A stretch of DNA of 64,000 bases, taken from NCBI RefSeq assembly GCF_039614765.1, contig NZ_CP154879.1, positions 248,001-312,000 of the forward strand, written 5' to 3'. This document shows, piece by piece, positions 1-64,000 of the stretch. Positions within the stretch are counted from its first letter, which is position 1. Every line of letters begins with the position of its first letter. Under the pieces are notes generated by a model. That model was not told the DNA's origin and searched no databases. It saw only the letters and a list, made by a program, of their open reading frames with translations. The translations under genes were made by a program, and so were the position numbers. This stretch comes from Castellaniella sp. MT123 (GTDB lineage Bacteria; Pseudomonadota; Gammaproteobacteria; Burkholderiales; Burkholderiaceae_B).

Positions 1-1063
1 CGATCTGGCCGCCATCCTGTATACATCCGGCACGACCGGGCGCAGCAAGGGCGCCATGCTCACCCACGCCAATCTGTCATCCAACGCCCTGACGCTGAAG
101 TCGTACTGGGGCTGGCGATCCGACGATGTGTTGCTGCACATGCTGCCGATCTTTCATGTGCACGGGTTGTTCGTCGCATCCCACGGCGCGCTGCTGGCGG
201 GGGCACGGATGATCTGGCTGCCGAAACTCGACGTGGACCAGGCGCTGCACTACCTGCCGCGATGCACCCTGATGATGGGGGTGCCGACCTATTACGTGCG
301 GTTGCTGGCCGATGCCCGGTTCGACCGCGAGACCTGCCGTCACATGCGGCTCTTCATTTCAGGGTCCGCGCCGTTGCTGGTCGATACCTTCCGCGAATTT
401 CAGGCGCGTAGCGGCATGACCATCCTGGAACGCTATGGCATGAGCGAAACCGGCATGATCACATCCAACCCTTATGACTCCGCGCGCGGCGAGCGCCTGC
501 CCGGAACGGTCGGGCCGGCGCTGCCGGGAATCACGGTGCGCGTCGTCGACGATGTCGATCAGCCCCTGGCGGCGGGTGAGCCCGGCCATGTCCAGGTGCG
601 TGGGCCCAACGTGTTCGCGGGCTATTGGCGCATGCCGGAAAAGACCCGCCAGGAATTCACGCTGGACGGGTGGTTTCGCACCGGTGACATCGGCGTGCTG
701 GGCGGTGCGGATGTCCCCGGCGACTACCTGAGCATCGTCGGGCGCAGCAAGGACCTGATCATCACGGGCGGCTATAACGTCTACCCCAAGGAAATCGAGA
801 TGGTCATCGACGCGATGCCCGGCGTCCAGGAGTCCGCCGTCATCGGCGTACCTCACCCAGATTTCGGCGAGGCCGTCGTTGCGGTGCTGGTGCCACGCGC
901 TGGCGAGACGGTGGACGCCGGCGCGGTGCTGGCTGGATTGAAAGTGGGTCTGGCGAACTTCAAGGTGCCCAAAAAAATTCATGTGATCGATGCGCTGCCG
1001 CGCAATGCCATGGGCAAGGTCCAGAAGAACGTGCTGCGGCAGCGGTACGCGAGCTTGCCATGA
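1..1063 (+). CDS. matB: Malonyl-CoA synthetase (MatB-like), 5' truncated by window edge
   Basis: An AMP-forming acyl-CoA synthetase that would join malonate and CoA using ATP in the cytoplasm. The reading frame is open from base 2, so the gene starts outside the window; an internal ATG at 56 is not the true start. The adenylation motif YTSGTTGRSKGA opens the visible part, followed by the family's YGMSET block, the ITGGYNVYPKEIE hinge and the C-terminal catalytic lysine region MGKVQK. The wording around LPIFHVHGLFVAS and FISGSAPLL closely follows Rhodopseudomonas MatB as I remember it, so malonate is the favoured substrate over a generic fatty acid. Genes for a TRAP transporter follow 110 bases downstream on the same strand, which fits uptake plus activation of malonate. 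A malonyl-CoA decarboxylase gene, if present, would lie upstream of the window. Confidence 0.85.
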   Translation, partial: DLAAILYTSGTTGRSKGAMLTHANLSSNALTLKSYWGWRSDDVLLHMLPIFHVHGLFVASHGALLAGARMIWLPKLDVDQALHYLPRCTLMMGVPTYYVRLLADARFDRETCRHMRLFISGSAPLLVDTFREFQARSGMTILERYGMSETGMITSNPYDSARGERLPGTVGPALPGITVRVVDDVDQPLAAGEPGHVQVRGPNVFAGYWRMPEKTRQEFTLDGWFRTGDIGVLGGADVPGDYLSIVGRSKDLIITGGYNVYPKEIEMVIDAMPGVQESAVIGVPHPDFGEAVVAVLVPRAGETVDAGAVLAGLKVGLANFKVPKKIHVIDALPRNAMGKVQKNVLRQRYASLP

Positions 1064-1173
1064 ACAGAACGGAGGCATGACACAGAAAGGAACGCAGATT
1101 TCGTCCCGCCAAGGGGCAGGCCGGATCCGGGAAGGGGCGGCAGGATTCACAACGATGATAACTAGGAGACAAC

Positions 1174-2172
1174 ATGATGAAGCGACACATTCTTTGCGCC
1201 GCACTGGGGCTGGCTCTGGCGGCTGGCACCGGTTCCGCTCTGGCGGACACCACATTGCGGGCCTCGCACCAGTTCCCCGGCGGGCAGGGAGACCCGCGGG
1301 ACGAAATGGTGCAGATCATCGCCCGCGAGGTCCAGGCTGCCAATGTCGGACTGAAGATCCAGGTTTTCCCGTCCTCCTCGCTGTACAAGCCCAACGAACA
1401 ATGGGGGGCGCTGACTCGTGGTCAGCTGGACATGGCGGCCTTTCCGCTGGACTATGCCTCGGGGCGGGTTCCGCAATTTTCCGCAACCCTCATGCCCGGT
1501 CTGGTGCGCAACTACGACCATGCCCAGCGCCTGAATCAGTCCAACTTCATGAAGGACATCAAGGCGCTGGTGGAAAAGCAGGGCGCTGTCGTGATTGCCG
1601 ATGCCTGGCTGGCGGGCGGTTTTGCGTCGAAGAAACACTGCGTCACCGGGCCCGAAACGATCAAGGGCCAAGTCATCCGGGCGGCGGGTCCGGCCTTCGA
1701 GCAGATGCTGGCGGCGGCGGGCGCGTCGATCTCGTCCATGCCGTCGTCCGAGGTCTATTCGGCCATGCAAACGGGCGTGCTCGATGCGGCCAACACGTCC
1801 AACGACAGCTTCGTGTCGTACCGGCTCTACGAACAGGCCAAGTGCCTGACCGCACCCGGGGAAAACGCCTTGTGGTTCATGTACGAACCCGTGCTGATGT
1901 CCAAGAAGGTCTTCGACCGGCTGGAGCCAAAGCAGCGTGAGGCGATCCTCGCGGCAGCGAAAAAGGCGGAAACCTACTTTACGGAAGAAGCCAGAAAGGG
2001 CGAGCAGAAGATGCGAGACATCTATACCAAGGCGGGGGTCGAGGTCGTCACGATGACCCCTGAGCAGTATCGGGCCTGGATGAGCATCGCCAAGCATTCG
2101 TCCTATCGGCAGTTCGCCGAGAAGGTCCCGGGTGGGGATGCGCTGCTGAAGAAGGCGCTGGCTGTTCAGTGA
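1174..2172 (+). CDS. dctP: TRAP transporter periplasmic solute-binding protein (DctP family)
   Basis: Periplasmic receptor of a tripartite ATP-independent transporter. It has a signal peptide of about 25 residues (charged MMKRH, hydrophobic core, cleavage after SALA) and the family's usual length (332 aa). An AGGAG ribosome site lies about ten bases before the start; a second ATG follows at once. It is followed by the small and large membrane subunits, so the set is complete. Proximity to the malonyl-CoA synthetase suggests malonate or a related C3/C4 dicarboxylate as ligand; the sequence alone does not prove the ligand. Confidence 0.88.
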   Translation: MMKRHILCAALGLALAAGTGSALADTTLRASHQFPGGQGDPRDEMVQIIAREVQAANVGLKIQVFPSSSLYKPNEQWGALTRGQLDMAAFPLDYASGRVPQFSATLMPGLVRNYDHAQRLNQSNFMKDIKALVEKQGAVVIADAWLAGGFASKKHCVTGPETIKGQVIRAAGPAFEQMLAAAGASISSMPSSEVYSAMQTGVLDAANTSNDSFVSYRLYEQAKCLTAPGENALWFMYEPVLMSKKVFDRLEPKQREAILAAAKKAETYFTEEARKGEQKMRDIYTKAGVEVVTMTPEQYRAWMSIAKHSSYRQFAEKVPGGDALLKKALAVQ

Positions 2173-2237
2173 GGGTGGGCTGGTGCCGGGCATGATCCGG
2201 CGCCGGTCTTTCTGCCGAAGCGACACCGGGAGGTCGC

Positions 2238-2726
2238 ATGAATCGAGTTTTCATCCGCGGGGTCGAGGCCCTGTCGCGGGCCTGCGGCGTCGCATCTGTG
2301 CTGCTGCTGGTCTTTGCCATGCTCGTGGTGTGTCAGATGATCCTGATGCGCTACGTGTTCCGGGCGGCCACCATCTGGCAGACCGAGGCGGTCGTGTTTG
2401 GCGCCACCGCTGCGATCTTCCTGGGCGCCCCCTACGTTCTGATGACCAAGGGTCACGTCGGCGTGGATTTCATCCAGATGCTGGTGCGTCCGCGCACGCG
2501 TCTCTGGATGGATCGGGTCGGTGCGTTGCTGGGGTTCATCTTCTGCTGCGTCATGACGGTTGCGACGGGTCTGCATCTGGCTGAAGCCCTGGAAGGCGGC
2601 TGGACGACCCCGAGCGTGGCCGCCGTGCCGCTGTGGATGCCCTTGTCGCCCGTCGTGTTCGGTTTCGGGCTGCTCAGCCTGCAGTACGGTGTCGAGATCA
2701 TCAAGCTGATGGAGAAGCCGTCATGA
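2238..2726 (+). CDS. dctQ: TRAP transporter small permease (DctQ family)
   Basis: A 162-residue inner-membrane protein with four predicted hydrophobic helices, as expected for the small TRAP permease subunit. A strong GGGAGG ribosome site precedes the ATG. Its stop overlaps the start of the large subunit (ATGA), so the two are probably translationally coupled and made in equal amounts. It forms the membrane complex with DctM and takes substrate from the DctP receptor using the sodium or proton gradient. Confidence 0.87.
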   Translation: MNRVFIRGVEALSRACGVASVLLLVFAMLVVCQMILMRYVFRAATIWQTEAVVFGATAAIFLGAPYVLMTKGHVGVDFIQMLVRPRTRLWMDRVGALLGFIFCCVMTVATGLHLAEALEGGWTTPSVAAVPLWMPLSPVVFGFGLLSLQYGVEIIKLMEKPS

Positions 2727-4039
2727 CGCCGACCCTTGCCGGAATCAGTATTGTCCTGGGCCTGTGTCTGATGCTGGCGACAGGCATGCCGATCGCTTTC
2801 GCCCTGGGCCTGGCGGCATTGGGTGGCCTGTTCCTGGACATGGGGCCCGACGTGATCTACGTGCTGGCCGAGACCATGTTCGCGGGCATCGCCAATCTGG
2901 GTTACGTGGCGATCCCCATGTTCGTCCTGATGGGGGCGATCGTGGCCGGCACGCCCGCAGGGGGTGACTTGTACAAGGCCCTGGACCGCTGGTTGTACAA
3001 AGTGCCGGGCGGTCTGATCCTGTCCAATATCGGTGCGTGCGCGATCTTTTCCGGCATGACCGGATCGAGCCCCGCCACCTGCGCCGCCATTGGCAAGATG
3101 GGCATTCCCGAGATGCTGGGACGAGGCTATCCGGCATCGGTCGCCACGGGTTCCATTGCGGCGGGGGGCACGCTCGGGATCCTGATCCCGCCCTCGGTCA
3201 CCATGATCGTGTACGGCATCTCGACCCAGACCTCGATCGGCCGCCTGTTCCTGGCCGGGGTGGTGCCCGGTGTGCTGCTGACGGTCATGTTCATGGCCTG
3301 GGCATTATTCGATGCGCGGCGCAAGGGCTTCCGGTTTGGCCTGAGTACTTTGCAGTATTCCTGGCGCGACAAACTCGAGGCACTCCCGCGTGTCCTGCCG
3401 CTTTTGCTGATCATCCTGGGCATGCTGTTCGTGTTGTATGGCGGGGTGGCGACGCCCTCGGAGGCCGCCGGCGCGGGAGCACTCCTGACGCTGGTTGTGG
3501 TGGCCGTGGTGTATCGCCTGTTCCGGATCCGGACCTATACGGGCGTATTCGGTTCGGCCATGCGCGAAAGCGTCATGATCATGATGATCATGGCCTCGGC
3601 GGAACTGTTCGCCTTTGCGCTGTCGTCTCTGTTCATCACACAGTCGCTGGCGGCCGCGATCGCCGCGCTGGAGATCAACCGCTGGTTGCTGATGGGGCTG
3701 ATCAACGTGTTCCTGCTGGTGGCCGGCATGTTCCTGCCGCCAGTGGCGATCATCGTCATGGCCGCGCCCCTGCTGCTGCCCATCATCACGCAGGCGGGCT
3801 TCGACCCCTATTGGTTCGCGGTGGTCCTGACCGTGAATATGGAGATCGGCCTGATCACACCGCCCGTGGGGCTCAACCTGTTCGTCCTGAACGCCATCGC
3901 GCCCGATGTCCCGACCAAGGACATTCTGATGGGGGCGTTGCCGTATGTGCTGGTGATGATGGTGGCGATCGTGCTGCTGTGCATCTTCCCGCAGGTCGTG
4001 ACCTGGCTGCCCGACCTGATCATGGGTGCGCCCATCTGA
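2723..4039 (+). CDS. dctM: TRAP transporter large permease (DctM family)
   Basis: A 438-residue polytopic membrane protein that forms the translocation channel. The family's hallmarks GIANLGYVAIPMFVLMG, the GSSPATCAAIG segment and the late NMEIGLITPPVGLNLFVLNAIA segment are visible. I chose the ATG that overlaps the DctQ stop, because it gives the family's N-terminus (MTPTLAGISIVLG); an in-frame extension to 2633 would lie inside dctQ. It is the last gene of the malonate-type module. The downstream gene is on the other strand, and I see no strong terminator in the 65-base gap. Confidence 0.88.
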   Translation: MTPTLAGISIVLGLCLMLATGMPIAFALGLAALGGLFLDMGPDVIYVLAETMFAGIANLGYVAIPMFVLMGAIVAGTPAGGDLYKALDRWLYKVPGGLILSNIGACAIFSGMTGSSPATCAAIGKMGIPEMLGRGYPASVATGSIAAGGTLGILIPPSVTMIVYGISTQTSIGRLFLAGVVPGVLLTVMFMAWALFDARRKGFRFGLSTLQYSWRDKLEALPRVLPLLLIILGMLFVLYGGVATPSEAAGAGALLTLVVVAVVYRLFRIRTYTGVFGSAMRESVMIMMIMASAELFAFALSSLFITQSLAAAIAALEINRWLLMGLINVFLLVAGMFLPPVAIIVMAAPLLLPIITQAGFDPYWFAVVLTVNMEIGLITPPVGLNLFVLNAIAPDVPTKDILMGALPYVLVMMVAIVLLCIFPQVVTWLPDLIMGAPI

Positions 4040-4104
4040 CGCAGGCCGTCGCATCCATCGTGGCAGGGGTTCAGCCATGCGACGGTTGGCTTGTCGCTGC
4101 TGGA

Positions 4105-6336
4105 TCAGGCGGATGCCGCCTGAGGTTTGCGGTGATTCGCCGGGGTGGCGCCCGGTTCCAGCGCACGCATGTTCTCGTCGATGCGCTGGGCGGCCTTGAT
4201 CATCTGGCGTAGCGGGTAGGCCATCGCGGCATGGTCGCCATCCGTTTCGATGACATTGGGCGGCGCACCCGTGCGCCCGGCCAGGAAATCGGTCGTGGCG
4301 GCCAGCGCCTGGCGGATACCGGCGGGTTCCTGGTCCAGGCGCGCCAGTTGCGGGATGACGGCGGCGATCTGCGAGGCCAGCGCGTGATGCTGGATCATCA
4401 GGCGGTTCAGTTCGGGGACATGGCGCTGTCGGCGCACAGGCTCATCCATCATTCGGTAGAAGGCCGAGGCGAAGTTGCTGAAGGCGATGTGCACGTTGTT
4501 GCGGCTCAGCTTCCACTGCGTTTCGGCTTCGTTCCGGTCGGAACTGTCGGGGTAGCCTGCCTGGCGCGCCTTCCGGGATGCCTGCACGTAGGCAAGGCCT
4601 TTTTGCAGGAATGCTTGGTTCGCGGTGCGCAAGGTGCGGGCCAGCGTGTCGATGGCGGTGCGTTCCCAGGATGGCAGGATGTAGCTGCAGCTCAGGGCCA
4701 GGACGCTGCCGATGACGGTATCGACCAGCCGTTCGCCCACCACGGTGTTCGATCCGGGCACCAGGAAGTGGAAGATCAGCAGCACGAACAGGGTGTTGAA
4801 CACAGCGGACAGGATGAAGTTCACCTGGACCAGGCTGTAGCCCAGGATGCTGCTGGCCACCAGGATCAGCAGGTACAGCGTCGGGTTCAGGTCTAGGAAG
4901 AACAACACCACCGCCAGTCCGCAGCCGATCAGGGTGCCCATCAGTCGCCAGCCGTTGCGCTGGCGGGTCAGGGCGAAGCCGGGTTTCATGATGATGAGGA
5001 CCGTCAGGATGATCCAGTAGCTGTGGCCGGCCATCCCCGGGTCCAGCGTGCGCACCATCGGGGTGTAGGCCATCAGGGTGCCCACCACCATCGACAGCAG
5101 GGCGGCGACCGCGACCCGCAGTCCGTAGCGGAAATGTGCCGATTGCATGTGCAGGTTGTCGGTCAGCAGACCCAGACGCCATTTCTGGCGTGTGAGGAAC
5201 CGGTTCAGCGACCGGTTGGCCTTGGACAGGTCCGAGTCCTGGGGCAGGGGATTGACCGAATGGTCCGCCATGCGGTCCACCTGGCGGGTCATGTTGCGCA
5301 GGCGGCGCAGGACCTGGACCAGCAGGGCGTACAGTTCCGGGTCGGACTGGAGCATGCCCTGTTCGCGCAGCTGCTGCAGTTCGAATTCTATTGCCCTCAG
5401 CTCGGCCTTGACACTGTTGCGCACCCGCGCGTGGCGATTGCGCGCCACGTTCAGGGCCAGGCCCGAGACGTTGGCCGCCAGCTTGCGCATGGCATCGCGC
5501 ACGAACAGCAGGATGTCGCTGTCGGGCAGCGCCTGGCGCAGGGTTGTGTAGTCGGTGTGCGTGGCGACCATGCTGTCGAGCAGGCTCACCATGTCGACAA
5601 ACAGGTTCAGCAGGCCTTGGCGCAGGCGGTCTCCCCGCGATGTGGCGCCGCGCGGCAGTTCGCGCAGGACCATGTCGCGCGCGGCCTGATGCGCATCGGT
5701 CATGGCCGCCTGGCTGCGGATCAGTTGCCGATAGCTTTTTTCCAGATCCACATGGATGTCGTAGAACTGCGACCGTGTGGCGACGTAGTCCGCGGTGGCG
5801 AACAGGGCGACGGACAGGACCTGTTGTTCCTCGCGGTGCCACAGCAGGCGATGCGCGATGGCGCTGTAGATCAGGTAGAACGCGCCGCCCAGAAAGGACG
5901 TCAGCGTGTGCTGCAGCACGTCGGCCTGGGTCAGGGGCGTGCGCAGGGTCAGCGTCATGATCAGCAGGCACGCGAAGCCCAGCAGACCGCCGTGTTTGCC
6001 GTAGACCGTCAGCATCGAAAAGCCGAAGCACAGCGTCGGGACCACCAGCCAGATGGCCAGGGTGTTGCTGGCGGCCAATCCGGTCACGGCCGTGGTCAGC
6101 GAACCCAGACACAGGGCGGCGAACATGCCGTTGATGCCATAGCGCCGCGGGCCGCCAGGTTGGTCCAGGAGCGCCACGCAGGCGGCGCCCACAGCGGCGA
6201 CGAATCCGGCGGCGACCCAGCCGAACAGGCCCGTGAGGACCAGCGCCGGCAGCAGCACCCCTGTGGCCTGCCGCAAGCCGCCGAAGAAGTAGTGGCTATA
6301 GAAGAATCTCTGCAGCTGGGGCGTAGGCGAGGTCAT
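4105..6336 (-). CDS. FUSC-family inner-membrane protein (YccS/YhfK type)
   Basis: A 743-residue protein with two hydrophobic blocks (about residues 15-150 and 400-540) separated by a long soluble, coiled-coil-rich region, and a cytoplasmic tail. This is the architecture of the YccS/YhfK group of FUSC proteins, which resemble aromatic-acid efflux (AaeB) and fusaric acid resistance pumps. I chose the ATG at 6336 because the family begins near the first membrane block; an 84-residue upstream extension has no membrane or signal features. It is a single gene, converging with the TRAP operon and divergent from ilvI. Substrate is unknown. Confidence 0.82.
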   Translation of the reverse strand: MTSPTPQLQRFFYSHYFFGGLRQATGVLLPALVLTGLFGWVAAGFVAAVGAACVALLDQPGGPRRYGINGMFAALCLGSLTTAVTGLAASNTLAIWLVVPTLCFGFSMLTVYGKHGGLLGFACLLIMTLTLRTPLTQADVLQHTLTSFLGGAFYLIYSAIAHRLLWHREEQQVLSVALFATADYVATRSQFYDIHVDLEKSYRQLIRSQAAMTDAHQAARDMVLRELPRGATSRGDRLRQGLLNLFVDMVSLLDSMVATHTDYTTLRQALPDSDILLFVRDAMRKLAANVSGLALNVARNRHARVRNSVKAELRAIEFELQQLREQGMLQSDPELYALLVQVLRRLRNMTRQVDRMADHSVNPLPQDSDLSKANRSLNRFLTRQKWRLGLLTDNLHMQSAHFRYGLRVAVAALLSMVVGTLMAYTPMVRTLDPGMAGHSYWIILTVLIIMKPGFALTRQRNGWRLMGTLIGCGLAVVLFFLDLNPTLYLLILVASSILGYSLVQVNFILSAVFNTLFVLLIFHFLVPGSNTVVGERLVDTVIGSVLALSCSYILPSWERTAIDTLARTLRTANQAFLQKGLAYVQASRKARQAGYPDSSDRNEAETQWKLSRNNVHIAFSNFASAFYRMMDEPVRRQRHVPELNRLMIQHHALASQIAAVIPQLARLDQEPAGIRQALAATTDFLAGRTGAPPNVIETDGDHAAMAYPLRQMIKAAQRIDENMRALEPGATPANHRKPQAASA

Positions 6337-6479
6337 GCAGCCGGGATCCGGAAGGCCATGTTGGACAACAATGGGGGAAGTATAGGAAATCCCGGGGTGC
6401 ACGTGTGGGCGAACCAGGGTTTTCCTGGCGAAGGGATCTAGCGGCCGATCCTCCTGGCCAGTCGTCGCGCGCTCATCGC

Positions 6480-6508
6480 TTGCAGCCCATGTTGCAACGC
6501 GGTAAATT
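6480..6508 (+). promoter_or_regulatory. Candidate sigma70 promoter for ilvI leader
   Basis: TTGCAG (6480-6485) and TAAATT (6503-6508) are separated by 17 bases. Match to the -35 and -10 consensus is only fair, but the position fits a transcript starting near 6515 that then runs into the hairpin at 6553. The rest of the 481-base gap between the FUSC gene and ilvI holds no convincing reading frame. Confidence 0.4.
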
Positions 6509-6552
6509 AGCCGCTTGGTCATCCCGCATCGGGGTTGGCTGATGTGGCGAAC

Positions 6553-6578
6553 ACCCGGGTCACACGCCCGGGTTTTTT
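6553..6578 (+). terminator. Intrinsic terminator / possible attenuator in the ilvI 5' leader
   Basis: ACCCGGGT pairs with GCCCGGGT around a five-base loop and is followed by six T residues, a textbook intrinsic terminator. It sits about 240 bases before ilvI and just after the candidate promoter, so it may stop transcription early. An upstream CGGG (6530-6533) could pair with the first strand of the stem and prevent it forming, as in attenuation. I found no leader peptide rich in Ile, Val or Leu codons, so amino-acid-linked attenuation is not demonstrated. Confidence 0.6.
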
Positions 6579-6817
6579 CGTCTTCCATTATTTATGCTCC
6601 AGGATGCGCCACAAGCGTGGTCCGGGGCGTCCGTTTCCACCACGTTGCGCCTGACGGCGCGAGTGTCCTGTACCAAGGGGTGCGGGCTGGTTCCACGAGG
6701 TGTCCGGGCACAGCGATTCCGTGAATCGCCTAGCGTCGGATCATGTCGCGGATCACCGGTGCCGGCCCGGGCCGGATGGCCGCTTGGCGCATGGCACAGG
6801 TTAGAAAGGAATCCATC

Positions 6818-8539
6818 ATGGAACTCAATGGCGCCGACATCGTCGTGCGTTGTCTGATCGAGGAAGGCGTAGACCATGTGTTTGGCTACCCCGGCGGCGC
6901 GGTCCTCTACATCTACGACGCGATCTACAACCAAGACAAATTCCAGCACGTCCTCGTGCGACACGAGCAGGCTGCGGTTCACGCAGCCGATGCCTATTCC
7001 CGATCCTCCGATAAAGTCGGCGTCTGCCTGGTCACCAGCGGCCCGGGCGTGACCAATGCCGTGACCGGCATCGCGACGGCCTATATGGACTCGATCCCGA
7101 TGGTCATCATCAGCGGTCAGGTGCCTACGAACGCCATCGGCCAGGATGCCTTCCAGGAATGCGACACCGTCGGCATCACGCGGCCCTGCGTCAAGCACAA
7201 TTTCCTGGTGCGCGACGTCAAGGACCTGGCCGAAACCCTGCGCCGGGCCTTCTACATCGCGCGCTCCGGCCGTCCCGGGCCGGTGCTGGTCGACATCCCG
7301 AAGGACGTCTCCGTCGCGATCTGCAAATACACGCCCAAGCGCGGGCCGACCCAGCTGCGTTCCTACGCGCCGGTCACCAAGGGGCACCAGGGCCAGATCA
7401 AGAAGGCCGTGCAGATGCTGCTGGCCGCCGAACGGCCCATGATCTACGCCGGGGGCGGGGTCGTACTCTCGAATGCGTCAGATGAACTGCGCAAGCTGGT
7501 CCGCATGACCGGGGCGCCGTGCACCACGACGCTCATGGGCCTGGGGGCGTTCCCCGGCACCGACCTGCAATTCGTGGGCATGCCCGGTATGCATGGCACC
7601 TACGAAGCCAATATGGCCATGCAGAATTGCGACGTTCTGCTGGCCGTCGGCGCGCGTTTCGACGATCGCGTCATCGGCAATCCGAAGCATTTTGCCCAGG
7701 TGCCGCGCAAGATCATCCATGTGGACATCGATCCGTCCTCGATCTCCAAGCGGGTGCGGGTGGATGTGCCCATCGTGGGCGATGTCCGCGAAGTACTCCA
7801 GGATCTGATCGGTCTGTATGCGCAGTCGCTGGCCGAACAGGGCAGCGCCGAACATCAGCTGGATGCCTGGTGGAAGCAGATCGACACCTGGCGGGGCCGC
7901 AAATGCCTGGACTATGAACACTCGGACACGGTGATCAAGCCGCAGTTCGTGGTGCAGAAACTCTGGGAAGTCACCCGCGGCCAGGCGTTCGTGACGTCCG
8001 ACGTGGGGCAGCACCAGATGTGGGCCGCCCAGTATTACCCCTTCCCGGAGCCTCGCCGCTGGATCAATTCCGGGGGGCTGGGCACCATGGGTGTCGGCCT
8101 GCCGTTCGCCATGGGGGTGCAGATGGCCAATCCGGATCGGGACGTCGCCGTGATTACCGGCGAAGGTTCCATCCAGATGAACATCCAGGAACTGTCCACC
8201 TGCAGCCAGTATCGCCTGACACCCAAGATCCTGTGCCTGAACAACCGGTACCTGGGCATGGTGCGCCAGTGGCAGCAGATCGAATACGGTTCGCGGTATT
8301 CCGAATCCTACGTGGATGCCCTGCCGGACTTCGTGAAACTCGTCGAGAGCTACGGCCATGTCGGCATGCGCATCGAAAAACCGGCCGACGTCGAGCCCGC
8401 GCTGCGCGAGGCGTTCACGAAATACAAGGACCGTCTCGTGTTCATGGACTTCATCACGGATCAGACCGAGAACGTCTGGCCCATGGTCAAAGCCGGTCGC
8501 GGCCTGACCGAAATGCTGCTGGGTTCCGAGGATCTGTGA
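6818..8539 (+). CDS. ilvI: Acetolactate synthase large subunit
   Basis: ThDP-dependent enzyme that condenses two pyruvates (or pyruvate and 2-oxobutyrate), the first common step of valine, leucine and isoleucine synthesis. The 573-residue length equals that of E. coli IlvI. The catalytic glutamate region (VRHEQAAVHAADAY) and the ThDP-binding segment GEGSIQMNIQEL ending in NN are present; here the motif reads GEGS rather than GDGS, which I believe is common in betaproteobacterial IlvI. The ATG at 6818 follows an AGAAAGGA ribosome site and gives the usual N-terminus MELNGADIVV; the frame stays open upstream to 6743 but without a better start. It is followed by ilvH after ten bases. Confidence 0.96.
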   Translation: MELNGADIVVRCLIEEGVDHVFGYPGGAVLYIYDAIYNQDKFQHVLVRHEQAAVHAADAYSRSSDKVGVCLVTSGPGVTNAVTGIATAYMDSIPMVIISGQVPTNAIGQDAFQECDTVGITRPCVKHNFLVRDVKDLAETLRRAFYIARSGRPGPVLVDIPKDVSVAICKYTPKRGPTQLRSYAPVTKGHQGQIKKAVQMLLAAERPMIYAGGGVVLSNASDELRKLVRMTGAPCTTTLMGLGAFPGTDLQFVGMPGMHGTYEANMAMQNCDVLLAVGARFDDRVIGNPKHFAQVPRKIIHVDIDPSSISKRVRVDVPIVGDVREVLQDLIGLYAQSLAEQGSAEHQLDAWWKQIDTWRGRKCLDYEHSDTVIKPQFVVQKLWEVTRGQAFVTSDVGQHQMWAAQYYPFPEPRRWINSGGLGTMGVGLPFAMGVQMANPDRDVAVITGEGSIQMNIQELSTCSQYRLTPKILCLNNRYLGMVRQWQQIEYGSRYSESYVDALPDFVKLVESYGHVGMRIEKPADVEPALREAFTKYKDRLVFMDFITDQTENVWPMVKAGRGLTEMLLGSEDL

Positions 8540-8549
8540 GGGGATAACC

Positions 8550-9041
8550 ATGAAACACGTCATTTCCGTTTTGCTGGAAAACGAACCGGGTGCCCTGTCG
8601 CGGGTCGTGGGGCTGTTTTCCGCTCGCGGCTACAACATCGAAACTCTGACCGTGGCGCCCACCGAAGACGTCACGCTGTCGCGCATGACCATCGTCACGG
8701 TGGGGTCCGATGAAATCATCGAACAGATCACCAAGCACCTGAACCGGCTGGTGGATGTCGTCAAGGTTGTGGACCTGTCCGAAGGCCCGCACGTCGAACG
8801 CGAGCTCATGCTCATCAAGGTGCGCGCGGTGGGCAAGGAACGCGATGAAATGAAGCGCATGGCGGAGATCTTCCGGGGGCGGATCATCGATGTCACCGAC
8901 AAGACCTACACCATCGAACTCACCGGCGTGCAGGATAAAATCGCCGCCTTCATCGGCGCGCTGGACCGCAGCGCCATCCTGGAGACCGTCCGCACGGGGG
9001 TCTCCGGCGTGGGCCGCGGCGAACGCGTTCTCAAACTATAG
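8550..9041 (+). CDS. ilvH: Acetolactate synthase small (regulatory) subunit
   Basis: The 163-residue regulatory partner of IlvI. An N-terminal ACT domain (MKHVISVLLENEPGALSRVVGLFS, about residues 2-80) would bind valine for feedback inhibition, and the C-terminal domain activates the large subunit. A GAGGGG ribosome site overlaps the end of ilvI, ten bases upstream. Length and sequence are typical of IlvH. Confidence 0.96.
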   Translation: MKHVISVLLENEPGALSRVVGLFSARGYNIETLTVAPTEDVTLSRMTIVTVGSDEIIEQITKHLNRLVDVVKVVDLSEGPHVERELMLIKVRAVGKERDEMKRMAEIFRGRIIDVTDKTYTIELTGVQDKIAAFIGALDRSAILETVRTGVSGVGRGERVLKL

Positions 9042-9061
9042 AAGTGCCCAGAATCAAATAA

Positions 9062-10096
<1,035 letters not shown>

Positions 10097-10116
10097 GCGT
10101 CGCCCACCACGCATGG

Positions 10117-10156
10117 GGGCCGGGCTTCCGGAAGGAAGGCCGGCCCTTCATTCTTT
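10117..10156 (+). terminator. Intrinsic terminator after ilvC
   Basis: A 13-base stem (GGGCCGG.. pairing with ..CCGGCCC, one mismatch) with a GGAA loop is followed by a T-rich tail. It ends the ilvIHC operon 20 bases after the ilvC stop. Confidence 0.85.
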
Positions 10157-10210
10157 GGGCGCCGGTTGGTTCGATTCCACACCCTGAATTGGGTTATTCT
10201 TGCGCCTACC

Positions 10211-10891
10211 ATGAAAATCCCTCCTTACCCACATCCCGTCATCGCCCGCGAGGGCTGGCTCATTCTGATCGGTGCCGTCATTGTGGTCGTGCTGGTCAGT
10301 GCCTGGTCGGCCTGGGCATCCATTCCGTTCTGGATCTTCGCGCTGTTTGCGCTGCAGTTCTTCCGCGATCCCGCCCGCGAGGCGCCGGAAGGGCAGGGGC
10401 TGGTGTTGTGTCCGGCCGATGGGCGCATCGTTTGCGTCGAAGACGCAGCGGATCCCTATGCCGGTGGTCGTCAGGCCTTGAAGATCAGCGTTTTCATGAA
10501 TGTGTTCAACGTGCACTCGAATCGGGTGCCGGTCGATGGTGCCGTCCAGTCGATCGAATATTTTCCGGGCAAGTTCTTCAACGCTGCGCTGGACAAGGCC
10601 TCGCTGGAAAACGAGCGCAACGCCATGGTTCTGGAAACCACTGACGGACAGACGGTGACCGCCGTGCAGGTCGCGGGTCTGGTCGCCAAGCGCATCCTGT
10701 GCCACGCCCGGATCGGGCAGTCTCTGTATGCCGGGCAGCGCTACGGTTTCATCCGGTTCGGCTCGCGGGTGGACGTATACTTGCCCCCAGGAAGCCGGCC
10801 CCGGGTCGCCATCGGCGACAAGGTCAAGGCCACCAGCACCGTGCTGGCCGAGCTCCCTGTTCGCTCCCGTGACAACGATTCCACACCCTGA
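10211..10891 (+). CDS. psd: Phosphatidylserine decarboxylase proenzyme
   Basis: Converts phosphatidylserine to phosphatidylethanolamine at the inner membrane. It is the short form (226 aa), with an N-terminal hydrophobic anchor (about residues 15-45). The proenzyme should cut itself at the Gly-Ser bond in [11 protein letters not shown] near the C-terminus to make the pyruvoyl cofactor. I chose ATG 10211 ([15 protein letters not shown]), the usual N-terminus, over an upstream in-frame TTG. It is followed four bases later by pssA, which supplies its substrate. Confidence 0.94.
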
Positions 10892-10895
10892 GCCC

Positions 10896-11657
10896 ATGCC
10901 TGACGAAAGACAGCGCCGCCGCAGCATTTATCTGCTGCCGAACGCGTTCACCACCGCCAACCTGTTCGCGGGCTTCTATGCCGTCGTACAGGCCATGAAC
11001 CAGCACTTCGAAGTCGCCGCCATCGCGGTGTTCCTGGCCATGGTCTTCGACAGCATGGACGGGCGGGTGGCGCGGCTGACGAACACCCAGTCCGCTTTTG
11101 GCGAACAGTACGATTCGCTGGCGGACATGATTTCCTTCGGTATGGCGCCCGCACTGGTCATGTATGAATGGTCGCTTCAGGGGCTGGGCCGCTGGGGCTG
11201 GCTGGCCGCTTTCGTTTATGTGGTCGGGGCGGCGCTGCGCCTGGCGCGGTTCAACGCCAACATCGGCAAGGTCGACAAGCAGTACTTTCAGGGGCTGCCC
11301 AGCCCGGCCGCCGCCGCATTGGTCGCCGGTTTTGTCTGGCTGTCGGTGGACAACAAACTGTCGCTGTCCGATGGCGTGATCCCCTGGGCCGCCTTTGCCG
11401 TGACTGTCTATGCCGGGATTGCGATGGTGTCCAACGCGCCGTTCTTCAGCGGCAAGTCTTTTGCGCTGGGCCGCAGCGTGCCGTTCTGGGTCATGCTGCT
11501 CGTCGTCGCTGTGTTCGTCTTCGTGTCCAGCGACCCACCCGTGGTGCTGTTCCTGCTGTTCGTGCTCTACAGCCTGTCAGGCTGGCTTGTCTGGCTGTGG
11601 CGGGTACGCCGGGCCCGTCGGTTGGGGGCCCGGATGCGCGGTACGGACGACCTTTGA
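10896..11657 (+). CDS. pssA: CDP-diacylglycerol-serine O-phosphatidyltransferase
   Basis: Makes phosphatidylserine from CDP-diacylglycerol and serine in the inner membrane. The CDP-alcohol phosphotransferase signature is complete in FDSMDGRVARL and the following G-x3-D-x3-D (GEQYDSLAD). The 253-residue protein has several hydrophobic helices and a basic C-terminal tail. It starts four bases after psd, so the two steps of phosphatidylethanolamine synthesis are in one transcript. Confidence 0.95.
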   Translation: MPDERQRRRSIYLLPNAFTTANLFAGFYAVVQAMNQHFEVAAIAVFLAMVFDSMDGRVARLTNTQSAFGEQYDSLADMISFGMAPALVMYEWSLQGLGRWGWLAAFVYVVGAALRLARFNANIGKVDKQYFQGLPSPAAAALVAGFVWLSVDNKLSLSDGVIPWAAFAVTVYAGIAMVSNAPFFSGKSFALGRSVPFWVMLLVVAVFVFVSSDPPVVLFLLFVLYSLSGWLVWLWRVRRARRLGARMRGTDDL

Positions 11658-11728
11658 TCAGAACGGCCTCAGGTCGCGACATCCTTCCCGGGGTTTCAGC
11701 CCCGCATACGGGGCAGAGTCGAATCCGC

Positions 11729-11769
11729 TATAATCCCGGATGCGCCACGGATTGCGTGGCGTTTTTTTT
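11729..11769 (+). promoter_or_regulatory. TATAAT box followed at once by a terminator hairpin, upstream of rpsO
   Basis: A perfect TATAAT (11729-11734) lies just before a seven-base-pair stem (CGCCACG 11743-11749 with CGTGGCG 11755-11761) and eight T residues. The hairpin may end psd-pssA transcription, or be the first structure of an rpsO transcript. No good -35 box is visible at the right distance, so the promoter reading is weaker than the hairpin. Confidence 0.55.
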
Positions 11770-11822
11770 CATTTCACGGCAGCGCGCCTCGGTGCTGCCG
11801 CCTGTCCCTGAGGTTTAAAAGC

Positions 11823-12092
11823 ATGTCTGTTGCTGATATCGTCAAATCCGACATCGTGTCGCAATTCCAGCGCGCCGCTGGCGACACCGGGTCCCCCGAA
11901 GTCCAGGTCGCCTTGCTGACCGCCCGCATCAATGAGCTGACCGGCCACTTCAAAGCCCACACGAAAGACCACCATTCGCGTCGTGGCCTGCTGCGCATGG
12001 TCAGCCGTCGCCGCAAGCTGCTCGACTACCTGAAGGGCCGCAACCCGGATTCCTACCGTGCACTGATCGAAAAACTCGGTCTGCGCAAGTAA
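11823..12092 (+). CDS. rpsO: 30S ribosomal protein S15
   Basis: An 89-residue small-subunit protein that binds 16S rRNA early in assembly. The sequence ([36 protein letters not shown]) is the standard S15 core. It lies directly upstream of pnp, as in many proteobacteria, with a strong terminator-like hairpin between the two. Confidence 0.98.
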
Positions 12093-12122
12093 TGCCCCGG
12101 GGCCTGGCTCCCCGTGTACGAA

Positions 12123-12164
12123 CCGTGTACGCCGCGATCCGATGCGCGGAGTGCACGGTTTTTT
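12123..12164 (+). terminator. Strong hairpin between rpsO and pnp
   Basis: A 14-position stem with one mismatch (CCGTGTACGCCGCG with its partner) and a seven-base loop precedes six T residues. It ends only 18 bases before the pnp start, so readthrough or RNA processing must feed pnp. In E. coli the rpsO-pnp junction is cut by RNase III and pnp is self-regulated there; this long stem could play the same part. Confidence 0.85.
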
Positions 12165-12181
12165 GTTAGAAGGATAATGTG

Positions 12182-14326
12182 ATGTTCAATAAAGTGAGCA
12201 AGTCGTTCCAGTACGGTGAGCACACCGTGGTTCTGGAAACCGGCGAGATCGCCCGCCAGGCGTCCGGTGCCGTACTGGTTTCCGTCGATGACACGGTTGT
12301 TCTGGCCACTGTCGTCGCGGCCCGTACTGCCAAGCCCGGCCAGGATTTTTTCCCGCTGACCGTCGATTACGTTGAAAAGACCTATGCCGCTGGCAAGATC
12401 CCGGGCGGCTTCTTCAAACGCGAGGGCAAGCCCTCGGAAAAAGAAACCCTGACGTCGCGTCTGATCGACCGTCCGCTGCGGCCTTTGTTCCCAGAGGGCT
12501 TCTACAACGACGTCCAGGTCATCATCCATACCCTGTCGGTCAATCCCGAGATCGACCCCGACATCCCCGCGATGATCGGCGCATCGGCGGCGCTGGCCAT
12601 CTCCGGCATTCCCTTCAATGGGCCGGTGGGTGCGGTGCGTGTCGGTTACATCGACGGTCAGTATGTCCTGAACCCCAGCACCACGCAGGTGCGCGAGCAA
12701 TCCCAACTGGACCTGGTGGTCGCCGGCACCGAAGCGGCCGTGCTGATGGTCGAATCCGAGGCCAAGCAGCTGCCGGAAGACGTCATGCTGGGTGCCGTGG
12801 TGTTTGGGCATGAACAGATGCAGGCCTGCATCAACGCCATTCATGAACTGGTGGCCGAAGCCGGCAAGCCCGAATGGGACTGGCAGCCCGCCCCGCGCAA
12901 CGAAGCGCTGGCCACGGCCGTGCGTGCCGCTGCCTTCGAACCGCTGCAGGCTGTCTATCAGCTGCGTAACAAGCAGGAACGCACTACCCGGCTGCGTCAG
13001 GTGTATGCCGATGTCAAGGCCAAGCTCGCCGAACACGCTGCGGCGCGTGGCGATGCGGCGCCGGACAATGTCGAAGTCGAGAACATGCTGTTCGCACTGG
13101 AATCCGAGATCGTGCGTGGTCAGGTCCTGAACGGCGAACCGCGTATCGACGGGCGCGACACGCGTACGGTGCGTCCGATCAGCATCCGCCTGGGCGTGCT
13201 GCCGCGCGCCCACGGTTCGGCCCTGTTCACCCGGGGTGAAACCCAGGCGCTGGTGGTCACCACGCTGGGCACCAAGCAGGACGAACAGATCATCGATTCG
13301 ATCATGGGCGAATACCGTGACCGTTTCATGCTGCACTACAACATGCCGCCGTTCGCCACGGGCGAAACGGGTCGTTTCGGGGTGCCCAAGCGCCGCGAGA
13401 TCGGTCATGGCCGCCTGGCCAAGCGCGCCCTGCTGCCGCTGTTGCCCGCCGCCGATGAATTCCAGTACACCCTGCGTCTGGTGTCCGAAATCACGGAATC
13501 GAATGGTTCCTCCTCCATGGCGTCCGTCTGCGGCGGCAGCCTGTCGATGATGGACGCGGGCGTGCCGATCAAGGACCACGTGGCCGGTGTGGCCATGGGC
13601 CTGATCAAGGAAGGCGGCAAGTTCGCCGTGCTGACCGACATCCTGGGCGACGAGGATCACCTGGGCGACATGGACTTCAAGGTCACCGGCACGGTTACCG
13701 GCGTGACCGCCCTGCAGATGGACATCAAGATTCAGGGCATCACCAAGGAAATCATGCAGGTGGCGCTGGCCCAGGCTCGTGAAGGCCGCCTGCACATTCT
13801 GGGCAAGATGCGTGAAGCCATCGACGGCTCCCGCACCGAATTGTCCGACTTCGCGCCGCGTATGCTGCGGCTCAAGATCAACCCGGAAAAGATCCGCGAC
13901 GTGATCGGCAAGGGTGGCGCCACCATCCGTGCCCTGACCGAGGAAACCGGCTGCCAGATCGACATCAGCGACGATGGCAGCATCACCATCGCCAGTGCCG
14001 ACCTGGATCGTGCGCATGAAGCCGAGCGCCGCATCAAGGAACTGACCGCTGATGTGGAAGTCGGTCAGGAATACCAGGGCACCGTGCAGCGTCTGCTGGA
14101 CTTCGGCGCCATCGTTCAGGTGCTGCCGGGCCGCGACGGCCTGCTGCACATTTCCGAGATCGCCAACTACCGCATCAACGACATCAATGATGTCTTGAAG
14201 GTCGGCCAGTCGGTCCGCGTCAAGGTCATCGAGGCCGATGATCGCGGCCGCCTGCGCCTGTCGGTGAAGGCCATCGGCGGCATCGAAGCCCAGGGCGGCC
14301 CCGCCGCCCCGACGCCCGCCGAATAA
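12182..14326 (+). CDS. pnp: Polyribonucleotide nucleotidyltransferase (PNPase)
   Basis: Phosphorolytic 3'-5' exoribonuclease and degradosome component. It is full length (714 aa): two RNase PH domains (about residues 5-230 and 310-550) joined by the helical linker, then a KH domain ([20 protein letters not shown]) and a C-terminal S1 domain ([20 protein letters not shown]). I chose ATG 12182 over the GTG just before it. Two hairpins close the gene. Confidence 0.97.
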
Positions 14327-14340
14327 GCGGTTCCGTCGCA

Positions 14341-14397
14341 CTGGGCGGTCTGGCCCGCCCAGTTGGCAAAAAGGCGCTCTTCGGGGCGCCTTTTTGC
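14341..14397 (+). terminator. Two hairpins after pnp, the second a bidirectional terminator
   Basis: The first stem (CTGGGCGG with CCGCCCAG, 14341-14362) is followed by a 12-base perfect stem (GCAAAAAGGCGC 14366-14377 with GCGCCTTTTTGC 14386-14397). The A-tract and T-tract flank the second stem, so it can end transcription from pnp and from the convergent quinone oxidoreductase gene. Confidence 0.88.
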
Positions 14398-14482
14398 TTG
14401 AAGCCGGACCCCCGATCGGGATGCCGCCAGCCCGGCCCTGGTCGCATCCCGCTTTGTCATACCGCCAAGATGGCAATATCGC

Positions 14483-15463
14483 TCATCGGGTCAGCAGAAC
14501 GATTTTCCCGATTTGCTCGCCGGCATCCATCATCGAGTGGGCAAGGGCCGCATCGGCCAGTGGAAAAGTGGCGTGGATCCGTGGCCGGATGACGCCGGCT
14601 TCCAGCAGCGGCCAGACGCGTTCACGCAGTGCCCGTGCGATGGATGCCTTGACGGCGACAGGGCGGGCGCGCAGCGTCGAGCCCGTCACCGTCAGCCGGC
14701 GGCGCATGACTTCCCGACAGTCCAGGGTGCCACGCCTGCCCCCTAGCTGCGCGATGATCACCAGCCGCCCATCGTCCGCCAGAGTTTCGATGTTGCGCGG
14801 CAAATAGTCGCCCGCCACCATGTCCAGGATCACGTCCACGCCGCGTCCGTCCGTCAGCGTCCGGATCTCCTCGACGAAATCCTGGGTGCGGTAATTGATG
14901 CCGTGCGTGCAGCCCAGCGCTTCGATGGCCTGGACCCGTTCGTCGCTGCCCGCCGTGGCGTAGACCGCGTGGCCGAACGCCCGCGCCAGGGTGATGGCTG
15001 TCGTGCCGATGCCGCTGGCTCCGCCATGGACCAGCAGCGTTTCGCCGGATGCCAGCGCTGCGCGATCGAAAACGTTGCTCCAGACGGTGAAATAGGTTTC
15101 GGGCAGCGCCGCCGCCTCGGTCATCGAAAGGCCGGACGGGACGGGCAGGCACTGGCCGGCCGGTGCCACGCAGTACTGCGCATAGCCACCGCCCGCGATC
15201 AGGGCACAGACATCGTCGCCGATCTTCAGACCAGCCGATTCCGGGTCGCCGCTGACGATGCGGCCGGCCACTTCCAGCCCCGGCAGGTCGGACGCTCCAT
15301 CGGGAGGCGGGTAGCTGCCCTGGCGCTGAAAAACATCGGGCCGGTTGACCCCGGCGGCTTCGACCTCGATCAGGACTTCTCCGGTGCCTGGAACAGGGGT
15401 CGGGCGATCCACCAGACGCAGGACGTCCGGGCCGCCGGGCTTGGTGATTTCAATGGCTTTCAT
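14483..15463 (-). CDS. NAD(P)H quinone oxidoreductase (zinc-free MDR family)
   Basis: A 326-residue medium-chain reductase of the PIG3/QorA type that reduces quinones or enones with NADPH. The N-terminal GroES-like part (EAAGVNRPDVFQRQGSYPPP) lacks zinc-binding cysteines, and the Rossmann part has VHGGASGIGTTAITLARAFG. I chose ATG 15463 (MKAIEITKPGGPDVL), the normal start of this family; longer frames run through the tRNA-Ser gene. It converges with pnp. Confidence 0.88.
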   Translation of the reverse strand: MKAIEITKPGGPDVLRLVDRPTPVPGTGEVLIEVEAAGVNRPDVFQRQGSYPPPDGASDLPGLEVAGRIVSGDPESAGLKIGDDVCALIAGGGYAQYCVAPAGQCLPVPSGLSMTEAAALPETYFTVWSNVFDRAALASGETLLVHGGASGIGTTAITLARAFGHAVYATAGSDERVQAIEALGCTHGINYRTQDFVEEIRTLTDGRGVDVILDMVAGDYLPRNIETLADDGRLVIIAQLGGRRGTLDCREVMRRRLTVTGSTLRARPVAVKASIARALRERVWPLLEAGVIRPRIHATFPLADAALAHSMMDAGEQIGKIVLLTR

Positions 15464-15520
15464 GGGGGTTCCTGTCGGTATCCAGCCTGGATTATGCGCT
15501 ACACTTGCGGTCTTCATCCG

Positions 15521-15608
15521 GGAAGCGTGGCAGAGTGGTCGATTGCACTGGTCTTGAAAACCAGCAACGGGAAACCGTTCGTGAGTTCGAATCTCACCGC
15601 TTCCGCCA
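15521..15608 (+). tRNA. tRNA-Ser(UGA)
   Basis: The gene folds as a long-variable-arm tRNA: acceptor GGAAGCG with CGCTTCC, anticodon stem CTGGT/ACCAG, loop carrying TGA, variable arm with GAAA-type loop, T-arm GTGAG-TTCGAAT-CTCAC, and an encoded CCA end. It is divergent from the quinone oxidoreductase gene and just precedes the 3' end of the alcohol dehydrogenase gene. Confidence 0.97.
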
Positions 15609-15656
15609 AGGCTCGGACAGTTTTTGCACACTTCGTCTGACGCGGCACCGGAGCGG

Positions 15657-16640
15657 TCAGGGGACGATGACAGCGGCCCCATCGAGCCTGCCGGCGCGCA
15701 GGTCCGCAAGTGCCCGATTTGCGTCTTCGAGTCCGTAGATCGTGGTCCGCGTCCGTATGCCGGCGGCGCTGGCCGTCGGGAAAAATTCATGCGCATCCTG
15801 GCGAGTCAGGTTTGCCACCGATGCCAGTTTCCGTTCTTCCCACAAGACTGCGTACGGCATGGCGGGAATGTCGCTCATGTGGATGCCGCCGCACACCACC
15901 CGTCCGCCTTTGCGCACGGCTCTCAGTGCGCAGGGCACCAGAGCGCCAACCGGCGCGAAAATGATGGCCGCGTCGAGCGGCTCCGGCGGCATCTCGTCCG
16001 ATGCTCCGGCCCAGACAGCACCCAGGTCCATGGCGAATCGCTGTGCCTGGGCGTCGCCGCGGCGCGTGAAAGCAAAGACCCGCCTGCCTTGCCAGGCGCA
16101 TATCTGCGCGAGGATATGCGCGGCGGCGCCAAAGCCGTAGAGACCGATGCGTTCCCCATCGCCCGCCTTCTTCAGCGATCGCCAGCCTATGAGCCCGGCG
16201 CAAAGCAGGGGCGCCAGCGATGCGGGCGCGGCGTCCTCGTCCAGGGGGAAGGCGAAATCCGCATCGGCCACCGTGTGGGTGGCGAAGCCACCATCGCGGG
16301 TATAACCGGTGAAGATCGGCGTGTCGCAGAGATTTTCCGCACCGGTGCTGCAATAGCGGCAGGTGCCGCACGTGTGCCCAAGCCATGGCACGCCGACGCG
16401 GTGGCCCAGCCGGGCGCGATCGACCCCCGGCCCGACGGCATCGACGATGCCGACTACCTCGTGACCGAGTATGAGGGGCAGCTTCGGATGAGGAAGATCT
16501 CCGTCCACGATGTGCAGATCGGTGCGGCAGACCGCACAAGCCTCCACCCGCAGCCTGATTTCGCCAGGGCCCGGCAGCGGATCCGGCCGCTCGACCGGCG
16601 AGAGTGGCATTCCTGATTTCTCGAAGATCATTGCCTTCAT
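15657..16640 (-). CDS. Zinc-dependent alcohol dehydrogenase family protein
   Basis: A 327-residue MDR enzyme. Zinc residues are visible: the catalytic site ACAVCRTDLH with GHEVVG, and the four-cysteine structural site in CGTCRYCSTGAENLC. The dinucleotide-binding region (IGLYGFGAAAHILAQ) has an altered glycine motif with GFGAAAH. ATG 16640 (MKAMIFEKSG) is the usual start. It ends 49 bases from the 3' end of tRNA-Ser and is divergent from the P-type ATPase gene. The physiological alcohol is unknown. Confidence 0.87.
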   Translation of the reverse strand: MKAMIFEKSGMPLSPVERPDPLPGPGEIRLRVEACAVCRTDLHIVDGDLPHPKLPLILGHEVVGIVDAVGPGVDRARLGHRVGVPWLGHTCGTCRYCSTGAENLCDTPIFTGYTRDGGFATHTVADADFAFPLDEDAAPASLAPLLCAGLIGWRSLKKAGDGERIGLYGFGAAAHILAQICAWQGRRVFAFTRRGDAQAQRFAMDLGAVWAGASDEMPPEPLDAAIIFAPVGALVPCALRAVRKGGRVVCGGIHMSDIPAMPYAVLWEERKLASVANLTRQDAHEFFPTASAAGIRTRTTIYGLEDANRALADLRAGRLDGAAVIVP

Positions 16641-16853
16641 GATGGGCCTTTGGTGGTGCGTGTCCGCTGGCACAAAATTCGTCGGATTCCGCTGCGATCG
16701 ATAGGATCGGAAGTCCGCTGAAGGATAATATATCCGCTGCCGCAGGCTGGCTCCATAGGATTGAGGGGTCGGTCTTCGATCCCGCATCGTGCGACTTGCA
16801 GGCGGGCTGACGGCCGCTCGAAGGCAGAGCGATGTGACTTTCGGGAGACGCGC

Positions 16854-19478
16854 ATGGCATGGGCAGATCTGGATGCGGTCGGCAACGGCACGGATGCCTA
16901 TTGGTCTAAGCCGGCGAAGGATCTGTTCGAAGCGCTCGCTTCCCGGCCGGCGGGGCTTTCATCCGCCGAGGCGGCCGACAGGCTTCTGCGCGCCGGTCCG
17001 AATGGCCTCGGGAAGAAGGGGGGCGTCAATGCGCTGGGCACCTTCGCCCGCCAGTTCCGCAGCCCGCTCGTGCTGATCCTGGTCTTTGCCGCCATCGCGT
17101 CCGCCTTCGTCGGCGAGGGCAGCGAGGCGGCGATCATCGCGCTGATCGTGATGGCAAGCTGCTTGCTGAGTTTCACGCAGGAGTATGGGGCTTCCAAGGC
17201 GATGCAGGCCTTGACCGCGCGTATCTCGCGCAAGGCGCTGGTGGTGCGTGACGGTGTCGAACAACTGGTCCCCGCCGAGTCGATCGTTCCGGGCGATGTG
17301 ATCAGGCTCTCGGCCGGCAATCTGATCCCGGCGGATGGCGTATTGGTCGAAGCGTGTGACCTCTGCGTCAGCGAGGCGGCCCTGACGGGCGAGACCTATC
17401 CGGTGGAGAAACTCCCCGGGCAGTCGCCGGCGCAGGCGCAGATCGGGCAGCGCGGCAATGCCGTGTTCATGGGCACCTCGGTGCGCAGCGGCACGGCGAC
17501 CGTTCTGGTGGTGCATACCGGCGCACGCACCGAATACGCGGCAATCGCGGCCACCATTGCGCACAATGCGCCCGAAACCGAGTTTGCCAGGGGCATTCGC
17601 CACTTCGGCTACCTGATGACAGAAATCATGCTGGTCATCGTTCTTGTGGTGTTTGCGGCCAACCTGCTGCTGCATCGTCCGCTGATCGACTCGTTGCTTT
17701 TTTCCCTGGCGCTGGCGGTGGGGCTGACGCCCGAGCTGCTGCCGGCCATCATCTCGGTGACGCTGGCGCGGGGCGCGCGCACCCTGGCTGCGGGGGGCGT
17801 CATCGTGCGCAGGCTCGACGCCATTGAAAATCTGGGCAGCATGGATCTGCTGTGCACGGACAAGACCGGAACCTTGACCGAGGGTGTCGTTCGGCTTGAC
17901 GCCTGCAGCGATGTGGCCGGTTCCGATTCGGCGGACGTTCGCCTGTGGGCCGTTCTCAATGCCACGCTGCAGTCCGGCATGGTCAACCCGCTCGATGAGG
18001 CTATCGCCTCCGCCGGCCACGGCGCGGACCTTGCGGCCGGTTGGGAAAAGGTGGATGAGATTCCCTACGATTTCGTGCGCAAGCGCCTGACCGTCGTCGT
18101 GCGCCGGAAAGACGCAGCCGATGATCTGATGATCTGCAAGGGCGCCGTGAGCAACATCCTGGAAGTGTGCTCTTCGGTACTCGACGGGGCTGAGGTCAGG
18201 CCTCTGGAATCCAGCCATTCCACGGCGATCGAGGCGAAGATCCGGGACTGGAGCAATCAAGGTTACCGGGTGCTCGGTTTGGCGATCCGGCATTTCCAGG
18301 GCGCCGGGCCGTATGGTCGGCGGGATGAAGCGGATCTGTGCTTCGCGGGTTTCCTGCTTTTCCTGGATCCACCCAAGGCCGGCGTGGCCGATACGCTGAA
18401 GGCGATGCACGACAGCGGAATCGCTGTCAAAGTCATCACGGGGGACAACCGCTATGTGGCGGCGCACCTCGCGCAAACCGTCGGCCTCGGCCACCGCAGC
18501 ATCCTCACTGGCGAGGAACTGGCCGGCATGACCAAGGAGGCGCTGTTCGGGCGCGCGCTGCGCACGGACTTGTTCGTGGAGATCGATCCAAACCAGAAGG
18601 AGCGCATCATACAGGCCCTGCGGCGACATGGCCGCGTCGTCGGGTATCTGGGCGATGGCATCAACGATGCCCCCGCATTGCACGAAGCCGACATCGGCAT
18701 TTCCGTCGACAGTGCGGTCGACGTGGCGCGCGAGGCTGCGGACATGATCCTGCTCAAACGCGACCTCGGCGTGCTGTTGCAGGGTGTCGACGATGGCCGG
18801 CGGACCTTCGCGAATACGATGAAATATATCTCTATCACTACCAGCGCCAATTTCGGCAACATGTTCTCGATGGCGTTCGCTTCGCTTGCCTTGCCCTTCC
18901 TGCCGCTCCTTGCTCCGCAGATCCTGCTCAACAATCTGCTGTCGTCGCTGCCTTCGCTGGCCATTGCGCGCGACCGGGTGGATGCGGAGCAGATCCGGGT
19001 GCCGCGCCGCTGGGATATCGGCTCGATCCGTCGCTTCATGATCTATTTCGGTCTGATCAGTTCCTTGTTCGATTTCCTGACGTTCGGCTTTCTGCTGGTG
19101 GCGATGCATGCGGTTGCCGATGTCTTCCGCACGGGGTGGTTCGTGGAATCGCTGCTGACACAGCTGGCGGTCGTGCTTGTGGTGCGCACCCACAAATCTT
19201 TCTGGCACAGCCGGCCAGGTACGCTGCTGGCCTGGCTGACGCTGGCCGTGGCTGTGCTGGCATTGCTGATTCCTGACCTGCCGGGCGCCGACTGGTTCGG
19301 CTTCACTCCGCTGCCCGCCGCCGTGATGGCAGGCCTGTTGACGATCACGCTGCTTTATCTGGCAGTCTCCGAGACGTCAAAACGCCTGTTTTTCAGGCGT
19401 GAGGACCGCAGGCCGGCACGCAGTCGCAGGGTTCCGCACCTAGCTACCTCGCATAGCGCACGTCGGGACGCGGCATGA
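16854..19478 (+). CDS. mgtA: Magnesium-translocating P-type ATPase (MgtA family)
   Basis: An 874-residue type III P-type ATPase for Mg uptake. Visible are the actuator loop TGET, the phosphorylation site CTDKTGTLTEG, the hinge GDGINDAPAL, and the membrane motif GLTPELLPAIISVTLARGA typical of the MgtA/MgtB group. ATG 16854 follows a GGGAGA ribosome site. The C-terminus has an extra basic, arginine-rich tail of about 30 residues. I saw no recognisable Mg riboswitch in the 213 bases upstream, but I could not fold it. Confidence 0.9.
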   Translation: MAWADLDAVGNGTDAYWSKPAKDLFEALASRPAGLSSAEAADRLLRAGPNGLGKKGGVNALGTFARQFRSPLVLILVFAAIASAFVGEGSEAAIIALIVMASCLLSFTQEYGASKAMQALTARISRKALVVRDGVEQLVPAESIVPGDVIRLSAGNLIPADGVLVEACDLCVSEAALTGETYPVEKLPGQSPAQAQIGQRGNAVFMGTSVRSGTATVLVVHTGARTEYAAIAATIAHNAPETEFARGIRHFGYLMTEIMLVIVLVVFAANLLLHRPLIDSLLFSLALAVGLTPELLPAIISVTLARGARTLAAGGVIVRRLDAIENLGSMDLLCTDKTGTLTEGVVRLDACSDVAGSDSADVRLWAVLNATLQSGMVNPLDEAIASAGHGADLAAGWEKVDEIPYDFVRKRLTVVVRRKDAADDLMICKGAVSNILEVCSSVLDGAEVRPLESSHSTAIEAKIRDWSNQGYRVLGLAIRHFQGAGPYGRRDEADLCFAGFLLFLDPPKAGVADTLKAMHDSGIAVKVITGDNRYVAAHLAQTVGLGHRSILTGEELAGMTKEALFGRALRTDLFVEIDPNQKERIIQALRRHGRVVGYLGDGINDAPALHEADIGISVDSAVDVAREAADMILLKRDLGVLLQGVDDGRRTFANTMKYISITTSANFGNMFSMAFASLALPFLPLLAPQILLNNLLSSLPSLAIARDRVDAEQIRVPRRWDIGSIRRFMIYFGLISSLFDFLTFGFLLVAMHAVADVFRTGWFVESLLTQLAVVLVVRTHKSFWHSRPGTLLAWLTLAVAVLALLIPDLPGADWFGFTPLPAAVMAGLLTITLLYLAVSETSKRLFFRREDRRPARSRRVPHLATSHSARRDAA

Positions 19479-19641
19479 TGCCGCAGTACTGTGCGACGGG
19501 CCGGCCGCTCCATGCTGGCAGTCCTCCCAAAGGCGGATATGATTCCGTCTAAAAATGCATGATTCTTGAGGTCATAACGACTATCGGGCCTGGAAGGCTG
19601 GTAGCGTCATGGAATGACCATCCATCTGGAGGGAACGAATC

Positions 19642-20508
19642 ATGAAGGCAATGCGCAGGCTGGCGGTCTTGGGTGTTCTGGCGTGGTGTTTCGGAACCGC
19701 CCAGGCCCAGGATGACGACTTGTTGGTGCGTGGCGATTATCTGATGAACGGGGTGGTGGCCTGCGTCAACTGCCATGCGGCTCGCGACGAAAAGGGCAAG
19801 GTTCTAAAGAATCTGGGGCTGTCCGGGGGCATGGTCTTCGAGGCGCCCGTGTTCACTGCCTATGCGGCGAACATTACCCCGGACCGCAAGACCGGAATCG
19901 GAGGCTGGACCGACGCCCAGCTGGCCAATGCCATCCGCAATGGCGTCCGGCCTGATGGATCCCTGATTGGCCCGCCAATGCCCACGCCCTTTTACCGCAA
20001 CCTCTCGGATCGGGATCTGGCCGCCATCATCGCCTACCTGAGGGCTCAGCCGGCGGTCGAACACGCGGTTCCAAAATCCACCTACCGGATGCCTTTGCCG
20101 CCGAATTACGGTCCGCCGGTGACCCACGTCACGGCCCCCAAACCCACCGATACGGTCGGCTATGGCCGCTACTTGGCGGAAATCGGCCATTGCATGGAAT
20201 GTCATACGCCTCGCGATGCGCATGGCCAACTGGTCATGTCGCAACTGGGGGCCGGTGGTCAACTGATCCAGGGGCCGGCCGGCATGGAGGCGGTGTCCGC
20301 CAACCTGACTCCGGATCGGGACGGGCTGCGGAACTGGACCGACGCGCAGGTTGCGCGCGCTATCCGTACCGGCATCGACGACGAGGGCAAGCCGCTCGTG
20401 CGGATCATGGCCTTCGACTGGTATCGGAATATTGACGATGCCGACATGAAGTCCCTGATTGCCTATTTGCGATCGTTGCCCGCGCAGCCATCGCCGAAGC
20501 AGCCTTGA
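19642..20508 (+). CDS. Diheme periplasmic cytochrome c
   Basis: A 288-residue exported protein with a signal peptide (MKAMRRLAVLGVLAWCFGTAQA) and two cytochrome c domains, each with a CxxCH heme site (CVNCH near residue 40, CMECH near residue 185). It resembles the cytochrome subunits of periplasmic alcohol or gluconate dehydrogenases, which usually carry three hemes. No catalytic dehydrogenase gene is next to it, so its electron donor is not evident. A GGAGGG ribosome site precedes the ATG. Confidence 0.85.
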   Translation: MKAMRRLAVLGVLAWCFGTAQAQDDDLLVRGDYLMNGVVACVNCHAARDEKGKVLKNLGLSGGMVFEAPVFTAYAANITPDRKTGIGGWTDAQLANAIRNGVRPDGSLIGPPMPTPFYRNLSDRDLAAIIAYLRAQPAVEHAVPKSTYRMPLPPNYGPPVTHVTAPKPTDTVGYGRYLAEIGHCMECHTPRDAHGQLVMSQLGAGGQLIQGPAGMEAVSANLTPDRDGLRNWTDAQVARAIRTGIDDEGKPLVRIMAFDWYRNIDDADMKSLIAYLRSLPAQPSPKQP

Positions 20509-20622
20509 CCGGGGGCGCGGCAAGCGCCGGCATTCAGACCGGAGGGTGGCACCTGTGTGATGGGAACGTGCGGTCATGAGGCCCACAGTACAATCCCCCG
20601 TTATAGCCTCGTTCGCCACAGC

Positions 20623-22005
20623 ATGACTTCAGCCACCAGGACGCCGGTACGCAAGAATACCGTCTTTGCCATCATCGCCATGGCGTTGCTCATGATGTCG
20701 ATCGACTCGACGATCGTGGCTACCGCGCTGCATGCGATCCAGCAGGGCCTGCGAACATCCATCAATCTGGCCAGCTGGACGATCACGGCGTATTCCTTCG
20801 GTTTCGTGCTGATGCTGCCGGTCAGCGGCAAGCTTTCCGAGCGTTTTGGCCGGCGCCGGGTCTTCATCGCCTCGACCGGGGTCTTCACCCTGGCATCGCT
20901 GGGTTGCGGCATGGCGGACAACATCTATCTGCTGATCGTTCTGCGCGCGCTGCAGGCGGCCGGCGGCGCCGGTTTCACGCCGACGGCGACCGGCATCATC
21001 GTCGATCACTTCGGAGACGCCCGCGACCGCTATGTCAGCCTGTTTGGCAGCATCTTTCCGATCGGGGCCATGATCGGGCCGATCTTCGGCGGCTATTTCG
21101 TGGCTTATTCGTCCTGGCGTGATGTGTTTTACGTCAACGTGCCGATCGGCCTGGCGATCTTCCTGCTGGCTTGGCGTTTCATCCCCCATGACCGCCCGAA
21201 GGGTGACGCTTCCGGCAAGAAGATGGATGCCGCCGGGATCGCCATGCTGGGTGGCAGTCTGCTGTCGGCGATGCTGGCGGCGACCGTGCTGGGCGAGACG
21301 ACAGGGGCCCGGAACTGGGGTGAATTCCTGATTCTGCTCGGTCTGGCGCTTGGCTTGCTGGTCCTTTTTTTCCGTCATATCCGGCGCACTGACACTCCTT
21401 TCATCCAGCCCCGGCTGATCTATGGCCCGAATTTCGGCGCGGTCAACCTGGTGAATATGACGTTCAGCGGTTTCGTGATCGGGGCGATGGCCCTGGTGCC
21501 GTTGTATGCCATCAATCGATATGACATCGATGCGGTGGGGTCCGGTACGTTGCTGACGGCTCAAGGTGCCGCCGCGATGATCTGCTCGCTGACGGCGGTC
21601 GTGATGCTGCGGCGCACCGGTTATCGCATTCCCCTGTACGTCGGCAGTGCGATCGCCATTGTCGGACTCGCGCTGCTCGCGCTGCCACCGGTGGCGGATA
21701 TCTCGCCCTACGCCTGGCTGGCGTTTGCCGCGTTCCTGGTGGGGGCGGGGAACGGGGCCATCAATCCGGCTATGCGCAATGCCGGCCTGCAGCTGGCGCC
21801 GGAATCCTCTTCCATGCTGGCCGCCTTGCGCACGCTGTCGCTGCAGATCGGTGCGATCGCCACAGTCTCGATCGTGGCGGCCGTTTTGGCCCATCAGAGC
21901 GACATGGGGCTGATCCTGGCCTGGGTCTATGCCGTTCTCGCCGCGATTCGGTTGCTGGCCTTGCCGCTGGTCCGGTTCGTGCCCGAACAGCGCGGTTCCT
22001 GGTAG
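20623..22005 (+). CDS. MFS drug:H+ antiporter, DHA2 (EmrB/QacA) type
   Basis: A 460-residue membrane transporter with about 14 hydrophobic helices. The motif A region (GKLSERFGRRRVF) and motif C-like IGPIFGGYFV segment support an exporter of the DHA2 group. I chose ATG 20623 (MTSATRTPVRKNTVF), which sits just before the first helix; the frame extends 22 residues further with no membrane features. No adaptor or regulator gene is adjacent, and substrate is unknown. Confidence 0.85.
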   Translation: MTSATRTPVRKNTVFAIIAMALLMMSIDSTIVATALHAIQQGLRTSINLASWTITAYSFGFVLMLPVSGKLSERFGRRRVFIASTGVFTLASLGCGMADNIYLLIVLRALQAAGGAGFTPTATGIIVDHFGDARDRYVSLFGSIFPIGAMIGPIFGGYFVAYSSWRDVFYVNVPIGLAIFLLAWRFIPHDRPKGDASGKKMDAAGIAMLGGSLLSAMLAATVLGETTGARNWGEFLILLGLALGLLVLFFRHIRRTDTPFIQPRLIYGPNFGAVNLVNMTFSGFVIGAMALVPLYAINRYDIDAVGSGTLLTAQGAAAMICSLTAVVMLRRTGYRIPLYVGSAIAIVGLALLALPPVADISPYAWLAFAAFLVGAGNGAINPAMRNAGLQLAPESSSMLAALRTLSLQIGAIATVSIVAAVLAHQSDMGLILAWVYAVLAAIRLLALPLVRFVPEQRGSW

Positions 22006-22066
22006 TGCAGCGGTGCTGGCTAAGATAAAATAGCAGTCTGCGTAGTCGTGATCAGGAGGCTTCCCT

Positions 22067-22366
22067 ATGATGACCGGATCTCAATGTCGCGCAGCCCGTG
22101 CGCTGATCAATCTGAAGCGTGCCCACCTCGCCGAGGCGTCGGATGTCCCGGAACGGGACATCGAACAGTTCGAGCACCAGTTGGTGGCACTGCCGGATTC
22201 CGCCGTGCAGGCGATGCAACAGGCACTCGAGCATTGCGGCGCGGTCTTCATCAATGAAGGCAGTGCCGGGGTGGGTGTACAGCTGAAGTTCACCTGCTCC
22301 GATGCCCAGCAGGTCGAGCAGATGGAAGACGAAGGCGGCCCGGCCGCGGACGACAAGGTGCTGTGA
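22067..22366 (+). CDS. Small HTH-like (XRE-type) putative regulator
   Basis: A 99-residue protein. Residues about 5-40 (QCRAARALINLKRAHLAEASDVPERDIEQFEH) fit a Cro/CI-like helix-turn-helix, and the remainder (AMQQALEHCGAVFINEGSAGVGVQLKF) matches a tail seen on many small proteobacterial XRE proteins. It ends in an acidic stretch. Two adjacent ATG codons could start it. Neighbouring genes do not reveal a target. Confidence 0.65.
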   Translation: MMTGSQCRAARALINLKRAHLAEASDVPERDIEQFEHQLVALPDSAVQAMQQALEHCGAVFINEGSAGVGVQLKFTCSDAQQVEQMEDEGGPAADDKVL

Positions 22367-22477
22367 TTCCTGTCTGACGGCGTTCGCAGGATCAGCCGTC
22401 CGTGTTTCCGTGCTGGTCCATGTCGGCGGACGGAGGGTCTATTTGTGTGCACCATCAGTCGCCATGATTCTTGCGGG

Positions 22478-22483
22478 TACAAT
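22478..22483 (+). promoter_or_regulatory. Candidate -10 box of the tRNA-Leu(UAA) gene
   Basis: TACAAT lies 54 bases before the tRNA 5' end, a normal distance for a tRNA promoter. No good -35 box is visible at 16-18 bases upstream. Confidence 0.35.
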
Positions 22484-22537
22484 GGGCGTCCTTCACGGTG
22501 CCGTCATGCTGGAATAGGTTCCTGCGCATCGTGCAAT

Positions 22538-22854
22538 GCCCGAGTGGTGAAATTGGTAGACACAAGGGACTTGAACAATTTGAGCCTTCGGGGGGAAACG
22601 TCCGAAGTGAAGCCCGTCAAAGTCGGCGAAAGCCCTGGATGCTCCGGCAACCGAGCCAACACCGAGCCAAGCCCAGGCCATTTCCTGGGAAGGTGTAGAG
22701 AGCAGACGGCGGGCACCTACGGTCGCAAGGCTATGGTGAAGGCGTGCTCCAGACCACGAACACCCTGCGTTGAGCAGGGCGGCGGCGAAAGCCGAAGTGG
22801 TAAGAAAATCCCTCGCCGAAAGGCGTGCCGGTTCAATTCCGGCCTCGGGCACCA
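22538..22854 (+). tRNA. tRNA-Leu(UAA) split by a group I intron
   Basis: Exon 1 (22538-22572) ends in the first anticodon base and exon 2 (22805-22854) supplies the rest. Joined, they give an 85-nt leucine tRNA: acceptor GCCCGAG/CTCGGGC, anticodon stem AGGGA/TCCCT with loop CTTAAAA (anticodon TAA), variable arm CGCC-gaaa-GGCG, T-arm with TTCAATT, and encoded CCA. The break lies between anticodon positions 34 and 35, the same site used by the trnL(UAA) intron of cyanobacteria and plastids. Splicing is needed for a working tRNA. Confidence 0.95.
22573..22804 (+). ncRNA. Group I intron (IC3-like), 232 nt, in tRNA-Leu(UAA)
   Basis: The intron starts after U of the anticodon and ends in G (22804), as group I introns must. 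P1: exon CTT (22570-22572) with guide GAG (22582-22584), giving the U-G pair at the splice site. P2: 22586-22594 with 22599-22607, GAAA loop. P3: GCCCGTC (22612-22618) with GGCGGGC (22708-22714). P6: CCCAGG (22672-22677) with CCTGGG (22684-22689). P7: GAGCA (22700-22704) with TGCTC (22745-22749). P9: CGGC-GAAA-GCCG (22783-22794). The core wording (GAGCCAAGC, GTGTAGAGA, CTATGGTGAAGGC) matches the Azoarcus tRNA-Ile intron as I recall it, while P3 and P7 differ by compensating changes. It encodes no homing endonuclease. Confidence 0.94.
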
Positions 22855-22858
22855 TTCC

Positions 22859-22892
22859 AAAGCCGTCCCAGCTGATGCCGGGGCGGCTTTTC
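22859..22892 (+). terminator. Terminator of the tRNA-Leu(UAA) gene
   Basis: AAAGCCG(T)CCC pairs with GGGCGGCTTT with one bulged base, followed by a short T-run, five bases after the CCA end. Confidence 0.75.
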
Positions 22893-22917
22893 CATTGTTG
22901 GCCTCATGATGCTAAGA

Positions 22918-22933
22918 TAGTGATCAGTTACTA
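22918..22933 (+). promoter_or_regulatory. Candidate TetR operator upstream of the efflux operon
   Basis: TAGTGATCAGTTACTA is an imperfect palindrome (TAGT..A....T..ACTA outer arms) 20 bases before the TetR start, the expected place for autoregulation of the operon. Confidence 0.45.
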
Positions 22934-22952
22934 ACTTACCGAAGGGCAAGCC

Positions 22953-23570
22953 ATGAGCGGGCACTCCAAGCATCTACCGGCCGACGAGCGGCGCGCGGCC
23001 ACAGTCGAGACCGTGGTCAATCTGGCTGCCGAGCAGAACCCCAGTGATATCACGACCGCAGCCATCGCGGAACGGATGGGGGTGACCCAGGGGGCGCTGT
23101 TTCGTCACTTTCCGACTAAAGACGCCATCCTGCAGGCGGTGATGTCCTGGGTCGCCGAGCGCTTGTTGGCCCGGGTGGACAAGGCTGCCGAAGGCACTGC
23201 GTCTCCTGTTACAGCGCTGGAGGCGGTTTTCATGACACATGTCGACTTTGTGTCCAAGCACCCGGGGGTGCCGAGGATGCTCTTTGGCGAATTGCAGCGG
23301 CCGGGAGACACCCCGCCCAAGCAAATCGCCCAGACCTTGATTCGTCATTACGGCGAGCGACTGTGCCGTCTGCTTGACGCCGGCAAGGCGCAGGGTGAGC
23401 TGGATGCCGGACTGGATGTGGACGCCGCTGCCGTCTTGTTCATCGGCACCATCCAGGGGTTGGTGATGCAGTCGCTGCTGGCCGGCGACGTGGCGCGCAT
23501 CCGCCGTGACGCGCCGGGGGTGTTCGCCATCTACCGACGTGGTGTTCGCTCCCTGGAGGCCGGGCAATGA
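22953..23570 (+). CDS. TetR-family regulator of the efflux operon (CecR/YbiH-like)
   Basis: A 205-residue repressor with an N-terminal TetR helix-turn-helix (TTAAIAERMGVTQGALFRHFPTKDAIL, about residues 33-60) and a helical ligand-binding C-terminal part. Its stop overlaps the start of the HlyD-like gene (ATGA), so it is the first gene of the six-gene operon it probably controls. In E. coli the TetR protein CecR controls the homologous ybhGFSR genes. The imperfect palindrome at 22918 is the likely operator. Confidence 0.85.
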   Translation: MSGHSKHLPADERRAATVETVVNLAAEQNPSDITTAAIAERMGVTQGALFRHFPTKDAILQAVMSWVAERLLARVDKAAEGTASPVTALEAVFMTHVDFVSKHPGVPRMLFGELQRPGDTPPKQIAQTLIRHYGERLCRLLDAGKAQGELDAGLDVDAAAVLFIGTIQGLVMQSLLAGDVARIRRDAPGVFAIYRRGVRSLEAGQ

Positions 23571-24610
23571 AGATCAACAGCCTTTCCCACAAAGCCAAAC
23601 GGATCTTCATCGTTGTCGCCATCGTTGCGATTGCAAGTGGTTCCGGCTTGTTTTTCCGGATGCAGCGCGCGGGGAGTGACGACAGTCAGCTACGCTTGTA
23701 TGGCAACGTCGACATCCGCGAGGTGCAGCTGGCCTTCCGCCAGCCTGGGCGCGTGACTCAAATGGCCTTCGATGAGGGCGACGCCGTACGCGCCGGCGAA
23801 CGCATGGCCGCGCTTGATGCGCAGCCCTATCGGGAAGCCCTGGCGGTGGCGCAGGCCCAGGTGCAGGTCGCCCAGGCGGAACTGACGAAGCTACGCCACG
23901 GCTTGCGGCCACAGGAAATTACGCAGGCGCGAGAATCGCTCAAGCAGGCGCAAGCGCTCGCCACTGAGACCGAGCGCAACTTTCAACGCCAGAGCCGCCT
24001 GCTGGAATCGGGTGCCAGCAGTCAGCGTACGGTTGATGCCGCCCGCGCGGCACGAGACCGGGCAACCGCTGGCGTCGAAGCAGCCAAGGCCGCCATGTCG
24101 CAAGCATCCGAAGGCTTTCGCAAGGAAGACATCGCCGCGGCCGAGGCCCGTTTGACGGCCGCGCAGGCTGCCGCGGCGCAAGCCGCTACAGCCCTGGCGG
24201 ACACCGAATTGATGGCGCCCAGTAACGGGACTGTCATCGCACGGGTGCGTGAGCCCGGCAGCATGGTTGCAAGCCAGAGCACGATCTACAGCCTGAGCCT
24301 GGACAAGCCGGTGTATGTGCGCGCCTACGTGGGTGAGTCGGACTTGGGGCGCATTGCACCTGGCACTGCGGTGCGCGTCAAGAGCGATTCATCCGAGAAG
24401 GTCTATCGCGGTCAGATCGGCTTCATCTCGCCACGCGCGGAATTCACCCCCAAGACAGTGGAGACGACGGATTTGCGTACCGATCTGGTGTACCGACTGC
24501 GCATCGTCATCGACGAAGCCGACAGCGACGCTGCGTTACGCCAGGGTATGCCGGTAACCGTCGACGTCGATGCGAAAGCCCACGCCAGCACCCCGGCGGC
24601 GGAGCGTTGA
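23567..24610 (+). CDS. HlyD-family periplasmic adaptor (YbhG-like)
   Basis: A 347-residue membrane-fusion protein that bridges an inner-membrane ABC exporter to an outer-membrane channel. It has one N-terminal membrane anchor (about residues 11-30), a split lipoyl/barrel region (NVDIREVQLAFRQPGRVTQM) and a long alanine-rich coiled-coil hairpin (about residues 85-215). It overlaps the TetR gene and is followed after one base by the ATPase gene. Order and sizes match the E. coli YbhG-YbhF-YbhS-YbhR system. Confidence 0.87.
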   Translation: MKINSLSHKAKRIFIVVAIVAIASGSGLFFRMQRAGSDDSQLRLYGNVDIREVQLAFRQPGRVTQMAFDEGDAVRAGERMAALDAQPYREALAVAQAQVQVAQAELTKLRHGLRPQEITQARESLKQAQALATETERNFQRQSRLLESGASSQRTVDAARAARDRATAGVEAAKAAMSQASEGFRKEDIAAAEARLTAAQAAAAQAATALADTELMAPSNGTVIARVREPGSMVASQSTIYSLSLDKPVYVRAYVGESDLGRIAPGTAVRVKSDSSEKVYRGQIGFISPRAEFTPKTVETTDLRTDLVYRLRIVIDEADSDAALRQGMPVTVDVDAKAHASTPAAER

Positions 24611-24611
24611 C

Positions 24612-26384
24612 ATGCAGGCGAGCCCCGCCATCGCCACCGTGTCACCGGGTGCGGGCACGGACGCCGCCGTCGTCATCGAAGGCGTGGCCAAACATTTCGG
24701 CAACGTGCAGGCCCTGAAGGGCTTGAGCGCACGCATCCACTATGGCCGGCTGACGGGCCTGGTCGGCCCCGACGGCGCCGGCAAGACGACGCTGATGCGC
24801 ATCCTGACCGGTCTGCTGACACCCAACGCCGGACGCGTCACCCTGGCCGGCTTTGACGTGGTCAAGGACAACGACGCCATCCACGTCGCCAGCGGCTACA
24901 TGCCGCAGCGCTTCGGCCTGTACGAAGACTTGTCGGTGATGGAAAACATGCGGCTGTACGCGCAGTTGCGCGGCATGGATGCGGGCCGGAACGCCGATCT
25001 GTTTGCCGAACTGCTCGACTTCACGCGGCTTGGGCCCTTCACCGGGCGTCTCGCCGGCAAGCTCTCGGGCGGCATGAAGCAGAAGCTGGGGCTTGCCTGT
25101 GCGCTCATGGCGCGGCCCAAGGTGCTGCTGCTGGACGAGCCCGGGGTGGGCGTCGATCCGGTCAGCCGCCAGGACTTGTGGCGCATGGTGCAGGCGCTGA
25201 CCGATGAGGGCATGGCCGTGGTCTGGTCCACCGCGTATCTCGACGAGGCCGAGCGCTGCGAAAGCGTGTTGTTGCTGAACCAGGGACAGCTCCTGTTCGA
25301 TGGCCCACCGCAAGAATTGACCGCGCAGCTCGAAGGCCGCAGTTTCCGCCTGGAAGATGTGGGCGCCGAGCGTCGGGCGGTCCTGACCGAAGCGCTCGAT
25401 CTGCCCAGCGTGAGCGATGGCGTGATCCAGGGCGCCGGCGTGCGCGTAGTGCTGCGCGCGGGCGCGGACGCAGCGCAGGTGCAGGCCTTGGCCGAACGGG
25501 TGCAGGTGCGGCTGGCGCAGGTGCCGGCGCGCTTCGAGGACGCTTTCATCGATCTGCTCGGCGGTGGTCCCGGCGGCACCTCAACGCTGGCCGAGCGTCT
25601 GCCGCCAGTCGAACTGGGCTCCGATATTGCCGTGTCCTGCCGCAATCTCACCAAGCGCTTCGGCGAATTCACCGCCACCGACAACGTCAGCTTCGAAGTA
25701 ACCAAGGGTGAGATCTTCGGCCTGCTCGGCCCCAACGGCGCTGGCAAATCCACGACCTTCAAGATGCTCTGTGGCCTGCTGAAACCCACTGCGGGCGAGG
25801 CGCATGTGGTGGGGCACGACCTGCGCCGCGCCACGGGCGCGGCCAAGAGCCGGCTCGGCTACATGGCGCAAAAATTTTCGCTCTACGGCCTGCTGTCTGT
25901 GCAGCAGAACCTGGAGTTCTCGGCCGGGGTCTATGGGCTGGAAGGCAGCGCCCGGCGCGAGCGTATCGCCGAGATGATCGAAACCTTCGACCTGGGCGAC
26001 TGGCTTTCGGCCACGCCCGATTCCCTGCCGCTGGGGCATAAGCAGCGCCTGGCGCTGGCCTGTTCGCTGATGCACCGCCCGCCGGTGCTGTTCCTGGACG
26101 AGCCGACTTCAGGGGTGGATCCCATCACCCGGCGCGAGTTCTGGACACACATCAACGGGCTGGCGCGCAAGGGCGTGACCATCATGGTCACCACCCACTT
26201 CATGGACGAGGCCGAATACTGCGACCGCGTGGCCATGCTGTCGCGTGCGCGGCTGATCGCGCTGGACACGCCCGACGCGCTCAAGCGCGTGACAGTGAGC
26301 CCGGAAAAACCCGATCCGACCATGGAGGACGCGTTCATCCATCTGGTCGAGTCGGCCGAGCGCGAGATGGAGGCCGCCACATGA
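24612..26384 (+). CDS. ABC exporter ATPase with two fused nucleotide-binding domains (YbhF-like)
   Basis: A 590-residue protein with two ABC domains in tandem. Walker A motifs are at about 52-59 (GPDGAGKT) and 373-380 (GPNGAGKS). The first signature is LSGGMKQ (151-157); the second reads LPLGHKQ in place of LSGGQ, a feature of the YbhF group. Walker B motifs LLLDEP and LFLDEP are present. I chose ATG 24612 just after the adaptor stop. It powers the two permeases that follow. Confidence 0.9.
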   Translation: MQASPAIATVSPGAGTDAAVVIEGVAKHFGNVQALKGLSARIHYGRLTGLVGPDGAGKTTLMRILTGLLTPNAGRVTLAGFDVVKDNDAIHVASGYMPQRFGLYEDLSVMENMRLYAQLRGMDAGRNADLFAELLDFTRLGPFTGRLAGKLSGGMKQKLGLACALMARPKVLLLDEPGVGVDPVSRQDLWRMVQALTDEGMAVVWSTAYLDEAERCESVLLLNQGQLLFDGPPQELTAQLEGRSFRLEDVGAERRAVLTEALDLPSVSDGVIQGAGVRVVLRAGADAAQVQALAERVQVRLAQVPARFEDAFIDLLGGGPGGTSTLAERLPPVELGSDIAVSCRNLTKRFGEFTATDNVSFEVTKGEIFGLLGPNGAGKSTTFKMLCGLLKPTAGEAHVVGHDLRRATGAAKSRLGYMAQKFSLYGLLSVQQNLEFSAGVYGLEGSARRERIAEMIETFDLGDWLSATPDSLPLGHKQRLALACSLMHRPPVLFLDEPTSGVDPITRREFWTHINGLARKGVTIMVTTHFMDEAEYCDRVAMLSRARLIALDTPDALKRVTVSPEKPDPTMEDAFIHLVESAEREMEAAT

Positions 26385-27550
26385 ACGAACCTATAAAGGA
26401 CAAGGATAGGGGCGGTCCGGTGCCGGTCGACCTGCGTCGCTTCGACCTGCGGCGCCTGATAGCCCTGGTCACGAAGGAAAGCCACCAGGCGTTGCGCGAC
26501 CCTTCGACGCTGCTGATCGCCTTCGTGCTGCCGGTGGTGTTGCTGCTGCTGTTTGCCTATGCAGTGTCGCTGGATGCCAAGAACGTCCGCGTCGGTGTGG
26601 TGCTCGAATCCCCCGGCGCATCGGCGCAGTCGCTGGCCGCCGCGTTTTCGGGCACCCGCTTCCTGCAGGTGCAGTTCGCCCACGACCGGCGCGAAGTGGC
26701 CGAGAAGCTGGTGTCCGGCGACCTGCGCGGCTACGTGGTGATTCCGCAGGACTTCGAGCAGCGCCTGGCGCAGCGCGGCACCGAGCCGCTGGTGCAGATC
26801 GTCACCGATGGCTCCTACCCCAACACCGCCAACTACGTCGAGAACTACTCCCGTGGCGTGGTGCAGACGTGGCGCGCCGGTCTGGACGTCGCGGCGCCGC
26901 CCCAGTCCGTCGTACTGGAGCCGCGCTACTGGTTCAACCCCGAGCTGGAAAGCCGCCGCGCGCTGATCCCCGGCGCGATCGCCATCGTCATGACCATCAT
27001 CGGCACCATGCTCACCGCGCTGGTGGTGGCACGCGAATGGGAACGCGGCACCATGGAGGCGGTGCTGTCCACGCCCGCGTCGGTGGCCGAGATCCTGATC
27101 GGCAAGCTGCTGCCGTACTTCGTGCTCGGCATGCTGTCCACGCTGGTCGCGGCGGCATTGGCCGTGTTCGTTTTCGGCGTGCCGATGCGTGGCTCGCTGG
27201 CGGCGCTGCTGCTACTGTCGGCAGTGTTCATGGTGCCGGCCCTGGGCCAGGGGCTGCTGATTTCCTCACTGGCACGCAACCAGTTCCTGGCGGCGCAGAT
27301 CGCCCTGTTCACAGGTTTCCTGCCGGCCTTCATGTTGTCGGGCTTTCTGTACGAAATCGACGCCATGCCCGCACCGATCCGCGCCATCACCCGGGTGGTT
27401 CCGGCGCGCTATTTCGTCGATTCGCTCAAAACCGTGTTCCTGGCCGGCGATGTCTGGGCGGTGTTCCTGCCCAATCTGGCGGCGATGGCGGCGATCGGGG
27501 CATTGTTCTTCGCGATCGCCAAGCGCGCCACGCGCAAGAACCTGGAGTGA
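26381..27550 (+). CDS. ABC-2 type permease (YbhS-like)
   Basis: A 389-residue inner-membrane subunit with the ABC-2 plan: one N-terminal helix, a large periplasmic loop (about residues 60-190) and five helices at the C-terminal end. The block REWERGTMEAVLSTPASVAEILIGK is typical of the family. It overlaps the ATPase gene by four bases (ATGA) and pairs with the second permease. Confidence 0.88.
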   Translation: MNEPIKDKDRGGPVPVDLRRFDLRRLIALVTKESHQALRDPSTLLIAFVLPVVLLLLFAYAVSLDAKNVRVGVVLESPGASAQSLAAAFSGTRFLQVQFAHDRREVAEKLVSGDLRGYVVIPQDFEQRLAQRGTEPLVQIVTDGSYPNTANYVENYSRGVVQTWRAGLDVAAPPQSVVLEPRYWFNPELESRRALIPGAIAIVMTIIGTMLTALVVAREWERGTMEAVLSTPASVAEILIGKLLPYFVLGMLSTLVAAALAVFVFGVPMRGSLAALLLLSAVFMVPALGQGLLISSLARNQFLAAQIALFTGFLPAFMLSGFLYEIDAMPAPIRAITRVVPARYFVDSLKTVFLAGDVWAVFLPNLAAMAAIGALFFAIAKRATRKNLE

Positions 27551-27554
27551 TTCC

Positions 27555-28673
27555 ATGTTGACCTCCACATTCTCGTTTACCCGCCTGCGCGCCCAGTTCA
27601 TCAAGGAAGTGCTCAGCATTCTGCGCGATCCACGCAGCCGCATGGTGGTGTTCGTGCCGCCCATCCTGCAACTGCTGGTGTTTGCCTTTGCCGCCACGCT
27701 GGAAGTGCGCAATGTCGATATCGCCGTCTACAACCAGGACGCGGGCCGCTGGTCGCATGAACTGGTGCAGCGGCTGGAAAGCGCCCAGTTCATCACCCAC
27801 GTGCGACGCATCGACAACCGGCGGCAGTTGCATGAACTGATCGATCGCGGCGAAGTGATCGCGGCGCTGACCATTCCTGTGGATTTCTCGCGCACGATCG
27901 CCGCCGGCGAGAGCGGTCGCGCGCAGCTGCTGGTCGATGGCCGGCGCAGCAATTCTGGACAGATCACGGTGTCCTATCTGTCGACCATCGCTGCCGATGT
28001 CGGCGCCGAGGTGGTGCCCGATACACAGGCACCTTCGCCCGTGCTGGTGCGCCACTGGTTCAACCCGAACCTCGTCTACCGCTGGTACATCGTGCCTGGC
28101 CTGACCGGCATCCTGGCGCTGTTCAGTTCGCTGCTGATTACGTCGTTGTCGATTGCGCGCGAACGTGAACTCGGCACCTTCGACCAGTTGCTGGTCTCGC
28201 CCACCTCGACGCCGGAAATCATCGTTTCCAAATCACTGCCGGCACTCGCCATTGGCACGCTGCTGGGGCTGTTCATGATCAGCGCGGGTGTCTTCCTGTT
28301 TGGCATTCCGTTCACCGGCTCGGTCGCTCTGCTGCTCGTCGGCCTGGTGCTGTTCATCCTGTCGGTGGTCGGTATCGGCCTGATGATTTCCGCGGTCAGC
28401 ATGACGCAGCAGCAGGCCATCCTCGGCGCCTTCGCCATCGGCGTGCCGGCGGTGCTGATGTCCGGGTTCGCCACGCCGGTGGAGAACATGCCTACTATTT
28501 TTCAATGGTTGGCGCAGGCCATTCCGCTGACCCACTTCCTGATCATCGTCGAGGGCAGCTTTTTGAAGGCCATGCCGCCCGGCGAGATCCTGGCCAGCCT
28601 GTGGCCGTTGGCGGCCATCGCCCTTGCCACGCTGACGATGGCCACCGTAATCGTCCGAGGACGCCTGCAATGA
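27555..28673 (+). CDS. ABC-2 type permease (YbhR-like)
   Basis: A 372-residue permease paralogous to the previous one: N-terminal helix, periplasmic loop, then SIARERELGTFDQLLVSPTSTPEIIVSK and a bundle of C-terminal helices. I chose ATG 27555, five bases after the upstream stop. Its stop overlaps the start of the outer-membrane channel gene. Confidence 0.88.
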   Translation: MLTSTFSFTRLRAQFIKEVLSILRDPRSRMVVFVPPILQLLVFAFAATLEVRNVDIAVYNQDAGRWSHELVQRLESAQFITHVRRIDNRRQLHELIDRGEVIAALTIPVDFSRTIAAGESGRAQLLVDGRRSNSGQITVSYLSTIAADVGAEVVPDTQAPSPVLVRHWFNPNLVYRWYIVPGLTGILALFSSLLITSLSIARERELGTFDQLLVSPTSTPEIIVSKSLPALAIGTLLGLFMISAGVFLFGIPFTGSVALLLVGLVLFILSVVGIGLMISAVSMTQQQAILGAFAIGVPAVLMSGFATPVENMPTIFQWLAQAIPLTHFLIIVEGSFLKAMPPGEILASLWPLAAIALATLTMATVIVRGRLQ

Positions 28674-30193
28674 AAACCAAGACCTCCACTTCCGTCCTTC
28701 ATGCAGCTGTCGCCGGGCTGGCCCCCGGGCGCATGCGCCCGCTCGCGCTGGCCCTGTCCTGTGCGCTGCTGACAGCCTGTGCGGCCGTAGGCCCCGACTA
28801 CCGTGAACCGCCGCCGGTCGATGTCGGCAGCGGCTGGACCGTGCCGTTGGCCAGTGAGTCCCAGTCCAAAGACCTGAGCCATTGGTGGTCCGCACTGGGC
28901 GACCCGGTCCTCGATCGCCTGATGGCCACGGCGCTGGCACAGAATCTGGATCTGCGTCAGGCCGCGACACGCATCGATGAGGCACGCGCCTTGCGCGATC
29001 GTGTGGCCGGCGAGGCTTTGCCCACCGTTGGTGCCAGCGCGAGCGTCAACCGACGCCGCCAAAGCGAGAACGGCCCCTTGCCCGTCGGCAGGATCCCCGG
29101 CCTGGAAGCTACGCAGACCATCTATGACGCAGGCTTCGACGCGGCCTGGGAGATCGATTTGTTCGGCGCCAAGCGGCGCGCTCTGGAAGGCGCCAGCGCC
29201 CGCCTGCAGGCAACCGAAATCGAGGCACAGGGCGTGCGCATGCGCATCGTGGCCGAGGTGGCGCGCACCTGGTTCACCGCCGTTGGCGCCCGCTACGAGT
29301 TGCAGGCTCAAGAGGCCACACTGGACACGCTGCGACAGACCTTGGATCTGGTGCGCCTGCGGCACGCGCAGGGTGACGCATCCGCCGCCGACGTGGAGGC
29401 GGCGTACGCCCAATGGGCGGCAGTCAATGCGCTCATCCCGGATATCCAGACGCGTCAGCGTGGCGCGGTGCTCAGTTTGGGCGTGCTGCTGGGGGCACCG
29501 CCAGAGCGGGAGCTGGCGCTGCTTGACGGCCCCTTGGCGCCGAGCACGCTGCGGGCGCCGCCCGTGGGCGAGCGCGCCGATATGTTGCGCCGGCGCCCTG
29601 ACGTGCTGGCTGCGGAACGGCGCCTGGCCGCGAGTTCCGCCGATATTGGCGTGGCTACGGCAGAGCTGTTTCCCAAGCTGTCCATCGGTGTTGGCGGCGG
29701 ATTCCAGGCGCTCAGCACGGGCAATTGGTTTGATGCCTCCAGCTCGCGCTTTTCCGTCTTGCCGCTGATTTCCTGGCGCTTGTTCGAGGGTGGGCGCGTC
29801 CGCGCCGAGATTCGTGCCCGCGAAGCCGCCGAGCGGCAGGCCGCGCTGGCCTACGAGCAGGCCGTGCTGGCGGCGCTGGGCGATGCCGAACGCGCGCTGG
29901 GCGACTACCAGGGTGGGCTGGACACACTGGAGCGCCGCGGCATGGCACTGAATGCTTCGCGCACCAGCTACGGCCACGCCAAGGCACGCTACGCCGCAGG
30001 CGATATTGCGCTGGTTGAACTGCTGGCCGCCCAGCGCAGTCTGCACGAGGCCGAAACCGCAGCCGCGCGAGCGCATACCAACGCCGCCGTGCAATTGGTG
30101 TCGCTATACAAGGCCCTTGGTGGTGGCTGGGACGCACCCACCGCGACATCGGCCCAGCCCGCCAGATCCGGGGTTCGTCCCGGACCGGCTTGA
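28670..30193 (+). CDS. Outer-membrane efflux channel lipoprotein (NodT/OprM family)
   Basis: A 507-residue TolC-like protein. An N-terminal signal with lipobox LLTACAAV marks it as a lipoprotein; the two outer-membrane efflux repeats follow (about residues 90-280 and 305-490). E. coli ybhGFSR lacks its own channel gene and is thought to use TolC, so including one makes this operon a self-contained tripartite exporter. A bidirectional terminator follows. Confidence 0.88.
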   Translation: MKTKTSTSVLHAAVAGLAPGRMRPLALALSCALLTACAAVGPDYREPPPVDVGSGWTVPLASESQSKDLSHWWSALGDPVLDRLMATALAQNLDLRQAATRIDEARALRDRVAGEALPTVGASASVNRRRQSENGPLPVGRIPGLEATQTIYDAGFDAAWEIDLFGAKRRALEGASARLQATEIEAQGVRMRIVAEVARTWFTAVGARYELQAQEATLDTLRQTLDLVRLRHAQGDASAADVEAAYAQWAAVNALIPDIQTRQRGAVLSLGVLLGAPPERELALLDGPLAPSTLRAPPVGERADMLRRRPDVLAAERRLAASSADIGVATAELFPKLSIGVGGGFQALSTGNWFDASSSRFSVLPLISWRLFEGGRVRAEIRAREAAERQAALAYEQAVLAALGDAERALGDYQGGLDTLERRGMALNASRTSYGHAKARYAAGDIALVELLAAQRSLHEAETAAARAHTNAAVQLVSLYKALGGGWDAPTATSAQPARSGVRPGPA

Positions 30194-30220
30194 CCCGGTA
30201 TTCCAGGCGCCTGGCCATGA

Positions 30221-30255
30221 AAAAACCCGCACATCCGTTAGATTTGCGGGTTTTT
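30221..30255. terminator. Bidirectional terminator between the efflux operon and tRNA-Leu(GAG)
   Basis: AAAAACCCGCA (30221-30231) pairs with TGCGGGTTTTT (30245-30255), so both strands have a stem followed by a T-run. It separates the plus-strand efflux operon from the minus-strand secG/tRNA-Leu transcript. Confidence 0.88.
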
Positions 30256-30267
30256 TTGGCTATTCGG

Positions 30268-30352
30268 TGGTGCCGTCGACGAGACTCGAACTCGTACAGC
30301 TTTCGCCACTACCCCCTCAAGATAGCGTGTCTACCAATTCCACCACGACGGC
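30268..30352 (-). tRNA. tRNA-Leu(GAG)
   Basis: Read on the minus strand the 85-nt gene has acceptor GCCGTCG/CGACGGC, anticodon stem CTATC/GGTAG (one T-G pair) with loop TTGAGGG (anticodon GAG), a long variable arm, T-arm with TTCGAGT, and an encoded CCA. It lies 44 bases after secG, as in other Burkholderiales, and has no intron. Confidence 0.95.
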
Positions 30353-30396
30353 TTTTCGTCTTTCGACAAAGACGGCAATTCTAGCATGAAGGTGGG

Positions 30397-30870
30397 CTAC
30401 TTGGTGCTCGTGGGGGCCGGCACGGACGGCACCGATGCGGCACCCTGCGCGGCTGGTGCCGTGGCGCCCCCTGCGGCAGCCGGCTGTCCGGACGCGGCGG
30501 GTGCGGCCGGCGCCTTGGGCACGGCGGGACCGACGTTCGGCACCGCAGTGCCCGTGGCGGGCGCAGGCGTGGGCGCCTTCGCCGGTGCGGTGAAGCCCTG
30601 CATGATCCCGGTCTCGATCGGCGAACCGGCCGGATGGTGTGCGATCCAGGCCAGGCCAATGGTGGTCGCGAAAAACACGACAGCCGCCCATTTCGTTGCC
30701 CGTGACAGGAAGTTTGCCGCCCCGGCGGAACCGAACACGCTGCCCGCCGAACCGCTGCCAAAAGCAGCCCCCATGTCCGCACCCTTGCCCTGCTGCAGCA
30801 GCACCAGCACGATGATCAGAAGCGAGGAGATGACCTGCAGGGTCAGCAGGATCGAGGAAAACCATTGCAT
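30397..30870 (-). CDS. secG: Protein translocase subunit SecG
   Basis: A 157-residue membrane protein of the SecYEG channel. Two hydrophobic helices flank the conserved LLQQGKGADMGAAFGSGSAG segment; the C-terminus is a long alanine/proline-rich tail, common in betaproteobacterial SecG. ATG 30870 (MQWFSSILLTLQV) is the usual start. It follows tpiA closely on the same strand, a widespread pairing. Confidence 0.95.
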   Translation of the reverse strand: MQWFSSILLTLQVISSLLIIVLVLLQQGKGADMGAAFGSGSAGSVFGSAGAANFLSRATKWAAVVFFATTIGLAWIAHHPAGSPIETGIMQGFTAPAKAPTPAPATGTAVPNVGPAVPKAPAAPAASGQPAAAGGATAPAAQGAASVPSVPAPTSTK

Positions 30871-30898
30871 GATGAGAGAACTCCGGGCCTTAGGGGGC

Positions 30899-31651
30899 TT
30901 ATTGAGCGACCGCGGCCGCAATATTCAGAAATTCGTCGGCGACAAGCGATGCGCCCCCGACCAGGGCGCCATCGATGTCGGGTTGTGAAAACAGGGCGGA
31001 CGCATTGGCGGCCTTGACGCTGCCACCGTACAGAATACGAGTCTGGCCAGCCCCATGCCGGACCAGCGCGGCACGGATGAAGGCGTGGATGGCTTGCGCC
31101 TGATCTGGCGTGGCGGTGCGACCGGTGCCGATCGCCCAGACGGGCTCGTAGGCGATCACCAGGCGCGACAGCGTATCCGCCCCCAGCGCCAGGACGGGTT
31201 CCAGTTGATCGCCGATCACGCATTCGGCATCCCCCGCATCCCGATCGGACAGGGTTTCGCCGACACACACGACCGGAGCCAGACCGGATGCCAGCGCGGT
31301 GGCGGCCTTTGCCGCGACCAGCGCGCTGGATTCGCCATGCAGCGCCCGTCGTTCGGAATGGCCGCACAGGACCCAGGTGCAGCCAAAATCGGCCAGCATG
31401 GCGGCGGAGACTTCGCCCGTATAAGCGCCCCGGTCATGGACGCTGACGTCCTGCGCGCCCCAGGAAATCGGCGTTGCCGCCAGCACCTGGCGCGCCTGGG
31501 CCAGGTACGGGAACGGTGCGCACACGGCCAGCTGGGTATCCCCTGCGCGGGCTGCGCCCGACACCAGGCTGCCCAGCAATGCCGCGTTGTCCACAAGGCT
31601 GCCGTGCATTTTCCAGTTGCCCATGACTAGGCGCGTGCGGGTTTGGCTCAT
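30899..31651 (-). CDS. tpiA: Triosephosphate isomerase
   Basis: Interconverts dihydroxyacetone phosphate and glyceraldehyde 3-phosphate. The 250-residue sequence carries the substrate-binding NWKMHG, the catalytic histidine in LCGHSERR and the catalytic glutamate in AYEPVWAIGTG. It is the first gene of the tpiA-secG-tRNA-Leu transcript and divergent from fliD. Confidence 0.97.
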   Translation of the reverse strand: MSQTRTRLVMGNWKMHGSLVDNAALLGSLVSGAARAGDTQLAVCAPFPYLAQARQVLAATPISWGAQDVSVHDRGAYTGEVSAAMLADFGCTWVLCGHSERRALHGESSALVAAKAATALASGLAPVVCVGETLSDRDAGDAECVIGDQLEPVLALGADTLSRLVIAYEPVWAIGTGRTATPDQAQAIHAFIRAALVRHGAGQTRILYGGSVKAANASALFSQPDIDGALVGGASLVADEFLNIAAAVAQ

Positions 31652-31787
31652 TCGTGTAATGGATCAGATCAAATCAGGTAACTCTTGATTGTAGCGTGTT
31701 TGATGCATGGCTAGTGCGGGATGAGCCACGCTGTCCAGAATCCAGTTGTCGGCATCAAGTTGTTTCAACTTTTACAGGAGATACTAA

Positions 31788-31813
31788 TAATGATTTCGCC
31801 GCCGTGCCGTAAA
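31788..31813 (+). promoter_or_regulatory. Candidate FliA (sigma28) promoter for fliD
   Basis: TAAT (31788-31791), 14 bases, then GCCGTAAA (31806-31813) resembles the flagellar sigma28 pattern TAAA-N15-GCCGATAA. The site lies about 37 bases before fliD. The match is imperfect. Confidence 0.35.
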
Positions 31814-31849
31814 TTCGTCAACTACTAGGCAAACCTGCCGGAGCCCACG

Positions 31850-33244
31850 ATGACATTGTCGGTCGCACCCTTCTCCTCCATGGATACTTCCACTTTTTCC
31901 TCGATGGGGGTTGGCTCGGGCCTGCCGCTTGGCAGCCTGATGACCCAGATGCAGACCAACGAAAATCTGGCATTGGAGCCTATCCAGTCGCAGGAAGACT
32001 CGCTCAACGCAAAAATTTCGGCCTACGGCAAACTCAAGAGCGCGGTCAGCGCCCTGCAAACCGCGGCCCAAACCCTGAGCAGCACAGGGACCTTCACGGC
32101 CCTGAAAACCAGCGTGACAGGTTCAGCCTTTACCGCCAGCGCAGGCAGCGGTGCCGTAGCCGGTCAATACAGCGTGACCGTCGATCAGCTCGCCACGGCC
32201 CAGACCCTGTACACGGCCGGCCAAACCAGCAACACGACGGCCAACGGAACGGGCGGAACCCTGACCCTGACGCTGAAGAATGGCACCACGCAGTCCCTGG
32301 ATCTGACCGGAAAGGACACCTCGCTCAACGGCCTGGTCAGTGCGATCAACGGCGATCCCAGCCTGGGTGTCTCTGCCACGATCATCAACGACGGCTCCGC
32401 AACTCCCTATCACCTGATGCTGATCGCGAACAAAACCGGCGATCAGTCAGCCGTGACCAGCATCAGCAGCAGCAATAGCGCCTTGCAGTCAATGCTGGGC
32501 TTTACCCAAGGCACCGCCTCCAGCGTCGCCGAAACTGCGGCCAGCAATGCCTCGGTGCATATCAATGGCATCGCCGTCACCAGCCAGAGCAATACGTTGC
32601 AAAACGCCATCCAGGGTGTCACGCTGAATCTGTCGGCTGTCGATGCGTCGCCCTCGACGCTATCCATCACGCACGACGATTCGCAGATTACGCAGGCCGT
32701 CCAGGGTTTTGTGACGGCTTACAACGGGCTACAATCCACCATCCAGTCGCTGACCGCCTATAACACAGCCAGCCAATCGGGTAGCATCCTGACCGGCGAT
32801 CCTGTGGCTCTGCAAGTGCAGGAACAAATGTTTGGTGCCTTGAACACGGTGGTCTCAGGCACGACCACGTACCAGTCCGCTTTCCAACTGGGGCTGAGCA
32901 CCGATCCGACGAGCGGCAGCCTCACGCTGGACACCAATGCGCTGTCGGCGGCACTGTCCAGCAACCCTGGAGACGTGCAAGCGGTGCTGGGTGGGACCAG
33001 CGGTCTGGGTAGCGCCTTCCAGACCCTCTCCACGAACATGCTGCAGACCGGTGGGCTGTTCTCGAACGCCAGCGACAGCATGAATCAGATGATGACCGAC
33101 CTGCAATCCCAATACACCCAGACCTCGGATCGGATCTCGGCGGACATGGAAAACTACCGCCAGCAATTCACAGCACTGGACTCGACGGTGGGGCAGATGA
33201 ATTCGCTCAGTTCCTATCTGACCCAGCAGCTGGCGCATCTTTGA
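31850..33244 (+). CDS. fliD: Flagellar hook-associated protein 2 (filament cap)
   Basis: A 464-residue secreted cap protein that helps flagellin polymerise at the filament tip. It has the FliD N-terminal region (SMGVGSGLPLGSLMTQM followed by a coiled coil), the Ser/Thr-rich middle domains, and the C-terminal coiled coil (about residues 415-462) needed for assembly. It is Cys-free and rich in Ser, Thr, Ala and Gly, as exported flagellar proteins are. A start at the internal ATG 31880 is also possible. No other flagellar gene is in the window, so it is an isolated copy. Confidence 0.87.
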   Translation: MTLSVAPFSSMDTSTFSSMGVGSGLPLGSLMTQMQTNENLALEPIQSQEDSLNAKISAYGKLKSAVSALQTAAQTLSSTGTFTALKTSVTGSAFTASAGSGAVAGQYSVTVDQLATAQTLYTAGQTSNTTANGTGGTLTLTLKNGTTQSLDLTGKDTSLNGLVSAINGDPSLGVSATIINDGSATPYHLMLIANKTGDQSAVTSISSSNSALQSMLGFTQGTASSVAETAASNASVHINGIAVTSQSNTLQNAIQGVTLNLSAVDASPSTLSITHDDSQITQAVQGFVTAYNGLQSTIQSLTAYNTASQSGSILTGDPVALQVQEQMFGALNTVVSGTTTYQSAFQLGLSTDPTSGSLTLDTNALSAALSSNPGDVQAVLGGTSGLGSAFQTLSTNMLQTGGLFSNASDSMNQMMTDLQSQYTQTSDRISADMENYRQQFTALDSTVGQMNSLSSYLTQQLAHL

Positions 33245-33400
33245 CATCAGGACTGATCAGTTGGGCATCCGTTATCTCATTCACGTCTGGAAAACGCGAG
33301 CATGAGTGTTTTCGAATTCTGACATCATGACGTCTGCTTGACGGAAGCCAGAGGCGGAACAGATGTCTCTGGGATCTAGGTGGCTGAGGAAGGGATGCGC

Positions 33401-34981
33401 ATGCGACCCATCGTTGAAAAAGCAGATCCTGGATCATCCGACTCGAGCGCTAAAGTCCGGGGCAGGGGCCTGACGCAAGAGACCTTTTACTTGCGGGCAA
33501 CGCGGCTTGCCCGGTTGTCCCGGGGCGGCGACAGGCACCTGACGCTGGTGCTGGAATGGGAAGAGGGCGGGCACCCATTTACGATCCGGGACAATTTCAA
33601 CCAAAGCCTGCGTGCTTCGCAAAGGCTGTTGCTGGAGGCAGGCGGCCGGGCACATCTTCTGTCCGCCTCCGGCCGTGTCTTGAGCCAGCCTGCCACGCCC
33701 GAGGCTCGATTCGTGTCGGCATTCGCCGAGGGGCCGGTCAAGGCGGCATTGGCCGATCTGCCGCCATTGCGGGCGCTGTTGACCGTGACGTCGGGTGCGG
33801 CGCGGTGCGGCCGGCTTGCCCTGGTAGACGGCGGGGGCAAGACCCGCGTCAGTGCGAATCTGCGCGAATTGTGCCCCATTGACGGCGATTCCATCGTCCT
33901 GGTTACGGTGGGGGAGCTGCGGGGCTATGGCGGGGCGCTGCGGGATCTGCTGTCGCGCCTGCACGCTTGCGACGCAATGCCGCTGGCCGCCGGTAATCTC
34001 TACCGGGTGATGCATCCAGCCAGCATGAGCTACACCGCAAGGCCGAGCGTCGAGGTCAGGCGCGAAGACACCGCTTTCGATGCGGCCAATGCTTTGATTG
34101 GCGCCCACCTGCCTATCGTCCGGGCCAATGAGCCAGGCATCGTCGCCGATATCGACACCGAGTTCCTGCATGACTATCGCATTGCGCTGCGCAAGATCCG
34201 GTCGGTCCTGAGCTTGTTCAAGGGTGTCTATGCACCGGAACAGACGGTTGCGTTGAAAGCGCGATTCGCGGCGCTCATGGCGCCGACAGGCCCTTTGCGC
34301 GACGATGATGTGTATCTGCTGGAGCGGCGCAGCTTCTACGCCATGGTTCCCGACACAATGCACGGTGGGCTTGACCGGATGTTCGAACGGGTCGGCCAAC
34401 GGCGGTTGGCTGCGTGGGCCGGACTGGCCGATCGTCTACGCGGCAAAGGGTATATCAGGGAAATCGAGGCGTTGATGGACCTGTTTTCCCGGCGAAAGAC
34501 TCTATTGCCCGGTCCGAATGCCGACCGCATGTCCCAGGATCTAGCTTCCGAGTTGATCCGGAAACGCTATCGCCGGATTCGCCGAATCGCGGCGGGCCTG
34601 ACGGCAGGGATGCCGGACGACGAGGTCCACGCGCTGCGCGTCGAATGCAAGAAGCTGCGCTATCTCATTGAGTTCTTTGGTCCCATGTTCCAGCAGGACG
34701 TTCTTCATGATATTCTCAAGTCACTGAAAAAGCTCCAGGATTCCCTCGGCTCGTTCAACGATTGCGTGGTGCAGCAGGCAGGGCTCCTGGCCTTTTTGGA
34801 CGACTTGGGCGATGAGCCTCGCAGACTGGAAATTGCCCAGAGCATCGGTGCGCTGGTGACTGTGCTGCACCAGAGGCAGATCGTGGAACATGAAAAGATC
34901 GTCCAGGCGTTTGCCCATTTCAGCGGCGACGGGATGCGGCAGGCTTTTCGCAGACTCTTCCACGACGGAAAGGACATCTGA
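33401..34981 (+). CDS. CHAD-domain protein with degenerate CYTH-like N-terminal region
   Basis: A 526-residue protein. Residues about 245-520 form a CHAD domain: conserved basic helices FLHDYRIALRKIRS (255-268) and EVHALRVECKKLRYLIEFF (408-426). CHAD domains bind polyphosphate, and CHAD proteins sit on polyphosphate granules in Cupriavidus (literature knowledge). Residues about 25-190 look like a decayed CYTH fold without the ExExK motif (inference). I chose ATG 33401 because AGGAAGG lies at the right distance; GTG 33380 and ATG 33395 are alternatives. Its stop overlaps the ParA start (TGATG), opening a four-gene operon. Confidence 0.85.
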   Translation: MRPIVEKADPGSSDSSAKVRGRGLTQETFYLRATRLARLSRGGDRHLTLVLEWEEGGHPFTIRDNFNQSLRASQRLLLEAGGRAHLLSASGRVLSQPATPEARFVSAFAEGPVKAALADLPPLRALLTVTSGAARCGRLALVDGGGKTRVSANLRELCPIDGDSIVLVTVGELRGYGGALRDLLSRLHACDAMPLAAGNLYRVMHPASMSYTARPSVEVRREDTAFDAANALIGAHLPIVRANEPGIVADIDTEFLHDYRIALRKIRSVLSLFKGVYAPEQTVALKARFAALMAPTGPLRDDDVYLLERRSFYAMVPDTMHGGLDRMFERVGQRRLAAWAGLADRLRGKGYIREIEALMDLFSRRKTLLPGPNADRMSQDLASELIRKRYRRIRRIAAGLTAGMPDDEVHALRVECKKLRYLIEFFGPMFQQDVLHDILKSLKKLQDSLGSFNDCVVQQAGLLAFLDDLGDEPRRLEIAQSIGALVTVLHQRQIVEHEKIVQAFAHFSGDGMRQAFRRLFHDGKDI

Positions 34982-35730
34982 TGCAGATCATCGCCTGCTA
35001 CTCCAACAAAGGCGGCGTTGGCAAGACCGCGACTGCCGTGAACCTCGCCTATGCCTTTGCCGCTTCGGGCCGTCGCACGCTGCTGTGCGATCTCGACCCG
35101 CAGGGCGCTTCCGGGTTCTATTTCCGGGTGAAGCCTTCGGGTAAGTTGACCGAGGCCCGATTCTTCGGGGATACGGATCGCGTCGCCAAGTCAATTCGCG
35201 GAAGCGATTACGACAACCTCGACATTCTGCCCGCGAACATGGCGTTTCGCGATTTCGATATTTTCCTGTCGCGGATGAAGGATGGACGGTCGCAATTGAA
35301 AAAGGTGCTGAAATCCGTCAAGTCCGATTATGACGTGGCGCTGCTCGATTGCCCGCCGAATATCTCGATGTTGTCGGAAAACGTGTTTCGAGCCGCCGAC
35401 GCGGTGGTCGTGCCGCTCATTCCGACGACCTTGTCGCAACGCACCTTCGAACAGCTGCAGACTTTTTTCCGGGAAAACAATCTGCAGGAAAAGAAGATCC
35501 ACGCCTTCTTCTCGATGGTGCAGGGCGTCAAGAATCTTCACCACGACGTGATCGCCGAGATGACGCAGGCGTGGCCCGAACGGTTCATGCAGTCACAGAT
35601 CCCGTTCGCCTCGGAAATCGAACGTATGGGGCTGACTCGCGCTCCGGTCCTGGCGACTTCCTGGCAGGGTCCGGCCAGCCAGGCGTATCAGGCGCTGTCC
35701 GACGAACTCGACCGGCGGATGAACGAATGA
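34981..35730 (+). CDS. Orphan ParA/MinD-type partitioning ATPase
   Basis: A 249-residue deviant-Walker ATPase. The P-loop SNKGGVGKT has the signature lysine (Lys10) and Lys15; Walker A' is DLDPQGA (37-43) and Walker B is LLDCPP (Asp123). It has no helix-turn-helix domain and no ParB gene beside it, so it is not a standard chromosome or plasmid ParA; it resembles the orphan ATPases that position cellular cargo such as carboxysomes or chemoreceptor arrays. It is translationally coupled to the CHAD gene before and the CYTH gene after (ATGA), so the cargo is probably linked to polyphosphate (inference). Confidence 0.9.
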   Translation: MQIIACYSNKGGVGKTATAVNLAYAFAASGRRTLLCDLDPQGASGFYFRVKPSGKLTEARFFGDTDRVAKSIRGSDYDNLDILPANMAFRDFDIFLSRMKDGRSQLKKVLKSVKSDYDVALLDCPPNISMLSENVFRAADAVVVPLIPTTLSQRTFEQLQTFFRENNLQEKKIHAFFSMVQGVKNLHHDVIAEMTQAWPERFMQSQIPFASEIERMGLTRAPVLATSWQGPASQAYQALSDELDRRMNE

Positions 35731-36197
35731 GCGAGATCGAGCGCAAGTTCATCATCAAAGGTCCGGTGCCCGAGGGGCTGCCCGCCGTGTCGATCCGTCA
35801 GGGCTACCTGACCGCAGTCACGGATTCGGTCGAGGTCCGGCTGCGGCAGAGCGGAAACGAATATTTCCTGACTGTGAAATCAGGGGCGGGCATGATCCGC
35901 GAGGAACGTGAAATCGCGATCGACGCGCCTCGGTTCGAAACGCTCTGGCCCGCAACCGTGGGCAGGCGGGTCGAGAAAACCCGTCATGTCGGGCAGCTCC
36001 CCGGCGGACTTCAGTTTGAGCTCGACGTGTTTTCGAGGCACCTGTCGCCGTTGGTATTGGTCGAGGTCGAGTTCCCTACCGAGGCACAAGCCAGGGCTTT
36101 CCTCCCGCCAGCCTGGTTCGGCCCGGAAGTGACCGAGGACGCACGGTTCAGGAACAAGGCGCTTGCGCACGCGACGCCATGGGACGTGGGGACATGA
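35727..36197 (+). CDS. CYTH-domain inorganic triphosphatase
   Basis: A 156-residue triphosphate tunnel enzyme. The metal-binding ExExK motif is intact (EIERK, residues 3-7), as are the tunnel arginines and lysines (EVRLRQSGNEYFLTVKSG). The sequence is strikingly like the Nitrosomonas europaea NeuTTM tripolyphosphatase as I remember it (RQGYLT, LWPAT.GRRVEKTR, LFELDVF, HLSPL.LVEVEF, WFG.EVTED), so hydrolysis of tripolyphosphate is the best guess over adenylate cyclase. ATG 35727 overlaps the ParA stop, and its own stop overlaps the SixA start. Confidence 0.88.
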   Translation: MSEIERKFIIKGPVPEGLPAVSIRQGYLTAVTDSVEVRLRQSGNEYFLTVKSGAGMIREEREIAIDAPRFETLWPATVGRRVEKTRHVGQLPGGLQFELDVFSRHLSPLVLVEVEFPTEAQARAFLPPAWFGPEVTEDARFRNKALAHATPWDVGT

Positions 36198-36739
36198 GCA
36201 CCGTAGAGCCATCGAGACGTCGCCTTATGCTGTTGCGTCATGCCAAATCCGACTGGCCCACTGGTGTCGATGACCATGAAAGGCCGTTGCGGGCGGGGCG
36301 TGGCCGGCAGGCCAGTGCGCTGATGGGAAAGTACATGGCCAGAGAGGGTCTTGCTCCCGATCTGGTCATTGTCTCCACGGCCCGGCGTGCTCAGGAGACC
36401 TGGGACCTGGCATGCTCCGCCTTCGCTCAACCCATTCCCCGGCGCAATGATCCGCGCCTCTACGAGGCCACTGCCGGGTCGCTCCTTCAGGTCGTTCATG
36501 AAACCCGCGACGATATTCATACGCTGCTGCTGGTTGGTCATCATCCGGGGTTTCAGAGCCTCGCCCTGGAACTGAGCAGAGATGCCAGTGGACCTGTTGC
36601 CACCCGTGTGCGGGATAAATACCCGACAGCCGGGTTGGCCGTCATCGACTTCGATGTCGCACACTGGAATCAAGTGCGTCCCGCTACCGGCAAGATCCGG
36701 CGGTTCGAGACGCCGAGGTTGATTGATTCGGGAAACTGA
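36194..36739 (+). CDS. SixA-type histidine phosphatase
   Basis: A 181-residue member of the histidine phosphatase superfamily. The catalytic RHAKSDW (His16) and the second histidine in VGHHPGF (116-117) are present, and the short length fits SixA, which removes phosphate from phosphohistidine proteins. Start overlaps the CYTH stop (ATGA), so it ends the four-gene CHAD-ParA-CYTH-SixA operon. Its substrate here is unknown; a phosphorylated histidine or a phosphate-rich small molecule are both possible. Confidence 0.85.
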   Translation: MSTVEPSRRRLMLLRHAKSDWPTGVDDHERPLRAGRGRQASALMGKYMAREGLAPDLVIVSTARRAQETWDLACSAFAQPIPRRNDPRLYEATAGSLLQVVHETRDDIHTLLLVGHHPGFQSLALELSRDASGPVATRVRDKYPTAGLAVIDFDVAHWNQVRPATGKIRRFETPRLIDSGN

Positions 36740-36767
36740 ACGAGATCCTCGTGATCGCTCAGTTTTT
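36733..36767 (+). terminator. Terminator after the CHAD-ParA-CYTH-SixA operon
   Basis: AAACTGA and ACGAG (36733-36745) pair with CTCGT and TCAGTTT, with an asymmetric bulge GATCGC, followed by T residues. The stem begins inside the SixA stop codon. Confidence 0.6.
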
Positions 36768-36816
36768 GGAGTGACGCCTCACGCCGGCGCCTTGGGAGCG
36801 GGCTTCGATCATAAGG

Positions 36817-37905
36817 TCAGGGCAGGTATCCCAGCTGGCGCATGGATGCGAAGGCCTCACGAAACATACTCTGTGTGTCGATGCATCCCTGGAAGCCAGC
36901 TTGCCGCAGCTTGATTGTGCTGACGAGAGCGGGCGGTATGGCCTGCTTGGCACCGTAGCCGAAACAAAAGTCAGCGTAGTGGTGGGAATGGCCAACAAGC
37001 TGCCCCAGGTCGCCGCATCGCAGCCGCCTACGTTGCGCCAGGTTTTCCCAGGCATCGGCCTTTTCAGGGAACCAGCGTGCCAGGGCTCGAGGCTCCGGTT
37101 CGCCAGCTTCCACTCCGAGACAGTCAGCCAGCAAGGGCCATATGCCGCGCCAGGTGAACAGATCCCCATTGGTTATATTGAAAATTTCGTTTGCTGCGGT
37201 GGGGGCCTGCGTTGCCCACAGAAGCGCATCGGCAATCAGGCGAGAGTCGACTGCCTCAAGTAGATAGTCTGGTCCACCAGGAAAGGAAAATGGCAGCCCT
37301 TCCTGTTGCCGCAGTGCGGCATAGGCCCCGATCACGGGAATCAGGTTCATGGCCACGCCGACGACATCACCGAACACCACCTGGGGGCGAAAGATCGTGA
37401 ACGCGATGCCTTCCCTTGCGCAGACATCGCGCGCGTAATCCTCCTGCAGCCAGTAGAAGTTCGGGTGGGGATCTCGGGGCAGATCTTCACGGGCCGGGAT
37501 GGGGATGGGATGCAAGTGGGCGCCATACGCTTTGGTGCCCTGGAACAGCGACATGTGCGCAAGGCTTCCGGCCCGTATCAGCGGGTCGGTCAGGTTGCGC
37601 AGCATCCGCGCATTGGTTTGCATCTGCTCCGGGTTGCGCCAACCTTGCCTCAGATCGTTGCTTTCCTGGACGGCGCAGTACACTAAGTGTGTGACTGCGG
37701 GAAACGATGCGATGGCTGCGGTGCAGGCATGCGGATCAGTCAGATCGACTGGTAGATGGGTGACGTGCTCGGGGCTGGAGATGCGCGGTGCACGCCTGGA
37801 CAAGGCAATGATGTCCCAGCCTTCACGTTCAAATCTGGACAGGGCGGCCTGCCCGATCACGCCTGATGCGCCCGCGATGAGCACTCGCTTGTTGTGTTGT
37901 TTCAT
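36817..37905 (-). CDS. SDR-family enone reductase-like protein (PRISE type)
   Basis: A 362-residue extended short-chain dehydrogenase. The NADP-binding motif is GASGVIGQAAL (13-23) with RR after the second strand, and the block FQGTKAYGAH matches the progesterone 5-beta-reductase/iridoid synthase-like (PRISE) group, whose members reduce C=C bonds of enones. It starts 25 bases after the CoA-transferase B gene on the same strand and is the last gene of the long catabolic run. Confidence 0.78.
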   Translation of the reverse strand: MKQHNKRVLIAGASGVIGQAALSRFEREGWDIIALSRRAPRISSPEHVTHLPVDLTDPHACTAAIASFPAVTHLVYCAVQESNDLRQGWRNPEQMQTNARMLRNLTDPLIRAGSLAHMSLFQGTKAYGAHLHPIPIPAREDLPRDPHPNFYWLQEDYARDVCAREGIAFTIFRPQVVFGDVVGVAMNLIPVIGAYAALRQQEGLPFSFPGGPDYLLEAVDSRLIADALLWATQAPTAANEIFNITNGDLFTWRGIWPLLADCLGVEAGEPEPRALARWFPEKADAWENLAQRRRLRCGDLGQLVGHSHHYADFCFGYGAKQAIPPALVSTIKLRQAGFQGCIDTQSMFREAFASMRQLGYLP

Positions 37906-37930
37906 GGCTGTTTACAGGCTCTCCCCAAAA

Positions 37931-38569
37931 TCACGGTTTTACAAGGGTAACGTCAGTCGCCCTTTGAAGATCTTCAAAACTCATATCGACCAGGATTTCT
38001 CTGACAACGACGCCCTGCGAACAAATATCCATGACGGCTAGGTCGGTATAGATGCGATTGACGCATGCAACACCAGTAATCGGGTACGAACATTCGGGAA
38101 CGATCTTGCTGACCCCTTTCTTGGTCAAGTGGTCCATCATGACAAACACGTGTTTGGCGCCCAAGGCCAGATCCATGGCTCCACCTACGGCCGGGATCGC
38201 ATCGGGGGCCCCTGTGCTCCAGTTGGCCAGGTCGCCGCGCCGGGACACCTGGTAGGCGCCCAGCACGCAGATGTCCAGATGTCCGCCGCGAATCATCGCG
38301 AATGAATCAGCATGATGAAAGAATGCGCCGCCGGGCAGTAGCGTGACTGGCTTCTTGCCGGCGTTGATCAGATCGGGATCTTCGTCTTTGGGATCGGGCG
38401 TGGGGCCCATTCCCAGAATGCCATTCTCGCTATGCAGAATGACTTCGCGGTCCCGGGGCAGGTAGTCGGCTACCTGGGTCGGCAAGCCGATACCGAGGTT
38501 CACGAACGCACCCTCGGGGATATCTTGTGCCACCCGCTGCGCCATCTGCTCGTGTGTCAGGCCTTTCAT
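37931..38569 (-). CDS. 3-oxoacid CoA-transferase subunit B
   Basis: A 212-residue subunit. The active-site glutamate lies in HSENGILGMGP, and the family block GGAMDLALGAKHVFVMM is present. Its start overlaps the subunit A stop (ATGA). It would move CoA between succinyl-CoA and a 3-oxoacid such as acetoacetate or 3-oxoadipate; the sequence alone does not settle which. Acetoacetate would fit if the neighbouring lyase makes it. Confidence 0.88.
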   Translation of the reverse strand: MKGLTHEQMAQRVAQDIPEGAFVNLGIGLPTQVADYLPRDREVILHSENGILGMGPTPDPKDEDPDLINAGKKPVTLLPGGAFFHHADSFAMIRGGHLDICVLGAYQVSRRGDLANWSTGAPDAIPAVGGAMDLALGAKHVFVMMDHLTKKGVSKIVPECSYPITGVACVNRIYTDLAVMDICSQGVVVREILVDMSFEDLQRATDVTLVKP

Positions 38570-39240
38570 GGGCGTGCCTCCTTGCAGACCACCAAGCGCT
38601 GGACGAAGATGCTTGGGGTCACGATTTGTTCGGGGTCGAGGGAACCTAGCTTCACGGCTTCCTCGATTTGAGCAATGGTGCATGCTGCGGCCATCGCCAT
38701 GATCGGTGCGAAATTGCGCGCGGCTTTCCGGTAGACAAGGTTTCCCCAGCGATCACCGCTATGCGCTTTTATCAGCGCAAAGTCCGCATGCAGCGCCGAC
38801 TCGAACACATGGTGCTTGCCGTCGATCACCCGTGTTTCCTTGCCTCGCGCAAGCTCCGTCCCGTAGGCGGTAGGTGTGAAGAAGCCGCCAATGCCGGCCC
38901 CGGCCGCGCGAATGCGTTCGGCAAGAGTGCCTTGCGGGGTCAGCTCAAGTTCGATTCGACCGTTTCTGTAGAGTTCGTCGAAAACGTATGAATCAGTCTG
39001 CCGGGGAAAAGAGCAGATCATCTTGCGCACACGGCCCGCCTTGAGCAGGGCAGCGAGCCCCGTTTCGCCGTTCCCGGCGTTGTTGTTGACGACAGTCAGA
39101 TCACGGGCACCTTGTTCGAGCAGGGCATCGATTAATTGCGACGGCATGCCCGCATTGCCGAAGCCGCCAATCATGATCGTAGTGCCATCGGCGATGCCAG
39201 ACACCGCTTCTTCGAGTGAGGAACAGATTTTGTCTATCAT
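38566..39240 (-). CDS. 3-oxoacid CoA-transferase subunit A
   Basis: A 224-residue partner of subunit B with the CoA-transferase motif GGFGNAGMPSQLIDALLEQGARDLTVV. I chose ATG 39240, which overlaps the lyase stop by four bases; an earlier in-frame start would lie inside the lyase gene. Overlaps on both sides show tight coupling in the operon. Confidence 0.88.
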   Translation of the reverse strand: MIDKICSSLEEAVSGIADGTTIMIGGFGNAGMPSQLIDALLEQGARDLTVVNNNAGNGETGLAALLKAGRVRKMICSFPRQTDSYVFDELYRNGRIELELTPQGTLAERIRAAGAGIGGFFTPTAYGTELARGKETRVIDGKHHVFESALHADFALIKAHSGDRWGNLVYRKAARNFAPIMAMAAACTIAQIEEAVKLGSLDPEQIVTPSIFVQRLVVCKEARP

Positions 39241-40184
39241 GGATTTACCAATGGATTCCAGCCTGTGCGGGTGACATGGCTGTGCAGTTGACGACCCAGG
39301 ACGTCTTCGCAATGAGCGGATACTTGCAGCAGGCCGTCTTTGTCGACGCCAGTGGGTATGCCCATGCTTTCAAAAATGCCCACCAGATCCTCGGTGCATG
39401 CATTGCCCGTATAGCCTCCACCGTATTTGACCTGGTGCGGATGGCCGCCAACCCCGCCCATCGCGCTGTCGAAGTAACGAACACCGGCCTCGTATGCGGC
39501 AACATAATTGAGCAGGGCCGTGCCGCGCGAGTCGTGAAAATGGGCGATGGGGGTCACGTCTGGCACCGCGCGCGCCATTTCCAGGAACAGATATTTCGTC
39601 GTCTCAGGCGTCGCCATCCCGGTCGTATCGCCCAATGTGATGTATTCAACCCCCAGAGCCCGGAATTTCCGTATATCGTCGAGTACCTGCCCGACAGCAA
39701 CCTGGCCTTCGAACGGACAGCCGAAAGCAACAGAAATGGTGCCAATGACACGGAACCTTCCGTTGGCCAGTGCGACCATATTCCGGACGTTGTCCCATTG
39801 ATCAGCGCGCGAGCGCTTGAGGTTCTTTTGGGAATGCGATTCGCTTGCCGACACCAGGACGCTGATTTCGTTTGCGCCATAGCCCTTCTCGAGATCTGAG
39901 ACAGCTCGCTCGACAGCCCGCAAGTTCGCGCAAGTGGCCTTGTAATACACCCCGCTTTTGCGCTGTATGTCGCGCAGCACATCGCTGGCGTCCGCAAATT
40001 GCGCAATCACGGCAGGGTTCGAATAGGAGGTGACCTCAATGCGTCCGAACCCGATCGCCGACAGGCGGTCCACAAGTTGCACCTTCGTGGCGGTATCCAG
40101 GATCGTCGGCTCATGCTGCAGGCCGTCGCGACAAAAACATTCACAGATGACGACCGGGGACTTGGCGGATGGTTGCTGTTTCAT
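39237..40184 (-). CDS. HMG-CoA lyase family protein with altered active site
   Basis: A 315-residue TIM-barrel lyase of the hydroxymethylglutaryl-CoA lyase group. The metal and substrate motifs RDGLQHE (19-25) and HFHDSRG (215-221) are present. The catalytic loop normally reads GGCPYA...GNVATED; here it is GGHPHQ...GNACTED, so the catalytic cysteine is a histidine (His248). This suggests a variant mechanism or a different 3-hydroxyacyl-CoA substrate. A good AAAGGAG ribosome site precedes ATG 40184. Confidence 0.83.
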   Translation of the reverse strand: MKQQPSAKSPVVICECFCRDGLQHEPTILDTATKVQLVDRLSAIGFGRIEVTSYSNPAVIAQFADASDVLRDIQRKSGVYYKATCANLRAVERAVSDLEKGYGANEISVLVSASESHSQKNLKRSRADQWDNVRNMVALANGRFRVIGTISVAFGCPFEGQVAVGQVLDDIRKFRALGVEYITLGDTTGMATPETTKYLFLEMARAVPDVTPIAHFHDSRGTALLNYVAAYEAGVRYFDSAMGGVGGHPHQVKYGGGYTGNACTEDLVGIFESMGIPTGVDKDGLLQVSAHCEDVLGRQLHSHVTRTGWNPLVNP

Positions 40185-40209
40185 TTATGCTCCTTTCCGT
40201 CTCAATGCG

Positions 40210-40938
40210 CTACTGGTCGCGGGGGAATGTGCGCATCATCACGTTTGTGTCGCGACCGCATTCAAGCCCCTCCGTCAGGCTGAGGTCCACACAGCGGTAG
40301 AACAGACGCTTCGTTGCGCCGACGGCGTGCCTGGAATAGGAAGCCCATTTCCGCGCGACATCCAGGGCGGCTTGCAGCACTTGCGCCTCGCCGTCGAGAC
40401 AGCTGTTTGCAAGACCCCAGCTTTCCATTTCCCTCCCGCTGAGCAGTCGTCCGGTGGACACCAGTTCAAACGCATGCTTTTGCCCCAACTGCCGAGTCAG
40501 GTTCGCCATGACGATTGCGGGACAGATGCCGTGCTTCAGTTCTGGATAGCCAAACCTCGTGCCGGACTCGGCAATGACCATGTCGCAGGCGACCGCCAGG
40601 CCCGCACCACCTCCCAGCGCATTGCCGTGGATGGCGGCCACCACGGGCTTGGCCAGTGTGCTGAAGATCTGATGGACTCTCATGGTGAGGTCCGCGCGCG
40701 CCAGGGCTCCTTCCGGGTGTTCGCCGAAGCCCCGGAATTCAGAGGTATCGGCTCCTGAGCAAAACGAGGGTCCCTCACCGGCCAGAACCACCGCGCGGCA
40801 GCTGGCAGCCTGATTCGCGTCCTCCAGAGCCTGTAGCAGCGCCTGGGTAAGAGCCGTATTCAAGGCATTGTGCCTGGTTGGACGGTTCATCTTCAGCAGC
40901 CAGATGCCGTCCTGTTGTTCAATCTTCAGTTCGTCCAT
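40210..40938 (-). CDS. Enoyl-CoA hydratase/isomerase family protein
   Basis: A 242-residue crotonase-fold protein. The two oxyanion-hole regions are visible (SFCSGADTSEF and HGNALGGGAGLAVACD) and the catalytic-side segment FGYPELKHGICPA has the usual glutamate. In the operon it lies between the carboxylase and the lyase, where a hydratase acting on a glutaconyl-CoA-type product would be expected. Substrate is inferred from position only. Confidence 0.86.
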   Translation of the reverse strand: MDELKIEQQDGIWLLKMNRPTRHNALNTALTQALLQALEDANQAASCRAVVLAGEGPSFCSGADTSEFRGFGEHPEGALARADLTMRVHQIFSTLAKPVVAAIHGNALGGGAGLAVACDMVIAESGTRFGYPELKHGICPAIVMANLTRQLGQKHAFELVSTGRLLSGREMESWGLANSCLDGEAQVLQAALDVARKWASYSRHAVGATKRLFYRCVDLSLTEGLECGRDTNVMMRTFPRDQ

Positions 40939-40982
40939 TCGTGTACCTTTCTGCGCGACGCGAGTTCAATGACCGGCATGGC

Positions 40983-42929
40983 CTATGCCGGATCCAGCAC
41001 GGCGAGTATGTCGCCTTCGGAGGCCTGATCGCCCACCTGCACGCGGATTTCGCGGACGGTGCCATCAAATGGCGCCACGTGCTGGTATTCGGTTTTCATC
41101 GCCTCCGTAGTCAGAATGAGGTCTCCACTTTTGACTGCCGCGCCGGCTTCGGATACCACGGACGCGACCTTGCAGCTGGAGGCGGCGCGTATCTGCCCGT
41201 CCGACGCGCTGTGGTTGCCCTGGTAGGCTTCCAGCGTCTGATCTACAAGCGTGTAGTCGCTGCCATCCCATCGGATGTAGATATGGACGCCTTCCTGGCA
41301 GGCCCAGATCCTGGATTCGCTTCCGTTGACTGTCACGCGGACGCCCGCGCCGTCTTTGGCAAGAATGGCTATCTGGTAGGTATCGCCCTCTAGGGCGACT
41401 TCATAGCGTCCCTCGCTTGTCCATGTCACCCGAGCTTCGACGGCGATGCCGAGTGCTTTGTCGAGCAGCTTGACCTGAGCCGCAAGCGTGCGCGGGATCC
41501 GTCTAGGGCTTGGCCGGTAGCAGCGCAGGACGGCGGCGATGGCCAATGGCTCGTGCCTGGTCACCAATGGCGGAAGCAGCGTGTCTTTGTTCTCTGCAAT
41601 GAAGCCGGTGCCCACCCCCCCCTTAAGCCAGAATGGGTGGACCAGGCAGTTTTCAAGCAGGCGCAGGTTGGTGTTTAGGCCGAACATCACCGTATCGCCA
41701 AGCGCGCGTTGCATGCGGGCCTGCGCTGCATTGCGATCGGGACCATGCGTGATGATCTTGGCGAACATCGAGTCGTAATATGGTGAGATGGTGTCACCCG
41801 AACGAATTGCGCTTTCGACCCTGGCCTGCCGCGGGGCGTGCCAGAACGCGGCCCGACCGCTTTGGGGCATGAAATCGTGATCGCAGTCCTCCGCGCACAG
41901 CCGTACTTCAATGGCATGGCCCGTCAACCTGATGTCGCCCTGGCTCAGGGCAAGCTCGCTGCCTTGCGCGACCAGGATCTGTTGCTCCACCAGATCGAGG
42001 CCGGTGATTTCTTCCGTGATGCAGTGTTCCACTTGCAGCCGGGTGTTCATTTCCATGAAGTAGAACGAACCGTCCGTATCAAGTAGAAATTCCAGAGTGC
42101 CCACACCCTCGTATCCGATGGCGCGCACGGCATCCACGGCCGCCTTGCCCATGGCCTGGCGCGTGGCAGGATCCAGTCCGGGGGCGGGCGCTTCTTCGAT
42201 GATTTTCTGGTGTCGGCGCTGCACTGAGCAGTCACGTTCACCCAGATGGATCGCATTGCCATAGCGATCAGCGAGCACCTGTATTTCGATATGGCGCGGG
42301 TGTCGTAGTGCGCGTTCCAGCAAGATGTGACTACTGCCGAACGAGGCAAGCGCTTCAGATTGGGCGGACGACAGCGCATTGCGAAACTGCCCGTCCGATT
42401 CGACCATGCGCATGCCGCGTCCGCCGCCGCCCGCCGTAGCCTTGATCATCACAGGGTAACCGATGCGGTCGGCCTCGACCTGCAGGTCGTCGGGCTCCTG
42501 GCTTTCTCCGTCATACCCCGGAATGCAGGGAACGCCGGCATCACGCATCAATTGCTTGGCACGGGCCTTGTCGCCCATGGACCCGATCACAGCGGGCGCC
42601 GGGCCAATGAAAATGAGACCATGCTCGACGCATGCCGCAGCGAACTCCTCATTTTCCGCAAGAAAGCCATAGCCAGGGTGGATGGCGTCGGCGCCGCTCT
42701 GGATCGCCGCCGCGATGATCTTCTGGATATTCAAGTAGGAAGACGAAGGCTCGGGATCGCCAATGCAGACGGCCTCGTCTGCTTGTCCGACGTGACTGGC
42801 GGCGCTATCAATGGACGAATATACCGCCACGGTCGCCAGGCCCATGCGGCGCGCTGTTCGAATGACGCGCAGAGCGATTTCCGAGCGATTGGCGATCAGG
42901 ATCTTTCTGAATGGAGTGGGTGTAGGCAT
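40983..42929 (-). CDS. Acyl-CoA carboxylase biotin-containing (alpha) subunit
   Basis: A 648-residue protein with biotin carboxylase (about residues 5-450; KATAGGGGRGMR, HIEIQVLAD, EMNTRLQVEH) and a C-terminal biotin carrier domain with biotinyl Lys612 in EAMKTEY. The domain order and length match the alpha subunits of methylcrotonyl-, geranyl- or propionyl-CoA carboxylases. I chose ATG 42929 (MPTPTPFRKILIANRSE). It lies 35 bases after the carboxyltransferase subunit. Confidence 0.92.
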   Translation of the reverse strand: MPTPTPFRKILIANRSEIALRVIRTARRMGLATVAVYSSIDSAASHVGQADEAVCIGDPEPSSSYLNIQKIIAAAIQSGADAIHPGYGFLAENEEFAAACVEHGLIFIGPAPAVIGSMGDKARAKQLMRDAGVPCIPGYDGESQEPDDLQVEADRIGYPVMIKATAGGGGRGMRMVESDGQFRNALSSAQSEALASFGSSHILLERALRHPRHIEIQVLADRYGNAIHLGERDCSVQRRHQKIIEEAPAPGLDPATRQAMGKAAVDAVRAIGYEGVGTLEFLLDTDGSFYFMEMNTRLQVEHCITEEITGLDLVEQQILVAQGSELALSQGDIRLTGHAIEVRLCAEDCDHDFMPQSGRAAFWHAPRQARVESAIRSGDTISPYYDSMFAKIITHGPDRNAAQARMQRALGDTVMFGLNTNLRLLENCLVHPFWLKGGVGTGFIAENKDTLLPPLVTRHEPLAIAAVLRCYRPSPRRIPRTLAAQVKLLDKALGIAVEARVTWTSEGRYEVALEGDTYQIAILAKDGAGVRVTVNGSESRIWACQEGVHIYIRWDGSDYTLVDQTLEAYQGNHSASDGQIRAASSCKVASVVSEAGAAVKSGDLILTTEAMKTEYQHVAPFDGTVREIRVQVGDQASEGDILAVLDPA

Positions 42930-42964
42930 AAGACAGGACGCAGAATGTGTATGGACGGTGAGCC

Positions 42965-44587
42965 TCAGGGGTGCGGCACCGCGAACGACAGCGGATTCGT
43001 CGCGTGATCTTGCGCATCCAGGCAAATACGCAGCGCCTTTGCCAATATCGCCCGCGTATCGCGAGGGTCGATCACGCCGTCGTCGAGAAGGCGGGCACTC
43101 GTGGCGAATACGTCGGCCTGCTTTTCGAAATTTCCGACGATCTTGTTGCGTTGCGTGCTGAGCAGTTCCTCGTCCACCGGTTTATTCCGGCGTGCGAATT
43201 TGGCGCGCGTGACTGTTTCCATCGTATTGGCTGCCTGTTCCGCGCCCATCACCGCGCATCGCGCGTTGGGCCAGGAAAAGCAGAATCTGGGTGAGAATGC
43301 CCGGCCGCACATTGCGTAGTGACCGGCGCCGAACGAGGCGCCGCAAAACAGGGTGATCTGTGGCACGCTGGCGCTTGCCTCCGCTTGAATCATCATCGAG
43401 CCGTGCGTAATGCTGCCCGATTGCTCGTAGCTGCGGCCCACCATGAACCCGGTCGTGTTGTTCAGATAAAGCAACGGGGTCCCGGACTGGCAGCAGGCCT
43501 GAATGAAATGAGCCGCTTTTGCGGCACCCGCAGGGTCGATGGGGCCGTTGTTGGTAATGATGCCGACCGCTATATTATCGATACGGGCCTTGCCGCACAC
43601 CGTTTCCCGCCCATACTGACCGGCGAAATCCTGGAAGTCGGAATCGTCGACGATGCGTGCGATGATCTCACGCATATCCACGGCACGGTTGCTGTCTATG
43701 GGCATGATGCCCATGAGGTCTTCTGCATCGTATCGGGGCGGACGATCGGGGCTGGGCATTGGCGACGACTGTTTGTTCCAATCCAGCAATGCGATTACCT
43801 CGCGCGCAATGCGAATGGCATCGCGGTCGTCATGGGCCAGATAGTCCCCAAGCCCCGATACCGAGCAATGCATCCTGGCGCCCCCCAACTCTTCTTCAGT
43901 GGCATCTTCCCCGGTAGCCGCCTTGAGCAAAGCGGGACCGGCAAGAAAAGCTTTGGCGTGGCCATCGACCATGATGACGTAGTCGGAAAGGCCTATCTGG
44001 TATGCGCCGCCGGCGGTTGCCGAACCGTGGGCTACCGTGATAACGGGGATGCCCGCGGCTGACAGCTTGGCAAGGTTGCGGTATTTCTTCCCGCCAATCA
44101 CGAAGTTTTCCACCTTGTAATTCATCAGGTTGCCACCGCCGCTTTCGATCAACTGCACAAAGGGCAGCTTGTTTTCGAGTGCGATTTCCTGAATTCGAAG
44201 CAGTTTTTCCAGGCCCATGGGCTGGAATGCGCCCGCCTCGATGCCGGAATCGGACGCGCAGATCATGCAACGGGCACCGGCGATGACGCCAATGCCGGCT
44301 ATCAGCCCGCCGCCCGCTATTTCCCTGCCTTGTCTGTCAGGCTGCTTGAATCCATAGCCCGCCAGCGAGGCCAGTTCCAGAAAGTCACTGTCGTGATCGA
44401 GCAGTAGCCCGACGCGTTCCACCGGCAGGAGTTGCCCACGAGACTCGAAGCGCTGGCGCGAGCTTTCTGATGCCTGTCGGGTATCGGCTTCAATGTGGCG
44501 TACGCGATCCAGCAGCGCCTGCATGGCCTTCTGGTTGTTCTTGAACTCTTCGGACGTGCGACGCAAACTCGATTCAATGACAGCCAT
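42965..44587 (-). CDS. Acyl-CoA carboxylase carboxyltransferase (beta) subunit
   Basis: A 540-residue carboxyltransferase, the length of methylcrotonyl-CoA carboxylase beta. Crotonase-like halves are visible with LIESGGGNL, SATAGGAYQIGLSDY and the C-terminal GASFGAGHYAMCGRAF. The block GGAYQIGLSDY differs from the GGAYVPAMSDE of true methylcrotonyl-CoA carboxylase, so the acyl-CoA substrate should not be assumed. It is the seventh gene of the run and pairs with the biotin subunit after it. Confidence 0.9.
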   Translation of the reverse strand: MAVIESSLRRTSEEFKNNQKAMQALLDRVRHIEADTRQASESSRQRFESRGQLLPVERVGLLLDHDSDFLELASLAGYGFKQPDRQGREIAGGGLIAGIGVIAGARCMICASDSGIEAGAFQPMGLEKLLRIQEIALENKLPFVQLIESGGGNLMNYKVENFVIGGKKYRNLAKLSAAGIPVITVAHGSATAGGAYQIGLSDYVIMVDGHAKAFLAGPALLKAATGEDATEEELGGARMHCSVSGLGDYLAHDDRDAIRIAREVIALLDWNKQSSPMPSPDRPPRYDAEDLMGIMPIDSNRAVDMREIIARIVDDSDFQDFAGQYGRETVCGKARIDNIAVGIITNNGPIDPAGAAKAAHFIQACCQSGTPLLYLNNTTGFMVGRSYEQSGSITHGSMMIQAEASASVPQITLFCGASFGAGHYAMCGRAFSPRFCFSWPNARCAVMGAEQAANTMETVTRAKFARRNKPVDEELLSTQRNKIVGNFEKQADVFATSARLLDDGVIDPRDTRAILAKALRICLDAQDHATNPLSFAVPHP

Positions 44588-44671
44588 GGATGTTCTCTTG
44601 GATACGGAAATTTGACGAAATGGCAGCTTTCGTTAGGACCGGGGACGTGTTGATGCGGGGCGTCACCAGGC

Positions 44672-45538
44672 TTATCGGCGTAATCGGAACAGGCCTTGTG
44701 GGCGCAGCATAAGGACAAGCACCAGAACTGAGAAGGCAGTTACCGTTTGCCATTCCCCTGACAGAAACAGGCCGCTGAGCTGTTCGGCCAGCCCCAGAAG
44801 CAGCCCCCCCAGCACCGTGCCGCGCAGGCTTCCCACGCCCCCCAGAAATGTCGCGGTGAAGCCGGCCAGAACGGGTATCAGCCCCATTTCCAGAGATGCT
44901 GTGTGGCTTAATGCCAGCAGATATCCGGCGATGCCGACCATGGCAGATCCGACGACGAATACTTTGATGTAAACGGTCTCGGCTGACACCCCTACCGACG
45001 CGGATAAATAAGGGTTGGTTGCCACGGCTCGAATGGCACGGCCCGAGCGTGAGCGGTTCAACCAAACAAACAGCGCGCCAATCAGCACCACACTCGAGGC
45101 CAGCCAGAAAAACTCATTTAAAGTGACGCTGATGGCTCCAAATTGAAAGGTCCGTGCAGACGAGCCGTTGACGGGAATCTGGTTCGCCCCCCAGATCAGC
45201 TGCATGGTGTACTTGCCCGCCTCAAGCAGGCCCAGGCTTGCCAGAAAGATATTCAATTGTGTTGCGTGAAACCGCCTCAGGGGGCGGTAAATGACTACTT
45301 CGCTCAGCGCCCCGAACACCCCCCCAACAACCGCAGCGACGACAAAGCCAGTCCAAAGAGGCGACCCGAAATCATTGACGACCATGATGGCCAGATAAGT
45401 GGCCAGAAGAAGCGTCAGCACATGGGCGAAGTGGAACACCTTTGATGTCGCATAGATGAGTCCCCAGCTGACCCCGACTAATGCATACAGGCAGCCGGTC
45501 AACAGACCGTGAACGAGCAATTGCCAGAAAAGTTCCAT
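44672..45538 (-). CDS. Branched-chain-type ABC importer permease (LivH family)
   Basis: A 288-residue inner-membrane permease with about eight helices and the family's EAA-like RAIRAVATNPYLSASVGV loop that meets the ATPases. It pairs with the LivM part of the fusion protein upstream in the operon. A GAGGA ribosome site precedes ATG 45538. The 138 bases before it hold no gene that I can see. Confidence 0.9.
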   Translation of the reverse strand: MELFWQLLVHGLLTGCLYALVGVSWGLIYATSKVFHFAHVLTLLLATYLAIMVVNDFGSPLWTGFVVAAVVGGVFGALSEVVIYRPLRRFHATQLNIFLASLGLLEAGKYTMQLIWGANQIPVNGSSARTFQFGAISVTLNEFFWLASSVVLIGALFVWLNRSRSGRAIRAVATNPYLSASVGVSAETVYIKVFVVGSAMVGIAGYLLALSHTASLEMGLIPVLAGFTATFLGGVGSLRGTVLGGLLLGLAEQLSGLFLSGEWQTVTAFSVLVLVLMLRPQGLFRLRR

Positions 45539-45676
45539 TGGTTCCTCAAGGAGTTACACGGAGTAGGGGATGCTCTGAAAGGCGCCTTTATCGCAAGGGC
45601 CTCTGGGACACGACGCCTGTCCCGGAAAGCCCCCGCACCAAGGCTCTACAAGCTGAAGAAATGGGACGATGGATAA

Positions 45677-46876
45677 TCATTGCTTGGTCATGACGAACTT
45701 GCCGTCGTCGATGTGGGCGATAGGCACCGCCTTGCCGTCGTTTACCTGGAAGACACCCACAGGCTTTGTCACCGAGCCGTTCTTGTGCAGTTGCAGCTTC
45801 CCGCCATACACGCTGTCGAACTGGTAGTCCTGCTGGATCAGTTTTTCCATCTGGCTGTTCAGTGCGCCGATCTTGGTGGGGTCTTCGCCAGCCGCAATGG
45901 TTTTTTGAATCAGAGGCGCGAGTACGTCTTTGACGATCTCATAGTAGTTGGCGTCGTAGTAGTCCGGCACCTCTCCATAGGCTTCCTTGAATGCCTTCAC
46001 GAAGGATTGGGTGGATGGGTTGTCAGCGTTGACATCGAAGCTGTCGAAAACCGCGGTATACCCGTCCATGCTTTGACCGGCAATCTTCAGTTCGTTGCTC
46101 AGGAGCTCCAGCCCCACGATTTTCGCGCGAATATCGCGTTCTTTGGCTTGCTTGACGATATGCCCGACATCAGCACCCCACGAACCGAGGATGATGGCGT
46201 CAGGAGCCGCCGCCTTTACGCGGGAAAGTGGCACGCTGAAATCGGTTGAGCCCAGCTTGTATGGTTCTTCGTCAATCACCTTGCAGCCGAGTTGTTCGCA
46301 CGCTTTCTTTACCGCCTCGTTGGTTTCCAAACCCGACGAATCCGTGTAATAGACCGTGGCGATTTTCTTGGCTCCCAGCTTTTCCACCGCCCATTTGACG
46401 GCCAAGGGAGCCAATTGGCTGGCGACCATGCGGGTGTTGTACAGGTTCTTTTTGTCGATCAGGGTTGATGCCGTGCCGCCGCCATTGAACAGCAACACGT
46501 TCTGTTGTGCCGCCAGCGGCTGTATGGCTAGCGTAATGCCGCCGTAAGAACTGAGGACGACCGGTGTCTTGTCGATACTGACCAGCTTGCGCATGGCACT
46601 GTTTGCTGCGCGCGCGTCACCGCTTTTATGGTCTTCAATGTGAAGAGCAAGCTTGTAGCCTTTGAGCATGCCGCTGCTGTTTATCTGTTCGATAGCCAGC
46701 TTTTCGCTTCTGCTCATCACCTTGCCGTAGTAGGCGCCGGAACCGGTCATGGCAAGCACGGTTCCTATCGGAATGGTTTTATCGCTTTGCGCGAAGGCGG
46801 GCTGTGTACTCAACATGACCGATGCGCCCATCAATGCGCCCACAGATACCGAGAGTAACGTTCGACGGAAAATCAT
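45677..46876 (-). CDS. Periplasmic substrate-binding protein of the ABC importer (LivK-like)
   Basis: A 399-residue exported receptor with a signal peptide cut after TQPAFA (about residue 29) and the Peripla_BP_6 fold (IPIGTVLAMTGSGAYYGKVM at the mature start). Receptors of this family take branched-chain amino acids but also aromatic and aliphatic acids and amides. Lying among carboxylase and acyl-CoA genes, it probably binds the acid that the operon degrades. Confidence 0.9.
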   Translation of the reverse strand: MIFRRTLLSVSVGALMGASVMLSTQPAFAQSDKTIPIGTVLAMTGSGAYYGKVMSRSEKLAIEQINSSGMLKGYKLALHIEDHKSGDARAANSAMRKLVSIDKTPVVLSSYGGITLAIQPLAAQQNVLLFNGGGTASTLIDKKNLYNTRMVASQLAPLAVKWAVEKLGAKKIATVYYTDSSGLETNEAVKKACEQLGCKVIDEEPYKLGSTDFSVPLSRVKAAAPDAIILGSWGADVGHIVKQAKERDIRAKIVGLELLSNELKIAGQSMDGYTAVFDSFDVNADNPSTQSFVKAFKEAYGEVPDYYDANYYEIVKDVLAPLIQKTIAAGEDPTKIGALNSQMEKLIQQDYQFDSVYGGKLQLHKNGSVTKPVGVFQVNDGKAVPIAHIDDGKFVMTKQ

Positions 46877-46963
46877 TTTGTGTCTCCTTGGTAGTTGCTA
46901 TAAGCGGCACGATATATGCCGTATCCCCGAAACCGCGTCGTCAGGCAAATCGACTCCCGTACC

Positions 46964-48526
46964 TCAGGCGCCTTCGGCGCGTCCGCAGGCCGGATTGCCA
47001 GCCACCAATGCACGCAGTTGCTTCTTCTGGACCTTGCCGCTGTCGGTGAGCGGTATGTCCTTGCGAAAGATGATCCGCTTGGGCAGCTTGTAGGACGCAA
47101 GGTGGCCGCTCAGTGCCTTCATGATTTCGTCGGCATCGAGCTTGACGCCGTTCACCGGCTGGATGACGGCAAGCGGCACCTCACCGTAGACGTCATCCTC
47201 CATGGGAATGACTGCGGCGATGGCCACGCCGTGCAACTGGTGAAGCAGGTCCTCCACCTCCAGGGCCGACACGTTCTCACCGCCGACGCGAATGATGTCC
47301 TTGGACCTGCCTGCAAATTCGAAGTAGCCGTCGTGCCTTCTGCGCACCAGGTCACCGGTGTGCAGCCAGCCGTCGCGCAAGGCCTTTGCCGTTTCCTCGG
47401 CGTTCTTGTAGTAGCCCTGCATGACGCTGTAGCCACGCAGCACCAGCTCGCCGATTTCGCCGTCTTCGACGGGCCGGCCGGTTTCGGGGTCGCACACCTG
47501 CGCCCTCATCCATGGATGAAGCGTGCCCACCGTATCGAGGCGATGTTCACGGCTCTCCAGGTAGTGCGAAATCAGGACGTTGGGGGCTGCTTCGGAAATA
47601 CCATAGACGCTGATGATTCCAGGCATGCCGACTTCATCTGCAATGCGATGCAAGACGGAGCGCGAGCCCGTAGCCCAGCCTGTGCGCACGGACCTGACCC
47701 GTTTGCGGTCGAAGTTCGGCGCGTCTAGCAGCCGCAGGAACAGGGTCTCGATGCCGTTGTAGATCGTGCATTGGTTGATTTCAATGGAATCAAGCACTTC
47801 AGAAGGGTTGAAATACGACACGGAATACGCCGTGGCACCATAGAGCACGGACAGCACTACGTGCATCGTCAGGCCGCCTGAATGGGCAAACGGCCCCGCG
47901 CTAAAGACTCTATCGTTTTCCGTCGCACCAAAGGCCTGGCCGACCATCAGCGCATTGGCGGTGACTGCATAATGGCTGAGCATCACTCCTTTGGGCAGCG
48001 ACGTGGTGCCGGACGTATAGATGATGACGGCAAGCGACGATTCGTCAACGGGCGCCAGACCGTTGTCGCTGGTTCCAGGCTGCAACAGCCAGGCTTGCGC
48101 CTCCAGGCTGTTGCCCGGTTGTTCTTTTCCCCACCAGACGACGGCATCGCATTTTGGGCATCCATCCCGCAGCGCCTCGATCAACGCCTCAGAGTCCCGC
48201 TTGTATAGCGGGCCTGTCATCAGCACGCCGGTATCCGACTGATCGATCTGGAAGATCAGTTCGGATGTCGTAAGCCTCGTATTCAGGAGGACAGCAGCCT
48301 TGCCCGCAAGCGCCGCACCAAACAGGCAGACGACCCAGTCGATCGAATTCGGCAACAGTATGCCGACATTCTTTTCCGGGTATCGGGCCAGGCGTGTTGC
48401 GACTTGGGTTGCCCTGTCAAGCAGTTCCCGGTAGGTTATGGTGCCGTCCCCGCCGACAGAAAAGGCGGTCTTCTCAGGCGACCACTGGGCGGTTCTGTGC
48501 AATATGTCTGCGAGTGTGAATCTCAT
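46964..48526 (-). CDS. AMP-dependent acyl-CoA synthetase
   Basis: A 520-residue ANL-family ligase. The adenylation loop IYTSGTTSLPKG, the VYGISEAAP block and the C-terminal lysine region TDSGKVQKKQL are intact, so it should activate a carboxylic acid with ATP and CoA. I chose ATG 48526 (MRFTLADILHRTAQ), which gives the family N-terminus; the frame runs on upstream without homology. It lies between the transporter ATPases and receptor, so it probably activates the imported acid. Confidence 0.88.
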   Translation of the reverse strand: MRFTLADILHRTAQWSPEKTAFSVGGDGTITYRELLDRATQVATRLARYPEKNVGILLPNSIDWVVCLFGAALAGKAAVLLNTRLTTSELIFQIDQSDTGVLMTGPLYKRDSEALIEALRDGCPKCDAVVWWGKEQPGNSLEAQAWLLQPGTSDNGLAPVDESSLAVIIYTSGTTSLPKGVMLSHYAVTANALMVGQAFGATENDRVFSAGPFAHSGGLTMHVVLSVLYGATAYSVSYFNPSEVLDSIEINQCTIYNGIETLFLRLLDAPNFDRKRVRSVRTGWATGSRSVLHRIADEVGMPGIISVYGISEAAPNVLISHYLESREHRLDTVGTLHPWMRAQVCDPETGRPVEDGEIGELVLRGYSVMQGYYKNAEETAKALRDGWLHTGDLVRRRHDGYFEFAGRSKDIIRVGGENVSALEVEDLLHQLHGVAIAAVIPMEDDVYGEVPLAVIQPVNGVKLDADEIMKALSGHLASYKLPKRIIFRKDIPLTDSGKVQKKQLRALVAGNPACGRAEGA

Positions 48527-48584
48527 GGCAGGTACCCCAAAACCTCTGTGTGCATGGATGTCTCTTTCATTGTTCCGATATCGC

Positions 48585-49295
48585 TTAGAAAAGATCCCAA
48601 AGCTCGTCGTGTGAAGACAGTTCCCCACCTGGACGCTCGGCAATCAGGCGGCCTGCCCGGAGCACATGAACACGATTGGCAACGGCAAATGCCTTTTTTA
48701 CGTTTTGCTCGACAAGCAGCACCGTCATGCCGAACCGCTTTGCCATGTCCTGCAACAGATCCATGGCCTGGTCAACCAGGCTGGGTGCGAGTCCAAGCGA
48801 AGGCTCATCCAGAAGCAACATCTTGGGCCTCGCTATCATCACCATGCCGAGGCTCAATATTCGCTGCTGCCCACCGCTCAGCGTCCCCGCCCGTTGGTTG
48901 CAGCGTTCCTTCAGTATGGGAAGAAAGTCGAAACATTCCGACAGTCGCTCGTTGAAGTCATCCTGGCCGCGAAGCACGTAGCCCGACAGGGCGAGGTTTT
49001 CCTGGACGGAGAGGTCGCCGAAGACAAACTGCTCCTGTGGGATGTAGGTCAAGTGATGTTGTACGCGCTCCGGCATGGACCAGCGGTCGATGGTGGCACC
49101 GCCCATGGATATGCTGCCGTGTTCTGGGGTCAGATGGCCGAATATCGTACGCAGCAGAGTCGTTTTTCCGGCACCGTTATGCCCTATCAGGGAGCTGATT
49201 TCCCCTTTGTGGATAGTGAGGGAAACATCGAACAACACTTGCTTCTTGCCGTACCCAGCATTGATATTCGACAGAACTAGAAATGGCTCGTTCAT
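48585..49295 (-). CDS. ABC importer ATPase (LivF family)
   Basis: A 236-residue ATPase with Walker A GHNGAGKTT, signature LSGGQQ and Walker B LLLDEPSLGLAP, the last typical of LivF. ATG 49295 starts ten bases after the fusion gene's stop; a GTG two codons earlier is possible. It works with the LivG part of the fused protein. Confidence 0.9.
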   Translation of the reverse strand: MNEPFLVLSNINAGYGKKQVLFDVSLTIHKGEISSLIGHNGAGKTTLLRTIFGHLTPEHGSISMGGATIDRWSMPERVQHHLTYIPQEQFVFGDLSVQENLALSGYVLRGQDDFNERLSECFDFLPILKERCNQRAGTLSGGQQRILSLGMVMIARPKMLLLDEPSLGLAPSLVDQAMDLLQDMAKRFGMTVLLVEQNVKKAFAVANRVHVLRAGRLIAERPGGELSSHDELWDLF

Positions 49296-49304
49296 TGTCA
49301 CGCC

Positions 49305-51041
49305 TCAGTCCTTGATGGCTTCTTGACCGAAGTAGATGTCGGCCAGCTCGGTGTTGCGCATGATCTCGTCGGGCGTGCCTTTTGTGACGATGTTTCCCAC
49401 GTTCATGAAATAGATCACGTCGGCCAGTTCCCGCACCACGTTCAAGTTGTGTTCGACCAGACAGACCGCCTTACCCGACTGGGCCAGTGCCCGGATGATC
49501 TCGATCATTTTCGAGGCCCAGACGGCGTCGACCCCTGCTGCGGGCTCGTCAAACAGTAGGATGTCGGCGCCCGTGGCGACCAGGCGGGCAATGGCCAGAA
49601 GCTTCTGTTCGCCGTAGCTGAGGTCACCCGCCGACTCGAATGCCTTGTCGCACAGTCCCACCTGTTCCAGCAGGGCCATGGCCTTGCTCTGGTTCTGCTG
49701 CTCGAGCAGGCGCTGGCGAGAGGGCTTGAAGAAAAGATTGAATAGGCTTTCGCTATGCGCGCTTGGCAACGCGACCAGCACATTGTCGATGACCGAAATG
49801 TTTTCAAAGATCCTGACGTCCTGAAAGGAGCGACCGATACCTTCGGGTACTCGCCGCCAGGCTGGCATGGTCGTAATGTCGCGCCCGCGAACGGCGATGC
49901 GGCCGCTGTCGGGGCGCAGCGCCCCGGCAAGCAGGTTGAAGATCGTTGTCTTCCCCGCGCCGTTGGGTCCGATCAACGCCGTCACCATGCCGGGTTTCAG
50001 CACCAGGTTGACGTTCTTGGCCGTCACGACACCGCCAAACCTTTTGTTCAGGTCAACGGCTTCCAGGCTGGCTTGCCCTAGAGTCGCCGCGGACTGGCCG
50101 GGTTCCGGGCCGTCAAACGTGGAGTTGGTGCGGTTCGCACGCTGAGGGGGGCGCTGCGAGTAGCGCTTTTGGTTGAACGCCCTTTCCGGGATGATTCCCT
50201 GCGGCCGGAAACGCGTGAACAGGATCAGCAGCAGTCCGAAAATGATGCCCCGCGATGCGCTGACGGTGTCGGTGCTGCCGGTGTTGAAGAAAGTCAGGAG
50301 CTCTGGCAGCCCAAAGATCAGAATTGCGCCGACGATAGTGCCATACAGATTTGCCGCGCCACCCAGCGCCACCAGCGCTATGATCATGATCGAGGTATCG
50401 AGGTTGAAACTGAGCGGATCGATGAAGCCTTGGGCGCCTGCGAACAGTGCGCCGGCCACGCCGGCGATCAGGCCCGACACCCCGAAGACGATGACCTTCA
50501 GCAAGACGATGTTTTTACCCGCCGCGATAGCGGCGGATTCGTTTTCCCTCATGGCCTTGAGCGCTCGTCCGAAGGATGAGCAAGTGATTTTCTGGGCAAC
50601 GAGAAACACCACTGCGGTAACGGCCAGCAACAATGGCAGCAACTGTATTGGGCTGATCAGAACGAGGCTTCCAATGCCGATGGGAGGAATGCCCGGTATG
50701 CCCGAGGGGCCCCCCGTCACCGAAAGCCATGCGTCCATGATGCCCGAGACAATCATCTGCAGCGCAAGGGTCAGCAGTATCAGATATTCGTCGCGCACGC
50801 GCAGCGCCGGAAAGGCGGTGATGGCGGCGAAGAGGCCCGCAAAAATAACGGCGATGATTGCCGCATACGGGAAGTCCATGCCCAGGTTGATCGATAACAG
50901 CGCTACGGCGTAGGCCGCGACGCCGAAGTACACAGCATGCGCCATGGAAACCATGCCCGAGAAGCCGAGAACCAGGTTCAGGCTTATCCCCAGGATGGAA
51001 TAGATCAGAATGATGTTGACGACGTTGGCCCAGTAGTTCAT
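49305..51041 (-). CDS. Fused LivM permease - LivG ATPase of the ABC importer
   Basis: A 578-residue fusion. Residues 1-290 are a LivM-type permease (MNYWANVVNIILIYSILGIS, GPSGIPGIPP). A polar linker (about 291-325) joins it to a LivG-type ATPase with Walker A GPNGAGKT (358-365), signature LSYGEQ (474-479) and Walker B LLFDEP (495-500), ending with the LivG tail. The frame is continuous with no sign of error, so the fusion is real in this sequence. One gene thus supplies both a membrane and an ATPase subunit. Confidence 0.9.
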   Translation of the reverse strand: MNYWANVVNIILIYSILGISLNLVLGFSGMVSMAHAVYFGVAAYAVALLSINLGMDFPYAAIIAVIFAGLFAAITAFPALRVRDEYLILLTLALQMIVSGIMDAWLSVTGGPSGIPGIPPIGIGSLVLISPIQLLPLLLAVTAVVFLVAQKITCSSFGRALKAMRENESAAIAAGKNIVLLKVIVFGVSGLIAGVAGALFAGAQGFIDPLSFNLDTSIMIIALVALGGAANLYGTIVGAILIFGLPELLTFFNTGSTDTVSASRGIIFGLLLILFTRFRPQGIIPERAFNQKRYSQRPPQRANRTNSTFDGPEPGQSAATLGQASLEAVDLNKRFGGVVTAKNVNLVLKPGMVTALIGPNGAGKTTIFNLLAGALRPDSGRIAVRGRDITTMPAWRRVPEGIGRSFQDVRIFENISVIDNVLVALPSAHSESLFNLFFKPSRQRLLEQQNQSKAMALLEQVGLCDKAFESAGDLSYGEQKLLAIARLVATGADILLFDEPAAGVDAVWASKMIEIIRALAQSGKAVCLVEHNLNVVRELADVIYFMNVGNIVTKGTPDEIMRNTELADIYFGQEAIKD

Positions 51042-51089
51042 GTCGCGGATCCGTCCTTTGAACAGGCTTGGCGCGGGTGGCGCGGCAGT

Positions 51090-51545
51090 CTAGTTGTTGG
51101 GTTCGGGTGCGAGGGCCACCATGACTGCTGATTCGCCTGACTGGACGACTTCGTCTTTTTGATTGATCAGATCGAAGTGGCGGCCAATAACGCCATGGCG
51201 CCCGTTGGACGTGAGACGCTTTTCGGTGATCCGGATGCGGACGTGAACAGTGTCGTCGATGAAGATCGGCTTCAGGAACCGCCAGCCATCGATGCTGAGC
51301 ATGGCTACCGCACTGCCTTCGAAGATGTTGATGCGGGACATTAACCCCATGCAGTGAGAGATGCCCAGCAGGCCATGAGCCAAGCGCTGGCCGAAACGCG
51401 ACTTCGCGGCGAATACGGCGTCTGTGTGAATAGGATTGACGTCGCCCGTCCATGCCGAGAATGTTGCGACATCGGCTTCCGTGATTGTGCGGGCAGGCGT
51501 CGTGAACTCTTGGCCGATGTTGAAGTCGTCGAAATACATCACCAT
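51090..51545 (-). CDS. MaoC-family hydratase
   Basis: A 151-residue single hot-dog-fold hydratase with the hydratase-2 motif FSAWTGDVNPIHTDAVFA carrying the catalytic Asp and His. A GGAG ribosome site lies eight bases before ATG 51545. It is the first gene of the 13-gene run and the nearest to the TetR operator. It would hydrate an enoyl-CoA intermediate; which one is not known. Confidence 0.87.
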   Translation of the reverse strand: MVMYFDDFNIGQEFTTPARTITEADVATFSAWTGDVNPIHTDAVFAAKSRFGQRLAHGLLGISHCMGLMSRINIFEGSAVAMLSIDGWRFLKPIFIDDTVHVRIRITEKRLTSNGRHGVIGRHFDLINQKDEVVQSGESAVMVALAPEPNN

Positions 51546-51621
51546 GATTTTGTCTCCATGTGTATTGATCGGGCCTGGTAGCCGTTTGTTTCTTGTCATT
51601 TTTTTCAGTCTATCATAATAC

Positions 51622-51636
51622 TGACGAAAGTCGTCA
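51622..51636. promoter_or_regulatory. Perfect inverted repeat, candidate TetR operator
   Basis: TGACGA-AAG-TCGTCA is a perfect six-base dyad with a three-base spacer in the 143-base gap between the divergent MaoC and TetR genes. On the minus strand TTGACG overlaps it and TATGAT (51617-51612) follows, though their spacing (14 bases) is short. Position and symmetry fit repression of both directions by the adjacent TetR protein. Confidence 0.7.
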
Positions 51637-51688
51637 AAAAATATTTTTGGGTCAGGGTTAAACTCGTGCCAGAGCATGGAGATGATGT

Positions 51689-52303
51689 ATGACAAGAAGT
51701 GTCGGCCGTCCGAGGGACCACACCCTTGAGCAGAGGGCGTTCGATGCCGCCTGCTCTCTATATGCAAAGCGCGGCTGGTCAGGCTTCAATTTCGACGAGG
51801 TGGCGAGGTGCTCGCGCGTCGGCAAGGGGTCTCTTTACCTGCGTTGGCACGATAAGGCCCATATGCTCATTGAGCTTGTACGGTCGCGAGCGTGTTTCAT
51901 CTCGGGTATTGATACGGGCAATGTGCGTTCCGACCTGATCGAGTTCGCCCACCGCTGGCACGCACATATGGAAAGCGATGATGGCGTGCTCATATACCGC
52001 CTGATGGCCGACGCCCGCTTTTATCCCGACCTGCGCAAGGCGCTGTACCAGGAGCCCTACCCAGAATACGTCAGAAGCACCCGGCTGATCATTCGCAGGG
52101 GCATAGAGCGGGGCGAACTACCGCAGGAAACGTCGGTCGCCCTGATTGCCGACCTCGTGGCAGGCGCCGTTTCAAATCACGTGCGCAATACGCCCGAACA
52201 TCTTCGCGAGAAATTTGCCAGCAAGCTCGACGGATACATCGAAAGCATCGTCGACACGGTTCTGCGGGGGGTGAAGGCTACGACGATAAGCTGCGATGCT
52301 TGA
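51689..52303 (+). CDS. TetR-family regulator of the catabolic operon
   Basis: A 204-residue TetR-type repressor with its helix-turn-helix at about residues 25-55 (FNFDEVARCSRVGKGSLYLRWHDKAHML) and a C-terminal dimerisation/ligand domain. It is divergent from the 13-gene operon with the perfect dyad between them, so it very likely controls that operon in response to an intermediate such as an acyl-CoA (inference). Confidence 0.87.
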   Translation: MTRSVGRPRDHTLEQRAFDAACSLYAKRGWSGFNFDEVARCSRVGKGSLYLRWHDKAHMLIELVRSRACFISGIDTGNVRSDLIEFAHRWHAHMESDDGVLIYRLMADARFYPDLRKALYQEPYPEYVRSTRLIIRRGIERGELPQETSVALIADLVAGAVSNHVRNTPEHLREKFASKLDGYIESIVDTVLRGVKATTISCDA

Positions 52304-52356
52304 TCGTCGCCAACTTGAAACGGCTCGCTGTATGTTTGAAGGTTTAAGAATAGACT

Positions 52357-53265
52357 ATGGACATTCTGCAAGCCATGAGGACGTTTACCGCCGTGGTGGA
52401 TGCCGGCAGTTTCGTGCGCGCCATGGACGCGACCGGTTTTTCGAAGCCCGCCGTCTCGCGCCAGGTGGCGGAGCTGGAAGCGTATCTGGGCGCGCGCTTG
52501 CTGCAGCGGACGACGCGCCGTCTGTCGCTCACCGATGAAGGGCTCACTTACTACCAGCGCAGCAAGGACATCCTGCAGGCCGTGGAAGAAGCCAGTGCCG
52601 AGGTCGGCGCCACCACTGCGCAGGCGCAAGGCCGCCTGCGCATCGGTGCGCCGCAGACTCTTGGGGCGCAGTACCTGGCGCCGCTGTGGGGCCACTTCCT
52701 GGCGGACAATCCCCTGGTCACGCTGGACGTCGTGCTGTCGGATCGCGTCGTCGACCTCGTCGAGGAGGGCTACGATCTGGTGGTGCGCATCGGGCGGCTG
52801 ACGGATTCCAACCTGGTCAGCCGCTCACTAGCCCGTTCGCGTGTGGTGCTTTGCGCTTCCCCCGATTATCTGGCGCAACGCGGCAAGCCGGCGCATCCGC
52901 ATGAACTGATGCTGCACGAAGTGATTTCCTACAGCTACTGGTCGTCCGGTGATGAATGGCACTTCACCGGGCCTGCGGGGGCGGTGGCAGTGCGGGTGCG
53001 CTCGCGCCTTCATGCCAACAACGGTGATACCTGCCGGGCTGCGGCGCTGGCCGGTCATGGGGTAATCCTGCAGCCGGATTTCCTGATCCACGAGGATTTG
53101 CGCAGCGGCAGGCTCGTCGAGCTGATGCCGGACTATCGTGCTCCCGAACTGGATATCCAGGCGCTGTACCCGACGCGCAAGCAACTGCCGCTCAAAGTCC
53201 GAAAGCTGCTGGATTTCCTGGTGGACGCATTGCGCGATCCTCCGTGGTCTTCCAGCCGACCCTAA
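52357..53265 (+). CDS. LysR-family transcriptional regulator
   Basis: A 302-residue LysR protein: N-terminal winged helix-turn-helix (MRTFTAVVDAGSFVRAMDATGFSKPAVSRQVAELE) and a C-terminal effector domain starting near residue 90 (GRLRIGAPQTLGAQYLAP). It belongs to the CrgA-like group. It lies upstream of a DoxX gene on the same strand with an inverted repeat between them, so DoxX is a possible target. Confidence 0.88.
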   Translation: MDILQAMRTFTAVVDAGSFVRAMDATGFSKPAVSRQVAELEAYLGARLLQRTTRRLSLTDEGLTYYQRSKDILQAVEEASAEVGATTAQAQGRLRIGAPQTLGAQYLAPLWGHFLADNPLVTLDVVLSDRVVDLVEEGYDLVVRIGRLTDSNLVSRSLARSRVVLCASPDYLAQRGKPAHPHELMLHEVISYSYWSSGDEWHFTGPAGAVAVRVRSRLHANNGDTCRAAALAGHGVILQPDFLIHEDLRSGRLVELMPDYRAPELDIQALYPTRKQLPLKVRKLLDFLVDALRDPPWSSSRP

Positions 53266-53278
53266 GCGCATGTCGGGT

Positions 53279-53301
53279 ATTGTCTATCCACATAAGACAA
53301 T
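53279..53301. promoter_or_regulatory. Inverted repeat between LysR and DoxX genes
   Basis: ATTGTCT (53279-53285) and AGACAAT (53295-53301) form a perfect seven-base dyad with a nine-base spacer. It could be a LysR binding site for DoxX or a weak terminator stem; no T-run follows, so an operator is favoured. Confidence 0.45.
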
Positions 53302-53434
53302 GAATCTATTGCCGGAGGGTTTATTGACAGACGGTGCGCGGATACAGTGTCAAGCAGAACTTGCTGGCCATCATGGCCGGCTTGGGGGTTCTTCATGAAC
53401 CTGATCGTCAACTCCAACCCATGAGACTATCAAA

Positions 53435-53857
53435 ATGGCACACTCTACCAACTCTGCTGTTGCCGATACCGCGCCTTATGCAGCCTTGCTGCTTCGCCTG
53501 GCAATCGGTGTCATGTTCCTCGCGCACGGCCTGACCAAGCTGTTCGTCTTTACGCCGGCAGGTACGGCGCAGTTCTTCTCCAGTGTCGGATTCCCCGGAT
53601 TCCTGGCATATCCGGTGATGGCATTCGAGATCATAGGCGGCGCCCTGCTCATTCTGGGGGTCCTGTCGCGCTGGATCGCCGCGTTGGCCGCCATCGAACT
53701 GTTTGTGGCGTCCACGGTGCACTGGGGCAATGGCTGGCAGTTCGCCGCGCCCAACGGAGGTGGCTGGGAATATCCGGTATTCCTGGCGGTCGCCGCCGCA
53801 GCTCTGGCGCTGCTGGGGGACGGGGCTTACGCGATAAAGTCGTCCTCGCGCAAATAA
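53435..53857 (+). CDS. DoxX-family membrane protein
   Basis: A 140-residue protein with four hydrophobic helices and the DoxX core LRLAIGVMFLAHGLTKLF plus AFEIIGGALLILGVLSRWIA. DoxX proteins are linked in the literature to redox and thiol stress, but the exact role is unsettled. It converges with the ArsR gene of the sulfide-type operon, 24 bases apart. Confidence 0.82.
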   Translation: MAHSTNSAVADTAPYAALLLRLAIGVMFLAHGLTKLFVFTPAGTAQFFSSVGFPGFLAYPVMAFEIIGGALLILGVLSRWIAALAAIELFVASTVHWGNGWQFAAPNGGGWEYPVFLAVAAAALALLGDGAYAIKSSSRK

Positions 53858-53881
53858 GCCGTCTCGGGCAGTAATTTCCCG

Positions 53882-54208
53882 TTACCGGGAGCAGTAGATG
53901 CGATGCAACGTCGCGACCACTTGTTCCGCCGGACCGGGCCGCAGGGAATACCACATGGTCTGCGCTTCTCTGCGTGCCACGACAAGCCCGTCGTTTCTGA
54001 GCTTGGCGAGATGCTGCGACAGTGCGGACTGGCTTAGCGCCGGAAGGTGGCTGTGTATGCTGCCGACGGTGCGCTCGCCCTCGGTGAGCAAGCACAGAAC
54101 CCGCAGACGGCGAGGATTCGCCAGTGCCCGCAGCAGGGCTGCGGCTTCGTCCGCATGCTCGTCCAGTCCCGATGCGTCAAGATCCAGAATTTTTTCCAAT
54201 GTATCCAT
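53882..54208 (-). CDS. ArsR-family repressor of BigR/SqrR (sulfide/persulfide-sensing) type
   Basis: A 108-residue winged-helix repressor. Two cysteines, Cys39 (RVLCLL, in the third helix) and Cys106 (HRIYCSR, at the end), have nearly the spacing of the redox pair in SqrR and BigR (41/107 and 42/108 as I recall), which form a di- or polysulfide link with reactive sulfur. The block SQSALSQHLAKLRNDGLV is the DNA-reading helix. It is the last gene of the operon that starts with sulfide:quinone oxidoreductase, fitting a sulfide-responsive repressor. Confidence 0.85.
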   Translation of the reverse strand: MDTLEKILDLDASGLDEHADEAAALLRALANPRRLRVLCLLTEGERTVGSIHSHLPALSQSALSQHLAKLRNDGLVVARREAQTMWYSLRPGPAEQVVATLHRIYCSR

Positions 54209-54333
54209 GTCCCGCCTATGTGGCCCGGAAGAAGAGGGCTTTGCCCCGCCCGCCTTCGGCTGCGCGGATGCCCGATCGACGCCTCGATCAGGACGCGTCG
54301 CATGGGGCGGGTTGCGCGTATCTGGGATCACGA

Positions 54334-57300
54334 TCAGGCCATTCGGTTCGATGCGTCGCTGCGGTTCAGCCAGGCGAAATACAGCAACGGGATGATCAGA
54401 AGGGTCAGAAGGGTGGAGACCAGGATTCCGAAGACCAGCGATACCGCCAGCCCTTGAAAAATGGGATCGCCCAGAATGAAAAAGCCGCCGATCATGGCTG
54501 CAAAGGCGGTCAGCATGATCGGCTTGGCGCGCACGGCGGCCGCATCGACAACGGCTTGAGCCAATGGTGTGCCTTTGGCCAGGGACAGGTCGATGAAATC
54601 GATCAGCAGAATCGAATTGCGCACGATGATGCCGGCCAGGGCGATCATCCCGATCATCGACGTCGCGGTGAACTGCGCGCCCATCAAGGCATGACCGGGC
54701 ATGACGCCGATGATGGTCAGCGGGATCGGCGCCATGATGATCAGGGGCAGCATGTAGCGCCTGAAATGCCCGACGACCAGCAGGTAGATCAGCACCAGCC
54801 CCGCGGCATAGGCGATGCCCATGTCGCGGAAGGTCTCGTAGGTGATCTGCCATTCGCCGTCCCATTTCACGGTGTAGGCGGTTGGATCGTCCGGCGGACT
54901 GACGAAGGTCTGCGCCAGCGTGTGGCCATCGATTTTTTCCTGGCGCAATGTCGATACCATGGAAAACATACCGTACAACGGGCTGTCCGTGCTGCCCGCA
55001 TCGTCGGCGATGACGTAGGTGTAAGGTTGCAAGTCCTTGTGGTAGATCGCTTTTTCACCCGCTGCTGGTTGCGGCCTGACGACGGCGGCCAGAGGCACCA
55101 GGGCCCCGGTGCTGGTGCGTAGGCGCAGGGCCAGCAAGGCATCGAGTTCCGCCTGATCGCCTGCGGCCAGCCGCAGCCGGATCGGGACGGCCTGGCGCGT
55201 ATGGCCATTCATCAGATAGGTGGCGTCAGCGCCGGTCTGCGACGAGCGGATTGCCTGCACGATATCGGCCTGGTCCAGTCCGAGGCGGCTGGCGCGGGTG
55301 CGGTCGACCGCGAGAATGGTCCGTGCCGAATCGGCTTCGACGCTGGTGTCGATATCCACCAGATCCGGTTCGCTCTGGAACTTGGTGCTTAGGTCGCGGG
55401 CAAGCGTCCGCAGCGTGGTGTAGCGGGGACCATAGATTTCGGCAACGATCGGGGACAGGACGGGGGGGCCCGGCGGCACCTCCACGACCTTGACCGAGGC
55501 GCCATACCGGGCGCCGATCCGGGCCAGCATGGGCCGGACCGCCCGTGCAATCGCATGGCTTTGGCGCGAGCGATCGCCCTTGTCCACCAGGTTGACCTGC
55601 AGATCCCCGACGACGGGGCCGCTGCGCAAGTAGTACTGGCGCACCAGCCCGTTGAATGTCACCGGCGCACTGGTGCCCGCGTAGCCCTGATAGTTCAGGA
55701 CCTCGGGGACGCCGTTCAGTGCCTGGCCCATCTGAACCAGCAATTGATTCGTGGTCTGCAGCGTGCTGCCTTCGGGCATGTCGACCACGACCTGGAATTC
55801 GGATTTATTGTCGAATGGCAGCATCTTCATGGTCACCGCCTTCACGGCGACCAGGCCGATGGCGGTGAGCACTAGCAGGCCCATGGCGCCAAACAGCAGC
55901 ACGCGTCGGCGCGCGGCATGCTGCCCTTCAAGAAAAGGCGTCATCACGCGCTTGAATATCCGTGGCAGACGGTCTTCGTGCTGGATTTCCGCAGGTGCCG
56001 GCGCAGCGGGGGTGTCGTGTCGCCGCAGCAGCCTGAGCGAGAGCCAAGGCGTTGCGATCAGTGCCACGACCAGCGACAGCAGCATGCCCGCCGAGGCATT
56101 GATGGGAATCGGACGCATGTAGGGGCCCATCAGGCCCGAGACGAACGCCATGGGCAGCAGGGCGGCAATGACCGTCAAGGTGGCAAGAATGGTCGGCCCG
56201 CCGACTTCGGAGACGGCCTCCGGGATGACTTCGATCAGCTTGTGCCCGCCCAGTGCCATGTGGCGATGGATGTTTTCCACCACCACGATGGCGTCGTCCA
56301 CCAGAATCCCGATGGAAAAGATCAGGGCGAACAGCGACACCCGGTTCACGGTGAACCCCATCGCCCAGGATGCGAACAGCGTGAGCATCAGCGTGATGAT
56401 CACGGCGCTGCCGACCACGATAGCCTCGCGCCAGCCTAGCGTCAGCAGGACCAGCGCCACAACCGACAGGGTTGCCAGAAACAAGTGACTCAGCAGGCTT
56501 TCGGCCTTGTCGGTGGAGGTCTGGCCGTAATCCCGCGTGACGGCGACATGAACCCCTGACGGAATGTCGATCCCCTGGAGGGTATCGATCTGTTGGCGGA
56601 CCGCCTGGGTGATGTCGGCGGCATTGGTGCCGGACAGTTTCGTGATGGCCAGCGTCAGGGCGGGTGCCATACCCGTTGTGGGGCCACCCCGGCCCGGCGG
56701 CGTCCCGAACCAGGCATAGCGCTCGGGATCGTCCGCGCCGTGCCTGAGGGTTGCGACGTCGGACAGAAGGACGGGCCGGCCCTTTTGGGTGCCAATGACG
56801 AGACCGGCAAGGTCGCTCTCGACAAGATGCGTTCCGGCTGTCAGGGGGATATCGTGATTGTCCGCAACACGGCTGCCCGCCTGTGCCACGACGTTGGCGG
56901 ACTGCAGTGCCCGGATCAGGTCGGCGAGCGTCAGTCCGTGAGCGGACAACTTCGCCGGGTCGAACTGCAGGACGGTTGCCCGGTCGGGGGTGCCGATCGT
57001 GTAGACGTCGCGGGTGCCGGGGATGCTTTTGATGCGCGATTCGAGCGTGTGGGCGACCGCGGTGAGATCCACAGGGCCGAGCCCCGGATCGTCGGTCCAC
57101 AGGGTCAGGGCCATGATCGGGACATCATCGATACCCATGGCGTGGATCAGCGGCTGGCCCACCCCCAAGCCGGCGGGCCAGAGATCACGGTTCTGGGCGA
57201 CCTGATTGTGGAGACGCACCAAGGCGGTCTGCCGTGGCACACCCACCTGGAATTCCACCGTCAGCAGGGCGCCCCCGGGCCGGCTGACGGAATAGACGTG

Positions 57301-57561
57301 CTTGATCCCCTGCATGCCGGCCAGGCGTTGTTCCAACGGGGCGGCGACGAGGTTTTCGACGTCGCGCTCGTTGGCGCCGGGGAATGGCACCGTGATGTTC
57401 GCCATCGTGACGTCGATCTGCGGCTCTTCTTCGCGGGGCGTGATGAGGAGCGCCGCCAGGCCGAGCAGCAGGGCGGCGACGGCCAGAATCGGCGTCAGGG
57501 GATGATTCTGGAAGACGCGGGCGACCCGGCCGGCGAAACTCAGCGGTGAAGCAGCGGTCAC
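54334..57561 (-). CDS. RND-family efflux pump inner-membrane subunit
   Basis: A 1075-residue RND transporter with two large periplasmic loops and twelve helices; the fourth-helix region (FALIFSIGILVDDAIVVVENIHRH) carries the charged pair used for proton transfer. It is closer to hydrophobic/amphiphilic (HAE1-like) pumps than to heavy-metal CzcA pumps. It starts with GTG overlapping the adaptor stop (GTGA). No outer-membrane channel gene is present in this operon. Cargo is unknown. Confidence 0.9.
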   Translation of the reverse strand: MTAASPLSFAGRVARVFQNHPLTPILAVAALLLGLAALLITPREEEPQIDVTMANITVPFPGANERDVENLVAAPLEQRLAGMQGIKHVYSVSRPGGALLTVEFQVGVPRQTALVRLHNQVAQNRDLWPAGLGVGQPLIHAMGIDDVPIMALTLWTDDPGLGPVDLTAVAHTLESRIKSIPGTRDVYTIGTPDRATVLQFDPAKLSAHGLTLADLIRALQSANVVAQAGSRVADNHDIPLTAGTHLVESDLAGLVIGTQKGRPVLLSDVATLRHGADDPERYAWFGTPPGRGGPTTGMAPALTLAITKLSGTNAADITQAVRQQIDTLQGIDIPSGVHVAVTRDYGQTSTDKAESLLSHLFLATLSVVALVLLTLGWREAIVVGSAVIITLMLTLFASWAMGFTVNRVSLFALIFSIGILVDDAIVVVENIHRHMALGGHKLIEVIPEAVSEVGGPTILATLTVIAALLPMAFVSGLMGPYMRPIPINASAGMLLSLVVALIATPWLSLRLLRRHDTPAAPAPAEIQHEDRLPRIFKRVMTPFLEGQHAARRRVLLFGAMGLLVLTAIGLVAVKAVTMKMLPFDNKSEFQVVVDMPEGSTLQTTNQLLVQMGQALNGVPEVLNYQGYAGTSAPVTFNGLVRQYYLRSGPVVGDLQVNLVDKGDRSRQSHAIARAVRPMLARIGARYGASVKVVEVPPGPPVLSPIVAEIYGPRYTTLRTLARDLSTKFQSEPDLVDIDTSVEADSARTILAVDRTRASRLGLDQADIVQAIRSSQTGADATYLMNGHTRQAVPIRLRLAAGDQAELDALLALRLRTSTGALVPLAAVVRPQPAAGEKAIYHKDLQPYTYVIADDAGSTDSPLYGMFSMVSTLRQEKIDGHTLAQTFVSPPDDPTAYTVKWDGEWQITYETFRDMGIAYAAGLVLIYLLVVGHFRRYMLPLIIMAPIPLTIIGVMPGHALMGAQFTATSMIGMIALAGIIVRNSILLIDFIDLSLAKGTPLAQAVVDAAAVRAKPIMLTAFAAMIGGFFILGDPIFQGLAVSLVFGILVSTLLTLLIIPLLYFAWLNRSDASNRMA

Positions 57562-58628
57562 GGGTGCGGCCCCCCGGCAGCCTGTCTGCGAGCGAGATAT
57601 TGTGCGGCGGCCGTGGTGTCCGTCACGATGGTTTCACCGGCCTGCAGACCGGCCAGCACCTCGATCCCGATGCGCGATTCGCGGCCCAGGCGCACCTGAC
57701 GCAGACTCAAGTCCTGGTCCGGCCCAAGGACGTATACGCCCGTGAGTTCGCCTCGGCTGACGACGGCGCTGGCCGGCACGAGAAGCCGTGGCTTGCCTGG
57801 GGTCGAGAACGCGACGGGGACGGTCATCCCGGGATAGAGATTTTTGACCCCGTCGGGCAAATCGACGCGAATATGGAAGGTGTGACTCGCGGGGTCCGCA
57901 TAGGGGAGGATTGTAATCCGGTGGCTGGTGATTTCCGGCGCCCCGTCAAGCTGGATCGTGGCTTCGTTCGATGCGCGAATCGCGGCCGCCGCGCTTTGAG
58001 GAACGACCGCGTCCACTCGTAGGGAATCCAGGTCTGCGATGGATAACAGCGGCTGCGGCTCGGGGGGGCCGGATTGCACGGCCTGGCCGGCCCGCACGAA
58101 TCGGCGCAGGACGATGCCATCGAACGGCGCCTTGATCACGGTATAGCCGACCTGTTGTTCCGCATTGCGGACGGCGGCCTGGGCGGCGTCCAGGGCGGCG
58201 CTGCTCGTATCGCGACGGGCAATCGCGGTATCGAGCTGGGCATGGGATCCGGCGTGCTGCTTGAAGAGTTCATCCGCGCGTCTCCATTGGATCCCGGCGT
58301 CGCGGAATTCGGCCTGGGCGGCGGTGAGCCGGGCCCGTGCGCTGCGCAGATCCGCTTGTTGTTCGACGTCGCTCAGGCGTGCCAGCACCGAGCCCCGGGT
58401 GAACGAGTCGCCGGCCTCGAAGGGAAGTTCGAGCACTTTCGCCTGGGTTTGCGCTGCGATCGTGGTGTCTCTGATGGCCTCGACGACACCGTCCCACACC
58501 TGGTGGCCCGCTGGTGAAGCAAGTTCGACAGTACGGGTCGGCAGCGGGGGGGGCGATGGTTGAGCGACGCACAGGGATGCCAGAGGGGCCAGGGTCAGCA
58601 GCAACAGGCAGCGTGAAATTGCGAGCAT
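57558..58628 (-). CDS. RND efflux periplasmic adaptor (membrane-fusion protein)
   Basis: A 356-residue adaptor with an N-terminal signal region ending ASLCVAQP, lipoyl halves (DGVVEAIRDTTIAAQTQAKVLEL and VGYTVIKAPFDGIVLRRFV) around a coiled-coil hairpin, and C-terminal barrel domains. It partners the RND pump whose gene overlaps its end, and follows the DUF2892 gene by 21 bases. Confidence 0.88.
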   Translation of the reverse strand: MLAISRCLLLLTLAPLASLCVAQPSPPPLPTRTVELASPAGHQVWDGVVEAIRDTTIAAQTQAKVLELPFEAGDSFTRGSVLARLSDVEQQADLRSARARLTAAQAEFRDAGIQWRRADELFKQHAGSHAQLDTAIARRDTSSAALDAAQAAVRNAEQQVGYTVIKAPFDGIVLRRFVRAGQAVQSGPPEPQPLLSIADLDSLRVDAVVPQSAAAAIRASNEATIQLDGAPEITSHRITILPYADPASHTFHIRVDLPDGVKNLYPGMTVPVAFSTPGKPRLLVPASAVVSRGELTGVYVLGPDQDLSLRQVRLGRESRIGIEVLAGLQAGETIVTDTTAAAQYLARRQAAGGPHP

Positions 58629-58649
58629 GGGATATCCGCGCCTGAAATG

Positions 58650-58856
58650 TCAGGATGGAAATGCGCAGCCCGGTTTCAGGCCGATTTTTTTCAGGATTTT
58701 GGCCAGTGGGCAGAACCCGGTGAAGGCCGACTGGAACAGATTCAGGCCGACGAAGGCCGTCAGCCAGAACCAATAGGGCGATACGTAATGGCCCAGCGCC
58801 AGGCTGATCAGGATCACGGCGCCTGCAAAGGCCATGACTGCGCGTTCGATTGTCAT
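58650..58856 (-). CDS. Small DUF2892 (YgaP-like transmembrane) protein
   Basis: A 68-residue protein with two hydrophobic stretches (about 5-25 and 28-50) and the conserved [15 protein letters not shown] end. DUF2892 is the membrane part of the rhodanese YgaP and is often found beside sulfide-oxidation genes. ATG 58856 follows a GGAG-type site. It sits between the sulfide:quinone oxidoreductase and the efflux genes. Confidence 0.85.
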
Positions 58857-58918
58857 AAGGATTCTCCAGGAAGGTACTTGGTGTGGCGGTGGGCCCCGAA
58901 GGGCCCTGTCCGCGGTTT

Positions 58919-60226
58919 TTAACGGTGTTGTTGGTCTGGCTGATCCGCGTCTTCGGGGGTCAGGCGTTCGATGCCGAGTGCTCGCATGATGTATTTCTCG
59001 TAGATGGGTTCCCCCTGGCCCTTGCGGATCTTTCGCAGGAAGTATTTCTCGTAGATCTCCTTGGCCTGATGGACCCACTTTCCTGTCATGGTCTTGGTGA
59101 CATTGCGTGGCGGGATCTGTGGCAGGGCGATGAAGGCGAAACCCGTGTCGCCCATGTCAGCCAGGCAGACCGCGTTCCAGGTGGCTCGGGCGTGCACCGG
59201 CTTGCCGGCGATGGTGTCGCGCAGATTCTGTGCGATGGCGCTGACCATGGACTCGATCATCAGTCCCGTCTTCGGCACGCCGATGGGTACGGGGGTCGCC
59301 TCCAGCGGCGGTATCGCGACGCAGACGCCGGCGGCGTAGATATTGGGAAAGGCGGGGTTGCGCTGGTGGGCGTCGATCAGCACGAATCCCCCCGGATTGA
59401 CCAGACCCTCGATGCCTTTGACGGCATCGACTCCGGCAAAGGACGGCAGCAGCATCGAATAGCTGAACGGCAAGTCGTGCTTTTGATGAACCGTGCCGTG
59501 CTCGTCGATTTCCTCGGCGTGGATGATGCCCGGTTCCACAGAGGTCACCCGCGCGTTCGTAACCCATTTGATGTGGCGCTTGCGCAGCTCGGATTCGAGC
59601 AATGCTTTTGAGTCGCCGACGCCGCCAAGGCCCATGTGACCGATGTACGGTTCGGATGTCACGAAGGTCATCGGCACCAGATGGCGGATTTTGCGGCGCC
59701 GGAGATCGGTGTCGAGAATCATGGCGTATTCGTATGCCGGTCCGAAGCAGCTGGCCTGCTGGACCGCCCCTACGACCACCGGCCCTGGATGTTTCAGAAA
59801 TTCCTGATAGGCCAGCCAGGCTTGATGCGCGTGCGGCCCTGTGCAGACCGATTGCACGGCCCGGCTGTCGGGAGCGCTGCCGGCTATCCGCTCGAATGCC
59901 AGGCGCGGCCCGGTTGCGATGACCAGATAGTCGTAGTCCAGGGTGCGGCCGTCGCTGAGGGTGACCTGGTTGTTTTCCGGAGATACCCGGGTCGCCTGGG
60001 AATTGATGAATTCGATTCCGCGTCCCGCCAACGGCTGGGTGACATCCACCCGGATGTCGTCGAGCGCCCGCCAGCCGACCGCTACCCAGGGATTCGACGG
60101 CGTGAAGTTGAAATGAGATCCCTCACCGACGACTGTCACCGTATGGTCCTTGCCCAGGGTGTCGCGTATTTCATATGCAGCCGACATGCCGCCGATGCCG
60201 GTGCCCAGTATGACGATGCTACTCAT
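58919..60226 (-). CDS. sqr: Sulfide:quinone oxidoreductase
   Basis: A 435-residue FAD enzyme that oxidises sulfide to polysulfide and reduces quinone at the membrane. The FAD-binding [14 protein letters not shown] is at residues 8-21. Cysteines 128 (QSVCTGPH), 160 ([11 protein letters not shown]) and 354 ([10 protein letters not shown]) match the three catalytic cysteines of the Acidithiobacillus enzyme (128, 160, 356 as I recall). The C-terminal amphipathic stretch could bind the membrane. It is the first gene of the five-gene operon ending in the ArsR repressor. Confidence 0.88.
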
Positions 60227-60318
60227 GGATGTCTCCTTCCCCGCTTGCGCTCTGAACCGTCCTCCGCCCCGGTTTCCGCAGGGGGCGGGTGACGAGATAG
60301 ATCATCATTTAGTAAAGG

Positions 60319-60342
60319 CTAATTTAGATTTTTCTAATTTAG
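60319..60342. promoter_or_regulatory. Paired CTAATTTAG sites upstream of sqr, candidate ArsR operator
   Basis: CTAATTTAG occurs at 60319-60327 and 60334-60342. Each copy is a near palindrome (CTAA-T-TTAG). They sit in a short AT-rich patch of an otherwise GC-rich region, 93 bases before the sqr start, where a BigR/SqrR-type repressor would act. Confidence 0.6.
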
Positions 60343-60363
60343 CATAAACCGGACCGGTGGTGG

Positions 60364-61788
60364 CTACCTTGAGGGGTCGCAGGGCACGAGCGGGACGGAC
60401 AATTCAAATACCGTGGCTTCAGGGGTCGATTGGACGCCGATCGTGCCGCCATGGGCTTCGATGACCGATTTTGCGATGGCCAACCCCAGGCCCGCCCCTT
60501 CGCCTTTATGCTGCCGTGACGCATCGACGCGGTAGAACCGGTCGAAAATGCGCGGCAGGTGCTCTGTGGGGATGGCGATACCGGGGTTTGAGATCCGCAC
60601 CGTGACGACATTCTTTGTCGACGAAATGCCGACAGTGACGCGGTGCGCCGGGGGGGTGTATCGAATGGCGTTGGATAGCAAATTGCTTAAGGCGCGACGG
60701 ATCATCAGGGTGTCGCCGAGGGTGCATGCCGGATCTCCGGTCATTTCCAGGCCGACTCCGCGTTCTTCCGCCCAGGCGCCGAAATAGTCGAAGAGGATCT
60801 GGATCTCGGTGGCAAGGTCGATGGTGACCAGCTCGGGTTTCAGCAGTTTGTTGTCGGCCTGGGCCAGAAACAGCATATCGCCGACCATCTTTGCCATGCG
60901 CTCGTATTCTTCGAGATTCGAGTAGAGGATCTCGCGATATTGCTCGATGTCGCGCGGCTGAGAGAGTGCGACTTCCGTCTGAGTCTTCAGGTTCGTGATC
61001 GGTGTGCGCAATTCGTGGGCAATGTCGCCCGAAAAATCCGACAGGCGTTGGATGAGTGCTTCCAGTCGCCCGATCATGTCATTGAAGGCGGAAACCAGTT
61101 CCACCAGTTCGGCCGGTACCGTCCGCAGTTCCAGGCGGACGTGCAACTGGTCCGTCCTGATTTTCCGGATTTTCCAGCTGATGCGCCGAATGGGGGCGTG
61201 CCCCTGGTAGACCGCGATCCATGTCGCCAGAATCGCGACCAGGCAGGCAACGGCGGTGAGGATCCAGAGATAGGTGTGGAAACGCTGCAGATAGTGCAGA
61301 TGGAAGTCGATACTGGTGGCGATGGTCACGATCAGTGGCTCCGCGCCAGGCTCGGTTTGAGGGGCGATCAGAACCGAGGCTGCCCGTAAGGTTTCGGCAC
61401 CCGCGGCCCAGAGACTTGCATTGTTTGCGGTGATCTGCCCGACGGGCTGGGCGATCTTCGCGAATCCGCTCAGGTCGGCGTCTGGCGTTGCATAGAGCAG
61501 GCGCCCATCCACCGTGGATATCTGAAACTGGGTATTGTGGTGGCCGGATACCGCGCTGGCCAGCCGCTGTTGCAGCGCATCTGGCGGGATGCCGGGCGGC
61601 AGCGTGGCAAGGGTGTGTTTTAGAGCCTGGACGACGATGTTGAGTTCATCGACGTCCTGCTGGACGAAGTGGTTGTTGATGGATCGTTGGACGATCCATC
61701 CAAACGCCAGCAGCACGATGGTGATGACCACCCCGATGGAGACGGTCAGCCGTACTGCGAGGGACGCAGGGCGCCTGTCCAGGCTCAT
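60364..61788 (-). CDS. Heavy-metal-type sensor histidine kinase (CusS-like)
   Basis: A 474-residue sensor: two membrane helices (about 10-33 and 172-195) enclosing a periplasmic domain, a HAMP region, the phosphorylated His258 in [13 protein letters not shown], and an ATPase domain with N box ([11 protein letters not shown]) and G box ([10 protein letters not shown]). It starts in the ATGA overlap with the response regulator gene. Pair-wise similarity to CusS suggests copper or silver sensing, but few periplasmic Met/His residues are present to confirm it. Confidence 0.87.
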
Positions 61789-62399
61789 TCCGGCGCCATC
61801 GCGTCGAGCATGTATCCCATGCCACGGATCGTGTGGATGAGCTTGGGCTCGAAATCATCGTCGATTTTGGCTCGAAGCCGCCGGATGGCGACGTCGATGA
61901 CGTTCGTGTCGCTGTCGAAGTTCATGTCCCAGATCTGCGATGCAATGAGCGAACGGGGCAGCACCTCGCCCTGGCGGCGCACCAGAAGCTCCAGCAGTGC
62001 GAATTCCTTGTTGGTCAGGCTGATGCGTTTGTCTTGGCGTTGAACGCGGCGGCGTGGGATGTCGAGAACCAGGTCCGCGACGTGCAGTTGATGGCCCAGG
62101 CTCGGGGCGTTGCCGCGTCGCAGCAGGGTGCGCACGCGCGCCAGCAGTTCCGAGAAGGCAAACGGCTTGACCAGATAGTCGTCCGCGCCCAGTTCCAGTC
62201 CTTTGACGCGGTCCTCCACGCTGTCTCTTGCGGTCAGAAAGAGGACGGGCACGGCCGATTTCGCTTCGCGCAGGGCCCGCACGATGTGCCAGCCATCGAC
62301 GTCGGGCAGCATCACGTCCAGGATGATCAGGTCGTAAGAGCCCGTGAGCGCCAGGTGGTGGCCGTCCAGACCCGTACGGGTATGTGCTTCGGTTGTCAA
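61785..62399 (-). pseudogene. CusR-like response regulator lacking the start of its receiver domain
   Basis: An OmpR-type regulator, 204 residues if started at TTG 62399, which overlaps the PPK2 stop (TTGA). Compared with CusR (about 227 residues), roughly the first 23 residues are missing, including the first strand and the acidic pair that holds Mg. The phospho-acceptor Asp28 (IILDVMLPD), the KPFAF switch and the winged-helix DNA domain ([17 protein letters not shown]) are intact. Upstream in-frame sequence is PPK2 in another frame, not receiver. It may be a truncated, phosphorylation-deaf DNA-binding protein or a dead gene. Confidence 0.7.
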
Positions 62400-63241
62400 G
62401 GGGCCAGGCGGCCCGCCTTGAGGCGGTCCGGCGAGAACTCGAACACGATGTCGGGATCGGGACGCACAAGCTTGTTCTTCTTGCCCGCGTAGTGCAGTCG
62501 CGACAGGATGTCGCGCATCAGGTTGAGCCGTGCAAGTCGTTTGTCGTCGGCGCGCACGACGTGCCAGGGGGCCACCGCGTTGTGCGTGCGCATCAGCATC
62601 TCGTCCCGTGCTTGCGAGTAGGCCCTCCAGTGCTTCACAGCGACGGCGTCGATCGGGCTCGATTTCCACTGTTTCAGCGGGTCGCGACGCCGATCGCGCA
62701 GGCGCTTGATCTGTTCATCCTTGCCGATGTCCAGATAATACTTGAGCAGCTTGATGCCCGAGCCGACGAGCATCGCCTCGAAGCTGGGGACCGACTGCAT
62801 GAATTCCTCGTGCTCGTCGGGCGTACAGAAACCCATCACGTGTTCGACTCCCGCGCGGTTGTACCAACTGCGGTTGAACAGCACGAGTTCCTCAGCCACC
62901 GGCAGGTGCGGCACGTAGCGCTGGAAGTACCAGGCACTGCGCTCGCGGTCGGACGGTTTGCCCAGTGCCACGACGCGGGTCTCGCGAGGGCTGAGGTTCT
63001 CGACGATGCGCTTGATGCTGCCATCCTTGCCCGCTGCGTCGCGGCCTTCGAGGAGGATGAGGATACGGTCATGGCACTCGATGAAGTGACGCTGCAGCTT
63101 CACAAGTTCGATTTGCAGCAGGCGCAACTGAGCCTCGTATTCGTCCCGGCCGAGTGCCTGAGCAGCGGCGGCATCGTCCTCGTGCCGACGGGGTTGCGCG
63201 ACGTCGGTACGAATTGCCTTGTCCTTCTTGGTCTTTGTCAT
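62396..63241 (-). CDS. ppk2: Polyphosphate kinase 2 family protein
   Basis: A 281-residue PPK2 enzyme that transfers phosphate between polyphosphate and nucleoside di- or monophosphates. The P-loop [15 protein letters not shown] (65-79), the lid-type [16 protein letters not shown] block and the [13 protein letters not shown] segment are intact. It is one domain, and its end runs directly into the truncated response regulator. A second polyphosphate-related locus lies at 33401-36739. Confidence 0.9.
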
Positions 63242-63446
63242 GCGTTTCTCCGTCAGGTGGGTGGAATCGGTTGCCCGGCCGGGTTGGCATTGGCGTGCCG
63301 TTTGATGACACTACTGTAAGGCGTGCGCAGCGAGCAAAATGGGTTCAGTATTGTCATGCTTGTTCTCGCGGTGATCGTGCTCATCCGATATATTTTCAAG
63401 CAGTGAAGGTCGTTTGCAGGCTTTGTTTGATAACCAGGAGCTATCG

Positions 63447-63833
63447 ATGAATACCAAGATGATTGTGATTGCGTCCTTTGCCGCGCTGGCGATCGGCGCA
63501 GGTGCGCCCAGTGTCGCTGCGACAGATGCCCCGGCCCAGGCCGGTGGCCCCGGCATGATGCAGCAGGGGCAGGCCGGCAGTGGCGTTCCTCCGATGATGC
63601 GGGGGGGCGGCTCGTGGGGCATGATGGACGGCCAGCAAGGCGGCATGAGAAGCGGTCAGTGGATGCGGGGTGGCATGATGGGCGGCGGCATGATGAATGC
63701 GTGCCCGGCCATGGACGGTGCGGGCCTGGATCCCAAGACGATGATGCAGATGCGCGGCGAAATGATGCGGGCGATGGGTGACATCCTGGTCAAATATGCC
63801 GACAAGATCCAGCCGCCCGCAGCGAAACCGTAA
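63447..63833 (+). CDS. Exported Met/Gly-rich small protein
   Basis: A 128-residue protein with a signal peptide (MNTKMIVIASFAALAIGAGAPSVAA) and a mature part dominated by Met, Gly and Gln, with clusters such as MMGGGMM and MMQMRGEMM and one Cys. Such Met clusters bind Cu(I) or Ag(I) in known periplasmic proteins, so metal handling is possible; I do not recognise a family. A CAGGAG ribosome site precedes ATG 63447. TATATT at 63389 may be its -10 box. Confidence 0.7.
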   Translation: MNTKMIVIASFAALAIGAGAPSVAATDAPAQAGGPGMMQQGQAGSGVPPMMRGGGSWGMMDGQQGGMRSGQWMRGGMMGGGMMNACPAMDGAGLDPKTMMQMRGEMMRAMGDILVKYADKIQPPAAKP

Positions 63834-63860
63834 CGGAAGCGATGCGCCCGTCCTGGCTGG

Positions 63861-64000
63861 CTAATGCAGGGCAAAGTCCACGCTCGTCGCTGAACCGCCG
63901 TCATTGGCGTCCGCCGCGCCGATCTTGGGCGCCACGATGAAGATCCGGTCGGTCAGGTCCTGGGCGGTCGTCAAAAGCTGTTCGTATACGGCCTGAGCGC
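63861..64000 (-). CDS. Partial unidentified CDS, 3' end only
   Basis: The minus strand has an open frame from the window edge to a TAG at 63863-63861, giving 45 residues that begin AQAVYEQLLTTAQDLTDRIF and end VDFALH. Composition is coding-like and it converges neatly with the Met-rich gene, so it is probably the C-terminus of a real protein. I cannot name the family from this piece. Confidence 0.5.
   Translation of the reverse strand, partial: AQAVYEQLLTTAQDLTDRIFIVAPKIGAADANDGGSATSVDFALH

What the first reader, a model, noticed from the sequence alone, without database searches (positions are those of the whole stretch)
33401..36739. Four-gene overlapping operon: CHAD protein, orphan ParA ATPase, CYTH tripolyphosphatase, SixA phosphatase
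All four genes overlap at every junction (TGATG, ATGA, ATGA), so they are made together. CHAD domains bind polyphosphate and sit on polyphosphate granules; the CYTH protein resembles the NeuTTM tripolyphosphatase with ExExK intact; SixA removes histidine phosphate; the ParA-type ATPase has a signature lysine but no ParB or DNA-binding partner. ParA-like ATPases position carboxysomes and other cargo. Together this suggests a system that positions or partitions polyphosphate granules and processes their short products. I know of no described system with this make-up.
Basis: partly seen in the sequence, partly recalled or inferred. Interest (0 to 1): 0.88.

Follow-up and report, generated by a model that had tools for sequence, protein, structure and literature searches.

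The report
CHAD–ParA operon for polyphosphate granules
Many bacteria encode a polyphosphate-binding protein joined gene-to-gene with a motor-like ATPase of the kind that positions chromosomes and organelles, which suggests an unstudied, testable system for moving or sharing out polyphosphate granules.

Summary
The four overlapping genes are real. CHAD–ParA is a widely conserved pair: CHAD lies directly upstream, same strand, in 39 of 41 named relatives and in 25 of 32 class-sample genomes with this ATPase. The ParA forms its own clade apart from Soj, with intact ATPase residues. Six polyphosphate-contact residues are invariant in 40 aligned CHAD proteins. The third gene is the orthologue of N. 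europaea NE1496, encoded in the same operon there. Additions: CHAD carries a degenerate triphosphate-tunnel domain; 21 relatives have a small ribbon-helix-helix gene upstream, whose boxes persist before the window operon. Against: a lone sister group (CHAD adjacent in only 5 of 61 ParA genomes of a phylum sample); both IPRNVR arginines of Soj are absent in 130 of 130; no conserved partner peptide was seen. 'SixA' misses its curated cut-off. Acidithiobacillus ppk–parA–CHAD is in print without a granule role for ParA. Best reading: ATP-driven positioning of polyphosphate granules (0.5), inferred, not shown.

The parts
33320..33335 (+). Tandem 8-bp boxes TGACATCA-TGACGTCT, 81 to 66 bases before the CHAD ATG; the same element precedes the operon in relatives (probable operator)
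   Evidence: mean 0.09 matches in shuffles at up to 2 mismatches; exact 15-base core in 7 of 291 loci: L001, which is the window's own genome, and L065, L066, L069, L072, L074, L087, all just upstream of this operon
33401..34981 (+). CHAD protein (P0001, 526 aa): degenerate triphosphate-tunnel (CYTH-like) domain, residues 25-208, plus full CHAD domain, residues 212-524. First 22 or so residues predicted disordered; among the relatives listed only L072 has this extension
34981..35730 (+). ParA-type ATPase (P0002, 249 aa), deviant Walker A with signature lysine K10; own clade apart from Soj
35727..36197 (+). CYTH/TTM protein (P0003, 156 aa), orthologue of N. europaea NE1496 (2FBL)
36194..36739 (+). 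SixA-like histidine phosphatase (P0004, 181 aa)

Best explanation
The CHAD protein coats polyphosphate granules and is the cargo adaptor of its co-translated ParA ATPase. ATP-bound ParA dimers bind a cell-wide matrix, most likely the nucleoid, and are released or switched by CHAD on granules, so that granules are spaced and shared between daughters, as McdA does for carboxysomes. The downstream tunnel enzyme hydrolyses tripolyphosphate released at the granule surface; the histidine phosphatase is accessory. In many relatives an upstream ribbon-helix-helix protein controls the operon through tandem 8-bp boxes. Shown by computation: operon, conserved pairing, intact ATPase and polyphosphate-contact residues, own clade, orthology of the tunnel enzyme. 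Inferred: CHAD-ParA binding, the matrix, movement, enzyme activity, operator function.
Against: A wider profile finds this ParA in 61 of 299 phylum genomes, with CHAD adjacent in only 5, so CHAD is not its obligate partner; 10 of the 61 have no CHAD. Of the Soj DNA-binding arginines, the one at 183 is R or K in 59 of 130 (V in the window) and those at 209 and 212 are R or K in 0 of 130, 212 being acidic in 61. No conserved charged N-terminal peptide on CHAD, the usual ParA-stimulating element. Two CHAD-ParA genomes lack ppk1 (G098, G218). Seven of 32 class genomes keep the ParA without adjacent CHAD. No binding, imaging or biochemistry exists here.
Confidence: 0.5

Rival explanations
1. The ParA is a regulatory or assembly ATPase, in the way of BcsQ or FleN: it binds CHAD or polyphosphate kinase to switch granule synthesis or breakdown, without moving anything.
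For: Canonical DNA-binding arginines only partly kept; ppk1 directly upstream of ParA in G160; triphosphatase and phosphatase genes in the operon; BcsQ and FleN lie in the same fold neighbourhood.
Against: The best solved matches by fold are ParA/Soj proteins, and by sequence a ParA-family protein; BcsQ's curated cut-off is missed by far (70 of 157.85 bits).
Confidence: 0.2
2. The pair couples polyphosphate state to chromosome segregation or the cell cycle: granule-bound CHAD recruits ParA, which changes Soj/ParB behaviour.
For: Caulobacter granule position depends on chromosome segregation (PMC13052382, passages); the window genome also has a Soj-like protein; ribbon-helix-helix proteins upstream in 21 loci could reach DNA.
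Against: Own ParA clade apart from Soj; no parB among the operon's four genes.
Confidence: 0.15
3. This ParA family has a general cargo or role of its own, as in the lone sister group; CHAD is one adaptor gained in some lineages.
For: 56 of 61 phylum-sample genomes with this ParA lack adjacent CHAD; residues H187 and E214 are in 130 of 130 rows, with or without CHAD.
Against: 51 of those 61 genomes have CHAD somewhere and 58 of 61 have ppk1 or ppk2, though ppk1 is in 211 of all 299 and the ppk2 rate in other genomes was not measured.
Confidence: 0.12

Closest known systems
McdAB carboxysome positioning
   Different: Cargo marker is a polyphosphate-binding CHAD protein, not McdB; the ParA is nearer to other ParA proteins by sequence (1e-23 for 8RAY against 1.1e-7 for McdA)
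Soj/ParA of ParABS
   Same: Fold, size, ATPase motifs
   Different: Separate clade with full support; no ParB gene in the operon; IPRNVR arginines absent, family-specific R90, R154, H187, E214, R220
AlgP granule spacing in Pseudomonas aeruginosa
   Same: Nucleoid-linked spacing of polyphosphate granules (PMC9239181, PMC13052382, passages)
   Different: AlgP is a histone-like DNA-binding protein; the 2025 review gives ATP dependence for polyP granules as unknown
Acidithiobacillus folD-ppk-parA-CHAD cluster
   Same: Same gene pair (PMC10892726 and PMC6416229, passages)
   Different: There the CHAD protein carries a CYTH domain reported to keep its active-site residues; the passages seen give ParA no granule role; whether that ParA is in this clade was not tested
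NeuTTM, inorganic triphosphatase of N. europaea (that NE1496/2FBL is this enzyme is recalled)
   Same: The NE1496 gene is the third gene of the same operon in N. europaea ATCC 25978 (L063, identical to 2FBL over 151 residues)
   Different: Term searches of two held papers (PMC3440374, PMC4641920) found no mention of this operon; the original 2011 paper is not held
ParF-ParG partition modules
   Same: Small ribbon-helix-helix-like protein with a Lys-rich tail encoded just before CHAD and ParA in 21 loci
   Different: Only 1 of 21 members matches the ParG model, weakly (0.044); none found in the window genome

Membership tests
ParA/MinD positioning ATPases | Deviant Walker A with signature lysine, switch aspartates | tested here: met
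   K10, K15, D39, D123 in 130 of 130 rows; AAA_31 3.9e-38
ParA/MinD positioning ATPases | Basic surface for non-specific DNA binding | tested here: inconclusive
   K/R184 in 124 of 130; position 183 K/R in 59 of 130 (window V); positions 209 and 212 K/R in 0 of 130. R220 in 120 of 130 may stand in; DNA sites differ between ParA-like proteins (PMC7229837, passages)
ParA/MinD positioning ATPases | Partner with charged N-terminal ATPase-stimulating peptide | tested here: inconclusive
   Window CHAD has a disordered N-tail, shared among listed relatives only with L072; most relatives start close to the domain. Other contact sites were not testable
Soj of ParABS | Groups with Soj; ParB encoded with it | tested here: not met
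   130 family rows lie across a fully supported branch from 21 Soj/MinD-like rows; no parB among the operon's four genes
McdA | Groups with McdA; McdB partner | tested here: inconclusive
   Fold and weak sequence match only; no McdA rows in the tree; McdB not sought
CHAD polyphosphate-binding proteins (phosins) | CHAD fold and polyP-contact residues | tested here: met
CHAD polyphosphate-binding proteins (phosins) | Localises to polyP granules | not testable with these tools
   Needs imaging
TTM inorganic triphosphatase | ExExK and tunnel residues | tested here: met
   E3, E5, K7, R38, R40, K51, R58, E60, E62, K84, R86, E98, D100, E113, E115 each in 27 or 28 of 28 rows; that these are the catalytic set is recalled
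TTM inorganic triphosphatase | PF01928 cut-off | tested here: not met
   16.8 of 23.2 bits, although NE1496 matches at 6.7e-58
SixA | TIGR00249 equivalog cut-off | tested here: not met
   34.4 of 74.5 bits; superfamily His_Phos_1 met; best solved relative 'putative SixA' 2RFL 1.6e-11
Ribbon-helix-helix regulators (upstream gene of relatives) | RHH model match | tested here: inconclusive
   21 of 21 members match RHH_1 at E up to 1, best 9.9e-5; the one member whose score is printed is below the cut-off (13.1 of 20.5 bits)

The most novel reading that the evidence does not exclude
RHH-CHAD-ParA(-tripolyphosphatase) is a complete, mobile, self-regulated partition cassette whose cargo is an inorganic polymer rather than DNA or a protein shell: CHAD is the adaptor, ParA the ATPase, and the ribbon-helix-helix protein a ParG-like regulator that binds tandem TGACGTCA boxes. 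The wider ParA clade, even where it stands alone, serves polyphosphate granules.
Probability: 0.3. Interest if true: 0.9.

Novelty: new variant of a known kind. Interest (0 to 1): 0.77.

Why it matters
A 2025 review of bacterial organelle positioning (PMC13052382, passages) gives ATP dependence of polyphosphate-granule positioning as unknown and says it remains to be seen whether energy is spent on it. This pair gives a direct genetic handle in culturable laboratory bacteria (N. europaea, Paracoccus denitrificans), would add an inorganic cargo to the ParA/MinD family, and gives a cellular setting to a crystallised tunnel enzyme (2FBL). Polyphosphate inheritance also bears on stress survival and on phosphorus removal from waste water (general knowledge).

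Tried and rejected
Obligate pairing was expected and rejected: the wider phylum search showed a large lone sister group. A ParB-like N-terminal motif in the window CHAD (a basic GRGL stretch) was considered and dropped: among the listed relatives only L072 has it. A CHAD C-terminal motif as the ParA contact was dropped because CHAD proteins without this ParA beside them carry it too. Horizontal acquisition as a GC island: no sharp GC step at the operon. Sigma-70 promoter and terminator scans gave no more than chance. The RHH profile against solved structures gave only chance hits. Of 59 CHAD places in the class sample without this ParA adjacent, 55 were fetched and four weak ones were not; 2 of 55 (L124, L137) hold a distant ParA nearby, not followed. 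VIA rows for GPCRs and the like against the CHAD helices were read as common helical bundles. Absence from print rests on searches in an open-licence library without preprints; three older papers (Iyer and Aravind 2002; Delvaux 2011; Tumlirsch and Jendrossek 2017) are not held.

Limits of counts: sampled genomes are related, so the Fisher values are not independent tests. In one search rows L050 and L093 were left unlabelled, though both lack adjacent CHAD. In some searches one of 62 phylum places (G373) was not fetched; one search lists that genome as without CHAD. My first CHAD profile misses short CHAD proteins, so I repeated the search with a second profile built from 20 mostly short CHAD proteins, which found no further adjacent CHAD. 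G160's CHAD, counted in the 30 of 32, is a fragment with stops. The 8-bp box was first seen in the window and L063 before it was counted; the count allows one mismatch. In one search the 8-mer counts are doubled for non-palindromes, in data and random sets alike.
Full report
OBSERVATION. All four genes and their overlaps are as described. The window lies in a genome held as a single 3.37 Mb contig; the nearest named locus found is a Castellaniella MAG (L072, ParA 100%, CHAD 99%). The operon stands between fliD (31850-33244) and a convergent epimerase-like gene (36817-37905, minus strand), so its neighbours look unrelated to it. The genome also has one ppk1 and one ppx (3305144 and 3302638), and Soj-, MinD-, ArsA- and Mrp-like ATPases (these names are my reading).

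CONSERVATION. A protein scan of genome contigs gave 43 loci, of which two (L104, L105) match weakly over part of the query and were dropped. Of the other 41, CHAD lies directly upstream on the same strand in 39; the exceptions are L093 and L096, the latter with a ParA broken into two frames. They come from Alpha-, Beta- and Gammaproteobacteria, three actinobacterial MAGs and one MAG labelled Acidobacteria (classes by my knowledge of the names). CYTH follows ParA within 60 bases in 24 of 41. SixA-like genes lie within 3.5 kb in 6 of 41. In 229 genomes of the class, 32 have the ParA at 1e-40 or better; 25 have CHAD adjacent by coordinates, 23 of them also found by BLAST with the window CHAD and two with short CHAD proteins (L051, L062). 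Seven do not: G025 and G171 (no CHAD), G079, G146, G048, G158 (CHAD elsewhere), G160 (ppk1 directly upstream; CHAD fragment elsewhere). In these 32, CYTH follows in 3 and SixA-like genes lie within 3.5 kb in 8, overlapping the end of ParA in L045 and 49 bases before CHAD in L040. CHAD is in 30 of 32 ParA genomes and 44 of 197 others (Fisher 4e-15). Of 55 fetched CHAD loci not next to this ParA (of 59 in the sample), 2 hold a distant ParA; SixA-like genes occur in 15 of these 55 too, so that association is with CHAD in general.

THE RESULT AGAINST. A profile of 33 family members (A2) found 61 of 299 phylum-sample genomes with the ParA at 1e-60. Only five have CHAD adjacent: the window, G321, G358, G334, G374; a second profile aimed at short CHAD proteins found no more in the 60 places fetched. 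The rest often lie beside TruA-like (24 loci), RnfH-like (19) or CysM-like (15) genes on the other strand (names by my reading). In a quick tree of 130 family rows and 21 Soj/MinD-like rows the family is one side of a fully supported branch, and CHAD adjacency needs 9 changes against a shuffled mean of 49 (67 adjacent, 61 not, 2 unlabelled). So a CHAD-linked part and a lone part exist, and the ancestral state is open. CHAD is present somewhere in 51 of the 61 genomes and 102 of 238 others (Fisher 8e-9). Of the 38 ParA genomes without ppk1, 35 have ppk2; the ppk2 rate in other genomes was not measured, and ppk1 is in 211 of 299 overall. In the class, 30 of 32 have ppk1.

MODE OF ACTION. The ATPase residues K10, K15, D39 and D123 are in all 130 rows. 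Against ten Soj rows, the family has its own invariant or near-invariant residues: R90 (127), R154 (125), H187 (130), E214 (130), M216 (126), R220 (120 of 130). Two arginines are known to bind DNA in several ParA proteins (PMC7229837, passages; the mapping to positions 183 and 212 is mine). At 183 the family has R or K in 59 of 130, and next to it, at 184, in 124; at 212 in 0 of 130, acidic in 61; the further Soj arginine at 209 is also absent in all 130. DNA binding is therefore plausible but not shown, and would need other residues. The model's last helix runs to residue 248 of 249 with no added tail of the MinD kind (inference). Known partners use a charged N-terminal peptide (PMC10241942, PMC12462528, passages); CHAD relatives mostly lack one.

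HIDDEN GENE AND OPERATOR. Just before CHAD, 21 loci carry an intact protein of roughly 55-90 residues with the pattern KKNTSLRL..KTLKALKIRAIEEETSVQKIIE, matching ribbon-helix-helix models weakly in 21 of 21: 20 of the 39 named CHAD-ParA loci and L228. Fragments remain in L063, L064 and L070. None was found in the window genome. Before it lie 8-bp boxes, often in tandem at 8-base steps: 26 of 35 loci tested have at least one, with up to one mismatch, within 400 bases of CHAD (20 of 20 with the gene, 6 of 15 without), against 13% of 1314 background pieces from the same loci. Without choosing a motif, ATGACGTC is the 8-mer shared by all 20 loci; 200 random sets reach at most a quarter of that count. 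The window keeps the double box at 33320-33335. Tandem 8-bp boxes are the recalled habit of ribbon-helix-helix repressors such as MetJ, so I infer an operator; in the window its protein seems to be missing.

KNOWN OR NEW. PMC10892726 (2024) and PMC6416229 (2019), both seen as passages, report ppk-parA-CHAD in Acidithiobacillus; the first recalls ParA's part in plasmid partition, and neither passage gives it a granule role. The 2025 review PMC13052382 (passages) lists only AlgP for polyP spacing. None of nine library searches listed a description of this system. PMC10241942 (passages) found seven ParA/MinD ATPases in one bacterium and assigned five to cargos; 'polyphosphate' does not occur in its main text.

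VERDICT. A real, widespread CHAD-ParA module, unstudied so far as this library shows. Granule positioning is the best reading at 0.5; interest 0.77. If true it is a new variant of the ParA cargo-positioning kind.

Noticed in passing
L065-L069, L071, L073, L074, L076-L079, L081, L087, L088, L090, L091, L094, L095, L097, L228: Short ribbon-helix-helix-like gene directly upstream of CHAD-ParA, with TGACGTCA-type boxes before it (boxes not counted for L228); no named family fits well.
   Followed up: partly
L063 6341-6484, L064 6356-6484, L070 3081-3362: Degenerate remains of that gene in Nitrosomonas and a Hyphomicrobiales MAG, with boxes kept in L063 and L070 but not found in L064.
   Followed up: partly
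L096 8001-8746: Paenalcaligenes niemegkensis: ParA split over two frames and no CHAD nearby, perhaps decay after loss of CHAD, or a sequencing error.
   Followed up: no
Phylum-sample genomes such as G294, G266, G244: CHAD lies beside ppk2 where ppk1 was not found, while the ParA stands on another contig.
   Followed up: no
L124 2692-3321 and L137 2604-3254: Distant ParA-like proteins beside other CHAD genes, possibly an independent pairing.
   Followed up: no
L098, L100, L101: Actinobacterial MAG copies have CHAD proteins with Lys/Arg-rich C-terminal tails.
   Followed up: no
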